DNA from: Phormidium tenue FACHB-1052
GTDB taxonomy: Bacteria; Cyanobacteriota; Cyanobacteriia; Phormidesmidales; Phormidesmidaceae
Length of the DNA: 64,000 bases
Reading direction: 5' to 3'
Assembly (NCBI RefSeq): GCF_014696675.1
Contig: NZ_JACJQN010000013.1
Coordinates: 62,001-126,000, forward strand
Notes under the pieces: generated by a model
Database searches by the model: none
The model's input: the letters and a program-made list of their open reading frames with translations, nothing else
Told to the model about the DNA's origin: nothing
Shown here: positions 1 to 64,000 of the stretch, piece after piece
How positions within the stretch are numbered: position 1 is the first letter of the stretch
Layout of the letters: every line of letters begins with the position of its first letter
Made by a program: the position numbers and the translations under genes

Positions 1-453
1 TCCTAGTTCGCAGAGGTAGTCAAGCTTTTCGGTAATATGTTTAAGCTGTCCACGCAGATTGGCATCATCCTCTCCGCCAGAAAAATCGCTAGCCAAAATT
101 TCGTAGATGATCAGATCTTCGTTTTGTGGCAGCGCTTTATCGTCATGGTGCCAAACGTAATCGTCAACTGTAGGTTCGCCATCTTTAATGCACAAGACAG
201 CGGCTTGATTGCTCTCATCTACATGACTAGCTCTCGGATCAATGACCTCAATCCACTGATCAGGTTCTAGAAAAAAGCTTTTGGACTGAACCCGGAACTT
301 GTAGTCGTGGCGACCATCATTTAAGTCAACTTGGGCACGAAAATAGCCGTCTTCTCCTTTCTCCATAGGGATATCCTTCCCGTTGGAGAAGGAGCCAATC
401 AAAACCGCGTCCTTATTGTAGGGAGCAAACAGCTTAAACTCAACAGGGGCCAT
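1..453 (-). CDS. GH13 alpha-amylase-family glycosidase, N-terminal part (cut by window edge)
   Basis: An open frame of 151 codons runs from an ATG at 453, preceded by an A-rich stretch with AAAAGG, to the left edge of the window with no stop. Residues 1-90 look like the beta-sandwich (E-set/CBM48-like) domain that precedes the catalytic barrel in branching-enzyme-like GH13 proteins. From about residue 115 the segment LIIYEILASDFSGG resembles the first barrel strand of the GH13 family. Enzymes of this family cut or rearrange alpha-glucans such as glycogen. The catalytic Asp/Glu residues lie outside the window, so substrate and activity cannot be judged. Family confidence is good; exact enzyme is unknown. 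Confidence 0.75.
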   Translation of the reverse strand, partial: MAPVEFKLFAPYNKDAVLIGSFSNGKDIPMEKGEDGYFRAQVDLNDGRHDYKFRVQSKSFFLEPDQWIEVIDPRASHVDESNQAAVLCIKDGEPTVDDYVWHHDDKALPQNEDLIIYEILASDFSGGEDDANLRGQLKHITEKLDYLCELG

Positions 454-700
454 AACCAAACCTTTTTTTCTTAATGTGATGCTAAAGCCTCTGGTTTTTA
501 CCTATCCTTAGACAGAAATTTTCTGTGTCTCGCTTTCCTAAGATGGGAATAGGAAGATGGTATTCGGCTAGTAGCGATACATTGTTGAACTAGAGCGGTT
601 CTAGATGGAGTGAGGTATACAACTGCTGAGTTTCAGATCCCCCAGCACCTAGTGGTTTAAGTTTCACTCTGTATAGTATCTCCTTTGATCAGAGTCCCCC

Positions 701-729
701 TTGACAAGAGATAGATCAATCGCTAAATA
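701..729 (+). promoter_or_regulatory. Consensus-like sigma-70 promoter with no gene downstream
   Basis: TTGACA at 701-706 and TAAATA at 724-729 are separated by exactly 17 bases. This is the best -35/-10 pair noticed in the first kilobases. Nothing on the plus strand starts within 600 bases downstream except the hairpin at 812-844, so it would drive a short RNA or transcription antisense to the 45-aa gene. Confidence 0.4.
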
Positions 730-811
730 CTTCACCCAAGTGAAAACCGCCATAGAGCCATTCTCACCGATCGCTCTTGCCATAGCATCAAGAATAAACA
801 TCAACGCAGGC

Positions 812-844
812 GGCGCTGCTGAATTTGGTTTATCCAGCAGCGCC
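812..844 (-). terminator. Hairpin downstream of the 45-aa gene
   Basis: A perfect 10-bp stem (GGCGCTGCTG/CAGCAGCGCC) with a 13-base loop sits 38 bases after the stop of the small minus-strand gene. On the minus strand it is followed by a moderately T-rich stretch rather than a clean T run, so it is a likely but not certain terminator. It could also end a short plus-strand RNA from the promoter at 701-729. Confidence 0.45.
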
Positions 845-881
845 TGCTTGTAACTATTATCGCCGATTACATCACTGCCAA

Positions 882-1019
882 TTACTCAGCGACTTCAGAC
901 TCGGCTTCCTTCTTCTTTTCTTCCCGCTTTTTTTCTCCTTTTTCGTTGATGTTTTCAACAAATTCTGTGATGCGCTCTTCGTTCTTCTCAGCGTAAGACT
1001 TGTGCTGCTTATCAGTCAT
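882..1019 (-). CDS. Small highly charged protein (45 aa)
   Basis: An ATG at 1019 with a GAGG ribosome binding site about 8 bases upstream opens a 45-codon frame ending in TAA. The product is almost entirely hydrophilic: Lys, Glu, Asn and Gln dominate, with a run of alternating KKREEKKKE near the C-terminus, which suggests a single charged helix or a disordered protein. No signal peptide or membrane segment is present. I do not recognise the family. The good RBS, the hairpin after the stop and the coding-like composition argue that it is a real gene. The neighbouring genes suggest a stress-related role, but that is only inference. Confidence 0.6.
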   Translation of the reverse strand: MTDKQHKSYAEKNEERITEFVENINEKGEKKREEKKKEAESEVAE

Positions 1020-1389
1020 AGGATTAACCTCAGTAACTAAATTGTTGAATCATTCATTCCAGATACAGCTTATCGGCAACCCTAAGCACTACCCTCTACT
1101 CAATGAGTGATTTACATCAATTCTCTAGAAAGCATTGATCAATTCATCTGAGCACCTGAGATCAGCATTTGAAAAGGTGCGAGCGGATTGCGATCGCTAA
1201 TTTAACTCAACCCTCGAAGCAACGCCTCTAGACGACATCTCACCGTTAGAATCTCCTCCTTTCTACATTTTTTGATCTCTCCAATGAGCGATGAGGCCAA
1301 CTGATTGCAGCTTTTAAGATAGTGAACAATGCAGCGATTGCCAGCTTTGCAATAGCTGCTGGCTTCGCACAACAAGGAGGAAGCACAAC
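1020..1389. other. 370-base divergent spacer
   Basis: This is the shared upstream region of the 45-aa gene (minus) and the stress-domain gene (plus). It contains one GCGATCGC site near 1190 and an AAGGAGG Shine-Dalgarno just before 1390. I see no gene or clear structured RNA in it. Confidence 0.5.
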
Positions 1390-2139
1390 ATGGCTTCACA
1401 ACATAGACGAGCGGTCGGTATTTTTTCCAGTCGTCCTAAAACAGCATCGGCTCTACAGGCTCTCAGCGACTCAGGCTTTGCTATGGGCCATGTATCGATC
1501 ATCGCCAAAGACCCCGAGCGGCAAAGTGCGATCGCAGGGGTTGATGTGACGGCTGAGGCTAGCAACCAGGCCGACAAAGGGGGTGCCGTCGGTGCGGTAA
1601 CAGGCGGCGTACTGGGGGGTGTTACCGGTCTACTTGTGGGTCTGGGTACGTTGGTTATCCCTGGCGTTGGCCCTGCTTTGCTGGCGGGAGAGGCTGCTGC
1701 CGTAGTATCTACCCTGATCGGCGGAGCGGCGGGAGCGGCGGCTGGCGGGTTGGCAGGTGCGTTAATTGGTTTAGGCATTCCTGAGCACAGGGCTAGGCAT
1801 TATCGCGATCGCGTCGCCCGAGGCGAATACCTCGTCATGCTCAAAGATACTGAACCGGAGATTGCTCGGGCAGAACGCACCCTTAGGGCTGCGGGTATTG
1901 AAGATTGGGGTGTCTACCAGGCTCCAGCCGATACAACCTACGCCAGCAGTGGTTCTCCCAACGCCACATTTAGTGGCACTGCTGTCGGTTCTAATGGGCG
2001 AGACAATCCCTACAACCGGCCTGACAACCGGGTCGATCATCCTATGAATGAAGCCTACCCCTACGACAATTCTCACCGAGGGAAAGAGGTGCCCCAGGCG
2101 ACTAAATTGCCCCACGCTTCTAACCCGTTGGAGCCTTAA
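1390..2139 (+). CDS. General-stress-protein-17M-like domain protein with glycine zipper
   Basis: The start ATG has a strong AAGGAGG site at good distance. Residues 8-65 and about 130-170 together resemble the general stress protein 17M/YflT-type domain: an N-terminal strand of the form RAVGIFSSRPKTASAL and a C-terminal half reading YLVMLKDTEPEIARAERTL. Between them lies a long Gly/Ala-rich hydrophobic stretch (about 63-135) that looks like a glycine-zipper membrane-interacting segment. The last 70 residues are Pro/Asn/Ser-rich and probably disordered. Proteins of this build are common in cyanobacteria and usually stress-induced, but their biochemical role is not established. The two following genes, a lipoprotein and an uncharacterised protein, have the same orientation and may be co-regulated. 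Confidence 0.65.
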   Translation: MASQHRRAVGIFSSRPKTASALQALSDSGFAMGHVSIIAKDPERQSAIAGVDVTAEASNQADKGGAVGAVTGGVLGGVTGLLVGLGTLVIPGVGPALLAGEAAAVVSTLIGGAAGAAAGGLAGALIGLGIPEHRARHYRDRVARGEYLVMLKDTEPEIARAERTLRAAGIEDWGVYQAPADTTYASSGSPNATFSGTAVGSNGRDNPYNRPDNRVDHPMNEAYPYDNSHRGKEVPQATKLPHASNPLEP

Positions 2140-2234
2140 AACGCTGAAACCTAGCAGCAGCGCCAAGGGTTGAACGGGGTAGCCGCAACCAAAGCTGACG
2201 TTGCTAAATCGCTGTAGTTATTGAGGAAAAAAAC

Positions 2235-2660
2235 GTGAATTTCTTAAAGTCTATTCGTCTTGGGGTCATTGCCCTATGTTTGGGAGTCATCTTGCTAACC
2301 ACCAGTGCCTGTGGTAGTGCCACTCAAACCAGCACGGCCCCTAGACTGTCGCCTGGCACTGCCTATAGTCAGCTCGAACGGGGTGATACCGCTAGTGGCG
2401 AAAGCTACGGTCGATGGGTCATGCAGACTGCAAAAGGATTAGTCAGCGATGCTTTCGTGCGCGACAACAATAAGCTTGGTGTCGTGATCTCGCCTGACGT
2501 ACAGCCTCGAGAGGTGAAAACATTGGCCCAATCGCTAGTGCAAGGGTTTCACAAAAAGTTCCCCAACCGCGATGTGAGTGTCTTGGTCTATGCACCTGAC
2601 AAAGAGCTAATTTTGACAGCCAAGTACGACGATACGACTCGGCAGGTTGAATACCAATAG
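2235..2660 (+). CDS. Putative lipoprotein (141 aa)
   Basis: A GTG start at 2235 follows TTGAGGAAAAAAAC, a plausible RBS. Residues 1-26 form a lipoprotein signal: two basic residues, a hydrophobic core and the lipobox TTSAC, with Cys26 as lipidation site. The mature part of about 115 residues is soluble, with a mixed alpha/beta pattern (for example a strand DVSVLVYAPDKELILTAKY near the C-terminus). I do not recognise the family. It should be anchored in the plasma or outer membrane facing the periplasm. It lies 95 bases after the stress-domain gene on the same strand. Confidence 0.7.
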   Translation: MNFLKSIRLGVIALCLGVILLTTSACGSATQTSTAPRLSPGTAYSQLERGDTASGESYGRWVMQTAKGLVSDAFVRDNNKLGVVISPDVQPREVKTLAQSLVQGFHKKFPNRDVSVLVYAPDKELILTAKYDDTTRQVEYQ

Positions 2661-2840
2661 GCGACACGTTGTGAGGGCGCAGCTAGATTGAGCTATCAGT
2701 CTTGAAAGCGCTATCCACTGCAACATTTCTGAGTTGCTTGGGGTAGAAGAGTTTTGAAAGTAGCGGCTTTTCACTGCTTTGAAAAGCTGTAAAAGCAGTC
2801 AACTTGAAAGCAAGAAAACAAAATTTTGGAGAATTATGCT

Positions 2841-3359
2841 ATGACCAGCAGCAAAGATTATAAACGTCAAATCATGAACGACTTGGCTGGTGGCGATGTC
2901 GAAAGCATCGATGCCAAAGCCACCCAGCCCGAGCAAGAGTACGCCAACTTTGACGACTTCGCCAATCGTTCATCTCGCAGTGAGCGCCGCGAACTGTTTG
3001 GGCGTGGGTTCCACCCCGATCGCATCCCCACCAGCGAAATGGAGCCTGAACTGCGTAAGGCGATCGCTCAGATCAAGCCCCAGCAGCGAGACGACGTTGC
3101 CCGCGACCTATTCAAGCATCTCAAAGAGCGTGGTCTCAGCGATCGCGATCTAGAGAAACAGCTAGGGCTATCGACCCACCATGCTGGCCGCATGAACGAG
3201 GACGACGTCACTAAACTGGCCGCCTTCGCCTACCACAACCACCCCGATGTCTTTCAGGAAGTCCTGGCTGACCAGCCTACTATTCTCAAGTTTTTGAGCA
3301 ATCCGATGGTGGGTGCGGCTGTGGGCGCGATCGCCGCCAAGTGGCTAGGCAAGCGCTAA
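2841..3359 (+). CDS. Uncharacterised protein with C-terminal hydrophobic glycine-rich helix
   Basis: The frame can start at a TTG (2826), but the GGAGA at 2828-2832 is correctly placed for the ATG at 2841, which I chose; the product is then 172 aa. The first 65 residues are acidic and Arg/Ser-rich and probably flexible. Residues 65-150 are helical, with a KPQQRDDVARDLFKHL segment and a small HTH-like stretch (LSDRDLEKQLGLS). The last 25 residues (NPMVGAAVGAIAAKWLGKR) form a short hydrophobic Gly/Ala helix that may insert in a membrane. I do not recognise a named family. It follows the stress-type genes and may belong to the same response. Confidence 0.65.
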   Translation: MTSSKDYKRQIMNDLAGGDVESIDAKATQPEQEYANFDDFANRSSRSERRELFGRGFHPDRIPTSEMEPELRKAIAQIKPQQRDDVARDLFKHLKERGLSDRDLEKQLGLSTHHAGRMNEDDVTKLAAFAYHNHPDVFQEVLADQPTILKFLSNPMVGAAVGAIAAKWLGKR

Positions 3360-3552
3360 AAACCATCACTCTGTCCTGGCAATTCTTCCCTAGCGATATC
3401 GCTGTGACTTGCCTAGGAAAAAGAGCGCAACTAGCGTGTTGTTCTAACAGGGTTCTAACGGGCTAAACCCTTAACCACCCCTCTAGACAGTCACAGAGCT
3501 GAGTTGCTAACACGACCTCATCAATCAGCTGTTAACGCTACTCATGGATGGA

Positions 3553-3587
3553 AGCCCACCTGCTTAAGCAGGTGGGCTACTTTTTTT
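3553..3587 (+). terminator. Strong intrinsic terminator
   Basis: A perfect 26-base palindrome (AGCCCACCTGCTT and its complement, 3553-3578) is followed by AC and seven T residues at 3581-3587. It lies 194 bases after the stop at 3359, leaving room for a long 3' untranslated region or a small RNA between gene and terminator. Confidence 0.85.
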
Positions 3588-3678
3588 AGGGGACTATTAC
3601 ACTCAACGCAATCAACCGCCATATCAATGTATAAGTAAACACTCTTATCGACGGATTTACTTAATTTCCAAGACAGCA

Positions 3679-3699
3679 CTGTCAAGACAGCCTTGACAG
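3679..3699. repeat. Short inverted repeat CTGTCAAG/CTTGACAG
   Basis: A perfect 8-bp inverted repeat with a 5-base spacer (ACAGC) lies in the AT-rich spacer. It has operator-like geometry but is 360 bases from the next gene, so a binding role is speculative. Confidence 0.4.
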
Positions 3700-4065
3700 A
3701 CTTTTATACAAAGCGACATCAAAAAGAATTGGGTAGCTATAAAAATATGAAACCTATAGGATGCTACGTTTTTGAATCTGCTCTAAACCGAGGGAAAATA
3801 ATGTTAAAAATTATGGACTTTGGAATTTAAGCGTTGACGTTTTTTGGGCAATGTTGCAATTATTAGGGGGCTTATGGCCCATTTGAGCCTGGTTATCAAC
3901 CCGATATTTCGAGCTAAGCTGGGCTATTTGAAACTAGAGCTAACCGATTATCTGGGCCACAAATTTTGGCAAGGCTGACCATGTTAGCCATACGAAATTG
4001 CGTTGTTGGCCACGGCTATAGAGCTGCATTGCTACAAACAACTCATTACAAATGTTGGTGATTTT

Positions 4066-4851
4066 ATGGTTTCATCTCGCCTCGCTGCGGTGCTAGCGGC
4101 AGCCACGGTTACCTGGGGAGCCACGGCTTGTGTAGCGCCATCCTCTGGCCCTGGTGTGCCACCCCTCACGGGCAGCATTTGGGAACTCCAGCAAATCCAA
4201 ATGAACGATGGCACCCTGCTAACGGCAAATCCACCGCAAAACTACACGGCAGAGTTTGATGAAGATGGGCAGGTGTTTGTCAAAGCCGACTGCAACCGAG
4301 CGATCGGCCAATTTACAGAATTCGCTGACGGACGAATCACGGTTTCTCTTGGGCCAACTACCCTAGCTGCCTGTCCCGAAGGAAGCATCAGCCCTCAGTT
4401 CTTGCAGGCGATGAATAACGCCAGCTTTTTCTTTTTTCAAAACGATGATCTATTTGTTGATCTAAAGTTTGACAGCGGCACTATGCAGTTTTCAGGCACC
4501 CCTACCCCCGCCCTGGTCGGCACCCTATGGAAGCTGCAGCAAATTCAGTTCAGCGATGGCACGCTGCTGCTCGCCGATCAGCCTGAGCACTACACCGCTG
4601 AATTTTTAGCCGATGGCACGCTGCTGGTGCGGGCCGACTGCAACCGAGGCCGGGCCAATTTCACAACCACCAGCGATCGCACCCTTCAAGTCTCGCCCAT
4701 TGCAACCACCAGGGCTGCCTGCCCTGAGGGGTCAATCGGCAACGAATTTGTGCAAGCTCTAGGGAACTCTGGCACCTACTTTTTCCAAGACGGCAATCTA
4801 TTCGTAGACCTAGCCTTTGACAGCGGCACTATCCAATTTTCCGCCGAATAG
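4066..4851 (+). CDS. Lipoprotein with two tandem META domains
   Basis: The longest frame begins at a TTG at 4003, but the ATG at 4066 starts a proper lipoprotein signal (SSRLAAVLAAATVTWGATAC), so I place the start there (261 aa). Lipidation would be at the Cys of GATAC. The mature protein is two copies of a META/HslJ-like domain, roughly residues 33-136 and 147-260. Each copy contains W(E/K)LQQIQ, YTAEF, ADCNR and AACPEGSI, and the two copies are clearly an internal duplication. META domains are secreted beta-rich folds linked in other bacteria to heat-shock or antibiotic tolerance (HslJ), with no known enzymatic activity. The gene is monocistronic: a terminator follows and the next gene converges. 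Confidence 0.8.
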   Translation: MVSSRLAAVLAAATVTWGATACVAPSSGPGVPPLTGSIWELQQIQMNDGTLLTANPPQNYTAEFDEDGQVFVKADCNRAIGQFTEFADGRITVSLGPTTLAACPEGSISPQFLQAMNNASFFFFQNDDLFVDLKFDSGTMQFSGTPTPALVGTLWKLQQIQFSDGTLLLADQPEHYTAEFLADGTLLVRADCNRGRANFTTTSDRTLQVSPIATTRAACPEGSIGNEFVQALGNSGTYFFQDGNLFVDLAFDSGTIQFSAE

Positions 4852-4875
4852 TAGTCAGTATCCAAACTCGGCTTT

Positions 4876-4909
4876 AAAAAACAGGGGGTTACTCGAGCCC
4901 CCTATTTTG
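4876..4909. terminator. Bidirectional terminator between META gene and rpaA
   Basis: AAAAAAC precedes and ATTTTG follows a hairpin AGGGGG/CCCCCT (4883-4903) with a 9-base loop. It lies between two converging genes and can act for both. Confidence 0.7.
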
Positions 4910-5004
4910 TAGCATCTACTTATGTATAGGCCGCCCCCTTGGAGGGTCTGGGTATCGAGAGCGCTGAGCTAAGAACTGGGAGCCCCCAATCCATTCGACT
5001 GGCT

Positions 5005-5718
5005 CTACTCTACGACAACAGCAGGCAGTTCCAAGCAGTAGCCAGCCCCATAGACGGTCTTAATAAACTTAGGATGCCGGGGATCAGGCTCTAGCTTAGT
5101 ACGCAGGTGCCGCACGTGCACACGAATGGTTTCGATATCGTCGTTGGGTTCGTAGCCCCATACCTCTTGCAAAATCTGACTAGGAGACACCGTCTGGCCA
5201 TGGCGCTGAAGCAGGCAGTGCAGCAGCTCAAACTCCAGGTGGGTCAGCTTAACCGTGCCGTCAAACCAAATCGCCTCATAGCGCTCAGGAATCAGCGTGA
5301 GCGGGCCGTGGTTGAGAATTTCGCTGTGTTTGGCCGCCTGGGGAATGCGATCGGTGCGGCGCAGCAGGGCGCGCACCCTGGCCAGCATTTCATCTAGCTC
5401 AAAGGGTTTGGTGAGGTAGTCGTCGGCCCCGGCATTAAAGCCATCGACCTTATCTTGGGTCTGCGACAGGGCCGTGAGCATGAGCACTGGAATATCGGCA
5501 GTGCGGCGATCGCGGCGCAGGCGCTGGCACACGGTTAGCCCGTCCACCTTGGGCAGCATCAGGTCGAGCATGATCAGGTCTGGCAGCAGCTGCACGGCCA
5601 ATGCCTGGCCCTTGATACCATCTCCAGCCTGGTTGACGTCGTAGCCTGCCATTTCCAAATTGACGGAAACAAGCTCCGCGATCGCAGCATCATCATCAAT
5701 GACAAGAATACGAGGCAT
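5005..5718 (-). CDS. rpaA: Response regulator RpaA, circadian output regulator
   Basis: An OmpR/PhoB-type regulator of 237 aa. The ATG at 5718 was preferred over an upstream TTG because the family begins M-x-R-I-L-V-I-D-D-D. The receiver domain (1-120) has the acidic trio D8-D10, phospho-acceptor D52 in [10 protein letters not shown], the conserved Thr in LMLTAL and K104 in TKPFE. The winged-helix domain follows. The linker [12 protein letters not shown], the stretch [13 protein letters not shown] and the C-terminus [15 protein letters not shown] match my memory of RpaA rather than RpaB, the other abundant cyanobacterial OmpR regulator. RpaA is phosphorylated by SasA under KaiC control and drives dusk gene expression. 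The kaiABC cluster lies 43 kb away in this window. Downstream, a shared terminator separates it from the META gene. Confidence 0.82.
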
Positions 5719-6016
5719 TACCAACTAAACGTGACAACCCGAAAAACACTGACCCAGCTAGAGGCAGGCCACAAAGCTTTGAGTAGCCTAGCATTACAAC
5801 GTAAAGAGCCGTGTCGGAATAATACAATTCCTCGATAAATTATAAGCAGAACCCTTAAATTTTCCTGAGTAAACTAGGCTACAGCCCCCTGAGCTTAAGG
5901 TTTCCTTTAGATTTATTACTTTAAACTTAAAGGCGACCCTGGCTCCTTCCAGCGGGTAACCCAGAAGGGTACCGACGCAGAAAAGTTACTGCCTAGGTTG
6001 ACTATTGACGTAAAAA

Positions 6017-6088
6017 CTCCCCAGGTAGGATTCGAACCTACGACCAATCGGTTAACAGCCGACCGCTCTACCACTGAGCTACTGAGGA
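6017..6088 (-). tRNA. tRNA-Asn (GTT)
   Basis: The minus strand folds into a full cloverleaf. The acceptor stem is TCCTCAG/CTGGGGA (one G-U pair) with discriminator G. The D arm is GCTCAGTGGTAGAGC. The anticodon stem GTCGG/CCGAT has loop CTGTTAA (anticodon GTT), and the T arm contains GGTTCGAATCC. The CCA end is not encoded. It lies upstream of rpaA on the same strand. Confidence 0.95.
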
Positions 6089-6298
6089 TTAACTGCGAAG
6101 CTCGCGAAGCTTATATTAACGATAAGTGTGCAACCTTGACAACCCTCCAGTGAAAAATTTTTGGTGCAACTTTAGATCAGAACGGCTGCCGGTCATTCCC
6201 TATATTGGCCTTGGGCTTCAACCTCACGCCAGATTTTCATGCTGCCATTGCGGGCCACTCATGATATAGTCAAAGACTGTGTCGAAATTGTGGTAACC

Positions 6299-6496
6299 AT
6301 GCCCAAGCTTAAGTCTCGCAAAGCTGCCGCTAAGCGCTTTCGTCGCAGTGGCAGCGGCAAAATCATGCGTCGCAAGGCGTTCAAGAATCACATGTTGCAG
6401 CACAAAAATGCTGAACGTCGCTCTCGGTTGTCTAAGATTGCCTTAGTGTCGGAAGAAGACGCTCCCAACGTGGAGCTAATGCTGCCTTACCTCTAG
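6299..6496 (+). CDS. rpmI: 50S ribosomal protein L35
   Basis: The frame is open further upstream, but the ATG at 6299 gives the family start [14 protein letters not shown] and the usual 65-residue length. The protein is very basic with the typical [18 protein letters not shown] and [10 protein letters not shown] segments. It is the small L35 protein of the large ribosomal subunit. rplT follows after 61 bases, the conserved bacterial order; infC is not upstream here, where instead a 210-base leader and the divergent tRNA-Asn are found. In many bacteria L20 represses this operon through its leader, and that may apply here. Confidence 0.95.
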
Positions 6497-6557
6497 GTAG
6501 GAGCTGTCAGTCTGCTAGTGGTCATTAAACTTTAATAGTTCCAAGGGTTAAACAGTC

Positions 6558-6908
6558 ATGGCACGTGTCAAGCGCGGCAACGTAGCACGCAAGCGCCGCA
6601 ACAAAATTCTCAAGCTAGCTAAAGGGTTTAGAGGGTCGCACTCTAAGCTGTTTCGCACAGCCAACCAGCAGGTGATGAAGGCGCTGCGGTACGCCTACCG
6701 CGATCGCCGCAACCGGAAGCGCGATTTTCGTCGTCTGTGGATCACCCGCATCAACGCGGCTTCTCGCATGCACGGTCTGAGCTACAGCCAGCTCATTGGC
6801 CAGCTCAAGAAAGCCAATATCGACATCAACCGCAAGATGCTGGCTCAAATGGCCGTGCTCGACCCCAATGGGTTTGCAAAAGTGGTCGAAGTCGCCAACC
6901 AATCTTAG
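6558..6908 (+). CDS. rplT: 50S ribosomal protein L20
   Basis: 116 aa, the normal family length, with the characteristic start [24 protein letters not shown], a very basic helical N-terminal tail, and a compact C-terminal domain ([16 protein letters not shown]). L20 binds 23S rRNA early in assembly of the large subunit. It is co-transcribed with rpmI, 61 bases upstream. The next gene begins 49 bases downstream on the same strand. Confidence 0.96.
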
Positions 6909-6957
6909 GAATTTGCCCAGACAGTAGGGGCAGTCGTAGTTTAGACACGGCCGCACC

Positions 6958-7725
6958 ATGGCATGGAACTGGCTTGGGTTTGGTTTAGCACTGGGGGCGC
7001 AGCTAGCTGTGCTCCCAGTTTTTGCTGCGGATCTCGACACCATTCGCGAGCGTGGGCACCTGGTGGTGGCGGTGCGCGAGGGCTGGCAACCCCTAAGCTT
7101 TCGCGATCGCGAGGGCGATCTGGTCGGGTTAGAGGTTGACCTGGCCCACGGCCTGGCGGCGGCAATTTTCGCAGATCCGGCGGCGGTTGAGTTTGTGGTG
7201 GTGGCCAACGGCGATCGCATCCCGGCAGTTCTAGAAGATCGGGCCGATGTGGCGATCGCCGGTCTCACCCTAACCCCTGGTCGCCAGCGTCTGGTGAGCT
7301 TTAGCCCCCCCTACTACCTCGATGGAGCCGCCGTACTGGTGCGCGACCCTCAGGTGCAGAGCCTAGGCGATCTCCAGCGCCAACGGCTAGGGGTGCTTCA
7401 GGGAGCCAGTACTGTGGCGGTAGTGCGCTATCTGCTGCCGCTAGCTATCCTTACCCCTCTCAGCAGCTATCAAGATGCCTTTGATCGCCTCAGCACCGGC
7501 CAAATTGACGGCTTTGCTGGCGATGTGACAGTGCTGAGCGGATGGCAGCAGGCCCACAGTGGTTATTATTTGGTGCCCAGTCTACTGTCGGCTGAACCAC
7601 TGGCGATCGCCCTACCTAAGGGCACCCAGTACACGGAGTTGCGTAGCCTGGTCAACCAGACCGTTATCGATTGGCATCACAGCGGCTGGCTAGAAGAACG
7701 GACTACCTTCTGGGGGTTGCCCTAG
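6958..7725 (+). CDS. Extracellular solute-binding protein family 3 (amino-acid type)
   Basis: A 255-aa protein with a signal peptide (hydrophobic residues 5-23, cleavage near VFAAD). The mature part is a family 3 periplasmic binding protein. It begins DTIRERGHLVVAVREGWQPL, has the ligand-loop pattern GLEVDLAHGLAAAI and the mid-domain GLTLTPGRQRLVSFSPPYY. These proteins capture polar amino acids or similar small ligands for ABC importers. No permease or ATPase gene is adjacent, so it is either an orphan subunit serving a transporter elsewhere or a free sensor-type domain. It sits 49 bases after rplT and 43 bases before ycf37, all on one strand. Confidence 0.8.
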   Translation: MAWNWLGFGLALGAQLAVLPVFAADLDTIRERGHLVVAVREGWQPLSFRDREGDLVGLEVDLAHGLAAAIFADPAAVEFVVVANGDRIPAVLEDRADVAIAGLTLTPGRQRLVSFSPPYYLDGAAVLVRDPQVQSLGDLQRQRLGVLQGASTVAVVRYLLPLAILTPLSSYQDAFDRLSTGQIDGFAGDVTVLSGWQQAHSGYYLVPSLLSAEPLAIALPKGTQYTELRSLVNQTVIDWHHSGWLEERTTFWGLP

Positions 7726-7768
7726 CCATGGCAAGATAGGTTAGTTCTCAAGTGCAGATCAAGACCGC

Positions 7769-8308
7769 ATGGAAAACAGCAACCTGCTCCTTATTTATCT
7801 GGGTATTCTGCTGGCGTTGCTGAGCGTTGCCGCCTTTTTTGTGGTGCGCCAGGTAATCAAGACCCGCCGCATCGAAAGCACTCTGGGGAGACTCCAGTCA
7901 CGGTTGACCAAAGAAAAGGGTACCGCCCAGGAGTACTACGAGCTGGGCAGTCTCTTGCTCGACAAAAAGCTCTACACCCAGGCCGCCCTCTACCTCCAGC
8001 AGGCCATTAAGCAACTGGGTAACGACGAAGCCGAAAACGCCGCCGTGGTTTACAATGCCCTGGGCTACTCCTACTTTGCCCAGGACCAGTACGACCTGGC
8101 CATTCGCAACTACAAAGAAGCGCTGAAGATTTCGCCCGAGTACGTCACCGCTCTCAATAACCTAGGCCACAGCTACGAGCGCAAACAGCTCACTACCCAG
8201 GCTCTAGAGATGTACGAAGCCGCATTGGCCCTTGAGCCTAAAAATTCTACCGCCCGTCGCCGCTTCGACTCGCTCAAAAAGCGCGTTTCTCCCGCCGACA
8301 AGGCTTAG
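7769..8308 (+). CDS. ycf37: Ycf37-like TPR protein, photosystem I assembly
   Basis: The 179-aa product starts MENSNLLLIYLGILLALLSV with one transmembrane helix (7-27). A basic stretch (KTRRIESTLGRLQSRL) and the motif KGTAQEYYELGSLLLDKKLY follow. About three tetratricopeptide repeats then run to residue 160 (YNALGYSYFAQDQYDLAI, ALNNLGHSYERKQLTTQAL). This architecture and the N-terminal motifs match my memory of cyanobacterial Ycf37, a thylakoid membrane protein that helps assemble or stabilise photosystem I. The family assignment is from memory; a generic membrane TPR protein is the alternative. Confidence 0.75.
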   Translation: MENSNLLLIYLGILLALLSVAAFFVVRQVIKTRRIESTLGRLQSRLTKEKGTAQEYYELGSLLLDKKLYTQAALYLQQAIKQLGNDEAENAAVVYNALGYSYFAQDQYDLAIRNYKEALKISPEYVTALNNLGHSYERKQLTTQALEMYEAALALEPKNSTARRRFDSLKKRVSPADKA

Positions 8309-8397
8309 CTGGGGGGGCCAAACTTTCTTTGGCTAAGCCCTGTTCTAGGCAGGCGTTATGAAAAGGCAATTTGTAGGGTATATAAATAGGTATAGGG

Positions 8398-8415
8398 ATC
8401 CTGCTAAAGCAGGAT
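8398..8415. repeat. Perfect short hairpin upstream of the 53-aa gene
   Basis: ATCCTGCT and AGCAGGAT are separated by AA. The hairpin lies 55 bases before the small gene at 8470 and 90 bases after ycf37. No T run follows, so it is more likely an RNA structure in the leader than a terminator. Confidence 0.4.
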
Positions 8416-8469
8416 GTTGCACCGACACCTACCTCTTTCTGCTCTTCATTGTTTTTCAGGGAGTGGTTT

Positions 8470-8631
8470 ATGCGCCTCGATACTGGTACCCCAATTACTC
8501 GGCTTTTCTCAGCGCTAGTGACTATTTTGGCGCTTCTGGCCTTTGGCTTCGTGGCCTGGAAGGCTTTTGATGTCTGGCGTTCTGACCCGGCAGTAGAAGG
8601 CATTCACGATATTCTGCAACCTAAGCAGTAG
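8470..8631 (+). CDS. Small single-span membrane protein (53 aa)
   Basis: The ATG at 8470 is preceded by AGGGAG at 6-7 bases, a good RBS. The product has a short polar N-terminus with one Arg, a transmembrane helix (about residues 12-33, LFSALVTILALLAFGFVAW) and a soluble tail of 20 residues ending in LQPKQ. I do not recognise the family. Small one-helix proteins are frequent in thylakoid complexes and ycf37 lies directly upstream, so a photosynthetic-membrane role is possible but unproven. Confidence 0.6.
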   Translation: MRLDTGTPITRLFSALVTILALLAFGFVAWKAFDVWRSDPAVEGIHDILQPKQ

Positions 8632-8690
8632 CGCCCCTGCCTGTCCCTTGCCTGGTAGGATGTGGAGGTTCTTTGCCCCACAGTGTTGCC

Positions 8691-9776
8691 ATGTCGGAGT
8701 TAACCGGGCTGCCAGCGCTGCCCACCCGTGCCGATGCTGCCGTTTACCGCATCCTCGATGCCAACCTCGATCGCGCCCGTGAAGGGCTACGCGTGATCGA
8801 AGAGTGGTGCCGCTTTGGACTGAATAACTCAGCTCAAACCGAGCAGCTTAAGCACCTGCGGCAAACCCTGGCCCAGTGGCATACGCCTGAGCTGCGCCTG
8901 TGCCGCGACACCCCTGGTGACCCTGGCACCACCCTCACCCACCCCCAGGAGGCCGAGCGCACCAGTATAACAGCGGTGCTTCAGGCCAATTTTTGTCGGG
9001 TGCAAGAGGCCCTGCGAGCCTTAGAAGAATACGGCAAGCTCTACCGCGATGACCTAGCGGCAGGAGCTAAGGCGATGCGCTATCAGGTTTACGCTTTAGA
9101 GAGCGAAATTCTTGGTGCTCATCGGCTACAGCGGCTGCGCCAGGGCTTGACTTATCTGGTGACATCGCCAAACGATCGCCTCCTGCCCATCGTTGAAGCG
9201 GCATTGCAGGGGGGTATTTCCCTAGTGCAATATCGGGACAAAGATACAGACGACCACCTGCGCCTAGATCTAGCTCAAAGGCTGAAGGATCTGTGCCACC
9301 GCTATGGAGCGCTATTTCTAATTAACGATCGCGTCGATCTCGCCCTGGCTGTGGAAGCTGACGGCGTCCACCTGGGCCAAACCGATCTGCCCATCGCCAC
9401 CGCCCGCCAACTGCTGAGCAGTCAGCGCATCATTGGCCGCTCCACCACTAACCCTGACGAAATGCAGCGGGCGATCGCCGAAGGCGCTGACTACATCGGC
9501 GTTGGCCCGGTGTACAGCACTCCCACAAAGCCTGACAAAGCCGCCGCTGGCCTCGACTACGTGCGCTACGCTGCCGAGCACGCCACCGTGCCCTGGTATG
9601 CGATCGGCGGCATTAATACCGAAAACTTGAGCGACGTGTTGCAGGCCGGTGCTGAGCGAGTCGCGATCGTACGAGCCATTATCGAAGCCGAAAACCCCAC
9701 CCTGATTGCCCAGTACTTTGCAGCTCAAACTAATCACCGCCACAGCTTTCACGCCGTCGCCGCCCCCGTCGGCTAA
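8691..9776 (+). CDS. thiE: Thiamine-phosphate synthase, cyanobacterial long form
   Basis: The ATG at 8691 is preferred to an upstream TTG (361 aa). The C-terminal 210 residues are a ThiE TIM barrel with LVQYRDKD, LFLINDRVDLALAVEADGVHLGQ and YIGVGPVYSTPTKPD, the pyrophosphate and substrate loops. ThiE joins hydroxymethylpyrimidine pyrophosphate and the thiazole phosphate to make thiamine phosphate. Residues 15-140 are an extra helical domain (VYRILDANLDRAREGLRVIEE) that is typical of cyanobacterial ThiE and absent from the roughly 210-residue bacterial enzyme. thiS follows 125 bases downstream. No TPP riboswitch is seen upstream. Confidence 0.93.
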   Translation: MSELTGLPALPTRADAAVYRILDANLDRAREGLRVIEEWCRFGLNNSAQTEQLKHLRQTLAQWHTPELRLCRDTPGDPGTTLTHPQEAERTSITAVLQANFCRVQEALRALEEYGKLYRDDLAAGAKAMRYQVYALESEILGAHRLQRLRQGLTYLVTSPNDRLLPIVEAALQGGISLVQYRDKDTDDHLRLDLAQRLKDLCHRYGALFLINDRVDLALAVEADGVHLGQTDLPIATARQLLSSQRIIGRSTTNPDEMQRAIAEGADYIGVGPVYSTPTKPDKAAAGLDYVRYAAEHATVPWYAIGGINTENLSDVLQAGAERVAIVRAIIEAENPTLIAQYFAAQTNHRHSFHAVAAPVG

Positions 9777-9829
9777 CGCGCTACCCAACTGATTGACCGT
9801 TCTAGATAATGGGGTTTGAGGCGCAAGGT

Positions 9830-9845
9830 ATAGGGTCTAAGGTTG
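9830..9845. repeat. Copy 1 of a dispersed 16-base repeat
   Basis: ATAGGGTCTAAGGTTG is repeated exactly at 57429-57444, where it forms one arm of a hairpin. Here it lies between thiE and thiS and is followed by C-rich short repeats (CCCTAC, CCCTGAACCCTAC). Confidence 0.6.
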
Positions 9846-9901
9846 TTATAAGTCCTCAAACCCTACGCCCTGAACCCTACACCCGATACCAAACTTTCCC
9901 C

Positions 9902-10126
9902 ATGCTCGACTCCACCCCAGACAAATTCCATCTCCTTGTCAACGGCGAATCTCAGCCCTGCGCACCTGGTACGCTGCTGCCCAGTTTTTTAGAATCATTG
10001 GGTATGAATCCTCGTTTGGTGGCAGTGGAGTACAACGGTGAAATTCTCCACCGTCAGCTATGGGACACTACCCACCTGCACCCCAACGACAGGCTAGAGA
10101 TCGTCACCATTGTCGGGGGCGGTTAG
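9902..10126 (+). CDS. thiS: Sulfur carrier protein ThiS
   Basis: The ATG at 9902 gives a 74-aa protein of normal ThiS size; an earlier in-frame start at 9809 lies in repeat DNA and was rejected. It has the ubiquitin-like fold pattern (FHLLVNGE, VAVEYNGEILHR, LEIVTIVGGG) and ends in three glycines. The terminal GG is adenylated by ThiF and carries sulfur as a thiocarboxylate for thiazole formation. The gene follows thiE, so the two likely form a thiamine biosynthesis unit. Confidence 0.92.
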   Translation: MLDSTPDKFHLLVNGESQPCAPGTLLPSFLESLGMNPRLVAVEYNGEILHRQLWDTTHLHPNDRLEIVTIVGGG

Positions 10127-10229
10127 GGGCTGTAGGTACGGGTTTCCGCCGTTGGTTGCCCCTGTTTTTGCCGGGCAGCCGCAGCACTTCGCGTTACATT
10201 AAAGACATAAAGCACTCCGGTTTTACGCG

Positions 10230-11174
10230 ATGGTTAAACAACTTTTTCAACGCCTTAAGCCATTTTTGAAGCCGCTGATGGCCGTGGTCTTGGCGGTAGT
10301 TTTGGTGTTTGGCACCGCCGATGGTGCCTGGGCCGCAGCGGGTGGACGCATGGGGGGCGGCAGCTTTCGGGCTCCGGCTCCGCGTATGAGCCCCAGCCCA
10401 CGCAGTTATGCGCCTAGTGGCGGTGGCGGTTACTACCCCAGCGGCGGCTTTGGCATGCCCTTCTTGTTTCCCTTCATTGGCATTGGCGGCGGATTTGGCG
10501 GGTTGTTTACGCTGCTGATCTTCATTGCGATCGCCAACGTAGTGGTGCGCGGCCTGCGGGGTGCGACCTCTGAGGATGACTACGGCACTCCTATGGGCGG
10601 CAGCAACCCGCCGGTAGCCATAGCAAAACTCCAGGTCGGCCTCCTCGCCCAAGCCCGCGAATTGCAGGATGACCTCAACCGCCTAGCGACCACCGCTGAC
10701 ACCGGCACGTCTCAGGGGTTGGCCAAGCTACTGCAAGAAACTACCCTGGCCCTGCTGCGCCACCCCGACTACTGGGCCTACGCTACTAGTGAAGACAAGC
10801 AAACTCGCCTGCTCAACGCCGAGCAAGAGTTTAACCGCTATACCCTTTCAGCCCGCAGTCAGTTCAGCGCCGAAACCCTGTCTAACGTCAACAACCAGCT
10901 CACCCAGGCAGAGCCCCAGGCTCTGTTGACAGGCGATACCGATCAAGCTCCTGGCGAATATATTCTCGCTACGGTGGTTGTAGCCACTCAGGGTAAGCTC
11001 GATCTGCCCAATATTTACTCCTCTGCTGACCTACGCCAGGCCCTTAGCCAGATTGGTGCGATCTCCAGCGAAAACCTGCTAGCGGTGGAAGTCCTCTGGA
11101 CGCCTCAACAGTCGGGAGAAACCCTCAGCGGCGACGAGCTGATTGCCCAATACCCTGAGCTAAAGCTGATTTAG
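10230..11174 (+). CDS. DUF1517 family membrane-associated protein
   Basis: The 314-aa protein has an N-terminal hydrophobic segment (15-37, ending GAWA) that may be a signal peptide or anchor. A Gly/Ser/Pro-rich linker follows (GGRMGGGSFRAPAPRMSP), then a second glycine-flanked hydrophobic segment (about 70-105, FGGLFTLLIFIAIANVVV). A soluble domain from 125 contains LQVGLLAQARELQDDLNRLA and ends AVEVLWTPQQSGETLSGDEL. This layout matches the DUF1517 family of cyanobacteria and chloroplasts, whose function is not established. A strong bidirectional terminator follows. Confidence 0.8.
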   Translation: MVKQLFQRLKPFLKPLMAVVLAVVLVFGTADGAWAAAGGRMGGGSFRAPAPRMSPSPRSYAPSGGGGYYPSGGFGMPFLFPFIGIGGGFGGLFTLLIFIAIANVVVRGLRGATSEDDYGTPMGGSNPPVAIAKLQVGLLAQARELQDDLNRLATTADTGTSQGLAKLLQETTLALLRHPDYWAYATSEDKQTRLLNAEQEFNRYTLSARSQFSAETLSNVNNQLTQAEPQALLTGDTDQAPGEYILATVVVATQGKLDLPNIYSSADLRQALSQIGAISSENLLAVEVLWTPQQSGETLSGDELIAQYPELKLI

Positions 11175-11200
11175 ACCGCTGTTTGACTCAAAGATGCCGA

Positions 11201-11235
11201 AAAAAAAGCCCTTTGGTAACCAAAGGGCTTTTTTG
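11201..11235. terminator. Bidirectional terminator
   Basis: GCCCTTTGG/CCAAAGGGC with a 3-base loop (11208-11228) is flanked by seven A on one side and six T on the other. It separates the converging DUF1517 and ExoD-like genes and serves both. Confidence 0.93.
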
Positions 11236-11251
11236 TAGAAGGGCTATGACC

Positions 11252-11875
11252 CTATCGCTGAAACCAGTTTTGAAGCAGTTCAGGCGATCGCCACAGCAAA
11301 TACCCCGCAAGGCCAAACGTAGCCGTAATCAATCCTGTGGCCACGTAGCCTAAAATCATCATCACCCCATCGGCTTCGAGGGTGGCCACCACAAAGATCA
11401 AAATGCCCACCGTGGGGATGGGATTGGTAAAGGGGATCGGACTCATCAACAGCAGCGTTAGCCAGCTAATGCACAACCCGTTGATGTGCCAAATCGAAGG
11501 GTTGTTGGCCAGCCCCGGCAGGCGGGGTCGCACAAACCGCTCGGTGACTCGCGTTACCCGTTTGAGGTTGCTCAGCACGGTTTTAGCCAGCACTGAGGGA
11601 AACTGAAATCGGGCCACTCGTCGGGGCAGCCAGGGCGATCGTCGCCCCACCGCCATCTGCAGCGACAGCAGCAGACAGGCTGACCCCAAAATGGTGGTAA
11701 ACCCCGGCGGCATCGGGAACAAAAACGGCAGCACCAGTAGCCCAATCACCAGGCTAAAGCCCCGCTCGGCGGTTTCGTTGAGCACGTGGGAGAGGGTCAG
11801 CGGCTGCTCGGCTATGCGCTCTAGCAAGGCCTTGATTTCCTGGGAAAAGCGGGGTTGAGGAGAATCAGAATCCAT
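11252..11875 (-). CDS. ExoD-like exopolysaccharide synthesis membrane protein
   Basis: The 207-aa protein carries a cytoplasmic helix (SQEIKALLERIAEQPLTL), then LNETAERGF and four hydrophobic segments with the motif LPFLFPMPPGFTTILG near residue 50. A PRLPGLANNPSIWHI stretch lies near 118, followed by a final helical pair. This pattern is typical of ExoD, first described in rhizobial exopolysaccharide production. Its molecular role is unclear. It lies 23 bases downstream of the P-type ATPase on the same strand, so the two are probably co-transcribed. Confidence 0.82.
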   Translation of the reverse strand: MDSDSPQPRFSQEIKALLERIAEQPLTLSHVLNETAERGFSLVIGLLVLPFLFPMPPGFTTILGSACLLLSLQMAVGRRSPWLPRRVARFQFPSVLAKTVLSNLKRVTRVTERFVRPRLPGLANNPSIWHINGLCISWLTLLLMSPIPFTNPIPTVGILIFVVATLEADGVMMILGYVATGLITATFGLAGYLLWRSPELLQNWFQR

Positions 11876-11898
11876 AGGGGTGAGGAAATTGGGTGGGA

Positions 11899-14742
11899 TT
11901 AAAGCACATGTTTAGACCCGTTGGGCAGACCCGGCTGCTTGCGCCGTAGCGACAGTTGAATGACCAGTTTTTCGATTTCTAGCCAGGCAAACATGAGAGC
12001 GCTAAAGCCGAAGCAAATGGTCAGTTCTGAGGCTGACAGGGGATGAAGGCCGAAAAATTGCGCCAGGACTGGAACGTACAGTAACAACACTTGCAGGCCA
12101 GTAGTGAGTAAAACCGCACCCCATATGTAAGGATTCGACAAAGGATTGAGCTGAGCTGTTAAGCGGGTGTCTGAGCGAGCCGCCAAGGCATGGCCCATTT
12201 GGGCCAGGCAGAGGGTTGTGAAAACCATGGTTTTCCAGGTGTCGGGATCACCGGGGTAGCCAGGGGCGTTGGTATAGCGATAGGCCCAGCCCATCAGGCC
12301 AATCGTCAGCACTGCTAGCACGATGCCCACCCGCACCATGTAGGAACCCAGCCCACGGGCAAAAATACTCTCGCGCGGATTGTGGGGCGGACGCTCCATC
12401 ACGTCGGGTTCGGCAGGTTCCATGGCCAAAGCCAGGGCGGGCACGCCGTCGGTCACCAGGTTCATCCACAAAATTTGCAGGGGCGAAAGGGGCACGCCAC
12501 CCAGACCCATGATCGGGGCGGCGGCAATGGTGAGCACCTCGCCAATGTTGCTGCCCAGAATGTATTTGATGAAGCGGCGAATGTTGTCGTAGACGACTCG
12601 GCCCTCTTCGGTGGCCGCCACAATGGTGGCAAAGTTGTCGTCGAGCAGCACCATGTCGCTGGCTTCTTTGCTGACGTCGGTGCCGGTGATGCCCATGGCA
12701 ATGCCAATGTCGGCCTGCTTAAGGGCGGGGGCATCGTTGACGCCGTCGCCCGTCATGGCGACAAATTCGCCCTGTTTTTGTAGCGCCTGCACGATGCGCA
12801 GCTTGTGCTCTGGGGCCACGCGAGCGTAGACGCTGACGTGGGGAACGGTTTGCTCTAGTTCCTCTGAGGAAAGGTGGCTCAGCTCGCGCCCAGTCAGAAT
12901 AGTGTCGCCGGGTTGGGCAATGCCAAGGGTTTCGGCGATCGCCTTAGCGGTCAGCGGATGATCCCCCGTAATCATCACTGGGCGAATGCCCGCTCGCCGA
13001 CAGTCAATTACGGCAGCACGCACTTCGGGGCGAGGGGCATCAAGCATGCCTACCAGGCCCAGCCAGACCAGGTTTTGCTCTTCGGGCTCCAGGTTGCCGT
13101 TAGGATTGGCGACGTTTGTGGGCTTCATGGCAAAGCCCAGCACCCGCAGGCCACTGGAGGCCATGGCGTCGTTGTGGGCCAGAATGGCCCGCCGCTGAGC
13201 CTCGGTAAGCAGCACCGGCTGCCCCTCGCCCTGGCTGGTGCTACAGCGTTCTAGTACCAGCTCGGCGGAGCCTTTGGTGAACATCACCTGGGGAGCCAGG
13301 GGCCAGGCGGCATCGCCATGGGCCTGCACGACGACGCTCATGCGCTTGCGCTCTGAGGTAAAGGGCACTTCGCCAATGCGATCGCACTCTTGACCCAGCT
13401 TTGCTTGATCAAAGCCCCCTTTGCCCGCTACGGCCAGCAGGGCTCCTTCGGTGGGGTCACCCAGCAAAGTCCAAATGCTGCCCGACTGATTGAGGGTAGC
13501 GTCGTTGCACAGGGCGCAGGCCATTAACAAGGCCTGGAGGGCTGGGTCGGCCTGGGGGGCGATCGCCGCCCCATTTTCCAAAAGGTTGCCTACCGGAGCG
13601 TAACCTTCGCCGGTGGCCTCGTACTGGTGGGCCACAGTCTTGACCTGCTGCACCACCATTTTGTTTTGGGTCAGGGTGCCGGTTTTGTCAGAGCAGATGG
13701 TGGTGACCGAGCCCAGAGTTTCTACCGCTGGTAGTTTGCGAATTAGGGCGTGGCGTTTCACCATGCGCTGGGTGCCCAGGGCCAGGGTGACGGTGATCAC
13801 AGCGGGGAGTCCTTCAGGAACTACAGCGACCGCCATGCTGAGGGAGACTTCTAAGAGCTCGTCGAACAGGCTGAGGTCACCCGTGCGCAACAAGCCCGCC
13901 ACGACCACTAGGGCGACGAGCACTAGGGAGCCGGTCACCAGCACATTGCCTAGCTGCGCCATGCGCTGCTGGAGGGGCGTAGGCTCAGACTCAACCGACT
14001 GGATCAGGGTAGCAATGCGGCCCAGCTCGGTGGTCATCCCCGTTTGGGTGACCAGCACGGTGCCGCGTCCTTGCAGCACTTCGGTGCCTTGGTAGACCAG
14101 ATTGAGGCGATCGCCCAGGGCAGACTCTTCCTCTAGCAGCAGCTCTGGCTGCTTGATCACCGCCTCGGCTTCGCCCGTCAGGGCGGCTTCGCGCACCTGC
14201 AAATTGGCGGCACTGAGCAGACGGCCATCGGCGGGCACCTGCACCCCCGCCTCTAGCAGCACCACATCACCCGGCACCAGGGCTTTAGCGTCAATTTCCT
14301 GCTCTTGACCCTGGCGAATAGTGCGCACCCGAGGGGAGGTCATGTTTTTGAGGGCGGCCAGGGCTTTTTCGGCCTTACTCTCTTGCAGGTAGCCCAAAAT
14401 GCCGTTTAGCAGCACAATGGCAAAGATCGCGATCGCGTCTTTGGGAAAGCCACCCTCGCGCAGATCGAGCACCAGCGACACCAGGGCCACGGCGATCAGC
14501 ATCAGCAGCATGATATTTTTGAACTGATCCCACAAAATTTCCCAGGGACTGCGGGTGGCTCCTTCTTGAAGTTCATTGGGGCCATAGATCTGCTGCCGCT
14601 GCTCGGCTTCACTGGGGCTTAGCCCTTCGGGGCTGCTCTCTAACAGCGCGATCGCCCGCTCGGGGCTGAGGGTGTGCCATTGGTTAGACGCGGGGCGCGG
14701 CAGATCGCCCACGCCAGAGCTAGAACGTGTACTGTGAACCAC
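11899..14742 (-). CDS. pacL: PacL-type P-type ATPase (calcium-type cation pump)
   Basis: The 947-aa protein starts at a GTG at 14742; a GGAGG lies 13 bases upstream, slightly far. It has the full P2 ATPase layout: N-terminal cation-ATPase domain, actuator motif LTGEA near 188-192, membrane motif PEGLP (309-313), phosphorylated D352 in DKTGTLTQ, nucleotide domain with [11 protein letters not shown], and hinge [13 protein letters not shown]. The membrane part has about ten helices, with [18 protein letters not shown] in helix 6 as in SERCA-type pumps. PEGL plus this helix 6 points to Ca2+ export, as in Synechococcus PacL; Mn2+ or Na+ transport is possible. The inverted repeats just upstream suggest regulated expression. 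Confidence 0.87.
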
Positions 14743-14773
14743 AGGTGCTATTTAACCTCCAGAGCGTGGATGC

Positions 14774-14822
14774 CACTATTTAATAGTGCATAGACAACCT
14801 TTATAGCACTAAAAAATAGTGC
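14774..14822. promoter_or_regulatory. Two related inverted repeats between divergent ATPase genes
   Basis: CACTATT/AATAGTG with a 1-base centre (14774-14788) and GCACTA/TAGTGC with a 5-base centre (14806-14822) share the half-site TAGTGC/GCACTA. They fill the short region between the pacL start and the divergent AAA gene. The arrangement is that of a repressor or metal-sensor operator; the cognate regulator is not recognisable. Confidence 0.55.
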
Positions 14823-14836
14823 AGACGCAAAATTTA

Positions 14837-15928
14837 ATGCTTAGCTCCGTTGTGCCTCAGTCGCTAATTTTCCGTGAAAACGAGATGCAGCAGGTCTGCA
14901 CCCTGCTCCGCCAGGATAGTGACTTTGTCATTGCTGGTGTGCCGGGCATTGGGAGGCGGACGCTGATTTGGAATGCTGCCCAGCAAGTTGGTGCTCGCTG
15001 TCTAGAAATTGACTTTCTGCGCTGTCGCAATGCGGGCCAGTTTCTCCGCTTTTTAGCTGATGGCTTGATCGACACTTTTGGGGCACCGCAAGAAATCGCC
15101 AAAATTCAGCAGTGGAGCCTAGAGCAGCCGCTGACGCTCGATCAGGGTCTGGCTGCCCAAGCGCAGCTGGTCTGGCCGAAAACCTCTAGTAAAGAGTGGC
15201 CTTTGTTTGAAGGGTTGCTGGCGCTGCCGCAGCACCTGGCAGAGTGGCTAAACTGCCAGGTGGTCATTGTGTTTCACAACTTTCCGCATATTCGCTCGTG
15301 GGATCGCCAGGGCAAGTGGGAGAGCCATTTGCGCCAGGAGATTGAGCGCCAGAGCCGAGTGAGCTATGCCCTGGTGGCCACGGTGGCCGAACCCTGGATG
15401 ATGGCCAGCCAGCTACCGGTGATATCCCTAACGCCCCTCAGCGATCGCGACCTGCAACCCTGGGTGATTAGCACTATGGCCACGGCAGGCCTCAAGTTTG
15501 ACCCCGACAGCCAGGCCCTAGAGCTATTTCTCAGCTACGCCCAGGGCCACATGAAAGATGCCATTACCCTGGCCCAGCGCCTGTGGCTAAACTGCAATGC
15601 GATCGCCTCACCCACCCCAGAGCTGATTCAGGCGCATCAGGTACACAGCACCATGCTGGGCCTAGCGCAGGATATGGCGGTTGTCTTTGAAGCCCTGCTG
15701 CTATTGCTGCCCCCCACCCAGGCTCGTGTGCTCGAAAGCCTGGCCCTCGACCCTACCGACAGCCCCCAGTCCAACGCCTACATTAAGAAACACCAGCTCT
15801 CGCGGGGCGGCGGTTTGCAGGGGGCGCTCACCAGCCTGGAGCAAAAGGGCTTGATCTATGGCCCCCAGTTTGGCTACCGGATTGCGCTGCCGCTGCTCGA
15901 TTTTTGGCTCAAACAACGGTTGCGGTAG
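14837..15928 (+). CDS. AAA/STAND-like ATPase with altered Walker A
   Basis: The frame can begin at a GTG (14819), but that codon lies inside the second inverted repeat, so I take the ATG at 14837 (363 aa). The N-terminal half looks like the nucleotide domain of the AAA/STAND ATPases. Its phosphate loop reads GVPGIGRRTL, with Arg where the invariant Lys is expected. A Walker-B-like strand VVIVFHNFPHIRSWDRQGK and a sensor-like strand VSYALVATVAEPW follow. The C-terminal 120 residues are helical and end in a winged-helix-like GALTSLEQKGLIYG. The Lys to Arg change may abolish ATP hydrolysis. Function unknown. Confidence 0.65.
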   Translation: MLSSVVPQSLIFRENEMQQVCTLLRQDSDFVIAGVPGIGRRTLIWNAAQQVGARCLEIDFLRCRNAGQFLRFLADGLIDTFGAPQEIAKIQQWSLEQPLTLDQGLAAQAQLVWPKTSSKEWPLFEGLLALPQHLAEWLNCQVVIVFHNFPHIRSWDRQGKWESHLRQEIERQSRVSYALVATVAEPWMMASQLPVISLTPLSDRDLQPWVISTMATAGLKFDPDSQALELFLSYAQGHMKDAITLAQRLWLNCNAIASPTPELIQAHQVHSTMLGLAQDMAVVFEALLLLLPPTQARVLESLALDPTDSPQSNAYIKKHQLSRGGGLQGALTSLEQKGLIYGPQFGYRIALPLLDFWLKQRLR

Positions 15929-15945
15929 CTAGCCATTTAATTAAC

Positions 15946-16368
15946 TTAAAGATTTTCTGCGGCGGGCACCAGTTCAAAACAGCCTGATACCGAGGCGGGA
16001 ATGGTGCGGGGGCGATGACTAACTGCATCGACAAACACCCAGTCGGTCGCGCCCGTTGCCAGCACGGTGTCATCGCTAAGACGCAAAAATTTGTACTGGC
16101 GTGTGCTGCGTGCCTTGCGCAGGGTAGTGATCCAGGTGGTGAGGCGCAGGCGATCGCCCCCAAAGGCCGGGCGCAGGTAGGTGATTTGGTGCGATCGCGC
16201 TACCCAAGTAGCCCCCAAAGCCTGGGTTTCGGCGGTGCAGCCGACGCTGGTGGCGTGGGCCACGGCGACATCCTGCATCCACTGCACGTAGGCGACGTTG
16301 TTGACATGGCCGTTGCGATCGATCGCCTCAAGCGGCACAACAAACTCGTGGTGGTAGAAGGCTTTCAT
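15946..16368 (-). CDS. 4HBT-type hotdog acyl-CoA thioesterase
   Basis: The ATG at 16368 (MKAFYHHEFVV) gives 140 aa, normal for a single hotdog domain. The motif VPLEAIDRNGHVNNVAYVQW contains the catalytic Asp and the helix-start Gly-His-Val-Asn-Asn of the YbgC/4-hydroxybenzoyl-CoA thioesterase group. It should hydrolyse an acyl-CoA or acyl-ACP thioester. In cyanobacteria one member of this superfamily acts on DHNA-CoA in phylloquinone synthesis, but that enzyme has a different motif around the Asp as I remember it, so I do not assign the substrate. The gene converges with the AAA gene, 17 bases apart. Confidence 0.8.
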   Translation of the reverse strand: MKAFYHHEFVVPLEAIDRNGHVNNVAYVQWMQDVAVAHATSVGCTAETQALGATWVARSHQITYLRPAFGGDRLRLTTWITTLRKARSTRQYKFLRLSDDTVLATGATDWVFVDAVSHRPRTIPASVSGCFELVPAAENL

Positions 16369-16487
16369 GGGATAACCGATCAACAATAGCTAGCGAGTCT
16401 CAGCAATGGCGGGGGAAGGCGGGGGCGATCGCACTCCATATACCCCCGTCATAATAGAGCCAGCGCTATTTGTAACCTTGCTTTTCT

Positions 16488-17087
16488 ATGGCGAAACTCT
16501 GGCCCTACGCCACCCCCGGCATTCCCGACCACCTGTTTGAGCAGCTGCCCGGCATACCCCTTAGCAGTCGAGAGGTGCGGCTGCTGCTGCTGGGCTACCT
16601 GCGGCTCAAGCCCAAAGATGTGCTGTGGGATATTGGCGCAGGCACCGGCACCCTGGCGATCGAGGCCGCACTGATGATCCCGGGTGGCAAGGTGGTGGCC
16701 GTCGAGCGCGACGAGGATGTGGCCGATTTGATTCGGCGCAACTGCGATCGCTTTAGCCTCACCAACGTGCAGGTGATTCAGGGCAGCGCCCCCGGCTGCC
16801 TGAGCGAGTTACCCCACCACCCCGACTGCATTTTTGTCGAAGGTGGGCGCAACCTCAAAGAGATTTTGCTGGCCGCCTGGGACTACCTGCCGTCGCTGGG
16901 GCGAGTGGTGGTGACGGCGGGCAACCTCGAAACCCTCTACGTGGTATCTGAAACCTTTGCCCACCTGCGGGTGCGCAACATCGAGGCGGCTCAGCCCGCT
17001 GTTAACCGCCTAGAGACCAAAGGCAACTACCAGGTGTTTACGGCGGTAGACCCGATCTTCATTCTCAGCGGCGAAAAATATGAATGA
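16488..17087 (+). CDS. cbiT: Precorrin-6B C15-methyltransferase, CbiT subunit type
   Basis: The 199-aa protein has the N-terminal signature TPGIPDHLFEQL-G-IPLSSREVRLL of the CbiT branch and the SAM-binding glycine motif DIGAGTGTLAIEA. The acidic ribose ligand VVAVERDE and a late FVEGGRNL strand follow. CbiT methylates C15 and decarboxylates the acetate side chain of (cobalt-)precorrin in B12 synthesis. The usual partner CbiE is not adjacent. The 3' end overlaps the ADP-ribosylglycohydrolase gene by 8 bases, suggesting translational coupling. No cobalamin riboswitch is visible upstream. Confidence 0.87.
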   Translation: MAKLWPYATPGIPDHLFEQLPGIPLSSREVRLLLLGYLRLKPKDVLWDIGAGTGTLAIEAALMIPGGKVVAVERDEDVADLIRRNCDRFSLTNVQVIQGSAPGCLSELPHHPDCIFVEGGRNLKEILLAAWDYLPSLGRVVVTAGNLETLYVVSETFAHLRVRNIEAAQPAVNRLETKGNYQVFTAVDPIFILSGEKYE

Positions 17088-18018
17088 TGGTAAGGCCCGG
17101 AAGGTTCCCCCAGCGTTGAATTCTTTAGAGCGATTTCGAGGCTGTCTACTAGGGCTGGCCGTCGGTGACGCTGTCGGCACCACGGTCGAGTTTCAGCGTC
17201 GTGGGTCGTTTGCACCCGTAACAGATCTGGTTGGCGGTGGCCCCTTCAACCTCAAGCCCGGCCAATGGACAGACGACACCTCGATGGCGCTGTGTCTGGC
17301 GACTAGCCTAGTCGAAGTCGGTGCCTTTGATGCCGCTGACCAAATGAATCGCTACTGCAACTGGCGCGATGACGGTTATCTAAGCAGCACTGGCAACTGT
17401 TTTGATATTGGCAACACCGTCAGTCAAGCGCTGTCTGAATACAAAGTTTTCGGCAATCCGTTCAGTGGTTCTACCCATCCCCGCTCTGCTGGAAATGGCT
17501 GCCTGATGAGGCTCGCTCCCATCCCCATGTTTTATTTTCCCGATCGCGATCGCGCCATTCAGTTTTCAGGCCAGAGTGCCCGCACAACCCATGGGGCAGA
17601 AGAATGCATCAATGCCAGTCGTCTGTTTGGAAACATGCTGTTTCGATCGCTCTCAGGCGCTAGCAAAACCGCAATTCTCTTTGACAATGATCTAGAGACA
17701 ATTGCATCTCCCGCCATTCAAGCTATCGCCGATGGAAAATATCAAAGTAAGCGAGTCAGTGATATTCGGGGCACAGGGTATGTTGTAGACAGCTTAGAAG
17801 CGGCACTGTGGTGTTTTTTGACAACGGAAAGCTACGAACAAGCCATTCTTGCGGCAGCCAACCTTGGTGATGATGCCGACACAACCGCCGCTATTTGTGG
17901 TCAAGTAGCTGGAGCTTATTATGGAGAATCAGGCATACCAATGTCTTGGCTTGAACGGCTTGCCATGCGTGATCGCATTACTGAGCTTGCCGATCGGTTG
18001 CATACTGCCACGCCATAA
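17080..18018 (+). CDS. ADP-ribosylglycohydrolase family protein
   Basis: The 312-aa protein has the DraG/ARH fold signatures. GCLLGLAVGDAVGTTVEF comes near the start and WTDDTSMALCLATSL near 68 (first Mg-binding acidic cluster). GNGCLMRLAPI comes in the middle and NLGDDADTTAAICGQVAGAYYG near 270 (second Mg-binding cluster). All acidic metal ligands seem intact, so it should hydrolyse ADP-ribose from a protein, nucleic acid or small molecule. The ATG lies inside the last codons of cbiT. A 12-bp hairpin terminator follows. No ADP-ribosyltransferase gene is nearby, so its target is unknown. Confidence 0.88.
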   Translation: MNDGKARKVPPALNSLERFRGCLLGLAVGDAVGTTVEFQRRGSFAPVTDLVGGGPFNLKPGQWTDDTSMALCLATSLVEVGAFDAADQMNRYCNWRDDGYLSSTGNCFDIGNTVSQALSEYKVFGNPFSGSTHPRSAGNGCLMRLAPIPMFYFPDRDRAIQFSGQSARTTHGAEECINASRLFGNMLFRSLSGASKTAILFDNDLETIASPAIQAIADGKYQSKRVSDIRGTGYVVDSLEAALWCFLTTESYEQAILAAANLGDDADTTAAICGQVAGAYYGESGIPMSWLERLAMRDRITELADRLHTATP

Positions 18019-18045
18019 CGCCCCTTCATACCAACCTATGCTCTG

Positions 18046-18078
18046 TATCCCCCCTCTTAGAAAGACAGAGGGGGGATA
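18046..18078. terminator. 12-bp hairpin terminator between converging genes
   Basis: TATCCCCCCTCT and AGAGGGGGGATA pair perfectly around a 9-base loop, followed by ATTT. It sits between the ADP-ribosylglycohydrolase gene (plus) and the RemA-like gene (minus). Confidence 0.8.
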
Positions 18079-18115
18079 ATTTGGCCTATCTTACAAGCAT
18101 GTAAAAACGCTAAAC

Positions 18116-18472
18116 CTACGCTTCCAACACGCGGTGGATGCGGCGCTCTAGCTGATCGAGATCAAGCCCGCCTTCGTCGCGGCTAATGCGGCGCACCGTC
18201 GAGTTGACCTTCGACAAGTCCTCCAGCAGGTCGGTCAAGATTTCCTGCTGCTGCCGCGACTGAATCACCTCACGCGGCTCCTGCACCAGGTCGCGCACGA
18301 TGGTGTCTTCTGCCCGCGAGGCCACCACCGGGTCAGTGTGCCCCTCTAAATACACAAACGTCCGCCGTCCAGGGCCGCGCTCCTCCTCGACTGGTTGCAG
18401 CGAGGTCACCTGATCCGATCGCACATATTTGCCAAACCCTAGATGTACCAATACCGATGATTGAATCTTCAT
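18116..18472 (-). CDS. RemA-like (DUF370) small protein
   Basis: The 118-aa product begins with a RemA-type pattern: strand VLVHLGFGKYVRSDQVTSL, then GRRTFVYLEGHTDPVVASR. In Bacillus RemA this fold forms DNA-binding rings that activate biofilm matrix genes. The remaining C-terminal 55 residues form a charged helix (QQQEILTDLLEDLSKVNSTVRRI) absent from the short Bacillus protein. The assignment is from the glycine pattern and short conserved motifs and is moderate. No clear RBS precedes the ATG. It diverges from the glycosidase gene downstream. Confidence 0.6.
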   Translation of the reverse strand: MKIQSSVLVHLGFGKYVRSDQVTSLQPVEEERGPGRRTFVYLEGHTDPVVASRAEDTIVRDLVQEPREVIQSRQQQEILTDLLEDLSKVNSTVRRISRDEGGLDLDQLERRIHRVLEA

Positions 18473-18616
18473 ACTGCGTATTACGTCTACTACCGCTATA
18501 TTCCCTATGATAAAGACTTTTCAGAATCGCTAGAAGCAAAGCCAGGAGAGGATTATACGGTATTTCAAGTAGGGGTTTACGCAACGTTTTTACAGGTGGA
18601 GAAATTGACTTTTTCA

Positions 18617-19666
18617 ATGCAGCATCCCAGTCGTTATGTGTGGGACTTTTGGTATCACTTTGACCCGGCAGCCAAGCTCTTTCATGTTTTTTATTTAAAT
18701 GCCGATCGCGCTCTAGTTTCGTCAGAACAACAACACTACGCCTCTTGCGTGGGCCACGCCACTACGCCAGATTTTGTTGCGATCGACTGGGGCGACGAGA
18801 GCAATTTTGACGTGCTAAAACCTCCTCCAAGGCATTGGGCAAATACCTGTCTCTGGAGCGGCGACATTATCAAAGCTAAAAATAGCTATCTCATGTTTTA
18901 TACTTCTCGGGATCGTCGTCAAGACGACGGCATGACCCAGAGCATCGGCGTGGCTTACACCAGCGATTTGTTTTCTAATCGATGGCATTTTTTTGACACC
19001 CAGATAAAGCCAAAGTTTTTTTATCAAACCCAAGGCATTGCCGACGATCTGACCATTCACGCTTGGCGAGATCCCTTTTTGTTTCGGCACCGAGCCAGCC
19101 GCCAAATCTTTATGCTGGTGTCAGCCAAGGCGTTGAATGGCCCAATAGGCAGGCGTGGCGTCGTTGCTCTTTTGCAAGTGGCTGACGACAACTTTGCCCA
19201 GGCCGTGCGCGGTGACAGGGAGTGGCAATATTTCTCACCCCTATTAGACCCCGGCCATTACTCTGAAATGGAAGTACCACAGCTCTATCAACGGGCTGAA
19301 GGTAGCTATGAGCTGGTGTTTTCATGCTGGGCAAAGTACGATTTTTCACCGGTTACCGGCGGGGTAGGTGGATTCCAGGGCATCACGGCTCCCCAACTTT
19401 GGCCGGAGGAGCACGATGACCAAAGACAGTCCCGAGAGGGCGTTGGCTCAGCCTCTCCAAGGGAAAATCGCAGTCCACTGCCCCTGCGCAGCCAAACTAT
19501 CCGGGTGCTCGCCCCAGAGACCCAGGGCCTCTATGCCTGTCGGGTTGTGCCTGAACTGAGCGGCGAAATCATTGGCTTTGACATTCAAACGGGCGGCATC
19601 CGCCGGAGCGGTATTCAAACTAATCTGGCCTCAATGGATCGTGACTTTTCTGATTTGGCGATTTGA
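18617..19666 (+). CDS. GH32/GH68-like five-bladed propeller glycosidase
   Basis: I start at the ATG at 18617 (349 aa) because the frame upstream would overlap the RemA-like gene and matches no family. Motifs of the GH-J clan appear in order. VWDFWYHFD near residue 7 resembles the VWDSW nucleophile motif of levansucrases. LWSGD lies near 78 and the transition-state stabiliser WRDPFLF near 155. SEMEVPQLY near 215 carries the candidate acid/base Glu. Enzymes of this clan hydrolyse or transfer fructosyl units. There is no signal peptide, and overall similarity seems distant, so the substrate is open. Confidence 0.6.
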   Translation: MQHPSRYVWDFWYHFDPAAKLFHVFYLNADRALVSSEQQHYASCVGHATTPDFVAIDWGDESNFDVLKPPPRHWANTCLWSGDIIKAKNSYLMFYTSRDRRQDDGMTQSIGVAYTSDLFSNRWHFFDTQIKPKFFYQTQGIADDLTIHAWRDPFLFRHRASRQIFMLVSAKALNGPIGRRGVVALLQVADDNFAQAVRGDREWQYFSPLLDPGHYSEMEVPQLYQRAEGSYELVFSCWAKYDFSPVTGGVGGFQGITAPQLWPEEHDDQRQSREGVGSASPRENRSPLPLRSQTIRVLAPETQGLYACRVVPELSGEIIGFDIQTGGIRRSGIQTNLASMDRDFSDLAI

Positions 19667-19934
19667 ACTGGGCTAACGCCTTGGGCTGGCTAATAGGAAG
19701 AACGCTGCCCGTAGGGTTTTCCACCCCTGCTTTCAACCTTGCTCAGCCAGCCGCAGCAATTTTCTAGGCCAGTCCTAAAACGCCTCGCCAATTGCTGCGT
19801 TCAGAAACGGTTCGTAGTGTTCGTCACTGATATATATCAATGAATATATATGCCGCCCCATCTATCGCCACGCATCCCCTGGTCTCAACCGACTGTAGTA
19901 GGATCTGGACATCTCAGCGCCAGCACCCAACCCA

Positions 19935-21320
19935 ATGCAGAATTCAGGCTTTTTTCGCAGCGCCCAGCGGTGGGTTTCTCGCACCCCCGAGCGTGCCCTT
20001 AACCAGGCCTACGAAGCCGCCCAGATGATTAAGGCGATCGAGCGTGAGTACTTTAGTGGCAACCCGATTTCACCTCGCTACGGCAACTACGGCGACAGCG
20101 CGATCGCCTACTTCCAGAGCGAGCTAAAAAAGTACCTGAATCTGATCAAGGTGCGCATGGCTGTGTTTCGGGCCAGCCGCTCGGTCGTGCGGGTCACCGA
20201 CCCCAGGATGACAGAGGTGCAGCTGCCTATGGCCGGGGCCGACGACCTGGCCGTCAGCGTGATTGACCAGCAGGCCATGGTTTTTCGCAAGCTCCAGCTG
20301 ATTGACGAGGTGCTAGCCCGCTACGCCAACCTCGACACCAACCCCGAGCGCGTGATCACCCTCGCCAACGGGGCCAATGGCAGCCTAGAGCCAGCCCCCT
20401 CAGCCCAGGTGCTGCGATCGCGGGCCGACCAAGTGCGAGAAGATCAGCTGTTGACTGGCCCAAACGGGGCGATCGCCGCCAGCTCCCCACCTGCCGACGG
20501 CACCCGAGCTGCGGGCCTCTCCGACCGGGTCAACGTACTGCCCCGATCTATTCTTCGCACCGTCGATCGCATTCGCCAAGACCTCGACCCCAACGCCGAG
20601 CAAGAAGTGATCAAGGAGTTTCGCAACTCCAAAGCCAAGACCACCGCTGCCATTCGGTTTGTGCTGCTGCTGGTGATTGTGCCGCTGCTGACCCAGCAGT
20701 TTACCAAAGCCTTCATCGTCGGGCCGATTGTCGATCGGGTGCGGGCCGGGGGCGAAGAAGTCGAAGTCTTTCTCAACCCTGAAATGGAGGAAGAAGCCCT
20801 CCACGAGCTACAGCAGTTTGAAGAGCGGCTGCGCTTTGAGGTGCTAATTGGCAAAGTTCCAGCTCTATCGGAGCTGAATATCGAAGAGCGCGTCCGCGAC
20901 AAAGCCGCCGAAGTCGAAGAAGAGTACCGCGATCGCAGCGCCAGCGCCGTCAAAAACGTGTTTTCTGACATCTTGGCCGCGATCGCCTTTGCCCTACTGC
21001 TGATCTACCGCAAGCAGGATGTCGCTAATATCAAGGCCTTCATGGATGAGATCGTCTACGGCCTCAGCGACAGCGCCAAAGCCTTCATCATCATCCTGTT
21101 CACCGACACCTTCGTCGGCTTCCACTCGCCCCACGGCTGGGAAATTCTCCTAGAAGGCCTCTCCCGACACCTCGGCCTCCCCGCCAACCGCGACTTCATC
21201 TTTCTCTTCATCGCCACCTTCCCAGTTATCCTCGACACCATCTTCAAATACTGGATTTTCCGCTACCTGAATCGGATTTCACCCTCGGCGGTAGCGACGT
21301 ATAAGAATATGAATGAGTGA
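19935..21320 (+). CDS. pxcA: Proton extrusion protein PxcA (CemA family)
   Basis: The 461-aa protein has a long soluble N-terminal part with FFRSAQRWVSRTPERALNQAYEAA and QSELKKYLNLIKVRMAVFR, both typical of PxcA. Four C-terminal membrane segments follow: IRFVLLLVIVPLLTQQF, NVFSDILAAIAFALLLIY, AFIIILFTDTFVGFHSPHGWE and FLFIATFPVILDTIFKYWIF. PxcA/CemA acts in light-dependent proton extrusion at the plasma membrane and balances cytoplasmic pH. A perfect TGATATATATCA palindrome lies about 100 bases upstream (19828-19839) in the promoter region. The respiratory oxidase operon follows after 599 bases. Confidence 0.93.
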   Translation: MQNSGFFRSAQRWVSRTPERALNQAYEAAQMIKAIEREYFSGNPISPRYGNYGDSAIAYFQSELKKYLNLIKVRMAVFRASRSVVRVTDPRMTEVQLPMAGADDLAVSVIDQQAMVFRKLQLIDEVLARYANLDTNPERVITLANGANGSLEPAPSAQVLRSRADQVREDQLLTGPNGAIAASSPPADGTRAAGLSDRVNVLPRSILRTVDRIRQDLDPNAEQEVIKEFRNSKAKTTAAIRFVLLLVIVPLLTQQFTKAFIVGPIVDRVRAGGEEVEVFLNPEMEEEALHELQQFEERLRFEVLIGKVPALSELNIEERVRDKAAEVEEEYRDRSASAVKNVFSDILAAIAFALLLIYRKQDVANIKAFMDEIVYGLSDSAKAFIIILFTDTFVGFHSPHGWEILLEGLSRHLGLPANRDFIFLFIATFPVILDTIFKYWIFRYLNRISPSAVATYKNMNE

Positions 21321-21321
21321 C

Positions 21322-21375
21322 GGAGTAGGGAGTAGGGATAAAGGAGTGGGGGAGATGGGGAAGGTGAGGGAGATG
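21322..21375. repeat. STRR-like G-rich heptad repeats
   Basis: Degenerate copies of GGAGTAG/GGGAGAT follow each other after the pxcA stop. The same type occurs at 33846-33895 and 44184-44335. They resemble the short tandemly repeated repetitive sequences known from filamentous cyanobacteria. Confidence 0.6.
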
Positions 21376-21607
21376 AGGATGCGATAAGAGGTCAATCGCA
21401 GTTGCCCACAGGCCCGTTTGCAGAACAGAAGTTTAAACCGATGATCGGCCAATCCTTTCCGTGGGGTGAAGGGCGGCGGAACGCCATTCTCGACGGGGGT
21501 CTGGGGCCTGCGAAATGGCCCCAGCGGCAGATCTGGCTTTTGACCGAAATTGTGCGCCGCGATCGCCCCGCAGTAAATCCTCGATCTAGAACGCCAGACG
21601 TTGCACT

Positions 21608-21626
21608 GGGCAAATGGCATTTGCCC
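21608..21626. repeat. Inverted repeat GGGCAAAT/ATTTGCCC
   Basis: An 8-bp perfect inverted repeat with a 3-base centre, followed by CCTACGGG. It looks like one end of the small palindromic elements scattered in cyanobacterial intergenic DNA. Confidence 0.4.
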
Positions 21627-21919
21627 CTACGGGAGAGGCGATCGCCCCACCCCTTTCCCCCGACGCTCTGCCCATCAGCAGAGCACAATTCTCTCAACAG
21701 AAATTAACATTTCATAAAAATTACTGCTGATGTCTGCTCACCAGTGGGACAATCTGCCCACAGCTACGTTTGCCCTAGCTATTGCTAGCTCCGCTGCCTA
21801 CCCTATAAAAAGCAGCCAACTCTGCCCCCACCGACACCCCAAACCTTACCCAAACGCTAAACTCTAACCGTGTCCTTCCCCTCGTAGCTCAGGCCCCCTA
21901 ACCCCCCAAGGAAAGCCCC

Positions 21920-22417
21920 GTGTTTGAGTACCTGCCCCCGCTCAACGACCACAACCTGCCCTACCCCGACACCATTCACCCCATCGTGGTGCACTTCGTG
22001 ATTGCCATGGTGCTGTTTGCCGTCCTCTGCGATCTGGTCGGCTATTTCACCAAAAACACCCGCCTCTTTGAAGTGGGCTGGTGGAATATGGTCTTCGCCA
22101 CCGTGTCTATCTTTATCGCCATTATTTTTGGCCAAATCGAAGCCGGTCTTGCAGAACCCTACGCCGCCGCCGTCAACGACCTAAACCTGCACACCCTGAT
22201 CGGCTGGTCGCTCTCCGGCATCATTGCTGCCCTGACCGGCTGGCGCTACATCATTCGCATTCGCACCCCCGAGCAACTGCCCATGCCTTATTTAGGCTTA
22301 AACGCCCTGCTGACGGCGATCGTGCTCTTTCAGGTCTATTTGGGCGACAAGCTGGTTTGGGTGTATGGCCTGCACAGCGCCCCCTTAGTCGAAGCCAGCC
22401 GGGGAGGTCTACTGTGA
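21920..22417 (+). CDS. DUF2231 membrane protein, first copy
   Basis: A GTG start follows AAGGAAAGCCCC. The 165-aa product has four hydrophobic helices. Its first helix begins with NLPYPDTIHPIVVHFVIAMV, with two His residues that could bind heme or quinone, the hallmark of the DUF2231 family. A further His lies in LNLHTLIGWSLSGI. Genes of this family often precede the alternative respiratory oxidase in cyanobacteria. Here it is the first gene of the DUF2231-DUF2231-ctaC2-ctaD2-ctaE2 operon and overlaps the next gene by four bases (GTGA), so translation is probably coupled. A role as a membrane redox partner of the oxidase is an inference. Confidence 0.82.
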   Translation: MFEYLPPLNDHNLPYPDTIHPIVVHFVIAMVLFAVLCDLVGYFTKNTRLFEVGWWNMVFATVSIFIAIIFGQIEAGLAEPYAAAVNDLNLHTLIGWSLSGIIAALTGWRYIIRIRTPEQLPMPYLGLNALLTAIVLFQVYLGDKLVWVYGLHSAPLVEASRGGLL

Positions 22418-23004
22418 GTTTTGGCGTAATCATTGCTCAGGCGGGAGCCAATAACCTGCCCTACTCCATCCCCATTCACCCCAACCTGGTGCATTTGACA
22501 CTGGGTCTGTTTATTGTGGCGATCGGCTTTGATATTGTGGGGGCGCTGTTTCCGTTAGAAAAGCGAGTATTTAAGTTTTTGGCGATTCCGGCCACCCGCT
22601 CCAACCTATTTGACGTGGGTTGGTACAACATGGTGGCCGCCGCCATCATCACCTTCTTTACCGTTGCCGCTGGCTTTTACGAAATTTTGCTGGCCGACAT
22701 GGCGGTGGAAGGCGTCAGCGCCTGGGGACTGGGGATCAAAGACACCATGATCTGGCACGGTCTGGGGGGCGTGCTCATCCTGACGCTGATCGTAGCGATG
22801 ACCGTGTGGCGAGGGTTTCAGCGCTATCTGTGGCGGCAGGATCGGGCTCGCCAAGTGCAGTGGAGCTACCTGCTAGTGGGGCTAGTTGTCTTTGGGCTGA
22901 TGTTTGCCCAGGGCACCCTGGGCGCTCACCTGGGGGGTGATTTTGGCGTCCATGTCACCGCCGCTCAACTGCTGCGATCGGGGGGCAACCCTAATCAGCT
23001 CTAA
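22414..23004 (+). CDS. DUF2231 membrane protein, second copy
   Basis: A GTG at 22414 with GGAGG seven bases upstream overlaps the stop of the first copy (196 aa). Longer in-frame upstream sequence is antisense-like and was rejected. The start SFGVIIAQAGANNLPYSIPIHPNLVHLTLGLFIVAIGFD repeats the pattern of the first copy. IPIHPNLVHLTLG is equivalent to TIHPIVVHFVIA, DTMIWHGLGGVLIL to LHTLIGWSLSGI, and there are four helices. The late LGAHLGGDFGVHV adds two more His residues. The two proteins may form a heterodimer with histidines facing the same membrane layer. The ctaC2 gene begins 15 bases downstream. Confidence 0.82.
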   Translation: MSFGVIIAQAGANNLPYSIPIHPNLVHLTLGLFIVAIGFDIVGALFPLEKRVFKFLAIPATRSNLFDVGWYNMVAAAIITFFTVAAGFYEILLADMAVEGVSAWGLGIKDTMIWHGLGGVLILTLIVAMTVWRGFQRYLWRQDRARQVQWSYLLVGLVVFGLMFAQGTLGAHLGGDFGVHVTAAQLLRSGGNPNQL

Positions 23005-23019
23005 AGGAACCACCGCGCT

Positions 23020-23982
23020 ATGACGACACCGACAACGCCGAGAGAACCCCGCAGTCTTTCCTTTCGCACGGTTGCGCAGCTAGTCGCCCTGCTGGTCGCC
23101 GATGCCGCCGTCAGCCTTTGGGTCGGTCGCCAGGCCTACCTCTGGATGCCGCCCCAGGCCTCGGCTGAGGCCGTGCTGGTCGATGACCTATTTGGCTTTT
23201 TGACCACCATCGGCAGTTTTATCTTTATTGGGGTAACTGCCGCGCTGCTGTACTCGGTGCTGTTTCAGCGGGCCGATAAGTACGACATCAGCGACGGCCC
23301 TCCGGTCGAAGGCAACCTGCTGGTCGAAATTCTCTGGACGGCGATTCCCTTGGGGCTAGTGATCTGGATTGCCACCTACAGCTACCAGATCTACGACCAA
23401 ATGGCCATTCTTGGCCCGATGGAGCACATGAACCACGTGCCCAGCTTGGGCCTGATGCCCCCCGCCGAGGCCGCGACCCTGCCCGCCGTGCCTGAGCAAA
23501 CCCCGATCGAAGTCCACGTGCGCCAGTGGGCCTGGGAGTTTCACTACCCCGATCAAAACATCATTAGCACCGAGCTGCACTTGCCAGTGAACGAGCGGGC
23601 CAGGCTAAAGCTGATCTCCGAAGACGTGCTGCACGGCTTCTACGTGCCCGCCTTTCGCGTCAAGCAGGATGTGATTCCCGGCAGCACCATTGACTTTGGT
23701 TTTATGCCCATTCGCGAGGGGCGCTACCGGCTGCGCGACTCTGACTACAGCGGCACCTACTTTGCCGCCAACCAGAGCACCGTAGTGGTTGAGTCAGCCG
23801 AGGCTTACCAGCAGTGGCTGGCCACCGCCGCTCAGCAGCCCCTCACCGAAGCTGACAATCGCGCCTTTCGCGAGTTCACCAAGTTGGGCGATCGCCCCAT
23901 CAGCGCCGGCTGGAAAACCGTCGAACCGGCTCCGCCCCCCCGTGTAAACTTTGCCAGCTCTGAGGAAGATAGCTATGAGTAA
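23020..23982 (+). CDS. ctaC2: Heme-copper oxidase subunit II lacking the CuA site (ARTO)
   Basis: 320 aa with two transmembrane helices (about 20-40 and 65-90) and a periplasmic cupredoxin domain with QWAWEFHYPD and DVLHGFYVPAFRVKQDVIPG, clear subunit II motifs. Where cytochrome c oxidases have the CuA loop C-x-E-x-C-x-x-x-H, this protein reads RDSDYSGTYFAANQ: both Cys and the second His are gone, leaving only the His of VLHGF. Cyanobacterial CtaC2 proteins are known for this loss, and the enzyme is therefore thought to take electrons from quinol rather than cytochrome c. The RBS is AAAGGA, 14 bases before the start. The 3' end overlaps ctaD2 by 8 bases. Confidence 0.9.
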   Translation: MTTPTTPREPRSLSFRTVAQLVALLVADAAVSLWVGRQAYLWMPPQASAEAVLVDDLFGFLTTIGSFIFIGVTAALLYSVLFQRADKYDISDGPPVEGNLLVEILWTAIPLGLVIWIATYSYQIYDQMAILGPMEHMNHVPSLGLMPPAEAATLPAVPEQTPIEVHVRQWAWEFHYPDQNIISTELHLPVNERARLKLISEDVLHGFYVPAFRVKQDVIPGSTIDFGFMPIREGRYRLRDSDYSGTYFAANQSTVVVESAEAYQQWLATAAQQPLTEADNRAFREFTKLGDRPISAGWKTVEPAPPPRVNFASSEEDSYE

Positions 23983-25660
23983 TGCGTCGCTTGATGCGAT
24001 CGCCGCCAAGAGCGAGCAGCCGTTTCCCGGTGCTCCCAACAACTGGCGACGGTTTTTCAGCTTCAGCACCGACCACAAGGTGATCGGCATTCAGTACATG
24101 GTCACCGCCTTTGTGTTCTTCCTGATCGGCGGGCTGCTGGCCATGGTCATGCGGGGCGAGCTGATCACTCCCGAGGCCGACCTGGTCGATCGCACCGTCT
24201 ACAACGCCCTGTTCACCATGCACGGCACCATCATGCTGTTCATGTGGACCTTCCCAATGCTCAACGGGCTGTCTAACTACCTGGTGCCCCTGATGATTGG
24301 GGCGCGGGACATGGCCTTTCCCCGGCTCAACGCCGCCGCCTTCTGGCTGGTGCCGGTGTTTGGCACCCTGCTGATGGTCAGCTTCTTTGTGCCTGGTGGG
24401 CCATCGCAGTCGGGCTGGTGGGCTTATCCTCCGGTCAGCCTGCAAAACCCCACCGGCAATCTCATCAACGGCCAGGTGCTGTGGCTGCTGGCGGTAGCCC
24501 TCTCGGGGGTGTCGTCGATCATGGGAGCAGTCAACTTTGTCACCACCATCTTTCGCATGCGGGCTCCTGGCATGGGCTGGTTTAGAATGCCTGCCTTCTG
24601 CTGGACAGTGCTCAGCGCCCAGATGATTCAGCTGTTTGGGTTGCCCTCCCTCACCGCCGGAGCTGTGATGCTGCTGCTGGATCTGACGACGGGCACCAGC
24701 TTTTTTGACCCAGCCAAGGGCGGCGACCCGGTGCTGTATCAGCACTTTTTCTGGTTTTACTCCCACCCGGCAGTTTATGTGATCATTCTGCCGATCTTTG
24801 GCACCTTTTCCGAAGTTTTTCCGGTCTACGCCCGCAAGCCCCTGTTTGGCTACAAGTTTGTGGTGGTGTCTTCGGTGATCATCACCGTGCTCAGCGCCAT
24901 GGTGTGGGTACACCACATGTTCGCCAGCGGCACCCCTAGCTGGATGCGGATGCTGTTTATGTTCTCCACCATGTTGATTTCGGTGCCTACCGGGGTGAAG
25001 GTGTTTGCCTGGGTGGCGACGGTGTGGGGCGGCAAGCTGCGGCTCGACACGCCCATGCTGTTTGCCCTGGGCGGCCTGGTCTGTTTCTTATTCGCGGGCA
25101 TTACCGGCGTCATGTTGGGGGCCGTGCCCTTCGATATTCACGTCAACAACACCTACTTTGTGGTGGGGCACTTCCACTACGTGATCTATGGCGCGACGGT
25201 GATGGGCATCTACGCCGCCGTCTACCACTGGTTCCCTAAAATGACGGGCCACATGTACTACGAAGGGCTGGGCAAACTGCACTTTGCCCTCACCTTCATC
25301 GGCGTCAACCTCAGCTTCTTGCCCATGCATCCCGCAGGGCTCATGGGCATGCCCCGGCGGGTAGCTTCCTACGACCCCGAGTTTGCCTACTGGAACGTGA
25401 TTGCCAGCCTAGGCGGCTTTTTGCTGGGGGTCTCGACCCTGCCGTTTATCCTCAATATCGTGAGTTCCTGGGTGCTGGGTAAGCGCGCCCCAGCCAACCC
25501 CTGGAATGCGATCGGTCTGGAGTGGCTAATTTCCTCGCCGCCGCCGGTCGAAAACTTTGAAGAAATTCCGATTGTGGTGTCTGGCCCCTACGGCTACGGC
25601 TCCGACGAACCCTTAGTTGCCAACAACCCTGCTGGAGAGTTGATCAGTGAGCACAGCTAA
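23975..25660 (+). CDS. ctaD2: Heme-copper oxidase subunit I (ARTO)
   Basis: The ATG at 23975 overlaps the end of ctaC2 by 8 bases and is preceded by GAGGAAGAT (561 aa). The protein is a subunit I with twelve helices. It begins FSTDHKVIGIQY and carries the low-spin heme His in FTMHGTIMLFMWTFP. The catalytic site reads WFYSHPAVYVIILP, with VHHMF for two CuB ligands and the heme pair in VGHFHYVIYG. YSHPxVY in place of HPEVY marks the A2-type proton channel, where Tyr and Ser replace the channel Glu. It reduces oxygen to water in the alternative respiratory terminal oxidase. Confidence 0.94.
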   Translation: MSNASLDAIAAKSEQPFPGAPNNWRRFFSFSTDHKVIGIQYMVTAFVFFLIGGLLAMVMRGELITPEADLVDRTVYNALFTMHGTIMLFMWTFPMLNGLSNYLVPLMIGARDMAFPRLNAAAFWLVPVFGTLLMVSFFVPGGPSQSGWWAYPPVSLQNPTGNLINGQVLWLLAVALSGVSSIMGAVNFVTTIFRMRAPGMGWFRMPAFCWTVLSAQMIQLFGLPSLTAGAVMLLLDLTTGTSFFDPAKGGDPVLYQHFFWFYSHPAVYVIILPIFGTFSEVFPVYARKPLFGYKFVVVSSVIITVLSAMVWVHHMFASGTPSWMRMLFMFSTMLISVPTGVKVFAWVATVWGGKLRLDTPMLFALGGLVCFLFAGITGVMLGAVPFDIHVNNTYFVVGHFHYVIYGATVMGIYAAVYHWFPKMTGHMYYEGLGKLHFALTFIGVNLSFLPMHPAGLMGMPRRVASYDPEFAYWNVIASLGGFLLGVSTLPFILNIVSSWVLGKRAPANPWNAIGLEWLISSPPPVENFEEIPIVVSGPYGYGSDEPLVANNPAGELISEHS

Positions 25661-26249
25661 CCTCGACCCCACCCTCAATACCCACAGCCCCCACGCCGCT
25701 GAGCACGAAGAAGACCATCGCATGTTTGGCTTCATCATCTTCCTGCTGTCAGAAAGCGTGATTTTCCTGAGTTTTTTTGTGGGCTACACGGTCTATAAAA
25801 CCAACCTCACCGACTGGCTCCCGGCAGGTGTAGAGGGGCTAGAGGTGCGCGAACCGCTGATCAATACCATCGTGCTGGTGTCGAGCAGCTTTGTGATTTA
25901 CTTCGCCGAGCGGTTTTTGCACAAAGAAAATCTCTGGGGCTTTCGCGCTTTTTGGCTGCTGACCATGGCCATGGGCAGCTTCTTTCTCTACGGCCAGGCG
26001 GTGGAGTGGATGGGGCTGCCCTTTGGCTTTACTGACGGTGTGTTTGGCGGCACGTTTTATCTGCTGACTGGCTTCCACGGCCTGCACGTGATGACCGGTG
26101 TACTCTTGCAGGGGATTATGCTGGGGCGATCGTTTCTGCCGAATAACTATGCGGGCGGCGAGTTTGGCGTAGCGGCAACTTCGCTGTTCTGGCACTTTGT
26201 CGATGTCATCTGGATCATCCTATTCATCTTGATCTACGTTTGGCAGTAG
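25647..26249 (+). CDS. ctaE2: Heme-copper oxidase subunit III (ARTO)
   Basis: A GTG at 25647 with GGAGAG upstream overlaps ctaD2 by 14 bases. The 200-aa product has five membrane helices, the usual number for short bacterial subunit III, with EEDHRMFGFIIFLLSESVIF, TGFHGLHVMTGVLLQ and SLFWHFVDVIWIILFILIY as family motifs. Subunit III stabilises subunit I and supports proton uptake. It is the last gene of the operon. A long inverted repeat follows at 26260-26324 and may end transcription. Confidence 0.93.
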   Translation: MSTANLDPTLNTHSPHAAEHEEDHRMFGFIIFLLSESVIFLSFFVGYTVYKTNLTDWLPAGVEGLEVREPLINTIVLVSSSFVIYFAERFLHKENLWGFRAFWLLTMAMGSFFLYGQAVEWMGLPFGFTDGVFGGTFYLLTGFHGLHVMTGVLLQGIMLGRSFLPNNYAGGEFGVAATSLFWHFVDVIWIILFILIYVWQ

Positions 26250-26259
26250 AGTTTCTTCT

Positions 26260-26324
26260 AGATCCCAGGGTTTTTCTATGCTGTCTCAGATTGCCTAAGC
26301 TTTGCCTCCAGAACCCTGGGATCT
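26260..26324. repeat. 13-bp perfect inverted repeat with 39-base loop
   Basis: AGATCCCAGGGTT (26260-26272) and AACCCTGGGATCT (26312-26324) pair perfectly. The structure sits between ctaE2 and xisH. There is no T run, so it may be a rho-independent processing or stabilising hairpin, or the ends of a very small mobile remnant. Confidence 0.6.
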
Positions 26325-26357
26325 GCTCAAGCAAGCTCTGCGTTAACTAAAACCCCT

Positions 26358-26774
26358 ATGCCCGCGAAGGATATCTACCATAATGCTGTCAAAACTGCCT
26401 TAATTAAGGACGGCTGGACAATCACTCAAGATCCTCTGAGTTTACGTATAGGTAAAAAAGATCTGTTTATTGACTTAGGTGCTGAAAAACTGCTGGCAGC
26501 GGAGAAAGGCTCAGACAAAATCGCTGTTGAAATCAAGAGCTTTGTTGGCCCTTCAGAAATTCGTGATTTAGAAAATGCCCTAGGCCAGTTCGTGCTTTAC
26601 CAAAATGCCTTGAGCCTTACTGAACCAGATAGAATCCTATACCTTGCCATTCGAGAAGCAGTGTATCTCGACTTGTTTGAAGCAGAAATCGGCAAAATGC
26701 TCTTAGAGCGAAATGTTATCAAACTCGTGTCGTTTAACCCTGAGCAGGAGGTTGTCATCCGATGGATACCTTAG
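26358..26774 (+). CDS. xisH: XisH-like nuclease-fold protein
   Basis: The 138-aa protein starts MPAKDIYHNAVKTALIKDGW, typical of XisH. It has the PD-(D/E)xK nuclease pattern: FIDLG followed by KIAVEIKSF, with Asp, Glu and Lys in the expected order. XisH was named in Anabaena as one of three factors (XisF, XisH, XisI) needed to excise the fdxN element during heterocyst formation; XisF is the recombinase. Many cyanobacteria carry xisH-xisI pairs without any such element, and here too no recombinase is nearby. It overlaps xisI by 13 bases. Confidence 0.88.
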   Translation: MPAKDIYHNAVKTALIKDGWTITQDPLSLRIGKKDLFIDLGAEKLLAAEKGSDKIAVEIKSFVGPSEIRDLENALGQFVLYQNALSLTEPDRILYLAIREAVYLDLFEAEIGKMLLERNVIKLVSFNPEQEVVIRWIP

Positions 26775-27097
26775 ACGGCTACCGCCAGGTTATTCGCGCG
26801 GTTTTAAATCCCTACACCCAACTTGCCTACGCCAATGTCGATGTTCGCAACTTGGCCGCTTTTGACGCGGACACTGACCAATATGTCATTCTCTCTGAGG
26901 GTTGGAACGGCCAACGTCATCACCATGGATGCCTGATTCACATCGAAATTCGCAATGGCAAAGTTTGGATACAGCGTGATGGAACCGAAGACGGCATCGC
27001 CACCGAACTGGTGGCGGCAGGAATATCTGAGACAGATATTGTCCTCGGATTTCAAGAACCTTCGGTCAGACCCCATACAGGGTTTGCGGTAGCTTAA
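26762..27097 (+). CDS. xisI: XisI-like protein
   Basis: The 111-aa protein begins MDTLDGYRQVIRAVLNPY and contains the conserved YVILSEGWNGQRHHHGCLIHIEI and a C-terminal GISETDIVLGFQEPSVRPHTGFAVA, all typical of XisI. It overlaps xisH, so the two are translated together and their products probably form a complex. The partner XisH has a nuclease fold, so XisI may control it, in the style of an addiction or defence module; this is an inference. Confidence 0.9.
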   Translation: MDTLDGYRQVIRAVLNPYTQLAYANVDVRNLAAFDADTDQYVILSEGWNGQRHHHGCLIHIEIRNGKVWIQRDGTEDGIATELVAAGISETDIVLGFQEPSVRPHTGFAVA

Positions 27098-27179
27098 CGG
27101 TTGCTTCCCTATCAACCTTCTTTAACCCCATTTGGTTTAGGCCAGTGATTTTCCTAGCCCCCCTTCGTGAGGAATTGTC

Positions 27180-28691
27180 ATGATTATCGACGACCAGCAC
27201 TACGACGTAATCATTGTCGGTACCGGGGCGGGGGGCGGCACCCTGGCCCGCAAGCTGGCCCCATCGGGTAAGCGCATTCTGCTGCTGGAGCGAGGCGGCG
27301 CGATGCCCCTCGAAGAGCAAAATATTAGCGATGTGGATATTTTTCAAAAGCAGCGCTACCACGCCCCCGAACAGTGGTACGACGGCGATGGTGAACCCTT
27401 CACACCGCAGATGAAGTATGCGATCGGTGGCAATACCAAAATCTACGGGGCCGCCCTCCAGCGCATGCGGGAAAAAGACTTTGAAATGGTGAATCACCAG
27501 GATGGCCCTTCACCCGAGTGGTGCTTGAAGTACAGCGACTTTGAGCCTTACTACACCGAGGCGGAGGCGATGTACCAGGTGCATGGTCAGGGCGGGGTAG
27601 ATCCGACGGAACCGCCGCGCAGTGGAGAGTTTACCTACTCGGCGATCGCCCACGACCCCACTATCCAACCCGTGGTAGAGGGCATTGCTAACCAGGGCTG
27701 CCACCCCTACCCGCTGCCGATATCGCTGTCGCTGCGGGAGGACGACCCGACTGGGGATGCCGAGGTATTTGGGGTCAATCCGGCGTTAGATTTTGGCAAC
27801 GTTACCCTCAAGACCTCGGCTAAAGTTACCGGCATTCTCACTAACCCAGCGGGGACAGCGGTCAAGGCGGTGCAGGCCGAGATCAACGGACAGTTCTATA
27901 TCTTTATGGCCGACATCGTTGTGCTGGCCTGTGGGGCCGTAAATTCGGCGGCGCTGCTGCTGCAATCGGCCAACGAGAAGCACCCCCACGGGTTGGCAAA
28001 CAGCTCTGATCAGGTGGGCCGCAACCTGATGAAGACTCAGCTAAGTTCGATTGTGCAGGTTACGGCCCAGTCCAATTCTGGAAAATTTCCGCGATCGGTA
28101 GGCGTCAACGACTACTACTGGGGCGACAGTCAGGTTGACTACCCCATGGGCCACATACAAAACATGGGCGGGGTGCTGCAAGACGCGATTTTTGCCGAGT
28201 CGCCCCCGGTGCTCTCGCTGATTACCAAGTTTATGCCCAACTTTGGGCTCAAGCAGTTGGCGACGCGATCGATCGCCTGGTGGGCCATGACCGAAGTGCT
28301 GCCTGACCCCAAAAACCGGGTGACGGTGAAGGACGGCAAGCTCTCGGTGGCGTTTACCGCCAACAATGCCGAGGCTCACGATCGCCTCGTGTACCGCTGG
28401 CTCGACGTGCTTAAGGCGGTCGAGAAAGACAGCAGCCTGTTCTCGCGATCGGGACTGCACCCCCGTGGCGAGGTGCCCCAGTCGGTGATGGCCTATCAGT
28501 GTGGCACCTGCCGCATGGGCACCGACCCCGATACCTCAGTGCTTGACGCTAACTGTCGCGCCCACGAGTTCGATAACCTCTACGTGGTTGACAGCAGCTT
28601 TATGCCCTCCAGCGCCAGCGTGGGGGTAGCGCTGACGGTGATGGCCAATGCCCTGCGGGTGGGCGAGCATCTGCTGGAGAGGCTGCGGTAG
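27180..28691 (+). CDS. GMC-family FAD-dependent oxidoreductase
   Basis: 503 aa with an N-terminal FAD-binding motif (DVIIVGTGAGGGTLARKLA, then LLLERGG). The glucose-methanol-choline family signatures also include YAIGGNTKIYGAALQRM. A second signature, VVLACGAVNSAALLLQSA, and the C-terminal FAD/active site region YQCGTCRMGTDP-S-VLD...VVDSSFMPSSASVG follow. Family members oxidise alcohols, sugars or sterols, transferring electrons to oxygen or quinones. No signal peptide is present. It stands alone on the plus strand, converging with the carbonic anhydrase gene 5 bases away. The substrate cannot be predicted. Confidence 0.9.
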   Translation: MIIDDQHYDVIIVGTGAGGGTLARKLAPSGKRILLLERGGAMPLEEQNISDVDIFQKQRYHAPEQWYDGDGEPFTPQMKYAIGGNTKIYGAALQRMREKDFEMVNHQDGPSPEWCLKYSDFEPYYTEAEAMYQVHGQGGVDPTEPPRSGEFTYSAIAHDPTIQPVVEGIANQGCHPYPLPISLSLREDDPTGDAEVFGVNPALDFGNVTLKTSAKVTGILTNPAGTAVKAVQAEINGQFYIFMADIVVLACGAVNSAALLLQSANEKHPHGLANSSDQVGRNLMKTQLSSIVQVTAQSNSGKFPRSVGVNDYYWGDSQVDYPMGHIQNMGGVLQDAIFAESPPVLSLITKFMPNFGLKQLATRSIAWWAMTEVLPDPKNRVTVKDGKLSVAFTANNAEAHDRLVYRWLDVLKAVEKDSSLFSRSGLHPRGEVPQSVMAYQCGTCRMGTDPDTSVLDANCRAHEFDNLYVVDSSFMPSSASVGVALTVMANALRVGEHLLERLR

Positions 28692-28696
28692 ACGCC

Positions 28697-29404
28697 TTAG
28701 GTAACTAGGGTGACAGTGCCGGTATCGAGGTCGTAGCGGGCACCCACCACCTGAAGCTGGCCGGACTGCTGGCGATCGCGCACCAGCGACGACCTCAACA
28801 CCTGCTCCACCTGGTAGCGCACGTTGGCTGTCACAGCGTTGTCTACCGCATCCCCCGGCAGCCCCTTCACCTGCTCTACCGCAGGCAAAATCGCCTGAAC
28901 AAAGGTGCCAATATCTCCCGGTAGCGGTTCATTTTTTACGGCTGCTGTCACTGCGCCGCAGCGCTCATGGCCCAGCACCATCAGCAGCGGAGTTTCCAGC
29001 AGCTCCACAGCATATTCAATGCTGCCCACCACCTCAAGCGTGGCGATATTGCCCGCCACTCGTACGTCAAAAATATCGCCTAGGCCCTGATCAAAGATGA
29101 TTTCAGCCGCCACCCGCGAGTCGGCACAACTGAGCACCGTGGCGAAGGGGTGCTGAGACTGGGTTAGCTCCAGCACCCGCTCCTCCGACTGGTCGGGGTG
29201 TTCGAGGTGGTGGCCAGTAAAGCGCAGGTTGCCGTCTAGTAATCGCTGCAGCGCCTCCTCAGGGCTGAGAGATGACGGTGCTAAAGTCGCCGCCGCTGCC
29301 GATTTGATCGGCCAGAGCGCTGGCCCTAGGGCCGCTAACCCGAGTAATCCACCGCCAAAAGTTAGCACCCGGCGGCGATCGATACCTCTATCGCTATGGT
29401 TCAT
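28697..29404 (-). CDS. Beta-class carbonic anhydrase, Tat-exported
   Basis: The 235-aa protein begins with a twin-arginine signal (RRRVLTFGG, hydrophobic core, cleavage near SAAAA), so it should fold in the cytoplasm and be exported to the periplasm. The mature part is a beta-carbonic anhydrase. Zinc ligands C93, H146 and C149 are in LSCADSR and GHERCG, and the D95/R97 pair is present. It interconverts CO2 and bicarbonate. It is the third gene of an operon with sbtA and sbtB, 11 bases after sbtB, placing the enzyme next to the bicarbonate importer. It is similar in concept to EcaB of Synechocystis. Confidence 0.88.
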   Translation of the reverse strand: MNHSDRGIDRRRVLTFGGGLLGLAALGPALWPIKSAAAATLAPSSLSPEEALQRLLDGNLRFTGHHLEHPDQSEERVLELTQSQHPFATVLSCADSRVAAEIIFDQGLGDIFDVRVAGNIATLEVVGSIEYAVELLETPLLMVLGHERCGAVTAAVKNEPLPGDIGTFVQAILPAVEQVKGLPGDAVDNAVTANVRYQVEQVLRSSLVRDRQQSGQLQVVGARYDLDTGTVTLVT

Positions 29405-29415
29405 AACTCAATTCC

Positions 29416-29727
29416 TTACAGCGACGCCACACATTTTACAGAGCGAATTTCCATCACATCGGAGATATAACAGGTACCGCCAAATTTATTCAACAATGGC
29501 CGCACATTCTCGGCCACAGTTTTGATTTGTTCCGGCATACAAAACGCGACGATATAGACGTTGTCGAGCATGGTCATATCGAGGTCTTCGCTGCCGCCTC
29601 GCAGCCCCTCGCCCTCTACGTTGCGAATCACCGCGTGACCGTGAACGCCCGATTTTTTTAGGCTCTCTAAAATCTTGGCCAGCTCAAAGGAGTTGGCAAT
29701 AATCTCAATTTTTTTCACAAGGTGCAT
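29416..29727 (-). CDS. sbtB: PII-like regulator SbtB, form without the C-terminal cysteine loop
   Basis: The 103-aa product has the ferredoxin-like PII fold: MHLVKKIEIIANSFELAKI, GVHGHAVIRNVEGEG and a T-loop GLRGGSEDLDM. The final strands follow. It lies three bases after sbtA. SbtB proteins bind adenine nucleotides including cAMP and control SbtA. Synechocystis SbtB ends in a redox-active CGPxGC loop; this protein ends IRSVKCVASL, with only one Cys and no such loop. So it probably lacks the redox-controlled ATPase activity reported for that loop. Confidence 0.85.
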   Translation of the reverse strand: MHLVKKIEIIANSFELAKILESLKKSGVHGHAVIRNVEGEGLRGGSEDLDMTMLDNVYIVAFCMPEQIKTVAENVRPLLNKFGGTCYISDVMEIRSVKCVASL

Positions 29728-29730
29728 GGC

Positions 29731-30699
29731 TTAGTTCCACAACAGGTTAATGCCGTACAGATAAAGCGGAATTCCGACGGTAATGTTGAACGGAAACGTG
29801 ACCGCTAAAGCCGTAGAAACGTACAGGCTTGGGTTGGCTTCGGGCACCGTTAGCCGCATGGCCGCCGGCACCGCAATATAGGATGCGCTGGCACAGAGCA
29901 CAGCAAATAAGAGGGCATTACCTTGGGACATATCGATCGCCCTGGCGATTAGCAATCCAACGCCTGCATTCAGTATTGGGATCAGTATGGCAAAGGAAAT
30001 TAAGAACAAACCGGTTTTTTGCAAGTCTTTAATGCGTCGGGCCGCAACTAGGCCCATGTCGAGCAAAAAGAAGGTCAGCACGCCGTAAAACATCTGCTGG
30101 GTAAAGGGCGACAAGACTTCCCAACCATGCTCGCCAGTGAGCACACCGATGATTAAGCTGCCGACCAATAGAAAGACTGAGCTGTTGAGAAAGGCATCTC
30201 GCAGCACCTCAGACCAGACAAATTCTCGATTTTCGTCCCTAGCGAAGAAGTTCACTAGAATTAGCCCGACAATGATAGCCGGGGATTCCATCAGGGCTAA
30301 GGCGGCCACCATAAACCCATCAAAGGGCATACCCAACTCGGTGAGGAAGGCGCTGGCCGTGATGAACGTAACGGCGCTGATCGAGCCGTAGGTGGCTGCG
30401 ATCGCCGCTGAGTCATAGGTGTCGAGCTTCAGCCGCAAAATAAAAAACGTGTATAGCGGCACGGCGCAGGCCATCATGATCGCCGCCAAAATCGTCAACA
30501 CCACCTGCTGGTTAATGCCACTCTTGGTCAGCTCAACGCCCCCTTTGAACCCGATCGCCAACAGCAAATATAGAGAAAACAACTTTGGAATTGGCGGCGG
30601 AATTTCTAAATCAGATTTAACTAAAACAGCTATCATTCCTAAAAAGAAAAATAGCACTGGAGGATTCAAAATATTGGACACGATCAAGTTGGCATTCAT
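29731..30699 (-). CDS. sbtA: Sodium-dependent bicarbonate transporter SbtA
   Basis: Two in-frame ATGs exist at 30705 and 30699; the AGGAGG just upstream is properly spaced (7 bases) only for 30699, giving 322 aa. The protein is an inner membrane transporter with ten helices in two inverted halves. Family motifs include NPPVLFFFLGMIAV, LLLAIGFKGGVEL, ATYGSISAVTFITAS and ALALMESPAIIVGL in the first half. ASASYIAVPAAMRLTVPEANPS is in the second. SbtA imports HCO3- with Na+ and is induced by low CO2. It leads the sbtA-sbtB-carbonic anhydrase operon. A 450-base upstream region leaves room for LysR-type control, as known for this gene elsewhere. Confidence 0.95.
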   Translation of the reverse strand: MNANLIVSNILNPPVLFFFLGMIAVLVKSDLEIPPPIPKLFSLYLLLAIGFKGGVELTKSGINQQVVLTILAAIMMACAVPLYTFFILRLKLDTYDSAAIAATYGSISAVTFITASAFLTELGMPFDGFMVAALALMESPAIIVGLILVNFFARDENREFVWSEVLRDAFLNSSVFLLVGSLIIGVLTGEHGWEVLSPFTQQMFYGVLTFFLLDMGLVAARRIKDLQKTGLFLISFAILIPILNAGVGLLIARAIDMSQGNALLFAVLCASASYIAVPAAMRLTVPEANPSLYVSTALAVTFPFNITVGIPLYLYGINLLWN

Positions 30700-31152
30700 G
30701 TCCATCCCTCCTGATACTGATCAAGCCAGAAGTTTAAAAAACTTTGCATTTTGCAAGCTATTATTACCCAATGCCCATGGTTTATCGTGTTGAATCACCT
30801 TCTGTCAATGGTTTTGCTAAAATCTTTGCTCGATCAGTCATCAGAATGAGGCAAATTTCCTGACTGCAAAAAATTTCCCTCTACCAGATTTTCTTCGCGT
30901 TGTAACTCTTCACAAATAGCTCACGGGTGAATTTGAACACCAAAAGTTCGACTGGTTTTATAACCATACCGCTGTAGCTAGAGTAGGCCGAAGACAGTCC
31001 TTCTAGAGTAGCAATGACTGACTAGATTACTATCTAGTTTTTCGTTTTGCCGATAGCAAAACAGCTTTAGGATTTGTGCAAATCCTGGCGGCGAAAGGGT
31101 GTTGAAGGCGTGTGAGGCGAGAGCACCGGGGCGATCAACCGTTCAGCCTAGA
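30700..31152. other. 453-base upstream region of the sbtA operon
   Basis: No gene is seen. The region is AT-rich near sbtA and contains two small inverted repeats: ACTAGAT/ATCTAGT (31021-31038) followed by five T, and GTTTTGC/GCAAAAC (31044-31062). The first resembles a weak terminator on the plus strand. The second has operator-like symmetry. Long upstream regions fit the low-CO2 control by CmpR/NdhR-type regulators known for sbtA. Confidence 0.5.
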
Positions 31153-31839
31153 CTAGGCCACAATCTGCGCGGCATACTGGGCCGCTAGGGCGTTGAGCAG
31201 CGTCTCGGTGTGCCCCGTCCAGCCGATGATGCCATCTTGGGCGCGCACCATTTCGAGGGTAGATTGCTTGAATTTGGGAAAGTAACTCTCGGTGGCGTCT
31301 TCGACTAGGAGGCATTCGTAGCCGCGATCGTTGGCCTCGCGCATGGTGGTCTGCACGCAGACCTCGGTGGTCACGCCAGTAATAAACAGGTGGGTAATGC
31401 CCAGGGCTTTGAGGTGAGCTTCTAGCTCGGTGGCGTAAAAGGCTCCCTTGCCGGGTTTAGGAATAATCACCTCATGGGGCAAGGGCGCGAGTTCGGGGAT
31501 GATGGCGTTGCCCGGTTCACCCAGCACCAGAATGCGTCCCATGGGGCCGCGATCGCCGATTTTAAGCGAGCCATGGCCGCGATCGCGCTTTGACGGCGGG
31601 CAGTCTGACAAATCGGGCCGGTGCCCCTCTACGGTTTGAAAAATCGGCAGATCATAGCGGCGAAACGCCTCCTGCAACGCCTTGACGTTGGGAATGATCG
31701 ATCGCAGCAGGCTGACATCGTTGCCTAGGGCATCGCCGAAGCCGCCGGGCTCGATGAAGTCGCGCTGCATGTCGATGATAACGAGCGCCAGTCCGGTGGC
31801 GGGGAGGGGGTAAGGGTAGGGTAGGGCAGGTAGGGGCAT
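31153..31839 (-). CDS. Isochorismatase-family cysteine hydrolase, biuret hydrolase paralogue
   Basis: 228 aa. The catalytic triad of the family is present: D23 in IIDMQRDF, K128 in KPGKGAF and C161 in [15 protein letters not shown]. It also has [10 protein letters not shown] and [13 protein letters not shown]. The K-to-C spacing (33) equals that of the second hydrolase at 33882, and both start with a PYPYP stretch, so they are paralogues, but this one lacks the internal [12 protein letters not shown]. In other bacteria a biuret hydrolase and a homologous triuret hydrolase (TrtA) are known; this protein is a candidate for the latter or for a related ureide. It is the last gene of the seven-gene operon. 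Codons 2-12 are made of CCCTAC-type repeats. Confidence 0.75.
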
Positions 31840-31908
31840 GGGGGGTAATGGGGTTAGGGACAGGCGGCGTCTGCCCTAGGGTTCGATCAGGGGCAGGCGG
31901 TGTTTGCT

Positions 31909-32256
31909 CTATTCTTCGATTTGGACGGGTTTAGCCCAGATGGCGAGCACGATGCAGCCGTCGAGACTTTTGACGGTGTGGCGGGTGCCAGGTGGGTTGA
32001 CTACCAGGGTGCCCGCTGTGTAGGTGCCGTTATCGTCGGTTTGCGAGCCGGAGAGTACCAAAATATGCTCAAAGCCGGTGTGGCGGTGGTAGGGAACGCT
32101 GGCCCCAGGCTGGTAGCGCAGCAGAGCGGCGGCGGCCTCGTTGGGTTCAGCCGGATAGAGCCGGAAAATATCAATCCCAGACCGAAATGGCTCCCAGGCC
32201 AATTCTGAGTCAGCCGCCATAGCCTTCAGGTCGCGCAAGACAATCGGTTGCATCAT
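31909..32256 (-). CDS. Cupin-domain protein
   Basis: The start is uncertain: a GTG lies at 32298 and ATGs at 32271, 32256 and 32253; I use 32256 (115 aa). The protein is a single cupin barrel with GASVPYHRHTGFEHILVLSGSQTDDNGTY, containing two His and one Glu of metal-binding motif 1. Motif 2, NPPGTRHTVKS, has the fourth ligand His. It resembles ChrR-type cupins. Its place between the ABC ATPase and a hydrolase gene suggests a metal-dependent step or a sensor function in the same pathway; the reaction is unknown. Confidence 0.75.
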   Translation of the reverse strand: MMQPIVLRDLKAMAADSELAWEPFRSGIDIFRLYPAEPNEAAAALLRYQPGASVPYHRHTGFEHILVLSGSQTDDNGTYTAGTLVVNPPGTRHTVKSLDGCIVLAIWAKPVQIEE

Positions 32257-32297
32257 AAATCTCGTACTCATCCACTCATCCACCCATTTACTCCCCA

Positions 32298-33842
32298 CTA
32301 ATGCCCAGCCATCTTATGGCCCAGGGTTTTGATGTCGGCGGTGGCGGTGGGGCTTTCGTAGACCAGTTCACCGTCGCTGATCACAACGATGCGATCGCTC
32401 AGCTTCAGCAGCTCATCTAGGTCTTCGCTAACCAGCAGCACCGCCACACCGCGATTGCGGGCGGCGAGGATCTGGCTGTGAATGTAGTCAACTGCCGAAA
32501 AGTCGAGGCCAAAGCAGGGGTTAGCGGCAATCAGCAAGTTGATGTTGGTTGACGACAGCTCACGGGCCAGCACGGTGCGCTGCACGTTGCCGCCGGAGAG
32601 GTGACCCACGGGGGTATCCACCGACGGGGTTTTGACCGAAAATACCTGAACTAAGCCCTCGGCCATGCGCCGAATGTTGCTGAGGCTGAGCAGCCAGCCG
32701 CGCCGGGCCTGGGGCGGGCAGTCGAAAGTGCGCAGAGCCATGTTTTCGGCCACGCTCATGTGGGGTACACAGGCGTTGCGCAGCGGTTCTTCGGGCAGGG
32801 TGTAGACCTGGTGGCGAGCCATTTCTTTGCGGGTTGACTGGTAGGGCTCGCCGTTGACGAGAATGTCGCCGCTGTGGCGGGGGCGCTGACCCGCCAACAC
32901 TTCTACCAGCTCGCGCTGGCCGTTGCCCGAGACGCCCGCGATGCCGACAATTTCGCCGCTGTTGACGATCAGGCTGGCGCTGCGCACGGCGGGCAGGCCA
33001 TTGTCGCGATCGGCGCGCAGATCTTTGAGCTCTAGAACGGGTCGAGAATCGGTCATTGTGACCTTTTCGACCGGGGTGGCTTCGGTCTTTTCACCCAGCA
33101 TCATGTGGGCCATGTCATCGATGGTCAAGTCGCGCACGTAGCCGTGGCCCGCTAGCTTCCCCTTGCGCAGCACCGTCACCTCGTCAGTAAAGGCCATCAC
33201 CTCGCGAAACTTGTGGGAAATCATCAGCACGCTGAGGTGGCCAGCGGTGACTTCTTCCCGCAGCAGACCCAGCACTTCGTCGGCTTCGTCGGGGGTGAGC
33301 ACCGAGGTGGGCTCATCGAGAATCAGCACCCGGCTATTCAGGTAGAGCTGCTTGAGAATTTCGAGCTTTTGCTTTTGGCCTGCCGCCAGTTGGGAAATGG
33401 GAGTACGCAGGTCGATCTGAAAGGGGGAGGTAGCCATGAAGGCGTCGAGGCGATCGTACTCGGCCTTCCAGTTGATCCACTGGGGGCTGTCGTAGCGCGA
33501 GAGCACCAGGTTCTCGGCTACGGTCATGGCGGGCACCGAGGTGAAATGCTGGTAGACCATACCCAGGCCAAAGTGGTGGGCATCTTTGGGGCTGTCAATG
33601 TCGCGGCATAGTTTATCGACCAGTACTTCTCCAGAGGTGGGGGTGTAAAAGCCCATGATGCACTTCACCAAGGTGCTTTTACCCGCTCCGTTTTCGCCCA
33701 GCAGGGCGTGAAAGCTGCCGGGGGTGACTTTGATCGAGACCTGATCGAGGGCGGTGAAGGTGCCAAAGCGTTTGGTGAGGTTGATTACCTCCAGCTCGGG
33801 CGGAGCGGTTTTGATCTGCGGTGCAGCAACGGCGGTTTTCAT
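32298..33842 (-). CDS. ABC transporter double ATPase, BMP/nucleoside-import type
   Basis: 514 aa made of two ABC domains. Domain 1 has a normal Walker A (LGENGAGKSTL), signature ISQLAAGQKQKLEIL and Walker B LILDEPTS. Domain 2 has a degenerate Walker A (GVSGNGQREL), signature LSGGNVQRTVLAREL and an altered Walker B segment (NPCFGLD). This asymmetry is standard for the RbsA-like ATPases of the BMP-type importers (YufO/RnsB group), where only one site hydrolyses ATP. It energises the two permeases and the binding lipoprotein encoded upstream in the same operon. It lies 39 bases after the biuret hydrolase gene. Confidence 0.9.
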   Translation of the reverse strand: MKTAVAAPQIKTAPPELEVINLTKRFGTFTALDQVSIKVTPGSFHALLGENGAGKSTLVKCIMGFYTPTSGEVLVDKLCRDIDSPKDAHHFGLGMVYQHFTSVPAMTVAENLVLSRYDSPQWINWKAEYDRLDAFMATSPFQIDLRTPISQLAAGQKQKLEILKQLYLNSRVLILDEPTSVLTPDEADEVLGLLREEVTAGHLSVLMISHKFREVMAFTDEVTVLRKGKLAGHGYVRDLTIDDMAHMMLGEKTEATPVEKVTMTDSRPVLELKDLRADRDNGLPAVRSASLIVNSGEIVGIAGVSGNGQRELVEVLAGQRPRHSGDILVNGEPYQSTRKEMARHQVYTLPEEPLRNACVPHMSVAENMALRTFDCPPQARRGWLLSLSNIRRMAEGLVQVFSVKTPSVDTPVGHLSGGNVQRTVLARELSSTNINLLIAANPCFGLDFSAVDYIHSQILAARNRGVAVLLVSEDLDELLKLSDRIVVISDGELVYESPTATADIKTLGHKMAGH

Positions 33843-33845
33843 AGG

Positions 33846-33895
33846 GGAGTAGGGAGTGGGGGGTAGGGAGTGATGGGGAGATTAGGAGAAAGTAG
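33846..33895. repeat. STRR-like G-rich repeats between hydrolase and ATPase genes
   Basis: GGGGAGTAGGGAGTGGGGGGTAG-type heptads fill the short gap and reach into the 3' codons of the biuret hydrolase gene. Same class as at 21322 and 44184. Confidence 0.55.
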
Positions 33896-34640
33896 GGTGT
33901 GCTTGCGGAACAACCGTGGGGCGGGCGCTGCCCACCATTTCCCCAAAATTCATCTCGGATTGGGCCAAAGCCTCGATTAGGGCTTCGGAATGGGCTACAG
34001 CACCAAACACGCCGCCCTGCATTTTGACCATCTTCAGCGCGGCCAGGTGGTTGCCGTAGTCCGTAGCGCCCGTGCAGTCAGACAGCAGCAGGCACTCGTA
34101 GCCGCGATCGTTGGCGTCGCGCATGGTGGTGTGGACACATACGTCGGTGGTGATACCCGCCAAAATCAGGTTGCGAATGCCTTTGCGGGTCAAAATTAAA
34201 TCTAAATCGGTGGCGTAGAAGCAGCCTTTGCCGGGCTTGTCGATCACCACTTCGCCGGGCAGGGGTTGCAGTTCAGGGATGAGTTCCCAGCCGGGTTCGC
34301 CGCGCACTAAAATGCGCCCGCAGGGGCCGGGGTCACCAATGCCAGCGCCGATTTGGCGCGATCGCCACTGTTTGTTCTCCGGCAGGTCTGACAGATCGGG
34401 GCGATGGCCCTCGCGGGTGTGGATGATGGTGAAGTTGCGATCGCGCAGCACCTCTAGCAGCCTGGCGATCGGTTGAATGGGGGCGCGGGTAAGCGACAGG
34501 TCGTAGCCCATCTTGTCGACATAGCCGCCGATGCCGCAAAAATCGGTCTGCATATCAATCACAATCAGCGCCGTATTTTCGGGCCGCAGATCCCCGTCGT
34601 AGGGGTATGGATACGGCTCGGCTTCAACAAAAATTCCCAT
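33882..34640 (-). CDS. biuH: Biuret hydrolase-like cysteine hydrolase
   Basis: 252 aa with GGAGAGAGCCC before the ATG. Catalytic D29 ([11 protein letters not shown]), K135 (IDKPGKGCF) and C168 ([17 protein letters not shown]) have exactly the spacing of the D36-K142-C175 triad reported for Rhizobium biuret hydrolase. The stretches [29 protein letters not shown] and [15 protein letters not shown] also match my memory of that enzyme, as does [20 protein letters not shown]. Biuret hydrolase converts biuret to allophanate and ammonia. The gene lies between permease and ATPase genes of an importer. RutB-like ureidoacrylate hydrolases are the main alternative, but the specific stretches favour BiuH. 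Confidence 0.77.
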
Positions 34641-34669
34641 GGGCTCTCTCCAGTTGAATAGCTAATGGC

Positions 34670-34754
34670 GCACTGTAGATTGGGTTATAGCGAAGCGGCA
34701 CCCAACGAATCTGCCGCTGTTGGGTTGCACTGCGTTTCACTCAACCCACAGTGC
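34670..34754. mobile_element. 85-base MITE-like element inside the operon
   Basis: The ends GCACTGT and ACAGTGC are perfect 7-bp inverted repeats, followed inward by GGGTT/AACCC-type sequence. Inside are nested palindromes built of TTGGGTT and CAACCCA. It has no coding capacity and sits in the 156-base gap between the second permease gene and biuH. Repeats based on GTTGGGTT...AACCCAAC are scattered in many cyanobacterial genomes. Confidence 0.55.
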
Positions 34755-34796
34755 AAAGCATTCCTACAAAATGCTTTAAAAGACGGTGGCAAACTG

Positions 34797-35726
34797 TTAC
34801 TCCTGAGCTTGTCCCAATGCTCCCGGTGCGCCGGTTAATGTGCGCTTGGGCGAGCAGGTAATCACCATAATCAGCAGGGTCAAAATGTAGGGTGAGGCGT
34901 TGAATAAGTAGTAATAAGCGTCAATGCCTACCGACTGGAGGGCAGGGCCGATCGCCTGGGCACCGCCAAACAGCAGCGAGGCGTAGAGACACTGCACCGG
35001 GTTCCAGCGGGCAAAAATCACCAGGGCCACGGCCATCAAGCCCTGACCGCTAGAGATTCGCTCTGACCAGCTGCCGGGGTAAAACAGCGATAGCGATGCG
35101 CCGCCAATACCAGCCAAAAAGCTGCCCGCCACAATGCTGGCCATGCGCACCTTAAAGATTGAAATCCCCATTGCCTTGGCGGCATCGGGGCTGTCGCCCA
35201 CAGCGCGGATCAGCAGACCCCAGCGACTAGAGCGAAAGAACCACTGCATCAGCGGGGCGATCGCCACCCCCAAAATAAACAGCGGGCTAATGCTCAGGGC
35301 CGACTCTAGCTGAGGAATTTGAGTCCACCCCGCCAGGGACAACGTCGGTAGTTGGGGCGCTGAAGGCTGAATGAAGGGCTTACCCAAAAAGAACGCCAGG
35401 CCGCTGCCAAAGATGATCATGGCAATGCCCACCGCCACGTCATTCACCCGAGGCTGCTGGGCCAGCCAGCCGTGAATTAGCCCCAAGAACATACCGGCCA
35501 CACCGGCCACAATCACCCCCAGCCAGGGTGACCCGGTTAGATACGACACGGCGTAGGCGCTCATCGCCCCCATCAGCAGGGTGCCTTCTAGGCCAAGGTT
35601 GATCTTGCCGCTTTTTTCGGTCAGACATTCTCCCAGACTGACCAACAGAAAGGGTGCGCTCCCCCGCAGGGTTCCGGCAATAATGGCAAGGGGTACCCCC
35701 CACCAGCCCAACACTTCACTGGCCAT
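34797..35726 (-). CDS. ABC transporter permease, BMP/nucleoside-import type (second)
   Basis: 309 aa, preceded by GGAGAG at a good distance. It has about eight to nine membrane helices. The motifs TLRGSAPFLLVSLGECLTEK-G-INLGLEGTLLMGAM and RAVGDSPDAAKAMGIS are family markers of the YufQ/RnsD branch (BPD_transp_2). It forms the membrane channel with the other permease at 35874. It belongs to the seven-gene operon, 147 bases after the first permease gene; that gap contains three short consecutive hairpins. Confidence 0.9.
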   Translation of the reverse strand: MASEVLGWWGVPLAIIAGTLRGSAPFLLVSLGECLTEKSGKINLGLEGTLLMGAMSAYAVSYLTGSPWLGVIVAGVAGMFLGLIHGWLAQQPRVNDVAVGIAMIIFGSGLAFFLGKPFIQPSAPQLPTLSLAGWTQIPQLESALSISPLFILGVAIAPLMQWFFRSSRWGLLIRAVGDSPDAAKAMGISIFKVRMASIVAGSFLAGIGGASLSLFYPGSWSERISSGQGLMAVALVIFARWNPVQCLYASLLFGGAQAIGPALQSVGIDAYYYLFNASPYILTLLIMVITCSPKRTLTGAPGALGQAQE

Positions 35727-35873
35727 GGTTCTAACTCTCCGTGGGTGTGATTGCAGACGGTCAAGAAACGAAATTCAGGTGCGAATATAGCGGCCTCTCG
35801 TCCCCCCGTTCCTGCTTCCGAGGCAGGGTGTCAGTTCAGGGTGAAAGACCCATTCGGACTCGTGTAAATCCGG

Positions 35874-36971
35874 CTAAACCGGGGTGGCCGTGGCCACAGG
35901 GGGCAAAGGCCGCACCTTGGGGGGGCGCTCTTTAAAAATTGGCAGCCGCCCGTAGAGCGAATCGCTGTAGAGCACCGACAGAAACACAATGCCCTGGAAC
36001 ACCATCACCGTGGCGTCAGGCAGGCCATGGCTGCGCTGCAAAATGCCGCCGCTGGCGAGAATACCGCCTAGGAGCAGGGCCACCAGGCTGGCTGCGATCG
36101 GGTTGTGGCGGGCAATAAAGGCCACCAGCACGCCGCCGTAGCCGTAGTTCGCGTTCAGCGATTCGTTGGCGCGACCGTGGACGGCAGCCACCTCAACCAT
36201 CCCCGCTAGACCGGCACAGGCTCCGCCCAAAAAGCAGATTGCCAAGGTGAGCTTGCCCACGGGTAGCCCCGCCACCCGCGCCGCCCGCACATTGCCCCCA
36301 GCGGTGCGCGCCGCAAAGCCAAAGGTGGTGCGCTGAATCAAGAAGTAGGCCAAACCGCAGGCAATTAGCCCCAGCACCAGACCGTAGTGCACCCGGCTGC
36401 CAGGCAAATTGCCCAGCATGTGCATTTCAGGCAGGGGATAGCTAGAGGGCTTGTTGAGGGAGCTGGGGTCTTTCATCGGGCCGTTGACCATGTGGTTGAG
36501 CAGCGCGATCGCGATGTAGTTCATCAGCAGGCTGCTAATAGTCTCATTCACCGCTCGGTAATGCCGCAGCGCCCCCACAATGGCAATCCAGATGCCGCCC
36601 GCCGCCATCCCGGCCAGGGCCATGCCCAACTGCACTCCAGGGGTGGGCAACCCCCAACCTCCCAAAGTGAGGCCACCGGCCACAGCGGCCAGCCCACCCA
36701 GCACCAGCGCCCCTTCGTTGCCGATAATCACCAGGCCCAGCCGAGCTGGTAGCGCCGTACACAACGCGCTCAGCATCAGCGGCGACGCCTGAATCAGCGT
36801 GTTTTGAAACGAACTCCAGCTGCCAAAAGCAGCGCGGTAAATCGAGTAGTAGACCCCCAACGGGTTCGCCCCCGCCAGGCCGCAAAACAGGCCAAATATC
36901 ACCAGCGCCGCCAGCAGCGCCCCAGTGGGAATGCAAATTTTTTCGAGAAGACTCCGCCAGCGATCGCTCAT
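35874..36971 (-). CDS. ABC transporter permease, BMP/nucleoside-import type (first)
   Basis: An AAGGAG at 36979-36984 is correctly spaced for the ATG at 36971 (MSDRWRSLLEKI), not for the ATGs further upstream, so I start there (365 aa). The protein has about nine membrane helices. LIQASPLMLSALCTALPARLGLVIIGNEGALVLGGL and the cytoplasmic loop FAARTAGGNVRAARVAGL mark the YufP/RnsC branch (BPD_transp_2 family). It pairs with the permease at 34797. It follows the binding-lipoprotein gene by 110 bases, within which AATTTTGAATTTTGAA-type repeats lie. Confidence 0.9.
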   Translation of the reverse strand: MSDRWRSLLEKICIPTGALLAALVIFGLFCGLAGANPLGVYYSIYRAAFGSWSSFQNTLIQASPLMLSALCTALPARLGLVIIGNEGALVLGGLAAVAGGLTLGGWGLPTPGVQLGMALAGMAAGGIWIAIVGALRHYRAVNETISSLLMNYIAIALLNHMVNGPMKDPSSLNKPSSYPLPEMHMLGNLPGSRVHYGLVLGLIACGLAYFLIQRTTFGFAARTAGGNVRAARVAGLPVGKLTLAICFLGGACAGLAGMVEVAAVHGRANESLNANYGYGGVLVAFIARHNPIAASLVALLLGGILASGGILQRSHGLPDATVMVFQGIVFLSVLYSDSLYGRLPIFKERPPKVRPLPPVATATPV

Positions 36972-37016
36972 AGTCATGCTCCTTACTTTTGCCAAGTAGT
37001 TAGGGGTAGGTGAGGG

Positions 37017-37072
37017 TTAAATTTTGAATTTTGAACTTTGCATTGAATTCAAAATTGAGAATTCAAAACTCT
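37017..37072. repeat. AT-rich direct and inverted repeats (AATTTTGAA/TTCAAAATT)
   Basis: Short units of AATTTTGAA and their complement TTCAAAATT, AATTCAAAA alternate and could pair into an AT-rich hairpin in the mRNA between the lipoprotein gene and the first permease gene. Such hairpins often attenuate or protect the upstream binding-protein message. Confidence 0.5.
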
Positions 37073-37081
37073 TCCTTTCAC

Positions 37082-38242
37082 TTACCCGACACTCCCCATC
37101 ACCCCTTCCGCCAGCCAGTTCATCTGCTCTAGCTCGATCGCCGTCTGCCCCAGCTCCTTGCCACCAGCAATGATGGTTTTGCCCTGGTTGTCTTTGATTT
37201 CGCCTTTGTAAATCACCAGTTCTCCAGAAACTAGCTGGGCCTGGGCGGCCTCTGCGGCCTGCTGGGCTGAGGCGCTCACCGCCGGGCCAAAGGGCGACAG
37301 CTTTAGAAAACCGTCTTTAAAACCGCCCCGCACCAGGTGGGGAATGCCGCCATTCATCAGGGTTTTACCCTGCTGCAACAGGCTGATGTAGTTTTTGTAC
37401 ACGTTCGACCAGTCCCACTCGGCCCCGGTGAGGTAGCCCTGGGGGGCCAGTTCGGACTGGTTGGCATGGTAGCCCGTGGCAAAAATGCCGCGCCGCTCGG
37501 CGGTTTCCATCACCACCTTGGGGCTATCTACATGGCAGGTGAGTACGTCGATACCCTGGTCGGCCATGCTGTTGGCCGCTTCGGCCTCGCGCACCGGGTC
37601 GGCCCAGTCGCCGGTAAAAATCACCTGAGTTGTCACGCTGGGGTCAATGCTGCGCGCCCCCAAAGTAAAGCTGTTGATATTGCGCAGCACTTGGGGAATG
37701 GGCTTAGCGCCGATGAACCCCAGCCGCTTGCTGTTCGAGGCGTGGGCGGCGACAACGCCCGCCACGTACTGAGCTTCGTCGATGTAGCCAAAATAGCTGC
37801 CGACATTCTCGGGGTGTACCCCCTCTTGGTACAGGCCGCCGCAGTGGAAAAACTGCACCTCGGGAAAGTCTTTGGCCAGGGCCAGCACGTGGGGGTCGAA
37901 GTAGCCAAAGGAGGTGGCAAAAATTGCCGTGGCTCCGTCCAGGTCGATCATGCTGCGGATGGTTTCCTGCACCGCGTTGGTTTCGGGCACGCTGGCCTCC
38001 TCAGAGGTTTTAACGCCGTCGAGGGCGTCGAGGCTGGCGCGGCCCTCGGCGTGGGCCTGGTTATAGCCATAGTCATCTTTGGGGCCGACGTAGATAAACC
38101 CCGCGGTGAGGGTGTCGCTGCCCCCCGCTGCTGTGGGGGAGGTGCTGCAACCGCTGAGTTTTACCGTCAGGCCAAAGGCACCGGTGGCCAGCAATCCCCG
38201 AATTGCCTGGCGACGGGTCACCTGAAACGTGGGTTTCCGCAT
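37082..38242 (-). CDS. BMP-family substrate-binding lipoprotein of the ABC importer
   Basis: 386 aa with a twin-arginine-like signal (VTRRQAIRGLLATGAFG) ending in the lipobox LSGC, so it is exported, probably by Tat, and lipid anchored. The mature domain has the basic-membrane-protein (BMP/PnrA-like) pattern: AGFIYVGPKDDYGYNQAHAEG, IFATSFGYFDPHVLALA, FPEVQFFHCGG and RLGFIGAKPIPQVLRNINSF. Members usually bind nucleosides or purines; here the neighbouring hydrolases suggest a ureide such as biuret. It is the first gene of the operon, and its promoter lies in the 268-base region shared with the divergent STAND gene. Confidence 0.88.
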   Translation of the reverse strand: MRKPTFQVTRRQAIRGLLATGAFGLTVKLSGCSTSPTAAGGSDTLTAGFIYVGPKDDYGYNQAHAEGRASLDALDGVKTSEEASVPETNAVQETIRSMIDLDGATAIFATSFGYFDPHVLALAKDFPEVQFFHCGGLYQEGVHPENVGSYFGYIDEAQYVAGVVAAHASNSKRLGFIGAKPIPQVLRNINSFTLGARSIDPSVTTQVIFTGDWADPVREAEAANSMADQGIDVLTCHVDSPKVVMETAERRGIFATGYHANQSELAPQGYLTGAEWDWSNVYKNYISLLQQGKTLMNGGIPHLVRGGFKDGFLKLSPFGPAVSASAQQAAEAAQAQLVSGELVIYKGEIKDNQGKTIIAGGKELGQTAIELEQMNWLAEGVMGSVG

Positions 38243-38510
38243 GGGGGATTCTCCTTAGTGAGGGTGAAAGATAGTCCAAGCTGAGGCGCTGAATGTAAGG
38301 AGAGATTACCAACACAGGCTGGGCTGGGAGGTGCGAGGAAAGTTCGCCAAAAGTACGTTTCTAATCGGATAGAGCGCGGTCGGCTCGGCAAACTGTTACC
38401 CAAGGTACAAAGTTGGGGGTAGCGCTTGGCTAGGATCAGCCCCATAGAACTCCCCCTAGGCCCCATGCCGCTTCGGTTTTAGTACAGCGAGTAGCCTTGG
38501 ATACACCACC

Positions 38511-41500
38511 ATGACCGATGACGATGCGTTAGGACTGGTTGAGCGGGTTCTCGCCGAGCGTGGGGTGGCGCTCAGCCAGCTTCAGGCGACGTTATTTCAG
38601 CAGGCCTGGGGCGATCGCACCTACCAAGACATGGCCCTGGCCCTGGACTATGAGGTGGGCTACATCAAGCAAATGGGGTCTGACCTGTGGCAGTGCCTCT
38701 CTGAACACCTCGGAGAAAAAGTCACCAAGCGCAATCTGCGGGCGGTGCTGGCTCGCCAGCTCAAGACCCCTGACCTCGCAGCCAGCAGCCCCAGTGCAGC
38801 GCCTTTTCGGCGTCGCCACGACTGGGGCGATGCCGCTACCGCCACGGTATTCTACGGACGCACCGACGAGCTGGCCCAGCTACAAGACTGGGTGCTCGGC
38901 GATCGCTGTCGGCTGGTGGGGCTGTTTGGCATGGGGGGCATCGGCAAAACCACCCTGGCGGTAAAGCTGGCCCAGCAGGTGCAAGACCGCTTTGAGGTGG
39001 TGATCTGGCGATCGCTGCGCCATGCTCCATCGGTCAACGACCTGCTCAAAGACTTGCTGGGGGTGCTATTGCCGGGAGCCAACACCGCCGCTGAGTTTGA
39101 TAGTCTGTTGCGATCGCTGCTCGATCAGCTGCGCCAGCACCGCGCTCTGATCGTGCTCGACAACGGCGAAACGATTTTGCAGCCGCGCGATCGCACCGGC
39201 ACCTATCAGCCGGGCTACGAAAACTACGCCCAGCTCTTCTACAGCCTGGGCAATGTTGACCACTCCAGCACCATCGTGCTCACCAGCCGCGAAAAACTCA
39301 AGGAGATTGCCCAGCAGGAAGGGGCGACCCTACCAGTTCGCTCCCTGCGTCTAGGGGGGCTGCCGCCCCCAGTCGGCCAGTCAATTTTCCAGACTCGAGG
39401 CCAGTTTATAGGTACCCCCACCGACTGGCAGCATCTGGTCAACCACTACGCAGGCAACCCTTTGGCCCTCAAGATGGTGGCTGCCGTGGTGCAAGACTTT
39501 TTTGATGGGCAGCTAGGGCCATTTGTGCAGATTTTGGCCCAGGGGGACTCGGTATTTGGCGACATTCGCGATCTGCTGACCCGCCAGCTCGATCGCCTTA
39601 CAACCGTCGAGCAGCAGGTGATGGCTTGGCTCGCCATTCATCGCGAGCCCGTTACCCTAGCGCAGGTGCGCGCTTACCTGGTAGCTCCCCTGGCCCTAGG
39701 CGAGCTAATCGAAGCCCTCACCAGCTTAGAGCGGCGATCGCTAATCGAGCGCGATACCCCACGGGCCAATGCTCGCAGCACGCGCTTCACCCTCCAGCCC
39801 GTGGTGATGGAATACATGACCGACTGGCTGGTGGAGCAGATCAGCCAGGCCATTTTGGCTCCGCCGACCATTGACCCCGGCCCGCTGCACACCCACGCCC
39901 TGGTTTTGGCCCAGGCTAAAGACTACATTCGCGACAGCCAAACCCGGCTAATTCTGCAACCCGTACTGGAACGGCTGCGACTGCGCCCTGACAGTTTGGC
40001 CCAGCGCCTGCGCCACCACCTCGACACCTGGCGCGGGCAGAGTTTGCCGAGCTACGCCTGTGGCAACCTGCTCAATCTGCTCCAGCAGGCTGACGTTTCC
40101 CTAACAGGCTGGGATTTTTCTGCTCAGACGATCTGGCAGGCCAACCTACAAGACAGCACCCTGCACAACGCCAACTTTGCCCAGGCCAACCTGTCGCGAT
40201 CGGTGTTTAGAGACACCTTTAGCCAGGTGCTGGCGATCGCCTTTAGCCCCGATGGCCAGCTGCTCGCCGCCAGTGATGTCAGCTACGAAATTCACCTGTG
40301 GCGGGTCAGCGATGCCCAGCCAATGCTCACCCTGCACGCCCAAGACGGCTGGTGCTGGGCGGTGGCCTTTAGCCCCAACAACCAAACCCTGGCCAGCAGC
40401 GCCAACGGCACCATCGACCTGTGGGATCTCAAAACCGGCGATCGCTACGGTCAGCTCAAAGACTCCTCCAGCCGAGTTTTTTCCCTCGCCTTCAGCCCCG
40501 ACGGGCGCTTTCTGGCCAGCGGCTGCGAAGACCACCAGATCCGCGTGTGGGATGTGCGAACCCAGACCCTAGTTCACAGTTTGGTGGGCCATACCGACGA
40601 AGTGCGATCGGTGGCGTTTTCGCCCCAGGGCTACCTGCGCGGCGGTCTGAGTCTGAGCAATTCGCGTAATGGTTCGTTTCAAAATCGCTCGGCCAGTCAT
40701 TCCTTGGCCAGTGGCAGCTACGACGGTACCTTGCGCCTGTGGGACTTGGCCAGCGGCGACAGTATTGTCATGGCAGCCGGGTCACCTGTGTGGTCGATCG
40801 CCTTTAGCCCTGACGGCCAGACCCTAGCCAGTGGCCACCACAACGGCAGCATTGGCATTTGGGATGTCGTCACCCAAACCAGGGTGCGATCGCCTCAGCC
40901 CGATCCAACGGAACTTGCAATTCAAGGGCAACAGGCGGTGCGCTCTGTGGCCTTTAGCCCCAACGGACGCACCCTGGCCAGCGGCGGCGATGACCAGATT
41001 CTGCGCCTGTGGAACTGGCAAACTGGGCAGATTGATTGGGCGGTCAAGGGCCACAGCAGCTGGATCTCAAACGTCGCCTTTAGCCCCGTGGGGGGAACAT
41101 CCACCGAAGAGAACGGCTATGTCTTAGCCAGCGCCAGCGAAGATCAGTCTGTGCGCCTATGGGATAGCCAGAAACACCAACCCCTGCGAGTGCTGCGCGG
41201 TCACAACAGCGGTGTGTGGTCAGTAGCGCTGCACCCGCAGGGTGACTACTTGGTCAGCGGTGGCCAAGATCGCCAGGTACGCCTGTGGCCGCTGACCACC
41301 CAGGCTCCTCCCCGAGGGTTTACCGGGCACGATGGCTGGGTCTTTGCTGTAGCGGTTAGCCCCGATGGCCGCTGGATTGCCAGTGGTGGCGAAGATCGCA
41401 CCGTGCGCCTGTGGGATAGCGAAACTGGGAACTGTCGCGCCACCTGGGCCGACCATAGCCACGAGGTCTGGGCTCTGGCTTTTTGTCCTCGGGGTGCGAT

Positions 41501-42266
41501 CGGGGGCGATCGCCTGGCTAGCGGCAGCCTCGACAGCACCATTCGCCTCTGGGATATCGATCGCCAGATGAACTGTGGCATTCTCACTGGCCACACTAGC
41601 GGCGTTTGGACACTGGCCATCAGCCCCGACGGTCGCCGCCTGGCCAGCGGCAGCCAAGATCAAACCGTGCGCCTGTGGGATCTTGAGTCCCAGACTTGTC
41701 TGCAAACCCTACCCTGCGAAGGCAGCTGGGTGCGGGGACTAGCCTTCAGCCCCGATGGTCGATTCCTCTCCAGCGGCGGGTCTAACGGCTATGTCATGCT
41801 GTGGGATTTGAAGCTGGGCCACCGCACCGTCATCGGCACCCACCCCAGCCTGGTGCTGGCCGTGGCCTTTAGCCCCGATGGCCAATGGCTGGCTAGCTGC
41901 GGCGGCGATGCCACCATCAGGCTGTGGAACCTGCGCACTCGCCATCCCCAACAGCCCCAGTGTCACCAAACCCTTTGCGGCCACAACAAGTGGGTGCGAT
42001 ACGTGACCTTTAGCGCCGACGGCGATCGCCTCATTAGCTGTAGCCAAGACGAAACCATTCAGGTCTGGCAAAAACTGCCGACCCCCGACGGCTTTATCTA
42101 CTGTCACGCCCAAACGCTGCGCGTGCCCCGTCCCTACGAAGGCATGGCGATCGCTGGGGTAACCGGCCTCACCGACGCTCAAAAAGCGGCCCTAGTCGCC
42201 CTGGGGGCCAGCGAAACCCCGGCCCTCAGCCCCACGCCCTCGATCGCGCCTCTGTATTCCCCGTAG
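38511..42266 (+). CDS. HTH/NB-ARC/pentapeptide/WD40 STAND protein
   Basis: 1251 aa. Residues 1-85 are the helical HTH domain seen at the start of vMAP-type proteins (LFQQAWGDRTYQDMALALDY, then SDLWQCLSEHLGEKVTK). Residues 115-440 form an NB-ARC ATPase with Walker A GMGGIGKTT (140-148), ALIVLDNGE and the GNPLALKM motif. A short pentapeptide-like stretch (LHNANFAQANLSRSVF) leads into fourteen WD40 repeats, enough for two seven-bladed propellers. The tail RVPRPYEGMAIAGVTGLTDAQ is typical of cyanobacterial members. Such proteins are thought to sense a ligand through the propellers and oligomerise with ATP. Several related bacterial STAND proteins act in phage defence. No effector enzyme domain is visible here. 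Confidence 0.85.
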   Translation: MTDDDALGLVERVLAERGVALSQLQATLFQQAWGDRTYQDMALALDYEVGYIKQMGSDLWQCLSEHLGEKVTKRNLRAVLARQLKTPDLAASSPSAAPFRRRHDWGDAATATVFYGRTDELAQLQDWVLGDRCRLVGLFGMGGIGKTTLAVKLAQQVQDRFEVVIWRSLRHAPSVNDLLKDLLGVLLPGANTAAEFDSLLRSLLDQLRQHRALIVLDNGETILQPRDRTGTYQPGYENYAQLFYSLGNVDHSSTIVLTSREKLKEIAQQEGATLPVRSLRLGGLPPPVGQSIFQTRGQFIGTPTDWQHLVNHYAGNPLALKMVAAVVQDFFDGQLGPFVQILAQGDSVFGDIRDLLTRQLDRLTTVEQQVMAWLAIHREPVTLAQVRAYLVAPLALGELIEALTSLERRSLIERDTPRANARSTRFTLQPVVMEYMTDWLVEQISQAILAPPTIDPGPLHTHALVLAQAKDYIRDSQTRLILQPVLERLRLRPDSLAQRLRHHLDTWRGQSLPSYACGNLLNLLQQADVSLTGWDFSAQTIWQANLQDSTLHNANFAQANLSRSVFRDTFSQVLAIAFSPDGQLLAASDVSYEIHLWRVSDAQPMLTLHAQDGWCWAVAFSPNNQTLASSANGTIDLWDLKTGDRYGQLKDSSSRVFSLAFSPDGRFLASGCEDHQIRVWDVRTQTLVHSLVGHTDEVRSVAFSPQGYLRGGLSLSNSRNGSFQNRSASHSLASGSYDGTLRLWDLASGDSIVMAAGSPVWSIAFSPDGQTLASGHHNGSIGIWDVVTQTRVRSPQPDPTELAIQGQQAVRSVAFSPNGRTLASGGDDQILRLWNWQTGQIDWAVKGHSSWISNVAFSPVGGTSTEENGYVLASASEDQSVRLWDSQKHQPLRVLRGHNSGVWSVALHPQGDYLVSGGQDRQVRLWPLTTQAPPRGFTGHDGWVFAVAVSPDGRWIASGGEDRTVRLWDSETGNCRATWADHSHEVWALAFCPRGAIGGDRLASGSLDSTIRLWDIDRQMNCGILTGHTSGVWTLAISPDGRRLASGSQDQTVRLWDLESQTCLQTLPCEGSWVRGLAFSPDGRFLSSGGSNGYVMLWDLKLGHRTVIGTHPSLVLAVAFSPDGQWLASCGGDATIRLWNLRTRHPQQPQCHQTLCGHNKWVRYVTFSADGDRLISCSQDETIQVWQKLPTPDGFIYCHAQTLRVPRPYEGMAIAGVTGLTDAQKAALVALGASETPALSPTPSIAPLYSP

Positions 42267-42381
42267 AGTAGACTACACTCCAGGTATCACAACTGCCCCT
42301 AACCGCTGGCTCTTGGCCCATGCCAGAGCACCCCAGCCCTAGGTTTGGAGCAGTTAACCTTATGTTGACCCAGAGGTGGCC

Positions 42382-42612
42382 ATGACATCTGAATTTGCCG
42401 TCGGCGATCGCGTCCGCCTCGCCGCCCTGCCCCCCTATTTCAAAACCGCCGACCCCATGCCCATGCTGCGTCCCGCCGATACGATTCCGTTGGGGGCCGA
42501 AGGGGTAATTCTCAACCGTCGCCCCGGCGGCTATTGGGGCATCAAATTTGATAAAGGGTCTTTTCTCGTCGATAGCCAGTTTTTAGAGCTAGCAGAAACC
42601 CCGGCAGACTAA
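42382..42612 (+). CDS. sipA: SipA, NblS-interacting protein (DUF3148)
   Basis: The ATG at 42382 (MTSEFAVGDRVRLAALPPYF) is preferred to a GTG two codons earlier; product 76 aa. The motifs [44 protein letters not shown] and FLVDSQFLEL match the cyanobacterial SipA/DUF3148 family. SipA is a small SH3-like barrel that binds the sensor kinase NblS (Hik33) and stimulates its autophosphorylation, linking to the RpaB stress response. The gene is on its own. Confidence 0.85.
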   Translation: MTSEFAVGDRVRLAALPPYFKTADPMPMLRPADTIPLGAEGVILNRRPGGYWGIKFDKGSFLVDSQFLELAETPAD

Positions 42613-42647
42613 ACTACCGGGGCCTGCAAGTCATCCCTTGTTACCAA

Positions 42648-43034
42648 CTAAGCTGGCGAGACTTCAGTATCGGCCTCAGCAGCGGGGCTATCTGCCGTAG
42701 TTTCAGCAGCATCGCCTTCCGTAGCGTCACCTTCAGCAGCGGCGACGGTGTCTGCTGCAACGTCATCTGCTACCGTCTCTTCCGGCGCTGCTTCAGGCTC
42801 CTCGACCGCCTCAACCTTGGGCTTGGGTTTAGGACCGCGCATGAGAGCGGGAGGGACTGAGGGCTTGCGATCGCGATCGTCGCGATCGCGGCCTCGACCA
42901 CCGCCGCCACCCGAGCGCTTACCCTGACTCCTAGGGCGCTCCTCGCCCCCGCCGCCGCCGCCGTCTTGTTTCACTCCCACGGTAATAATTTTTTTCTTGG
43001 GCTTCTCAGGGGAAGCATCCGGCGTGTCTGACAT
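42648..43034 (-). CDS. Low-complexity charged protein (128 aa)
   Basis: The product has three parts. The first is a short N-terminus, MSDTPDASPEKPKKKIITVGVKQD. The second is a Gly/Arg/Asp-rich basic middle (GGGGRGRDRDDRDRK). The third is a long Ala/Glu/Asp/Thr acidic tail. It should be disordered. The middle resembles RGG-type nucleic-acid-binding tails. HIP1-type GCGATCGC overlaps encode parts of the basic region. I do not recognise a named family, but the N-terminal KKKIITVGVK is coding-like and the frame is clean. Function unknown. Confidence 0.55.
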   Translation of the reverse strand: MSDTPDASPEKPKKKIITVGVKQDGGGGGGEERPRSQGKRSGGGGGRGRDRDDRDRKPSVPPALMRGPKPKPKVEAVEEPEAAPEETVADDVAADTVAAAEGDATEGDAAETTADSPAAEADTEVSPA

Positions 43035-43234
43035 GACTTTACAGTAGTTAACGTCGTGGAGATCTTACCCCGAATCTGGCTCTGGCCCAATCTCGATCTA
43101 TCAGACAGCAGCGGCACTGTCTGATAATTCCATCGCCCACAAAAAAGCCCCCTTTTATAAACTGAGGCCGCCCAAGGCCTGATGGCTGGCTTCCTGAGGG
43201 GCTAAGGCAAAATTGCTAAGGCCTGGCTGAAAAG

Positions 43235-43411
43235 TCAATCGACGACCCGCAGTCTCCCCTGGCTAAGCGCTTCATAAACCCGATTGATCAAGGCGGCATC
43301 CTTGGGGCTTAGGTCACGCTGAGAAAACATGGCCATCAATTGCTGTTGGTCGTTTCGGGTTAGGCGACGGGCGGCAAACATTTGTTCGATGGTCTGCTCA
43401 AGGTTTGACAT
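43235..43411 (-). CDS. Small conserved-type cyanobacterial protein (58 aa)
   Basis: An ATG at 43411 opens a 58-codon frame ending in TGA at 43235. The sequence starts MSNLEQTIEQMFAARRLTR and continues NDQQQLMAMFSQ, LSPKDAALINRVYEAL and GRLRVVD, all amphipathic helices. I recall similar short proteins in many cyanobacteria without a known function. The neighbouring small genes also encode proteins of unknown role. Confidence 0.65.
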   Translation of the reverse strand: MSNLEQTIEQMFAARRLTRNDQQQLMAMFSQRDLSPKDAALINRVYEALSQGRLRVVD

Positions 43412-43712
43412 GGTAACGCACTCTGATTGGTCGAACCGTGGCTATTCCGGGGAATGCATAACACAACCTGAGTGTTACCCCCGAAAACTATAACGCTTTG
43501 TATAGTACCTCGATTTTACTGAGTGACCAGAGGGGCGGCATCGGCGGGATAACCTAGTTTCTTCATCAAGAGTTGTGCACCTGGGAGAGTACATGTCCGT
43601 ATTCTCACGGTCGGAGCCTGGCGATCGCTGAACGGGCTCCGCCACAGCACTGCTCTGAAATCAAGAGTTCACCGGGTATACTCGTGCCATAGGGGTATAG
43701 AGTCAACAGCTA
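43412..43712. other. 301-base spacer with a direct repeat and a possible RNA fold
   Basis: No gene is seen. ATCAAGAGTT occurs at 43565-43574 and again at 43660-43669, flanking 85 bases. Inside, CGGAGCC and GGCTCCG can pair around a HIP1 octamer. The arrangement could be a tiny insertion with target duplication or a structured RNA; both are weak. Confidence 0.4.
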
Positions 43713-44183
43713 ATGCAATACCTGGCGAAGGTTCAAAAAAAAGCATTTTTGGGTGGTGCAGAACTGCTGCTGCTGGCCGAACAGACCTCTGAATCGACCT
43801 GGGCGCTGCTGCCCTCAGAACGCATCGTCGAAACCACCCGCCTCCTCGCCTTTCAAGAAGGCAATCTGGTGCTGGTAGACCTCGACAACCTGAATCAGAT
43901 TGTAGCGGTGCAAGATGCTACCCCCTGGGTGCTCGGCTTAGTCGAGCACTATCTGGCCTATGGGGTCACCCCCGAAGCCCTAGAGCAAGAAATTGAGCGG
44001 GCCGAACGGTGGCGGCAGTCGCTAACCCTCAAGAGCCAAGAGGTCGATCGCCGCGCCCTCGAAACCGCTGCCCGCCGCGACGAAATTCAGGAGCTAGAGC
44101 GCAGCCTGAAGCAGGAACGCGAGGAATTAGAAACTCGCTGGCAGGCGTTGCAGCAGATGCAGGGGGAGGGGGGTGAGGAGTGA
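43713..44183 (+). CDS. Conserved cyanobacterial protein with C-terminal coiled coil
   Basis: 156 aa. The N-terminal 95 residues are a compact alpha/beta domain beginning MQYLAKVQKKAFLGGAELLLLA with ESTWALLPSERIVET and VAVQDATPWVLGLVEHYL. Residues 95-150 are a strongly charged heptad-rich helix (EALEQEIERAERWRQSL, RSLKQEREELETRWQALQQ), a coiled coil. I recall this as a conserved cyanobacterial protein of unknown function. No membrane segment. STRR-like repeats begin at its stop codon and the last codons (GEGGEE) are partly made of them. Confidence 0.65.
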   Translation: MQYLAKVQKKAFLGGAELLLLAEQTSESTWALLPSERIVETTRLLAFQEGNLVLVDLDNLNQIVAVQDATPWVLGLVEHYLAYGVTPEALEQEIERAERWRQSLTLKSQEVDRRALETAARRDEIQELERSLKQEREELETRWQALQQMQGEGGEE

Positions 44184-44335
44184 GGGGTGAGGGGTGAGGG
44201 GTGGATGGGTGGGGAGTGGATGGGTAGATGGGCGAATGAATTGTTTATCGCCCAAGTGCAAGTTCCCCACTCCCTACTCCCCACTCCCTACCCCCTACTC
44301 CTTACTCGCCTAACCCCCTACTCCCTACCCTCAGA
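44184..44335. repeat. STRR array: G-rich half followed by its C-rich counterpart
   Basis: About 50 bases of GGGTGAG/GGATGGG heptads are followed, after a 30-base non-repeat centre, by about 80 bases of CCCTACT/CCCCACT heptads on the same strand. The two halves are roughly complementary, so an RNA through the region could form a long hairpin. Heptanucleotide arrays of this kind are known in cyanobacteria. Confidence 0.7.
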
Positions 44336-44406
44336 CGCTTGCCTATGCCCCAACATCCTGATTGAATAGGGGCATTAAAAATGAAGTTTTATGACGGGAA
44401 GGCCCT

Positions 44407-45882
44407 ATGTATATCGTGCAGATTGCTTCGGAATGTGCCCCAGTTATTAAAGCCGGGGGGCTGGGCGACGTGGTTTACGGCCTTAGCCGTGAGCTAGAAA
44501 ACCGAGGCCACTGCGTCGAGATCATTCTGCCTAAGTACGACTGCATGCGGTACGACCACATCTGGGGGCTGCACGAGGCCTACAGCGATCTGGTGGTGCC
44601 CTGGTTTGGTACTGACATTCGCTGCGATGTGCTGTGCGGCTGGGTGCACGGTAGGCTCTGTTTCTTTATCGAGCCCAAGTCGTGGGAGATGTTCTTTAAC
44701 CGGGGCTGCTACTACGGCTGTGATGACGACCCCATGCGCTTTGCCTTCTTTAGCAAGGCGGCGATGGAGTTTTTGCTGCGCAGCAACAAGCGCCCCGATG
44801 TGATTCACTGCCACGACTGGCAGACCGGGCTGATTCCGGTGATGCTGTTTGAGATTTATAAGTACAACGGCATGGAGTTTCAGCGCACGCTGTACACCAT
44901 CCACAACTTCAAGCACCAGGGTTTTGGCGGCAACGAGATTTTGGCGGCGACGGGCCTCAATCGGCCCGAGTACTACTTTCAGCCTTACCGACTGCGCGAC
45001 GACTTTAACCCCTTTGCGATCAACTTTATGAAGGGGGGTATCACCTACGCCAACCACGTCAACACGGTGTCGCCCTACCACGCCTGGGAGGCCCAGCACA
45101 CTGACCAAGGCTTTGGTCTGGGGCACACGCTACACACCAATCAGCACAAGTTCTCAGGCATTCTCAACGGCATTGACCCAGAGGTCTGGAATCCGGAGAG
45201 CGATCGCTACATTCCCCACCACTACGGGCTGGCCACCTTCGAAGACAAGGCGCTAAATAAGAAGGAACTGCGCGATCGCCTACTCCTGAGCCAGAGCGAC
45301 AAACCCCTGGTAGCCTTCATTGGCCGTTTGGACGATCAAAAGGGCGTCCATCTCGTCCACCACGCCATGTACTACGCCCTAGAGCGGGGGGCGCAGTTTG
45401 TGCTGCTGGGCTCGGCTACCGAGAAGAGCATCAACGACTGGTTCTGGCACGAAAAACTCTTCCTCAACGACAACCCCGACGTGCACCTGGAGCTGAGCTT
45501 TAACGAAGAGCTGGCCCACCTGATCTACGCTGGGGCCGACATGATTGTGGTGCCCAGCAACTTTGAGCCCTGCGGCCTCACTCAGATGATCGGTCTGCGG
45601 TACGGCACTGTGCCCATTGTGCGCGGCGTGGGCGGCCTGGTGAATACCGTCTTTGACTGGGACTATGACACCCTGCATGGGCCGGAGGAGCGCAACGGCT
45701 TTGTCTTCTTCCAAAATGACACGGTGGCCCTTGAGTCGGCGATGAACCGCGCCTTTGACATTTGGAACCAGGAGCCTGAGATCTTCAAGCAAATTGCTCG
45801 GCAGGGGATGGCCTACGACTTTTCCTGGAATCATCCGGCTCAGGCCTACGTCGACCTGTACGAGTATGTGCGCCACAAGTAG
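44407..45882 (+). CDS. glgA: Glycogen synthase (ADP-glucose type)
   Basis: 491 aa, a GT5 glucosyltransferase. It starts MYIVQIASECAPVIKAGGLGDVV, containing the ADP-glucose-binding KxGGLGDV motif. HDWQTGLIPVML, IHNFKHQG and the C-terminal lobe with FIGRLDDQKGVHL and VPSNFEPCGLTQMIGLRYGTVPIVRGVGGL follow. It extends alpha-1,4-glucan chains from ADP-glucose. Cyanobacteria often have two isoforms; the short N-terminus and Cys-rich region near 75-105 (RCDVLCGWVHGRLC, RGCYYGCDDD) resemble the second isoform, GlgA2, from memory. It is preceded by STRR DNA and followed by a TPR gene. Confidence 0.93.
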   Translation: MYIVQIASECAPVIKAGGLGDVVYGLSRELENRGHCVEIILPKYDCMRYDHIWGLHEAYSDLVVPWFGTDIRCDVLCGWVHGRLCFFIEPKSWEMFFNRGCYYGCDDDPMRFAFFSKAAMEFLLRSNKRPDVIHCHDWQTGLIPVMLFEIYKYNGMEFQRTLYTIHNFKHQGFGGNEILAATGLNRPEYYFQPYRLRDDFNPFAINFMKGGITYANHVNTVSPYHAWEAQHTDQGFGLGHTLHTNQHKFSGILNGIDPEVWNPESDRYIPHHYGLATFEDKALNKKELRDRLLLSQSDKPLVAFIGRLDDQKGVHLVHHAMYYALERGAQFVLLGSATEKSINDWFWHEKLFLNDNPDVHLELSFNEELAHLIYAGADMIVVPSNFEPCGLTQMIGLRYGTVPIVRGVGGLVNTVFDWDYDTLHGPEERNGFVFFQNDTVALESAMNRAFDIWNQEPEIFKQIARQGMAYDFSWNHPAQAYVDLYEYVRHK

Positions 45883-46048
45883 CGTAAGATACAAAGCATC
45901 CCTGCGAGCAGCGCTGGTTTGACGGTTGCTTGATGGATGTAAAGCTGATGTGGGGCTACCCTGCTGACCTTAGCGATCGCCCCCATGAAATGGGCAAGCT
46001 TGGGGATAGGCCTACCATCCAGCACCCTAAACGGTGTCTGTTAAATGA

Positions 46049-46891
46049 ATGTCTGCCGGATCTGACGCCACCCTACCTAAGCTCACTCGCGCCAAGCTCC
46101 TCCGAGGTCAGGGGGACGCCCTCTATGCCATTGGTCGTCACAGCGAGGCTCTGTCGCGGTTTCAGGCCGTGCTCACCCTTGACGACACCGACTACGAGGT
46201 GTGGACGCTGCACGGCTTTTGCCTGGCTGCCCTGAAGCAGTTTGAGGCCTCAATCGAAAGCTTTAACCAGGCGATCGCCCACAATCCCGACTACGGCTTG
46301 GCCTGGCACGGCAAGGGGCACGCCCTGGCTAGACTCAGCCACTTTGAAGAAGCCGTTACCCACTTAGAGCGAGCGGTCAAGCTTAGCCCCAGCGACAACA
46401 AAGCCTGGTATAACCTCGGTACTGCCCAAAACCAGCTGCGTCGCTACTGCGATGCCGTCGTCAGCTTTGGGCACAGCCTCAAACTCAGCCCCCAAGACCA
46501 CCGGGCTCGCTATAACCAGGGAGTTGCTCTCTGCGGCCTGCACCGCTACGAAGAGGCCCTTCAAGCGCTGCACCAGGCCCTAGGCCAAAAGCCCGATGCC
46601 CACTACATTTGGAACCAGCAGGGTACGGTGCTGATTCAAATGGGGCGCTATAGCGAGGCCATTCAGAGTTTTGATATTTCCCTCAGTCACCAGACCCACA
46701 ACCCCAACGCCTGGTATGGCAAGGCCCGCGCCTATGCCATGGCCGGTGACCTAGAGCAAACCCTCAAAAACCTCTACCGCACCTTTGTCCTCAGCCCCTA
46801 CATGTATCGGGTAATGGTGCAAATTGACGCCCATTTCGACACCATGCGCCACCACCCTCGCTTTAAACAGCTCGTGGATGGAGCCCAGTAG
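46049..46891 (+). CDS. TPR-repeat protein (280 aa)
   Basis: Starting at an ATG at 46049, the protein is almost entirely tetratricopeptide repeats, six or seven of them. Examples are GDALYAIGRHSEALSRFQAVL, WTLHGFCLAALKQFEASI, WYNLGTAQNQLRRYCDAVVS and WNQQGTVLIQMGRYSEAI. There is no signal peptide or enzymatic domain. It should act as a protein-binding scaffold. It lies between glgA and guaD on the same strand, but 166 and 96 bases from them, so an operon is uncertain. Confidence 0.85.
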   Translation: MSAGSDATLPKLTRAKLLRGQGDALYAIGRHSEALSRFQAVLTLDDTDYEVWTLHGFCLAALKQFEASIESFNQAIAHNPDYGLAWHGKGHALARLSHFEEAVTHLERAVKLSPSDNKAWYNLGTAQNQLRRYCDAVVSFGHSLKLSPQDHRARYNQGVALCGLHRYEEALQALHQALGQKPDAHYIWNQQGTVLIQMGRYSEAIQSFDISLSHQTHNPNAWYGKARAYAMAGDLEQTLKNLYRTFVLSPYMYRVMVQIDAHFDTMRHHPRFKQLVDGAQ

Positions 46892-46987
46892 GCCCAGAAT
46901 AGTCAGCAGTGGCGTAATCCTGTACGCTTAGCGCCCTAGAACGGGGTGATATAGTGACCTGCGAATAACTACAGGACAGACAAGGCG

Positions 46988-48352
46988 ATGGGACAAACAC
47001 CGGCAACACCAGCCACTGGCGGCACGGTGGCCATTCGTGGAGCGCTGTTAGACTGCATAGCCGATCCCTTTTACGTCCCTGAAGCTCAGGCTATGCGGTA
47101 TATCCCCGATGGGCTGCTAGTGGTGCAGGATGGTCACATTGCAGCCCTAGGCCCCTACGAGGAGATATCCCCGACTCTAGGCGACATCCCCATCAGCAAC
47201 TACACCGGCAAGCTAATTACCCCCGGCTTTATCGACACCCACATCCATTACCCCCAAACGGGCATGATGGCCGCCTACGGCGAGCAGCTGTTGGAGTGGC
47301 TAAATCGCTACACCTTCCCGATCGAGGGCAAGTTTGCGGATGCGGCCTATGCTCGCACGGTGGCCGAGCTGTTTCTAGAGGAGCTGTTAAAAAATGGCAC
47401 CACCACGGCTCTGGTGTTTGCGGCGGTGTTTCCGGCCTCGGTGGATGCATTTTTTGAAGTTGCCGAAGACCGAAACCTGCGCATGATCAGCGGCAAGGTG
47501 ATGATGGATCGCAACGCCCCTGACTATCTTTGCGATACGGCTCAGTCCTCCTACGATGAGTCGAAGGCGCTGATTGAGAAATGGCATGGGCGGGGGCGAC
47601 TGCTCTACGCCGTCACCCCACGGTTTGCGGGCACCTCTAGCGAAGCCCAGCTAAAGCTGGCGGCCCAGCTGCTGGATGAGTTTCCCGATGTTTACCTGCA
47701 CACCCACCTGTCAGAAAATATTAGTGAGGTGGCCTGGATCCAGGAGATGTTTCCCCAGTATTCGGGCTACTTGGATGTGTATGACCAAACGGGGCTGGTA
47801 AGGGCGCGATCGCTGTTTGCCCACGGCGTGCAGCTCACCGATGCCGAATTTCAGCGGCTCTCTGAGGCCAAGGCGGCAATTTCCTTCTGCCCCACCTCTA
47901 ACCTGTTTCTTGGCAGCGGCCTGTTTCGCATTGAGCAGGCCAAGAACCCTGCATATCCGGTCAAAGTGGGCTTAGGCACCGATGTGGGGGCAGGCACCAG
48001 CTTTTCGATGCTGCAAACCACCAACGAGGCCTACAAGGTGGCCCAGCTTCGGGGGCAAAAGCTTTCGGCCTTTAAGGCACTGTTTCTCGCCACTCTAGGC
48101 GGAGCTAGAGCGCTGTGCCTGGAAGACAAGCTGGGCAGCTTTGACCCCGGCAAGGAGGCCGACTTTGTAGTGCTCGACCCCCAGGCGACGCCGCTGCTGG
48201 CGCTGCGCAATCCAACAGGAATTCCTACCACCCTGGAGGAACTGGCGGATGTGCTGTTTTCGCTGGTAATTATGGGGGGCGATCGCGCCGTCACCGCCAC
48301 TTACATCATGGGAGAGCTAGCCTACAGCTCAGAATCCCCCTGCACTCCTTGA
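46988..48352 (+). CDS. guaD: Guanine deaminase
   Basis: 454 aa amidohydrolase. The metal ligands are FIDTHIHYPQ near residue 82, the HTHLSEN strand near 238, FAHGVQL near 275 and the Asp of LGTDVGAGTSFSMLQ near 325. Those sequences, together with MAAYGEQLLEWLNRYTFPIEG, are the guanine deaminase signature. It converts guanine to xanthine and ammonia. The 3' end overlaps the end of kaiC by 31 bases on the other strand. A purine salvage role next to a nucleoside-type importer 10 kb away is possible but they are not linked in an operon. Confidence 0.92.
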   Translation: MGQTPATPATGGTVAIRGALLDCIADPFYVPEAQAMRYIPDGLLVVQDGHIAALGPYEEISPTLGDIPISNYTGKLITPGFIDTHIHYPQTGMMAAYGEQLLEWLNRYTFPIEGKFADAAYARTVAELFLEELLKNGTTTALVFAAVFPASVDAFFEVAEDRNLRMISGKVMMDRNAPDYLCDTAQSSYDESKALIEKWHGRGRLLYAVTPRFAGTSSEAQLKLAAQLLDEFPDVYLHTHLSENISEVAWIQEMFPQYSGYLDVYDQTGLVRARSLFAHGVQLTDAEFQRLSEAKAAISFCPTSNLFLGSGLFRIEQAKNPAYPVKVGLGTDVGAGTSFSMLQTTNEAYKVAQLRGQKLSAFKALFLATLGGARALCLEDKLGSFDPGKEADFVVLDPQATPLLALRNPTGIPTTLEELADVLFSLVIMGGDRAVTATYIMGELAYSSESPCTP

Positions 48353-49878
48353 ATAATCCGCGATAGCTCGCTCTTTTCATCCACCGCAATCCGGGTGGGC
48401 GAACCACTGATGATCCGCTCCAGGTTGCGGAAGGAGTCTTTAATATCTGGCCCCTGGCTGTTGATCGTGTACTCGCGAATGCCCTTGTCGTGCCACGAGC
48501 CACGCATCTTAAACACGTTGATCGCCCGCGACAGCTCGCCCCGCACCTCCACATATTGCAGCATCAAAATCGTGTCGGTAATGGTCGAAATGTGCGACTC
48601 GGTAATCGAGTGCAGCCCCATAAACTGCTCGGTGGTGTTGGTGAAAAAGCCCGTGATCTCCTCCTGCTTGGCAAAGCCGGTTACGCCAATTACAAACTGC
48701 CGGAAGGAGTTGTTGCTGACGCCGCGATCGAGGGCCGAGAGCGAGTCGATCGCCACCCGAGACGGCTTAAACTGCGAAATCTCGGTTTTGATAATTTGCA
48801 GATGGTCTTCTAAGCCCGCCGACTCGGGGTAGGCGCAGATGATCTTCAAGAGCCCCTGCTCCTCCATCGCCTCAAAATCGACCCCCCAGGAGTAGGCGTT
48901 GCGGGAGAGCTGGGCGCGCGACTCTTCGTAGGCAAACAAAATCGCTCGTTCGCCGCTCTTGCAGCCGTCCACCAAAAACTTGCTGACCAGCAGGGTCTTG
49001 CCCGTACCCGTGGCTCCGGTGGCGAGAATAATCGAATCTTTGAAGAAGCCGCCGCCGCACATTTCGTCTAGCGTCGGCACCCCCGACGACACCCGCGTGT
49101 TAGACGATCGCTGGGTCAGCTGCATCGCCCCCAGCGGGAAGATATTGATGCCGCCGTTGGTGATGGTAAACGGGTACTCCCCCTTCATGTGGGTAGTGCC
49201 CCGCAGCTTGAGAATCTCCATGGTGCGGCGGCGGCGCTCCCCCTCCAGGGCGTTGCGCACAATCACCACATTGTCTGAGACAAACTCCTCAACGCCAAAG
49301 CGGGCCACCGGGCCATACTCATCCAGACGCTCGGTGGTCATCACCGTAGTCACGCCCATCAGCTTCAGACGGGCCACCAGGCGGAAGATTTCCCGCCGCA
49401 CCACCGAGGCCGCATCATACTGCTGAAACACCGCCGTCACCGAGTCGATCGAGACCCGCCGCGCCTTGTATTTACGGATGGCGTACTGAATGCGCTCAAT
49501 CAGCGCCGACAGGTCAAAGTTGCCCACCACGTCCTGGCCTTCGGGGTCGGGGGAGGCGTCAAGAATAAACAGCTTGCCGTCGTCCACGAGGCGCTGCAAG
49601 TCCCAGCCAAAGCTGTAGGCGTTTTGAATGATGTCTTCGGGCGATTCTTCGAAGGTGACAAATACCCCCGGCTCGTCAAACTCGGTGATGCCGTTGTAGA
49701 TAAACTGCACCGCAAACAGGGTCTTGCCGGTACCCGAGGTGCCACTTACCAGGGTCGAGCGCCCCGCCGGCATGCCCCCGTGACTGATGTCATCGAAACC
49801 TTCAATCAGAGTACGAATTTTTCGTACCCCAGCCGGGTGGGCGGAGGGCTGCAAATCAGTTTGGTCAGAATCTGTCAT
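48322..49878 (-). CDS. kaiC: Circadian clock protein KaiC
   Basis: 518 aa, two RecA-like domains. CI has Walker A GTSGTGKT (46-53) and the catalytic E77/E78. CII has GATGTGKT (288-295), E318/E319 and the phosphorylation sites S431 and T432 in ESHISTITDT. Numbering equals that of S. elongatus KaiC. The conserved RGSWHDKGIREY and a short C-terminal tail (A-loop/KaiA-binding region, DSFRNLERIISG) complete the protein. KaiC's daily phosphorylation cycle is the clock core. It is downstream of kaiB by 218 bases, long enough for a separate promoter. Its 3' end overlaps guaD tail to tail. Confidence 0.98.
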   Translation of the reverse strand: MTDSDQTDLQPSAHPAGVRKIRTLIEGFDDISHGGMPAGRSTLVSGTSGTGKTLFAVQFIYNGITEFDEPGVFVTFEESPEDIIQNAYSFGWDLQRLVDDGKLFILDASPDPEGQDVVGNFDLSALIERIQYAIRKYKARRVSIDSVTAVFQQYDAASVVRREIFRLVARLKLMGVTTVMTTERLDEYGPVARFGVEEFVSDNVVIVRNALEGERRRRTMEILKLRGTTHMKGEYPFTITNGGINIFPLGAMQLTQRSSNTRVSSGVPTLDEMCGGGFFKDSIILATGATGTGKTLLVSKFLVDGCKSGERAILFAYEESRAQLSRNAYSWGVDFEAMEEQGLLKIICAYPESAGLEDHLQIIKTEISQFKPSRVAIDSLSALDRGVSNNSFRQFVIGVTGFAKQEEITGFFTNTTEQFMGLHSITESHISTITDTILMLQYVEVRGELSRAINVFKMRGSWHDKGIREYTINSQGPDIKDSFRNLERIISGSPTRIAVDEKSELSRIIQGVQGDSEL

Positions 49879-50096
49879 GGGAGATCGATAACGTCATGGG
49901 CAAAAAACTGCCCTTAATAAATTAGCAGGACATCTTACTGAGGATTAAGCATACCCCGAACCAGTTGCCCTACCGGATTTAAGCGAGTTGGGCACCAAAA
50001 ATTTAGAATTACCTCACGGGTCGCCGGGGGCGGAGCACAGATAGTGATGTCTCCCAACTGCTGACAAAGGCTAGAGCCATCGGTCGAGGTGTGGTG

Positions 50097-50411
50097 CTAG
50101 CCATAGATGTCGTCTTCGCGCAGCTCATCGTAGAGCAGGTCGAGGCCAATCAGCACGCGCTCGCGATCCGACAGGTCGCCAATAATTTTGCGCACGGGCG
50201 GCGGCAGAATCTTGGCCAGGGTAGGGGTGGCCAAGATTTTGTCTTCCTCGGCTAGCTGAGGATTTTTCAGCACGTCGATCACCTTGAGGGCATAGACGCC
50301 CTGAAATTCTTCTTCCAGGATATTGTTGAGGGTTTTGAGGGCGCGAATGGAGTTGGGGGTATTGCCCGCGACGTAAAGCTTAAGGATGTAGGTCTTTTTG
50401 ATGGAGCTCAT
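50097..50411 (-). CDS. kaiB: Circadian clock protein KaiB
   Basis: The ATG at 50411, with AGAGGG upstream, gives 104 aa, the family size; a longer frame was rejected. The sequence [24 protein letters not shown] and [23 protein letters not shown] is nearly canonical. The acidic C-terminus [12 protein letters not shown] is typical. KaiB switches fold to bind phosphorylated KaiC at night and then sequesters KaiA. It lies 71 bases after the kaiA stop and 218 bases before kaiC. Confidence 0.98.
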
Positions 50412-50482
50412 AGAACCCTCTGGGCTAAGCAGGAACAAGCATGATTGTATCGAGAGATTTTGGGGCAAGGACGGCGATCGCC

Positions 50483-51364
50483 CTAGGGTTCACGGGGGAT
50501 CGATCGCCGGTACATTTCGCACAGGTGGGCAATGACGTCGATCAGGGTGAGGCGATAGTCCAGCAAGATCTCCTCACTGCGCCCCTCTAGTTTGAGCTGT
50601 TTTGAGAAGTGATCCATTAGCTCCATATGAATTTCAACAATCTGAGCCACAGAAATATCGGCCATGAACGCCTGATCGACAAAGTCGTCGATTAGCTGAT
50701 TGAGGTTGATTTTTGCATCCTTGGCAAAATAGCCCAAGACAATCGTGCGATAGTCGGTCTTGAGCTGACCCAAAAACGCCGCACGGTCATCGGGGCTCAT
50801 GTGGCGCAAAAAAGAGCTGGAGCTGCGTTTGTAATAGACGCCTAGGTAGCCTAATCGAGCTTTAAGTTTTTCTGTCAGGCGACGTTGCTGGGCGCTGAGA
50901 CTGTTAGAGAGACTGTCAGCATTGGCGGCGGCAGTTGGGGATGAAGCCTTAGGATTTGGCAGCCGTAAAAATCCCTCGATAGCGTTTTGAATGACTTGGT
51001 CAAGCTGGGGCAAGGCATCGACAGCGCGGTGCACTAGGGCTCCGGGGTAGGGTTCAGGCCCAATAATGGGTACCGCGTTAGTCTCAAGCGATGGGTCAGT
51101 GGTAGAGTTTGGCAGGTCGATTAGCACCACCACCGGCAGCATCAGTCCGAGCTGCATCAAGGCGGGACGCAGAGCCTGTCGCCAAACCTCGTCATCGACT
51201 ACCAAGCAATCGGGTAGATCGGGGCGACTCTGGAGCCAGTCAAGGGCATCGCCAAGCACAGCCGTTTGATGCACTGCGTAGCGGCTAGGATCCAGATCTA
51301 ACTCGGGATTTTGCTTGACCTGATCACCGTGGGTCAGGATACAAATTTGAAGAGGAGCAACCAA
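50483..51364 (-). CDS. kaiA: Circadian clock protein KaiA (full length, non-ATG start)
   Basis: No ATG exists near the expected N-terminus. A TTG at 51364 gives [14 protein letters not shown], which aligns with the S. elongatus start, so I use it (293 aa); a TTG at 51421 would add 19 residues. The N-terminal pseudo-receiver (to about 135) has [13 protein letters not shown] and [12 protein letters not shown] but no normal phospho-acceptor site. The C-terminal domain, [20 protein letters not shown] to [18 protein letters not shown], is highly conserved and dimerises and pulls on the KaiC A-loops. It is a long KaiA, not the truncated form of some filamentous cyanobacteria. Confidence 0.93.
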
Positions 51365-51556
51365 GGGGCGACAGGGGTAAGCGGAATATGAATGAGGCCT
51401 TGGACAACGTTCAGGGCACAACAGCCAGAGGCTATCTGGGCCAGAACGGATGACACCGGCCTAGGAGATATCAGGATATTGTCAATTGTAAAGGGTGGTT
51501 GCCAGAATACGGTCTGCCCCTTAAACCTGGAAGCAAACCCCTTGGGGAATAAGCCC

Positions 51557-53548
51557 ATGGCGCTGCCGCCCCTCGACCATGTTTTGAGCCCTGTTCCGGC
51601 CTACGGTTGGACGACTCCCCTGGGCAAAATTGCCTATGCCCTGGGGCAGTTAGGGGGTGATCTCCCCAGCCACATTGTGGTGGTCAACGACGAGCAGCAG
51701 CCCCTGGGGGCGATCGCCGTCGGGCAACTCTGGGCGATCAGCCACGGCACTTCGCGGCTGGGCGGGTCGGGGGAAACCGCTACCCTACAGTTGGCCGACT
51801 GCCAACCTTGGCTAAAACCCGTGGTTAAAATAATGGCCAGCGAGTGGGGCGATCGCGCGATCAGCACCAGACTTAGAGCCCTAGTCCTAAAAGCACCGGC
51901 TGGGGTCTGGGTCGGCATTGGCACCGACGGTCAGTACCTGGGGGTAATCAACCCCGTTCAGCTCGTGACCTGGCTAGCAGAGTGCGAAGCCGACTCTAAA
52001 TCAGAGCAAAAAACCGGCGATCGCCTTGACACACCGTCCTTGGAGTTAGGACAGCAGGCTTGGGTGCTTGAACTCAGCCACGCCCTCAAGACCCCTATGA
52101 CAACCCTGCTGGGGCTATCGACCCTGCTGCTTGACAGTCGGGTGGGGGTGCTCAGCGATCGCCAGTTTCGCTACGTCAGCCTGATGCGGCAGGCCATTCG
52201 CAAGCTAATGGGCCTCATCAACCTGCTGCTTGACTGGATGCGGCTAGAGACAGGCCAGCTCAGGCTGCTGCTCCAGCGGGTGTACCTTGAGCCCCTGGCC
52301 CAAGAGTTACTGCCTGGCTTCTTTAGCACCCAGCCTGAGGGCAGCGGGGCAGTGGCCATCTGGGCCGAAGACTTTACAGTGAGTTTAGCGATCGCAGAGG
52401 GGTGGGTGCAGGCCGATCCGCTGCGCTTGCGCCAAAGTCTTCACTATAGCCTGGGCTATCTAATCGCCTACGGCGCAACCCCCGGCGGGCTGGTGATCGA
52501 GCCCTGGGGGCCATGGCTAGGGATTACCCTATGGAGTTCAACGTTTATCGTTGACCCTGGCCCACCAATGGAAACGGCGATCGCCCCAGATGTCGAAGTT
52601 CAGCCGGTTCCCCAATCGTTAGACGGGTTAGGGCTGGCCTTGGCCCGTCGCTTCACCCAGCTCCAGGGCGGGGAACTCAGCAACTTGAGTGCGCCGAGCT
52701 GGGGTAGCCGCCTTACGCTGCTGCTGCCCCAGTTCGGGGCAACCGATAAGAGCGACACCACGCTAGTGCTGCTGGCCAGTGCTAGCCAATCCATCATTGA
52801 TCAGGTCTACGGCAACCTGCGGGACAGCCCCTACCGCCTAGCGGTGGCTCCCTGCTGCCAAACCCTAGCGGCCATGCAAACTCGTCTCGCCCCCCCCTGT
52901 ACGCTCATCCATTGGGAAGGGCTGGCCGATGCCCCGGCTGATCCGGCGGCTCAGATGGCTCTCCTCCAGCACCTAGAGATGCCTGGGGCAGTGGCCCTGC
53001 GGTCAGCTTTAGGGGATGCGGCGATCGCCACAACCCCTGAAACCACAACCCCTAACGCCGCAATACCAAAGATGCTATATCTAGAAACCCTGACGCAGAC
53101 ATTGCGGCCTACGCTAGATCAAATTTGCCGGGTGCCATCGCTGTCGCTGCCCCTCCCCGACGGGCTGACCATGCTTTTGCTGCGCCCATCGGGGGGGGGC
53201 AGAGCGCTACCTCCCCTGGTGTACACCTGGCTACAGCGCTACCACTGTCGCCTGTTGGAGGTAGACGATCTGCAACAGGCCAGCCTGCTGAGCCGGGTCT
53301 GGCAACCTAAGGCCGTAATTTTAGACCGGGAGATACCGATCGCGACCTCCTATCTCCAAGCGCTGGCCCGCCATCCAGACCTGGCCCGCCTGCCCCTGAT
53401 TGCCCTGACGCCCCTGGCCGAGCAGGACACCGCCGCCCTGGGGCTATCCCTGGTGCTCTGCCCAGAGGTGCTGACCCAGCCGCCCGCCCAGGCGGTGGTG
53501 AGCCTCATGCGGGCGATCGCTCAGCACCATCCGGCCTCTAACGATTGA
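51557..53548 (+). CDS. CBS-histidine kinase-like protein with degenerate domains, divergent from kaiA
   Basis: The ATG at 51557 gives 663 aa. Residues 1-140 form a CBS-pair-like region (IVVVNDEQQPLGAIAVGQLW and WVGIGTDGQYLGVINPVQLV). A HisKA region has phospho-acceptor H175 in ELSHALKTP. The ATPase domain is eroded: the N-box reads RQSLHYSLGYLIAYG without the Asn and the G1 region reads VDPGPP, while the G2 box GLGLALARRFTQLQGGEL is intact. The C-terminal 230 residues contain two receiver-like folds; the second has an Asp in AVILDREIP but lacks the acidic pair. CikA, a known clock input kinase, also has a pseudo-receiver. A clock-linked role is an inference from position. Confidence 0.7.
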   Translation: MALPPLDHVLSPVPAYGWTTPLGKIAYALGQLGGDLPSHIVVVNDEQQPLGAIAVGQLWAISHGTSRLGGSGETATLQLADCQPWLKPVVKIMASEWGDRAISTRLRALVLKAPAGVWVGIGTDGQYLGVINPVQLVTWLAECEADSKSEQKTGDRLDTPSLELGQQAWVLELSHALKTPMTTLLGLSTLLLDSRVGVLSDRQFRYVSLMRQAIRKLMGLINLLLDWMRLETGQLRLLLQRVYLEPLAQELLPGFFSTQPEGSGAVAIWAEDFTVSLAIAEGWVQADPLRLRQSLHYSLGYLIAYGATPGGLVIEPWGPWLGITLWSSTFIVDPGPPMETAIAPDVEVQPVPQSLDGLGLALARRFTQLQGGELSNLSAPSWGSRLTLLLPQFGATDKSDTTLVLLASASQSIIDQVYGNLRDSPYRLAVAPCCQTLAAMQTRLAPPCTLIHWEGLADAPADPAAQMALLQHLEMPGAVALRSALGDAAIATTPETTTPNAAIPKMLYLETLTQTLRPTLDQICRVPSLSLPLPDGLTMLLLRPSGGGRALPPLVYTWLQRYHCRLLEVDDLQQASLLSRVWQPKAVILDREIPIATSYLQALARHPDLARLPLIALTPLAEQDTAALGLSLVLCPEVLTQPPAQAVVSLMRAIAQHHPASND

Positions 53549-53684
53549 GCAAAAGCCGTTGATTTGGTTTGCGACGGCAAAATTGGCGCGTACAGTATAG
53601 TTGAGCAGCATTCTTACTCACAACTTTGGGCATATTGAGACCACCGCCACGGGCACTAAGACCGCCAAGCCAAGCCAATGACCT

Positions 53685-56600
53685 ATGCACGAGCCTGAGA
53701 TCCATCGCGTTAACTCCGTAGTTTCTCCTCCATCGGTCGGCTTTTTCGCATCCAACTCCGCCCTCTACTGGCTTACCCTGGCACTGCTGAACTCCCCCTA
53801 CGAGAATGGTCAAACTACTTTTCTAACGCAGCCCCTGGGCACAGCGGCCCCTCAGCGGCTCATCGATGTGATGCCAGGCATTGTGTTTCAAGCCGATGGC
53901 GATACTGGCTGGTCCATGCGCTACCTCAGCGCTGGCTGTCACCCCCTGACCGGGTATCAGCCCGAGGAGCTGCTCAGCCCAGACTACCCAGCGTCGTACA
54001 ACACCATTACCCACGTCGCCGATCTTCCCCGAGTTTTGGCCAAAATTCAGCAGGCAGTCAACCTAGGTCAAGCCTATGAGGTGGAGTATCGCATCCACAC
54101 TCGCAGTGGCGAGGAAAAATGGGTTTGGGAAAAGGGATCGCCCACCGTCAATAGCCAAGGCCAGATCAACGGCATTGAGGGATTTATTACCGACATCACC
54201 CCCCTGAAACAGTCGGAGGCGGCCCTGCGCCAGGCGGAACAGGCCCTAAAAGCGCGGGAAGATTTGCTGGAGCTGGTGCTAGACAGCATTCCCCAATCTC
54301 TGTTTTGGAAAGACAGTCAGGGACGCTACCTGGGCTGCAACCAGGCCTTTGCCACGGCTATGGGGCTGTCATCACCCGCCGATATCGTGGGGAGCACCGA
54401 CACCGCTCTGCCCCGCCTAAACGCAGAGGAAGCCGCCTACCGAGCCGCTCGCGATCGCCTGGTCATGACTGAGGGCGTCGCCGATCTCCGGGCCATTGAG
54501 CCCCAAACCTACCCCAACGGTCATCAGGGCTGGATCGACTGTAGCCGCCTGCCCATGCGCGATGCCGATGGCACTGTGATAGGAGTGCTCTGCACCTTTG
54601 AGGATGTAACCGCGCAAATTGCTTCCCAGCAGACCCTCAAACGGCGAGAACAGACCCTGGCGACCCTGGCTGAGATTCAGCGCCTGCTGCTGGCTTGGCA
54701 GTGGGATTGGCAAGGGCCTTCTATTTTGGCGATTTTTGCGGCACTAGGAGAGCTGGTGGGTGCCAGTCGGGTCTATTACTATGAGCTGCAAGGCAGCCAG
54801 GGTGAACCCCAGTTTTTGCGCCAGCGGATAGAGTGGTCGGCCCCAGGCATTGGGTCTACCGCTGGCGACCCCCGCTTTCAAACCCTGCCTTTAGAGCCTT
54901 TTAGCGATTGGCATGCCCAGCTGCGCCAACAGCAGACCATCAACCAGCTAGAATCAGACTTTTCTGACCTCCAGCGCCAGCTGCTGGGCGGCCCGCCGAG
55001 CAATGTGAAGTCGATTCTGCTGCTGCCCCTGACCCTGCAAAACCGGCTGCAAGGGGTGATGGGATTTAGCAACTGCATTGCCCCTCACCCCTGGGCCGAG
55101 GCCGACATTGACCTCCTCCAGGTGGTAACCGCTGACCTGGCCCTGGCCCTAGGGCGTCGCCATACCGAGCTGTCGCTAAAGCAGGCTGAGCTGAAATATC
55201 GCAGCATGTTTGAGAATGCCGTTGAGGGCATGTTTCAGAGTACGCCCGAGGGACAGTATCTAACCGTAAACTCCATGCTAGCTAGGCTTTATGGTTATGA
55301 ATCACCCCAGGATTTGATGCAGACCCTGACCAATATTAACCAGCAGCTCTACGTGCAGCCTGGCCGCCGCCAGGAGTTTACCGAGCTGATTCAGGCCGGG
55401 GGAGCGGTGCTGGGGTTTGAGTCTGAGGTCTACCGCAAGGACGGGGCCATCATTTGGATTGCGGAGTCGGCGCGGGCGATCTATGACGATCGCAACACAC
55501 TCATCGGCTACGAGGGCACCGTCGAAGACATTACCGATCGCAAGCGGGGAGAGGCGGCTATTTTGCGCCGCGATCGCCTGCTGCAAGGGGTGGCCGAGGC
55601 CAGCCAGTGCTTGCTTACCACCGCCGACATGCACCAAGCCATTCCCCAAGTGCTGGCCCGCTTAGGGGATGCGGCTACCGCCGATCGCGCCTACGTCTAT
55701 ACCCACCACCCCCAATCGATCACGGGGGAACCGGCCATGACCCTGCGCTACGAGTGGACTACTCCAGCCACGGCTCCCGGCATCGACCAGCCTCACTGGC
55801 AAGACCAGAGCTACCGCGCCCTGGGCCTAGAGCGTTGGCACACCCTTTTGCAGCAGGGCCAATCGATCTGTGCCCTGACCCGCCACATGCCTTCCGCTGA
55901 GCAGGAGGTGTTGCTCAGAGACGGCATTTTGTCGATTTTGATGGTGCCCATTTTCATTGACGCTCACCTGTGGGGCTACATCGGCTTTGACGCCTGTCAG
56001 CAGGAGTGGGAGTGGAGCGCCAGCGACGAGTCAATTTTGGTGGCGGTGGCGGCCAGCCTGGGGGGTGCCCTCAAGCGTCAGCAGACCGAAGCTCAGATGT
56101 GCTACCAGGTCTACCACGACGCCCTCACCGGGCTGCCCAACCGCACCTTTTTTGACCAGCATCTGCCCCAGGCGATCGCCCGCACCAGCCAAAATGAGCA
56201 GATGCTGGCGGTGATTTTCTTAGACCTTGACCACTTCAAAACCATCAATGACACCCTCAGCCACGCCGTCGGCGATCTGCTATTGCAGCAAGTCACCCAG
56301 CGAATCAGCGCCGCCCTGCGGGTAGAAGATATTGTGGCCCGCTGGGGCGGCGACGAATTTACGCTGATTTTGCCTAACCTGACCACCGCCAGCGATGCCG
56401 CCAAAGTGGCCCGACGCATTGCCGACCAGCTCACGCCCCCCTTTTTGCTGCAAAACCACGAGCTGCATGTCACCGCTAGCCTTGGTATTGCCCTGTTTCC
56501 CCAAGACGGCCAAGACATGACCACCCTGCTGCAAAACGCCGATGCCGCCATGTATCGAGCCAAGCAGCAGGGCCGCAACAACTACCAGTTCTACACCCAG

Positions 56601-57413
56601 AGCCTCAGCACCGAGGCCGCCCAGCGACTCAAGCTAGAAACCTACCTACACCACGCCCTAAGCCGCGACGAGTTTGTGCTTTACTACCAACCCCAGGTAA
56701 ATGTTGTCACCGGGGTCGTGGTGCAGATGGAGGCCCTGCTGCGGTGGCAGCACCCCACCCTGGGGCTGGTGGCCCCAAACCAATTTATTCCCTTGGCAGA
56801 GGAAAATGGACTGATTGTGCCCATTGGCGAATGGGTAATGCGAACGGCCTGTACCCAAGTGATGGCCTGGCACCGGACGGGAATGCCCCTGGTCAACCTG
56901 GCGGTCAACCTATCAGCTCGGCAGCTTCAGCACCCCAATCTGGTCAACGTGGTCACCGCCGTGCTCAACGAAACCGGCCTGCCCCCTACTTACCTAGAGC
57001 TAGAAATTACTGAAACGGCGGCTATGGCCGATATGGCCGCCTCGATTGAGCGGCTGCGCGACCTGCGTCAGCTCGGCGTCAAAATCTCGATGGATGACTT
57101 TGGCACCGGCTACTCCTGCCTCAGCCACCTGAAGCAGTTTCCTCTCGACGGCATCAAGATCGATCGCGCCTTTGTCAAAGACCTGCCCCATAGCTCGGTT
57201 GACCAGGCCATGGTGAATGCGATTATTGCCATGGCCAAGGGGCTTTCCCTCAACCTAGTGGCCGAGGGGGTTGAGACCGCCGAGCAAACCCTGTGTCTCT
57301 ACGAACTGGGCTGCACCGAAATGCAGGGCTATCTGTTTGGCTATCCCCAGCCGGCGGCGAAAGCCGCCCCCTTTTTGCAGGCTAGCCATGGCCAAAAATG
57401 GCGGGTGACGTAG
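53685..57413 (+). CDS. PAS/GAF/GGDEF/EAL cyclic di-GMP signalling protein
   Basis: 1242 aa. In order: a PAS domain (about 55-185, VMPGIVFQADGDTGWSMRYLS), a PAS domain (190-310), a GAF-like domain (330-490), a PAS domain (505-625) and a second GAF domain (640-800). A GGDEF domain (815-975, RWGGDEF at 886-892) and an EAL domain (985-1235, MEALLRW with EAL at 1016-1018) follow. The GGDEF and EAL signatures are intact, so it could both make and degrade cyclic di-GMP. Neither GAF domain shows an obvious bilin-binding Cys-His. It follows the kinase-like gene by 136 bases on the same strand. Confidence 0.88.
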   Translation: MHEPEIHRVNSVVSPPSVGFFASNSALYWLTLALLNSPYENGQTTFLTQPLGTAAPQRLIDVMPGIVFQADGDTGWSMRYLSAGCHPLTGYQPEELLSPDYPASYNTITHVADLPRVLAKIQQAVNLGQAYEVEYRIHTRSGEEKWVWEKGSPTVNSQGQINGIEGFITDITPLKQSEAALRQAEQALKAREDLLELVLDSIPQSLFWKDSQGRYLGCNQAFATAMGLSSPADIVGSTDTALPRLNAEEAAYRAARDRLVMTEGVADLRAIEPQTYPNGHQGWIDCSRLPMRDADGTVIGVLCTFEDVTAQIASQQTLKRREQTLATLAEIQRLLLAWQWDWQGPSILAIFAALGELVGASRVYYYELQGSQGEPQFLRQRIEWSAPGIGSTAGDPRFQTLPLEPFSDWHAQLRQQQTINQLESDFSDLQRQLLGGPPSNVKSILLLPLTLQNRLQGVMGFSNCIAPHPWAEADIDLLQVVTADLALALGRRHTELSLKQAELKYRSMFENAVEGMFQSTPEGQYLTVNSMLARLYGYESPQDLMQTLTNINQQLYVQPGRRQEFTELIQAGGAVLGFESEVYRKDGAIIWIAESARAIYDDRNTLIGYEGTVEDITDRKRGEAAILRRDRLLQGVAEASQCLLTTADMHQAIPQVLARLGDAATADRAYVYTHHPQSITGEPAMTLRYEWTTPATAPGIDQPHWQDQSYRALGLERWHTLLQQGQSICALTRHMPSAEQEVLLRDGILSILMVPIFIDAHLWGYIGFDACQQEWEWSASDESILVAVAASLGGALKRQQTEAQMCYQVYHDALTGLPNRTFFDQHLPQAIARTSQNEQMLAVIFLDLDHFKTINDTLSHAVGDLLLQQVTQRISAALRVEDIVARWGGDEFTLILPNLTTASDAAKVARRIADQLTPPFLLQNHELHVTASLGIALFPQDGQDMTTLLQNADAAMYRAKQQGRNNYQFYTQSLSTEAAQRLKLETYLHHALSRDEFVLYYQPQVNVVTGVVVQMEALLRWQHPTLGLVAPNQFIPLAEENGLIVPIGEWVMRTACTQVMAWHRTGMPLVNLAVNLSARQLQHPNLVNVVTAVLNETGLPPTYLELEITETAAMADMAASIERLRDLRQLGVKISMDDFGTGYSCLSHLKQFPLDGIKIDRAFVKDLPHSSVDQAMVNAIIAMAKGLSLNLVAEGVETAEQTLCLYELGCTEMQGYLFGYPQPAAKAAPFLQASHGQKWRVT

Positions 57414-57428
57414 GCATGGGTAAAGGAT

Positions 57429-57459
57429 ATAGGGTCTAAGGTTGAAGGCTAGACCCTAT
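57429..57459. terminator. 10-bp hairpin carrying copy 2 of the dispersed repeat
   Basis: ATAGGGTCTA and TAGACCCTAT pair perfectly around an 11-base loop just after the GGDEF/EAL gene and before the converging trpA. The first 16 bases equal those at 9830-9845. It can act as a terminator-like structure for both genes, though T runs are absent. Confidence 0.5.
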
Positions 57460-57524
57460 GCGCTTGTACCTTTCATCCCCGATCCCATGACTCCTCGCTA
57501 CGGCGAAAGTCGTCGTTTAGGTGC

Positions 57525-58319
57525 CTAAACCAGGGCGGCCTTGAGGCTTTGGCAAAAGTCGGCAATGGTTTTCAGGGCGATCTCGGGGGTGTCGGCGGCC
57601 AAGCGTTTGACAAAGGCGCTGCCCACAATCACACCATCGGCTCCCCAGGCCTTGAGCTGCTGAGCCTGGTCAGGGTCAGAGACGCCGAAGCCGACGCCTA
57701 CGGGCTTGTCGGTGGATTGTTTGAGATTGTCAATTAAGTCTTTGACGCGGCCTTGCAGCTCACTGCGGACGCCGGTAACCCCGGTAACGCTGACCAGGTA
57801 GACAAACCCTTGAGCCTGGGCAGCGATCGCCGCAATGCGATCGGGCGGCGAAGTCGGAGCCACCAGCAGTGTGACATCAATATTGGCGGCAGCGGCCCCA
57901 GCCAGCAGCGCATCGACCTCTTCGAGGGGCAGGTCAGGCACCACCAGTCCCGCAATCCCAGCCGCCGCCAGATCGGCCATAAACTGGTCAATGCCTCGGT
58001 TGAGGATGGGGTTGTAGTAGGTAAACAAAATCAGCGGTGCCTGCAACGGCGGCTGTAGCGCTTTCACCATGCCAAGGACAGCGTCGAGGGTAACTCCGTG
58101 ATTTAGGGCACGGGTGGCCGCCGCCTGAATTACTGGGCCGTCGGCTAAGGGGTCGGAGTATGGCACTCCCAGCTCAATGAAGTCAGCGCCATTTTGGTCG
58201 AGCACCCGCAGGGCCGCAGCGGTAGTGCCGAGGTCAGGATCGCCAGCGGTAATGAAGGGAATTAGGGCGCATTCACCCCGCGCTCGCAGGTCACGGAAGC
58301 GATCGGAAACAAGAGCCAT
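57525..58319 (-). CDS. trpA: Tryptophan synthase alpha subunit
   Basis: 264 aa, the normal length. It begins [26 protein letters not shown] and contains the catalytic Glu and Asp in [16 protein letters not shown]. It also has [26 protein letters not shown] and the phosphate-binding [15 protein letters not shown] and [12 protein letters not shown]. TrpA cleaves indole-3-glycerol phosphate to indole and glyceraldehyde phosphate, working with TrpB, which is not in the window. It follows ndhL and DUF3007 on the same strand after 245 bases, an order I recall as common in cyanobacteria. Confidence 0.97.
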
Positions 58320-58564
58320 AGCGGGTTACCAAAAACTTAGTCCAAGGCAGGAAGCCAGCGAGGTTGGGCAAACATTCGCCCAATAGAGCACTCTAAGACA
58401 AGAGAGGCACTACGTCTATGGTTCGAGGTTTTGGGTTCAGGGGCGGGGGGAACGGGGCAACGATTGCGACTCCCTACGGTCGAATTGATTAAACCGTATC
58501 GATTTGACCATTGCATCGGGGACAAACTTGGTTGAGCCGCCGATCACCCTATACCCCTTACCCC

Positions 58565-58870
58565 CTAATCACCCTTTTCCTCACCGAGCTTGTCTTGAAG
58601 ATCGGCCAACTGCTCGGGGCTGAGCTCGTCAAGGCGTTGCTGCAATACTGCCGACTCGTAGTTTTCCATCTGCTGATTGAGGGTCATGTTGTGGGTGACC
58701 ACCCGCAGCAGGTAGCTGGCTAGCCAGGCCACTAGACCACCCACCATCACGACCTGGCTCCAAATGCCAGCGTTGATGCCGTCTAGGCCAAACAGTCGAA
58801 AGCCCAGGAACAGCCCGCCTCCGGCCAGGAATATGCCAATGCCAATGGCAATTACGTCAATCCGTCGCAT
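58565..58870 (-). CDS. DUF3007 membrane protein
   Basis: 101 aa. Two transmembrane helices (IDVIAIGIGIFLAGGGLFLGF and WSQVVMVGGLVAWLASYLLRV) are joined by a short loop with GLDGINAG. A charged helix follows with TLNQQMENYESAVLQQRLDELSPEQLADLQ. This is the DUF3007 family, found next to ndhL in cyanobacteria and also in chloroplasts. It starts 6 bases after ndhL, so the two are coupled. The position suggests a role with the NDH-1 complex, but no function is established here. Confidence 0.85.
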   Translation of the reverse strand: MRRIDVIAIGIGIFLAGGGLFLGFRLFGLDGINAGIWSQVVMVGGLVAWLASYLLRVVTHNMTLNQQMENYESAVLQQRLDELSPEQLADLQDKLGEEKGD

Positions 58871-58876
58871 AACCCC

Positions 58877-59119
58877 CTAAGCCTTGAGATTGCGGGGCTG
58901 AGGACGAAAATTTAGGAAGGGGCTAAACAGCAGCATGCCGGGGAAAAAGACGAACACGAGCCCGTATAGCAGCGTGCGCTCGACCGACCCTGCGATATAC
59001 CAGCGCTGCCGCGCGTAGAAAATTAGCGCCAGGGGAATTACCACTAGGTAGACCCCAGCAATGCCGGCGTACGCTCCTGCCGCCAGTAAAAAGTCGTTTG
59101 ATAGCGCTGGTATTGTCAT
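58877..59119 (-). CDS. ndhL: NAD(P)H-quinone oxidoreductase subunit L
   Basis: 80 aa with two membrane helices, starting MTIPALSNDFLLAAGAYAGIAGVYLVVIPLALIFY and followed by ARQRWYIAGSVERTLLYGLVFVFFPGMLLF, matching NdhL (formerly InaA/IctA). NdhL is a small membrane subunit of the oxygenic-phototroph NDH-1 complex and is required for its stability, cyclic electron flow and inorganic carbon uptake. It leads the ndhL-DUF3007-trpA gene row. Confidence 0.92.
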   Translation of the reverse strand: MTIPALSNDFLLAAGAYAGIAGVYLVVIPLALIFYARQRWYIAGSVERTLLYGLVFVFFPGMLLFSPFLNFRPQPRNLKA

Positions 59120-59248
59120 GGCAATTGTCTACTCACCTAACTGTAAAGCCTGAGGGCTTGGGTGCAGGGCTTCTTGAGCACTCCGCTTAACCCAAATCAT
59201 AGTGCCTCTTCGATGATTGTAAAGGGAAAGCCGGTGTGCGGCCCCAGA

Positions 59249-59728
59249 TCACTCGTCCGCTGCCTGCACAGAGGCGCGATCGCCCGTTCTCACCAATCCC
59301 CCTTGAAGCACGCGCGCATACAGCCGACTGCTGCCAGGGTGGTGCTTTTGGCTGATGCGGCTAAAGCGGCGATCGCTAAACCACCGCATGATGGTGCGGC
59401 AAGGAACGGCATAGTCGGTAATCTCGAGCCACACTTGGTCGCCCAGGCAAAGCTGGCTGCCTGGGGCCAAGCTGGCCCAATCCAATCCGGCTAGGGTGAA
59501 GTTTTCGCCGACGCTGCCAGGGGCGATGGGATGCCCCTCCTGTCGCAGCAGTTCAATCACTTCTAACGACCAGAGACAGAGGGCGCGATCGGGGCCACCG
59601 TGGAATTTGAGATTGCGCTGGCGATCGCCCTCTAGACCATCCCTAGTCACCTCACCAGCGGGCACCGGCAATTTGGGCACCCCACCAGACGAAACACTGA
59701 TCTGAACAACTCGACCGGTGGGCGTCAT
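59249..59728 (-). CDS. MOSC-domain protein (YiiM-like)
   Basis: 159 aa, one MOSC domain. RDGLEGDRQRNLKFHGGPDRALCLWS contains the conserved HGG and the surrounding charged residues. SVGENFTLAGLDW carries the GENF motif. The conserved Cys sits in the C-terminal segment YAVPCRTI. MOSC domains bind the molybdenum cofactor; small stand-alone members such as YiiM reduce N-hydroxylated compounds or transfer sulfur. Neighbours give no hint of the substrate. Confidence 0.88.
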   Translation of the reverse strand: MTPTGRVVQISVSSGGVPKLPVPAGEVTRDGLEGDRQRNLKFHGGPDRALCLWSLEVIELLRQEGHPIAPGSVGENFTLAGLDWASLAPGSQLCLGDQVWLEITDYAVPCRTIMRWFSDRRFSRISQKHHPGSSRLYARVLQGGLVRTGDRASVQAADE

Positions 59729-60072
59729 AAGCTTAGTAGCCCCCCAGGTAAAGACTTTACAAATTCCATATAACCTCTGTGATAGGTTCTAGCTCAATTT
59801 ACGGCAGAGCATTTTTATTGCCTGCCTAAATTTTTCAGCATCGGGGACTGAGTGTCTAACGAAGGGAAATCCGGAGCCCTTTATAAATCTTTACAAGCTT
59901 TCTGTGGTATTTACGGATGGCCTTGGTATGATTTGCCGAGATTTGGCATCAAATACAAGTCTTTCGACTGTTGACAACGAGCCAAAACGAGCCTTCAGGG
60001 AGTGATGAATGCGTTTCTTTGGCTAACCCAGAGAGATGGCAGTGGTGTGAAGAGTAGTCTCAGAGGGGTGGT
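59729..60072. other. 344-base upstream region of the secreted protein module
   Basis: No gene is seen. An extended -10-like TTGGTATGAT occurs near 59924-59933, with only a weak TTTACG upstream. The region is AT-richer than the neighbours and presumably carries the promoter of the two-gene module that follows. A purine-rich AGAGGGGTG lies just before the GTG at 60073 as RBS. Confidence 0.45.
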
Positions 60073-61023
60073 GTGAGACGTAATCAGCGACGACTGTACC
60101 GGGGGCTGCTGTTCTGGCTAGCCCTGGTTTTAAGCTATTTTCTAAGCCATGCAGTGCCACCATCGACGGTGGCGCAGGCTCAGAGTCAGATTTTTGTCAA
60201 CCAGGCTTCAGCCCAATTTGCCGCAGTGCCCAATGGGCCACTAGTCACCACCGTCTCTAACCAGACGCAGGTGGGCACACTGACACCGCCAGGGCCACAG
60301 CTGCCGCTGCTGCAAATTACCAAGACCGCCGACCGCGCCGCTGCCGAGCCTGGCGATGTGGCAATCTACCGCATAGTGGTCACCAATCGCTCCTCCCAGC
60401 CGGCCACACCGCTCACCATTTCTGACCAGTTGCCCCTGGGGCTGCTCTACGTGCCCAATTCGGTGCAGGCGACTCCGCAGCAGCCCACCCAGGTGGTCAC
60501 CACCGATAGCAGCTTAACCCTGACCTTTGCTTCCTTAGGCCCTGGTGAGTCGGTGTCTGTAGCCTACGGAGTCTTGCTGACCCCTGACGCCGTACGCGGC
60601 AACGGGCGGAACATCGCCCAGGCAGCGGCCCCCGGCTTTACACCGGTAACCGCCGCCTACCAGATGACCATTCGCCCCGGCATTGTGGCGGACTGTGGCA
60701 CCATTTTGGGCCGGGTGTTTGTCGATAAAAACTTCGACGGTCAGCAGCAGCCCGGTGAGACTGGAGTGCCCAACGCCGTCATCTTTATGGACGATGGCAA
60801 CCGCATTTTGACCGACCCTGAGGGGTTATTCTCGCTGGCCAACGTGCTGCCGGGCTATCGGGTTGGCACGCTGGATCTCTACAGCCTACCGGGCTACACC
60901 CTAGCCCCAAACCTTTACCGGATTGAAGAAAACAGCGCCTCTCGCTTTGTGCGGCTGTCGCCGGGTGGGTTGGGCCGAATGAACTTTGCCGTTACACCAA
61001 CCTTTGGGGAGGAGCAGTCATGA
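60073..61023 (+). CDS. Secreted DUF11/SdrD-B-like protein
   Basis: 316 aa, starting at a GTG. The N-terminus is basic then hydrophobic (YRGLLFWLALVLSYFLSHAV), a signal peptide or anchor ending near VAQAQS. Residues 80-200 are a DUF11 domain (LLQITKTADRAAAEPGDVAIYRIVVTN, ISDQLPLGLLYVPNSV, LTFASLGPGESVSVAYGV). From about 205 an SdrD-B-type Ig domain follows (GTILGRVFVDKNFDGQQQPGE, NAVIFMDDGNRILTDPEG). These are cell-surface beta domains. The stop overlaps the ATG of the next gene (ATGA), so both are translated together and probably work as a pair at the outer membrane. Confidence 0.8.
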   Translation: MRRNQRRLYRGLLFWLALVLSYFLSHAVPPSTVAQAQSQIFVNQASAQFAAVPNGPLVTTVSNQTQVGTLTPPGPQLPLLQITKTADRAAAEPGDVAIYRIVVTNRSSQPATPLTISDQLPLGLLYVPNSVQATPQQPTQVVTTDSSLTLTFASLGPGESVSVAYGVLLTPDAVRGNGRNIAQAAAPGFTPVTAAYQMTIRPGIVADCGTILGRVFVDKNFDGQQQPGETGVPNAVIFMDDGNRILTDPEGLFSLANVLPGYRVGTLDLYSLPGYTLAPNLYRIEENSASRFVRLSPGGLGRMNFAVTPTFGEEQS

Positions 61024-64000
61024 TGCCTCTGTCTTCTCGTTCGCTGGGGTTGGGCTTGTTAACAACCCTGGCTGGATCATTCGGTATGTTACTGCCCAGC
61101 TATGCCGCCCCTGGGGAACTGGGTACGGCAGCGGATCTGGAGATCTCTGGTAGCCCAGGGGCTGCGGTGCCATCTGTTGTTGACCCTGCGCCAGCCGAAT
61201 CCGCCGCCATCGAAACCCTAGAGTTACCTCTGCCAGAGTCGCCACTGACGACCTCTGATACTGTGGTTTCGACGGCGGCGGTGCAGCCCTGGGCCGATTC
61301 AACGGCTGCGATCGCCACCGCTACCGTCCTCCCCTCAGGCGATCTCCCTGCGCCTGAAGCTCTGCCTGGGGAAGGCGGGGTGCCCTTAGCCAACCGCAGC
61401 GAGAACTCTGAACGGTTTGAGTTTCAGTTTGGTGGCGACCAGTTGCCCCTCGACCCGCCTCCTACCCAGCCGCTGCGGCCCGTTGTGCCCCAGCCTGAGG
61501 TGGCCGCCTACGCCATTACCGTCGAGCCCGAGCGCGACATTCAAATACCCGCTAATGGGCGATCGGCGCTGACTTTAGTCGGGGCGGTCACCGCTGCCGA
61601 GGGCGATCCCCTAGAAGACAATGTGGTGGTGACTTTGACCAGCAGCGCTGGCGAGTTTATTGGGGCTGACTACGATGGCGATCGCAGTGGGTTTCAGGTG
61701 CTGGCTCGGCAGGGGGTATTTGAGGCGCGGCTGCGATCGACCCTCGATGCCCAATCGGTTACGGTGCGGGCCATGGTCGATTCTCGCACCCTGCGCGAGC
61801 TTGACCCCACGCTGCGAGACGGGTACCCCGCCCTAGAGGCCACCACGCAGGTGAGCTTCGTTACCGATCTGCGCCCCACCATCATTTCTGGGGTGGTTGA
61901 CTTCCGCATTGGTCGGGGCGGCACCAACCTGCTGGGCAGCTTCAGAGACTTTCTCAGCGCCGACTCCCTCAACCAGGATGTTGAGGTGAGCTTTACCACC
62001 GGGCTGTTTGCTACGGGTGCCCTGGGCGACTGGTCGTTTACCGGGGCCTACAACAACACTCGCGGCCTCAACGATCGCTGTGACGGCAACGGCCTTTACC
62101 GCGATGTGCAGGCCTGTGATCAGACCTACCCCGTCTACGGCGACAGCTCCACCACCGACTTTCTCACCGAGTCGATTGACAGCCTCTACCTGCGCTTTCA
62201 GCGCGATTCGCTCGCTCCCGATGCCGACCCCGACTACTTCATGTGGGGCGACTACGGCACTCAGGAGTTTGCCGGGACGTCCCAGCAGTTCACCGCCACC
62301 GTGCGCGAGCTGCACGGCTTTAAAGGTAACTACACCTTTGGCAACGGCCTCCAGCTGACCGCCATGTATGGCGACAACGTGCGGCCCTTCCAGCGCGATA
62401 CCATCGCCCCCGACGGCACCAGCGGCTACTACTTCCTGTCGCGGCGGCTAGTGCTGCGGGGCAGTGAGAACGTGTTTATCGAGGCCGAAGAATTTAACCG
62501 CCCCGGCACAGTGCTAGAGCGCACTCCGCTCTATCGCGGCGTCGACTACGACATCGACTACGATCGCGGTACCCTGCTCTTTCGCCAGCCGGTGCGGGCC
62601 GTCGACCTCAACCCCCTGGGCACCACCCTGGTGCGACGCATTGTGGTCACCTACCAGGTCGATGACGCCTCGGTGCGGGGCAGCCTCTACGCGGGACGTT
62701 TGCAGTACCGCCCCGAGGGCGACAGCGGCGGTGTGGTGGGAGCCACCCTGCTGACCGAAAACCAGGGAGCCCAAGACTTTACCCTCTACGGCTTTGACTT
62801 CCAGTGGCCCTTGGGTGACCTGGGCCAGGTGACGGGTGAATATGCCCGCTCCTCCTTTAATGCCGGGGCCACCAATAACCAGGGCAATGCCTATCGTGTT
62901 GAGCTGAGCGCCACCCCCTTTGAGGGCATCACCGGCCAGGCCTACTACCGCTCTACCGATAGCGGGTTTAACAACACCGCTACCAGCAGCTTTAGCCCTG
63001 GCCAGACCCGCTGGGGGGCTCAGGTGCAGGCCCAAGTGGGGGCACAAACCCAACTGCGCGCCCTGGTCGATCAGGAGCGCAATGTGGGCAACGCCGTGGC
63101 CGTGCAAACCACCGCCCTTGGGCTGCTCCAGCCCGGCTTTAACCCGGTGCGGGGTGGGGTCGTCGACAACACCCTCACTGAAATTCGGGTTGGGGTTGTG
63201 CAGCAGATCGGCAGCGCCACCCTGGGAGTGGACTTTGTCAATCGCTCCCGCGAAGACCGCCTGACCAATTTCTCCACCGATGCCAACCAGTTGGTGTCGC
63301 GGCTCAACCTGCCGCTGACCGCCACCTTAAGCGCCCTGGCCCAGAGTGAGATCAACCTGAGTGCTGGTGACCCCCTCTATCCGACCCGCAATACTGTCGG
63401 TCTAGAGTGGGCTGTGCAGCCCGGCGTCAGCCTGCGGCTGGCCCAGCAGTTTTTGTCGGGGGTGCAGGGGCCGAGTTCGATCACCAGCCTCGACACCATT
63501 GTTGACTACCAGCTCGACGACAACACTACCCTGACCAACCGCTACTCGCTGTTGGGTGGCTACAACGGCATTACCGGTCAGGGGGCGGTCGGCCTCAACC
63601 ACCGACTGACGCTGGCCCCCGGCCTGCGGGCCACCTTTGGCTTCGAGCGCATCTTTGGGGATGCCTTTAACATCACCGGATTGGGCCAGCAATTCGCCCA
63701 GCCCTTTGCGGTGGGTCAGGGGGCCTCGGGCCTTGGCCTTCAAGCTTCTACCGTATACTCAGTCGGGCTGGAGTATACCGACAACCCCGACTGGCAGGCC
63801 AGTGGCCGCGTTGAGTATCGTGACTCGCCGGGTTCGAGCAACCTGGTGCTGGGGGCCGCCGCCGCCGGGCGCATTACCGATGCACTCACCGGATTGGCCC
63901 GCTTTGAGATGGGCAATTTTGCCAACCAGACGATCACCGATCAGCTAGGGGATTCCAGTACGCTGCGGCTGGGGTTAGCCTACCGCAACCCGGTGAGCGA
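61020..64000 (+). CDS. Large outer-membrane barrel-type protein with Ig-like domain (cut by window edge)
   Basis: A frame of 993 codons runs from the ATG at 61020 (overlapping the previous stop) to the right edge without a stop. The start has a signal peptide (LGLGLLTTLAGSFGMLLPSYA). Residues 35-140 are an Ala/Pro/Thr-rich low-complexity linker. Residues 164-258 resemble an invasin-type Ig (Big_1) domain (ITVEPERDIQIPANGRSALTL, VVVTLTSSAGEF). From about 280 the sequence alternates polar and hydrophobic residues in many short strands (SLYLRFQRDSL, LQYRPEGDSGGVVGATLL, LGLAYRNPVS), as in large outer-membrane barrels. It could export or anchor surface material with the DUF11 protein. The C-terminus is not seen. 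Confidence 0.75.
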   Translation, partial: MMPLSSRSLGLGLLTTLAGSFGMLLPSYAAPGELGTAADLEISGSPGAAVPSVVDPAPAESAAIETLELPLPESPLTTSDTVVSTAAVQPWADSTAAIATATVLPSGDLPAPEALPGEGGVPLANRSENSERFEFQFGGDQLPLDPPPTQPLRPVVPQPEVAAYAITVEPERDIQIPANGRSALTLVGAVTAAEGDPLEDNVVVTLTSSAGEFIGADYDGDRSGFQVLARQGVFEARLRSTLDAQSVTVRAMVDSRTLRELDPTLRDGYPALEATTQVSFVTDLRPTIISGVVDFRIGRGGTNLLGSFRDFLSADSLNQDVEVSFTTGLFATGALGDWSFTGAYNNTRGLNDRCDGNGLYRDVQACDQTYPVYGDSSTTDFLTESIDSLYLRFQRDSLAPDADPDYFMWGDYGTQEFAGTSQQFTATVRELHGFKGNYTFGNGLQLTAMYGDNVRPFQRDTIAPDGTSGYYFLSRRLVLRGSENVFIEAEEFNRPGTVLERTPLYRGVDYDIDYDRGTLLFRQPVRAVDLNPLGTTLVRRIVVTYQVDDASVRGSLYAGRLQYRPEGDSGGVVGATLLTENQGAQDFTLYGFDFQWPLGDLGQVTGEYARSSFNAGATNNQGNAYRVELSATPFEGITGQAYYRSTDSGFNNTATSSFSPGQTRWGAQVQAQVGAQTQLRALVDQERNVGNAVAVQTTALGLLQPGFNPVRGGVVDNTLTEIRVGVVQQIGSATLGVDFVNRSREDRLTNFSTDANQLVSRLNLPLTATLSALAQSEINLSAGDPLYPTRNTVGLEWAVQPGVSLRLAQQFLSGVQGPSSITSLDTIVDYQLDDNTTLTNRYSLLGGYNGITGQGAVGLNHRLTLAPGLRATFGFERIFGDAFNITGLGQQFAQPFAVGQGASGLGLQASTVYSVGLEYTDNPDWQASGRVEYRDSPGSSNLVLGAAAAGRITDALTGLARFEMGNFANQTITDQLGDSSTLRLGLAYRNPVS

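Follow-up and report, generated by a model that had tools for sequence, protein, structure and literature searches.

A kaiA-divergent family of histidine-kinase-like proteins in cyanobacteria with a possible role in the Kai clock

The window analysed here, which is the whole stretch of 64,000 nucleotides, contains a kai locus in which kaiA, followed by kaiB and kaiC, lies on the opposite strand to a gene for a histidine-kinase-like protein (Table 1). The start of this gene was placed at a conserved ATG (51557, MALPPLDH). The frame is also open farther upstream, and an in-frame stop just 5′ of the equivalent ATG in several homologs supports the chosen start. The probable start of kaiA is the TTG at 51364, with the ORF open to 51421; if this start is correct, the spacing between the two divergent genes is 192 bp.

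Table 1. Coordinates of the genes, the intergenic element and the protein domains at the locus.
Feature	Position	Strand	Description
kaiC	48322..49878	−	TIGR02655, 1017.9 bits
kaiB	50097..50468 (ORF coordinates)	−	NCBIfam KaiB, 2.2e-61
kaiA	50483..51364	−	Pfam KaiA C-terminal, 4.2e-60; KaiA_N, 1.2e-15
Conserved 30-bp intergenic element	51472..51501	.	CAGGATATTGTCAATTGTAAAGGGTGGTTG; region shared by kaiA and the kinase-like gene
Histidine-kinase-like gene, divergent from kaiA	51557..53548	+	663 aa
CBS pair, residues 1–145	51557..51991	+	Family profile; AlphaFold2 secondary structure fits two CBS repeats
DHp/HisKA domain, residues 166–250	52052..52306	+	His175, Thr179 at H+4, Ala at H+1
Degenerate ATPase domain, residues 251–394	52307..52738	+	N-box Asn and G1 Asp missing; GLGL and G3-like end kept
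Pseudo-receiver 1, residues 403–535	52763..53161	+	AlphaFold2 (high core pLDDT), VIA-align, family profile
Pseudo-receiver 2, residues 536–657	53162..53527	+	Receiver strand-helix order in AlphaFold2 model
PAS-GAF-GGDEF-EAL protein gene	53685..57413	+	1242 aa; Pfam; directly 3′ of the kinase-like gene

The 30-bp element CAGGATATTGTCAATTGTAAAGGGTGGTTG carries 0 to 3 changes in most Nodosilinea loci. It is identical among close Nodosilinea, with drifting DNA on its flanks, and a shorter AATTGTAAGGG-like core was observed in deeper relatives (L042, L044 and L047). By eye, the element partially resembles an RpaB-type (HLR1) site.

When the protein was searched on its own, HisKA was the only domain above the Pfam cut-off (residues 172–233, E = 3.5e-9); HATPase_c scored 15.3 bits, below its cut-off. 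The H-box, SHALKTP, keeps His175 and the threonine at H+4, with Ala in place of the H+1 acid. The N-box reads SLHYSLGYLIAY in place of an NLLSNALKFT-type sequence, both Asn being lost, and G1 reads SSTF in place of DTGIG, with loss of the Asp. AlphaFold2, run with 35 family members, modelled the full chain at a mean pLDDT of 83.3 and the tail by itself at 87.0, and the tail was predicted as two receiver-like folds (pLDDT 87). Pseudo-receiver 1 aligned to known receivers with VIA-align Z-scores of up to 14.1, and pseudo-receiver 2 is a receiver fold in the model. The acidic pair and the conserved Lys are missing from both repeats; pseudo-receiver 2 retains an Asp where beta3 ends. Its beta2-alpha2 segment is conserved (residues 564–582, CRLLEVDDLQQASLLSRVW), and Q574, A575 and W582, just after beta2, are invariant in 62 of 62 representatives. 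The earlier note had read this protein as a HisKA pseudokinase with two receiver-like tails, at least one of them without phosphorylation residues. The Pfam match with His175, the loss of the N-box, G1 and H+1 acid residues, and the missing acidic pair and Lys in both tails bear out that description.

The same note had placed a CBS pair at the N-terminus and suggested that it senses adenylate charge. The N-terminus of this protein, searched alone, gave no CBS match and no other match. At the family level, the pair is real: Pfam CBS matched 17 of 18 aligned family N-termini, and the family profile matched CBS proteins in the PDB at 4.6e-17. Weak profile matches to AMPK gamma were also obtained, as would be expected if the pair sensed adenylate charge and relayed it to the clock. 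However, CBS pairs that bind adenylates hold the ribose through the Asp of an (S/T)xxD motif, and neither repeat has this Asp in the 18 aligned members, where G+6 is Q, R, S or a similar residue. Adenylate sensing is therefore doubtful. The CBS pair stands, and its proposed adenylate-sensing role in the clock is very unlikely.

The Nodosilinea protein belongs to a broad family and marks its degenerate extreme, a point missing from the earlier note. Most family members have an intact ATPase domain; the Nostocales and most others retain an NLLSNA-type N-box, a DTG-type G1 and HELKTP, and the kinase is presumably active in most members. The N-box is lost in Nodosilinea and its relatives, in Thermosynechococcus-like genomes and in two further genomes (G252 and G114). 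Among 62 representatives at <80% identity, the phospho-His was found in 62 of 62; H+1 was Glu in 45, Ala in 16 and Ser in one (acid lost in 17 of 62), and H+4 was Thr in 56, Ser in four and Asn in two. Independent losses of the N-box were considered and not adopted: parsimony needs two changes on the tree, and supported branches force just one.

Orthologs of about 35–81% identity occupy the same place throughout the genus, the DHp being the most conserved domain (84% identity). In six close relatives, dN/dS was 0.13 for the DHp, 0.18 for the ATPase domain and 0.26 to 0.29 for the CBS pair and both pseudo-receivers, indicating purifying selection on all domains. Because of these genus-wide orthologs and dN/dS values, a chance ORF is excluded. 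The degenerate ATPase motifs could be taken as signs of a decaying pseudogene or a gene being lost; this is already contradicted by the dN/dS values of all domains and by reading frames that stay open over their full length at almost every complete locus, and we regard it as practically untenable.

RetS, DivL and other atypical HisKA proteins were among the closest matches to the core in sequence and fold. RetS, DivL and similar proteins are not simple kinases and bind other kinases or regulators; RetS acts through another kinase. They differ from the present family in their sensors and lineages, and they have no CBS pair and no clock link. In the Nodosilinea ATPase domain, GLGL and a G3-like segment remain. 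Together with purifying selection, the invariant His175 and the presence of RetS among the best structural matches, these remnants would suit a protein in which phosphotransfer persists, either with nucleotide held by the remaining G2/G3 segments or with a partner kinase phosphorylating His175 in a hetero-dimer. We consider persistent phosphotransfer unlikely, since the genus has lost both N-box Asn together with the G1 Asp and the H+1 acid. As judged from these motifs, ATP binding is predicted to be lost in the Nodosilinea form. HrmK and other NCBIfam hybrid kinases matched in the kinase core and nowhere else, at 41.6 bits where the cut-off is 725, and these assignments were rejected.

The gene is present in 25 of 26 genomes of the genus. 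Divergent kaiA is adjacent in 24 of the 25 carriers, and the 25th copy lies on a 3.7-kb contig. In a sample of 291 genomes across the phylum, KaiA was found in 121 genomes, and a clear gap in the family-alignment scores set off 75 orthologs, of which 66 lay divergently on the KaiA contig, eight on other contigs and one in a genome without KaiA. Three candidates per genome were scored in this survey, so it undercounts orthologs. Four further kaiA-adjacent orthologs came from flank inspection (G219, G252, G114) and a direct search (G132, whose KaiA we take to be recognisable as Thermosynechococcus-type). In total, kaiA adjacency was recorded in at least 70 of the 79 genomes of this sample that carry an ortholog. 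At 80 named loci (Nostoc, Anabaena, Chlorogloeopsis and others), which overlap partly with the sample, divergent KaiA was found at 76. The position is kept over about twenty cyanobacterial families. KaiA and the kinase-like gene co-occurred strongly (Fisher's test, p about 1e-38, uncorrected for shared ancestry); G286, of the same genus as G132, entered this count as a positive without flank reading. The earlier note had stated beforehand that adjacency restricted to this genome would speak against its proposal; the adjacency extends across the phylum and, with the KaiA co-occurrence, upholds the suggested link to the clock locus.

Some kaiA-bearing lineages have no such gene, among them an S. 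elongatus-like genome (G044), in which a receiver protein and a truB-like gene occupy the corresponding place, and several others. The gene appears unlinked from kaiA in G199, G301 and G294 (family f29, genus g72) and in Tychonema (L106); KaiA was searched for and not detected in G294, where the kinase-like gene is present. The MAG REEB459 (L044) has a rearranged kai locus, with a KaiC match (10434-8884, − strand) beyond the kinase-like gene, on the side opposite to kaiAB.

Orthologs of CikA (G000:C15:42107-43903, 50% identity) and SasA (G000:C13:70114-71262) both lie elsewhere in the same genome. The kinase-like gene was thus rejected as an ortholog of either, and its product is a third kinase-type protein. 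Searches of the 663-aa protein detected no GAF domain at E up to 1 and no SasA-type N-terminal KaiB-like domain. SasA shares the HisKA kinase and has a Kai output role in known systems, and differs in carrying that N-terminal domain. CikA shares the HisKA kinase, a C-terminal pseudo-receiver without the phospho-Asp, a similar DHp and a clock link. In contrast to the present protein, which is kaiA-divergent and combines a CBS pair, a degenerate ATPase domain and two pseudo-receivers without a GAF domain, CikA carries a GAF domain and a single pseudo-receiver, and its gene lies away from the kai locus. With a canonical family DHp as query, CikA ranked first in two genomes: it scored 79.2 bits in G044, against 60.4 for the runner-up, and 73.4 bits in G132, against 68.5. 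In the genome studied here, a different kinase of 440 aa ranked first, and the nearest kinases include non-CikA ones. The comparison with CikA made in the earlier note is strengthened by the DHp results in these two small genomes and by the tail without phosphorylation residues.

The family profile matched the CikA pseudo-receiver 2j48 at 3.1e-5, and the CikA pseudo-receiver scored 33 bits against the pseudo-receiver 1 profile. We do not propose a CikA-specific origin of pseudo-receiver 1, since a genuine receiver also scores 44 bits against the whole-family profile. The tail also matched the fold of the KaiA N-terminal pseudo-receiver 5c5e (2.9e-4); receiver folds broadly match one another, and a KaiA-like origin was rejected on negligible sequence scores.

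In 80 carriers of the kinase-like gene, CikA matches reached the pseudo-receiver in 37 and ended near residue 620 in 24 (20 of them from family f28); 19 had none at E 1e-95. Eight of these 19 were searched again with all or most candidates scored, and the best scores were at most 257 bits versus at least 354 for the listed orthologs. In family f28 (Nostocales), the CikA matches stop near residue 620, that is, without the CikA pseudo-receiver. Genus g41 had no CikA ortholog at the threshold used.

The conserved neighbourhood can also be explained by shared promoter control, with the protein acting on another pathway as a clock-controlled sensor (clock output). Adjacency by itself is no proof of function, the strongly conserved 30-bp element could serve both genes, and CikA and SasA are both available in this genome; the KaiA linkage and co-occurrence over about twenty families and the CikA-like DHp in two small genomes argue against this explanation, which we consider possible though rather improbable. 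A role in the clock itself is favoured by the position of the gene, the co-occurrence with KaiA, selection, the phospho-His retained in every representative, the CikA-like DHp and the pseudo-receivers, and also by the carriers whose CikA is truncated before its pseudo-receiver or missing at the threshold used (24 and 19 of 80, respectively). Against it stand the kaiA lineages without the gene, the unlinked lineages and the non-CikA nearest DHp kinases in this genome. On the sequence evidence, there is an about even chance that the family consists of kaiA-linked, CikA-like clock input/output kinases, represented here by a kinase-dead phosphatase or scaffold whose target is a clock response regulator, probably RpaA. 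On genomic grounds we regard such a clock role as a balanced call, and each of its details as less probable. Since the gene is kaiA-adjacent over about twenty families and its product in this genus has a disabled kinase with signalling parts kept, it probably encodes an undescribed clock component.

According to this clock model, the sensor-kinase family would act alongside CikA and SasA, either as an input to the Kai clock or as a readout of it. In the Nodosilinea form, ATP-dependent autophosphorylation would be lost with the N-box, G1 and H+1 acid residues, and the kept Thr, Asn or Ser at H+4 may allow phosphatase activity or docking, as suggested by HisKA biology. With autokinase function apparently lost and the DHp still holding its His and the H+4 Thr on which HisKA phosphatases rely, the protein may dephosphorylate a clock response regulator, most likely RpaA, or serve as its docking scaffold. 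Phosphatase activity would then persist without ATPase activity. The CBS pair may supply a metabolic or ionic signal, probably not through canonical AMP/ATP binding, and the two pseudo-receivers may hold regulatory partners, such as a Kai protein, by analogy with CikA-KaiB. CikA is an RpaA phosphatase stimulated by fold-switched KaiB, and when the two proteins bind, the CikA pseudo-receiver pairs its beta2 strand with beta2 of KaiB (PMC6378743). This pairing and the position of the invariant residues after beta2 make a beta2-mediated contact in pseudo-receiver 2 a guess.

A broader scenario is tentative and, we think, on the unlikely side: an ancestral hybrid kinase with a CBS pair and two pseudo-receivers would serve as a third, kaiA-linked clock sensor that binds the Kai complex, controls RpaA and assumes pseudo-receiver functions wherever CikA is missing or has no such domain, and it would have turned into a kinase-dead phosphatase or scaffold, perhaps more than once, in Nodosilinea and Thermosynechococcus-like genomes. 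Such a sensor could have gone unnoticed because the S. elongatus type has no such gene.

The Anabaena neighbour of kaiA is presumably all2883; the one paper found to contain this tag concerns CRP sites. The open-access literature, to which our search was directed, yielded no description of the protein or of a conserved kaiA neighbour, and novelty is therefore provisional. In a study of kaiA evolution (PMC8113500), the words histidine kinase, synteny, upstream and neighbor are all missing. Few biochemical oscillators are understood as well as the Kai clock, and the input and output components known for it stem mostly from a single strain. A gene that lies divergently beside kaiA over about twenty families, also where kaiA is of the Thermosynechococcus type, is a direct candidate for a component still missing. 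The gene bears on clocks without an identified CikA-like sensor, as stated for Crocosphaera (PMC12265555), and on the factors behind the c-di-GMP clock shift (PMC13001216).

The GGDEF-EAL gene adjoins the kinase-like gene at 134–668 bp in the named Nodosilinea-type loci and not in the wider family. As c-di-GMP alters the S. elongatus clock via factors unidentified there (PMC13001216), this neighbour is worth a look and proves nothing. The top Foldseek match of the protein was the Caulobacter hybrid kinase ShkA (3.5e-14). In ShkA, two receiver-type domains likewise come after the kinase core, and the first of them is a c-di-GMP-binding pseudo-receiver; unlike the present protein, ShkA has an active kinase, a true second receiver and no CBS pair. 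The GGDEF-EAL neighbour here makes a c-di-GMP link worth considering, nothing more.

The domain layout also varies within the family. In the usual form, the kinase is often preceded by a longer N-terminal part, and longer members such as L029 (1080 aa) appeared, by eye in the alignment, to continue beyond pseudo-receiver 2 with another receiver-like tail.
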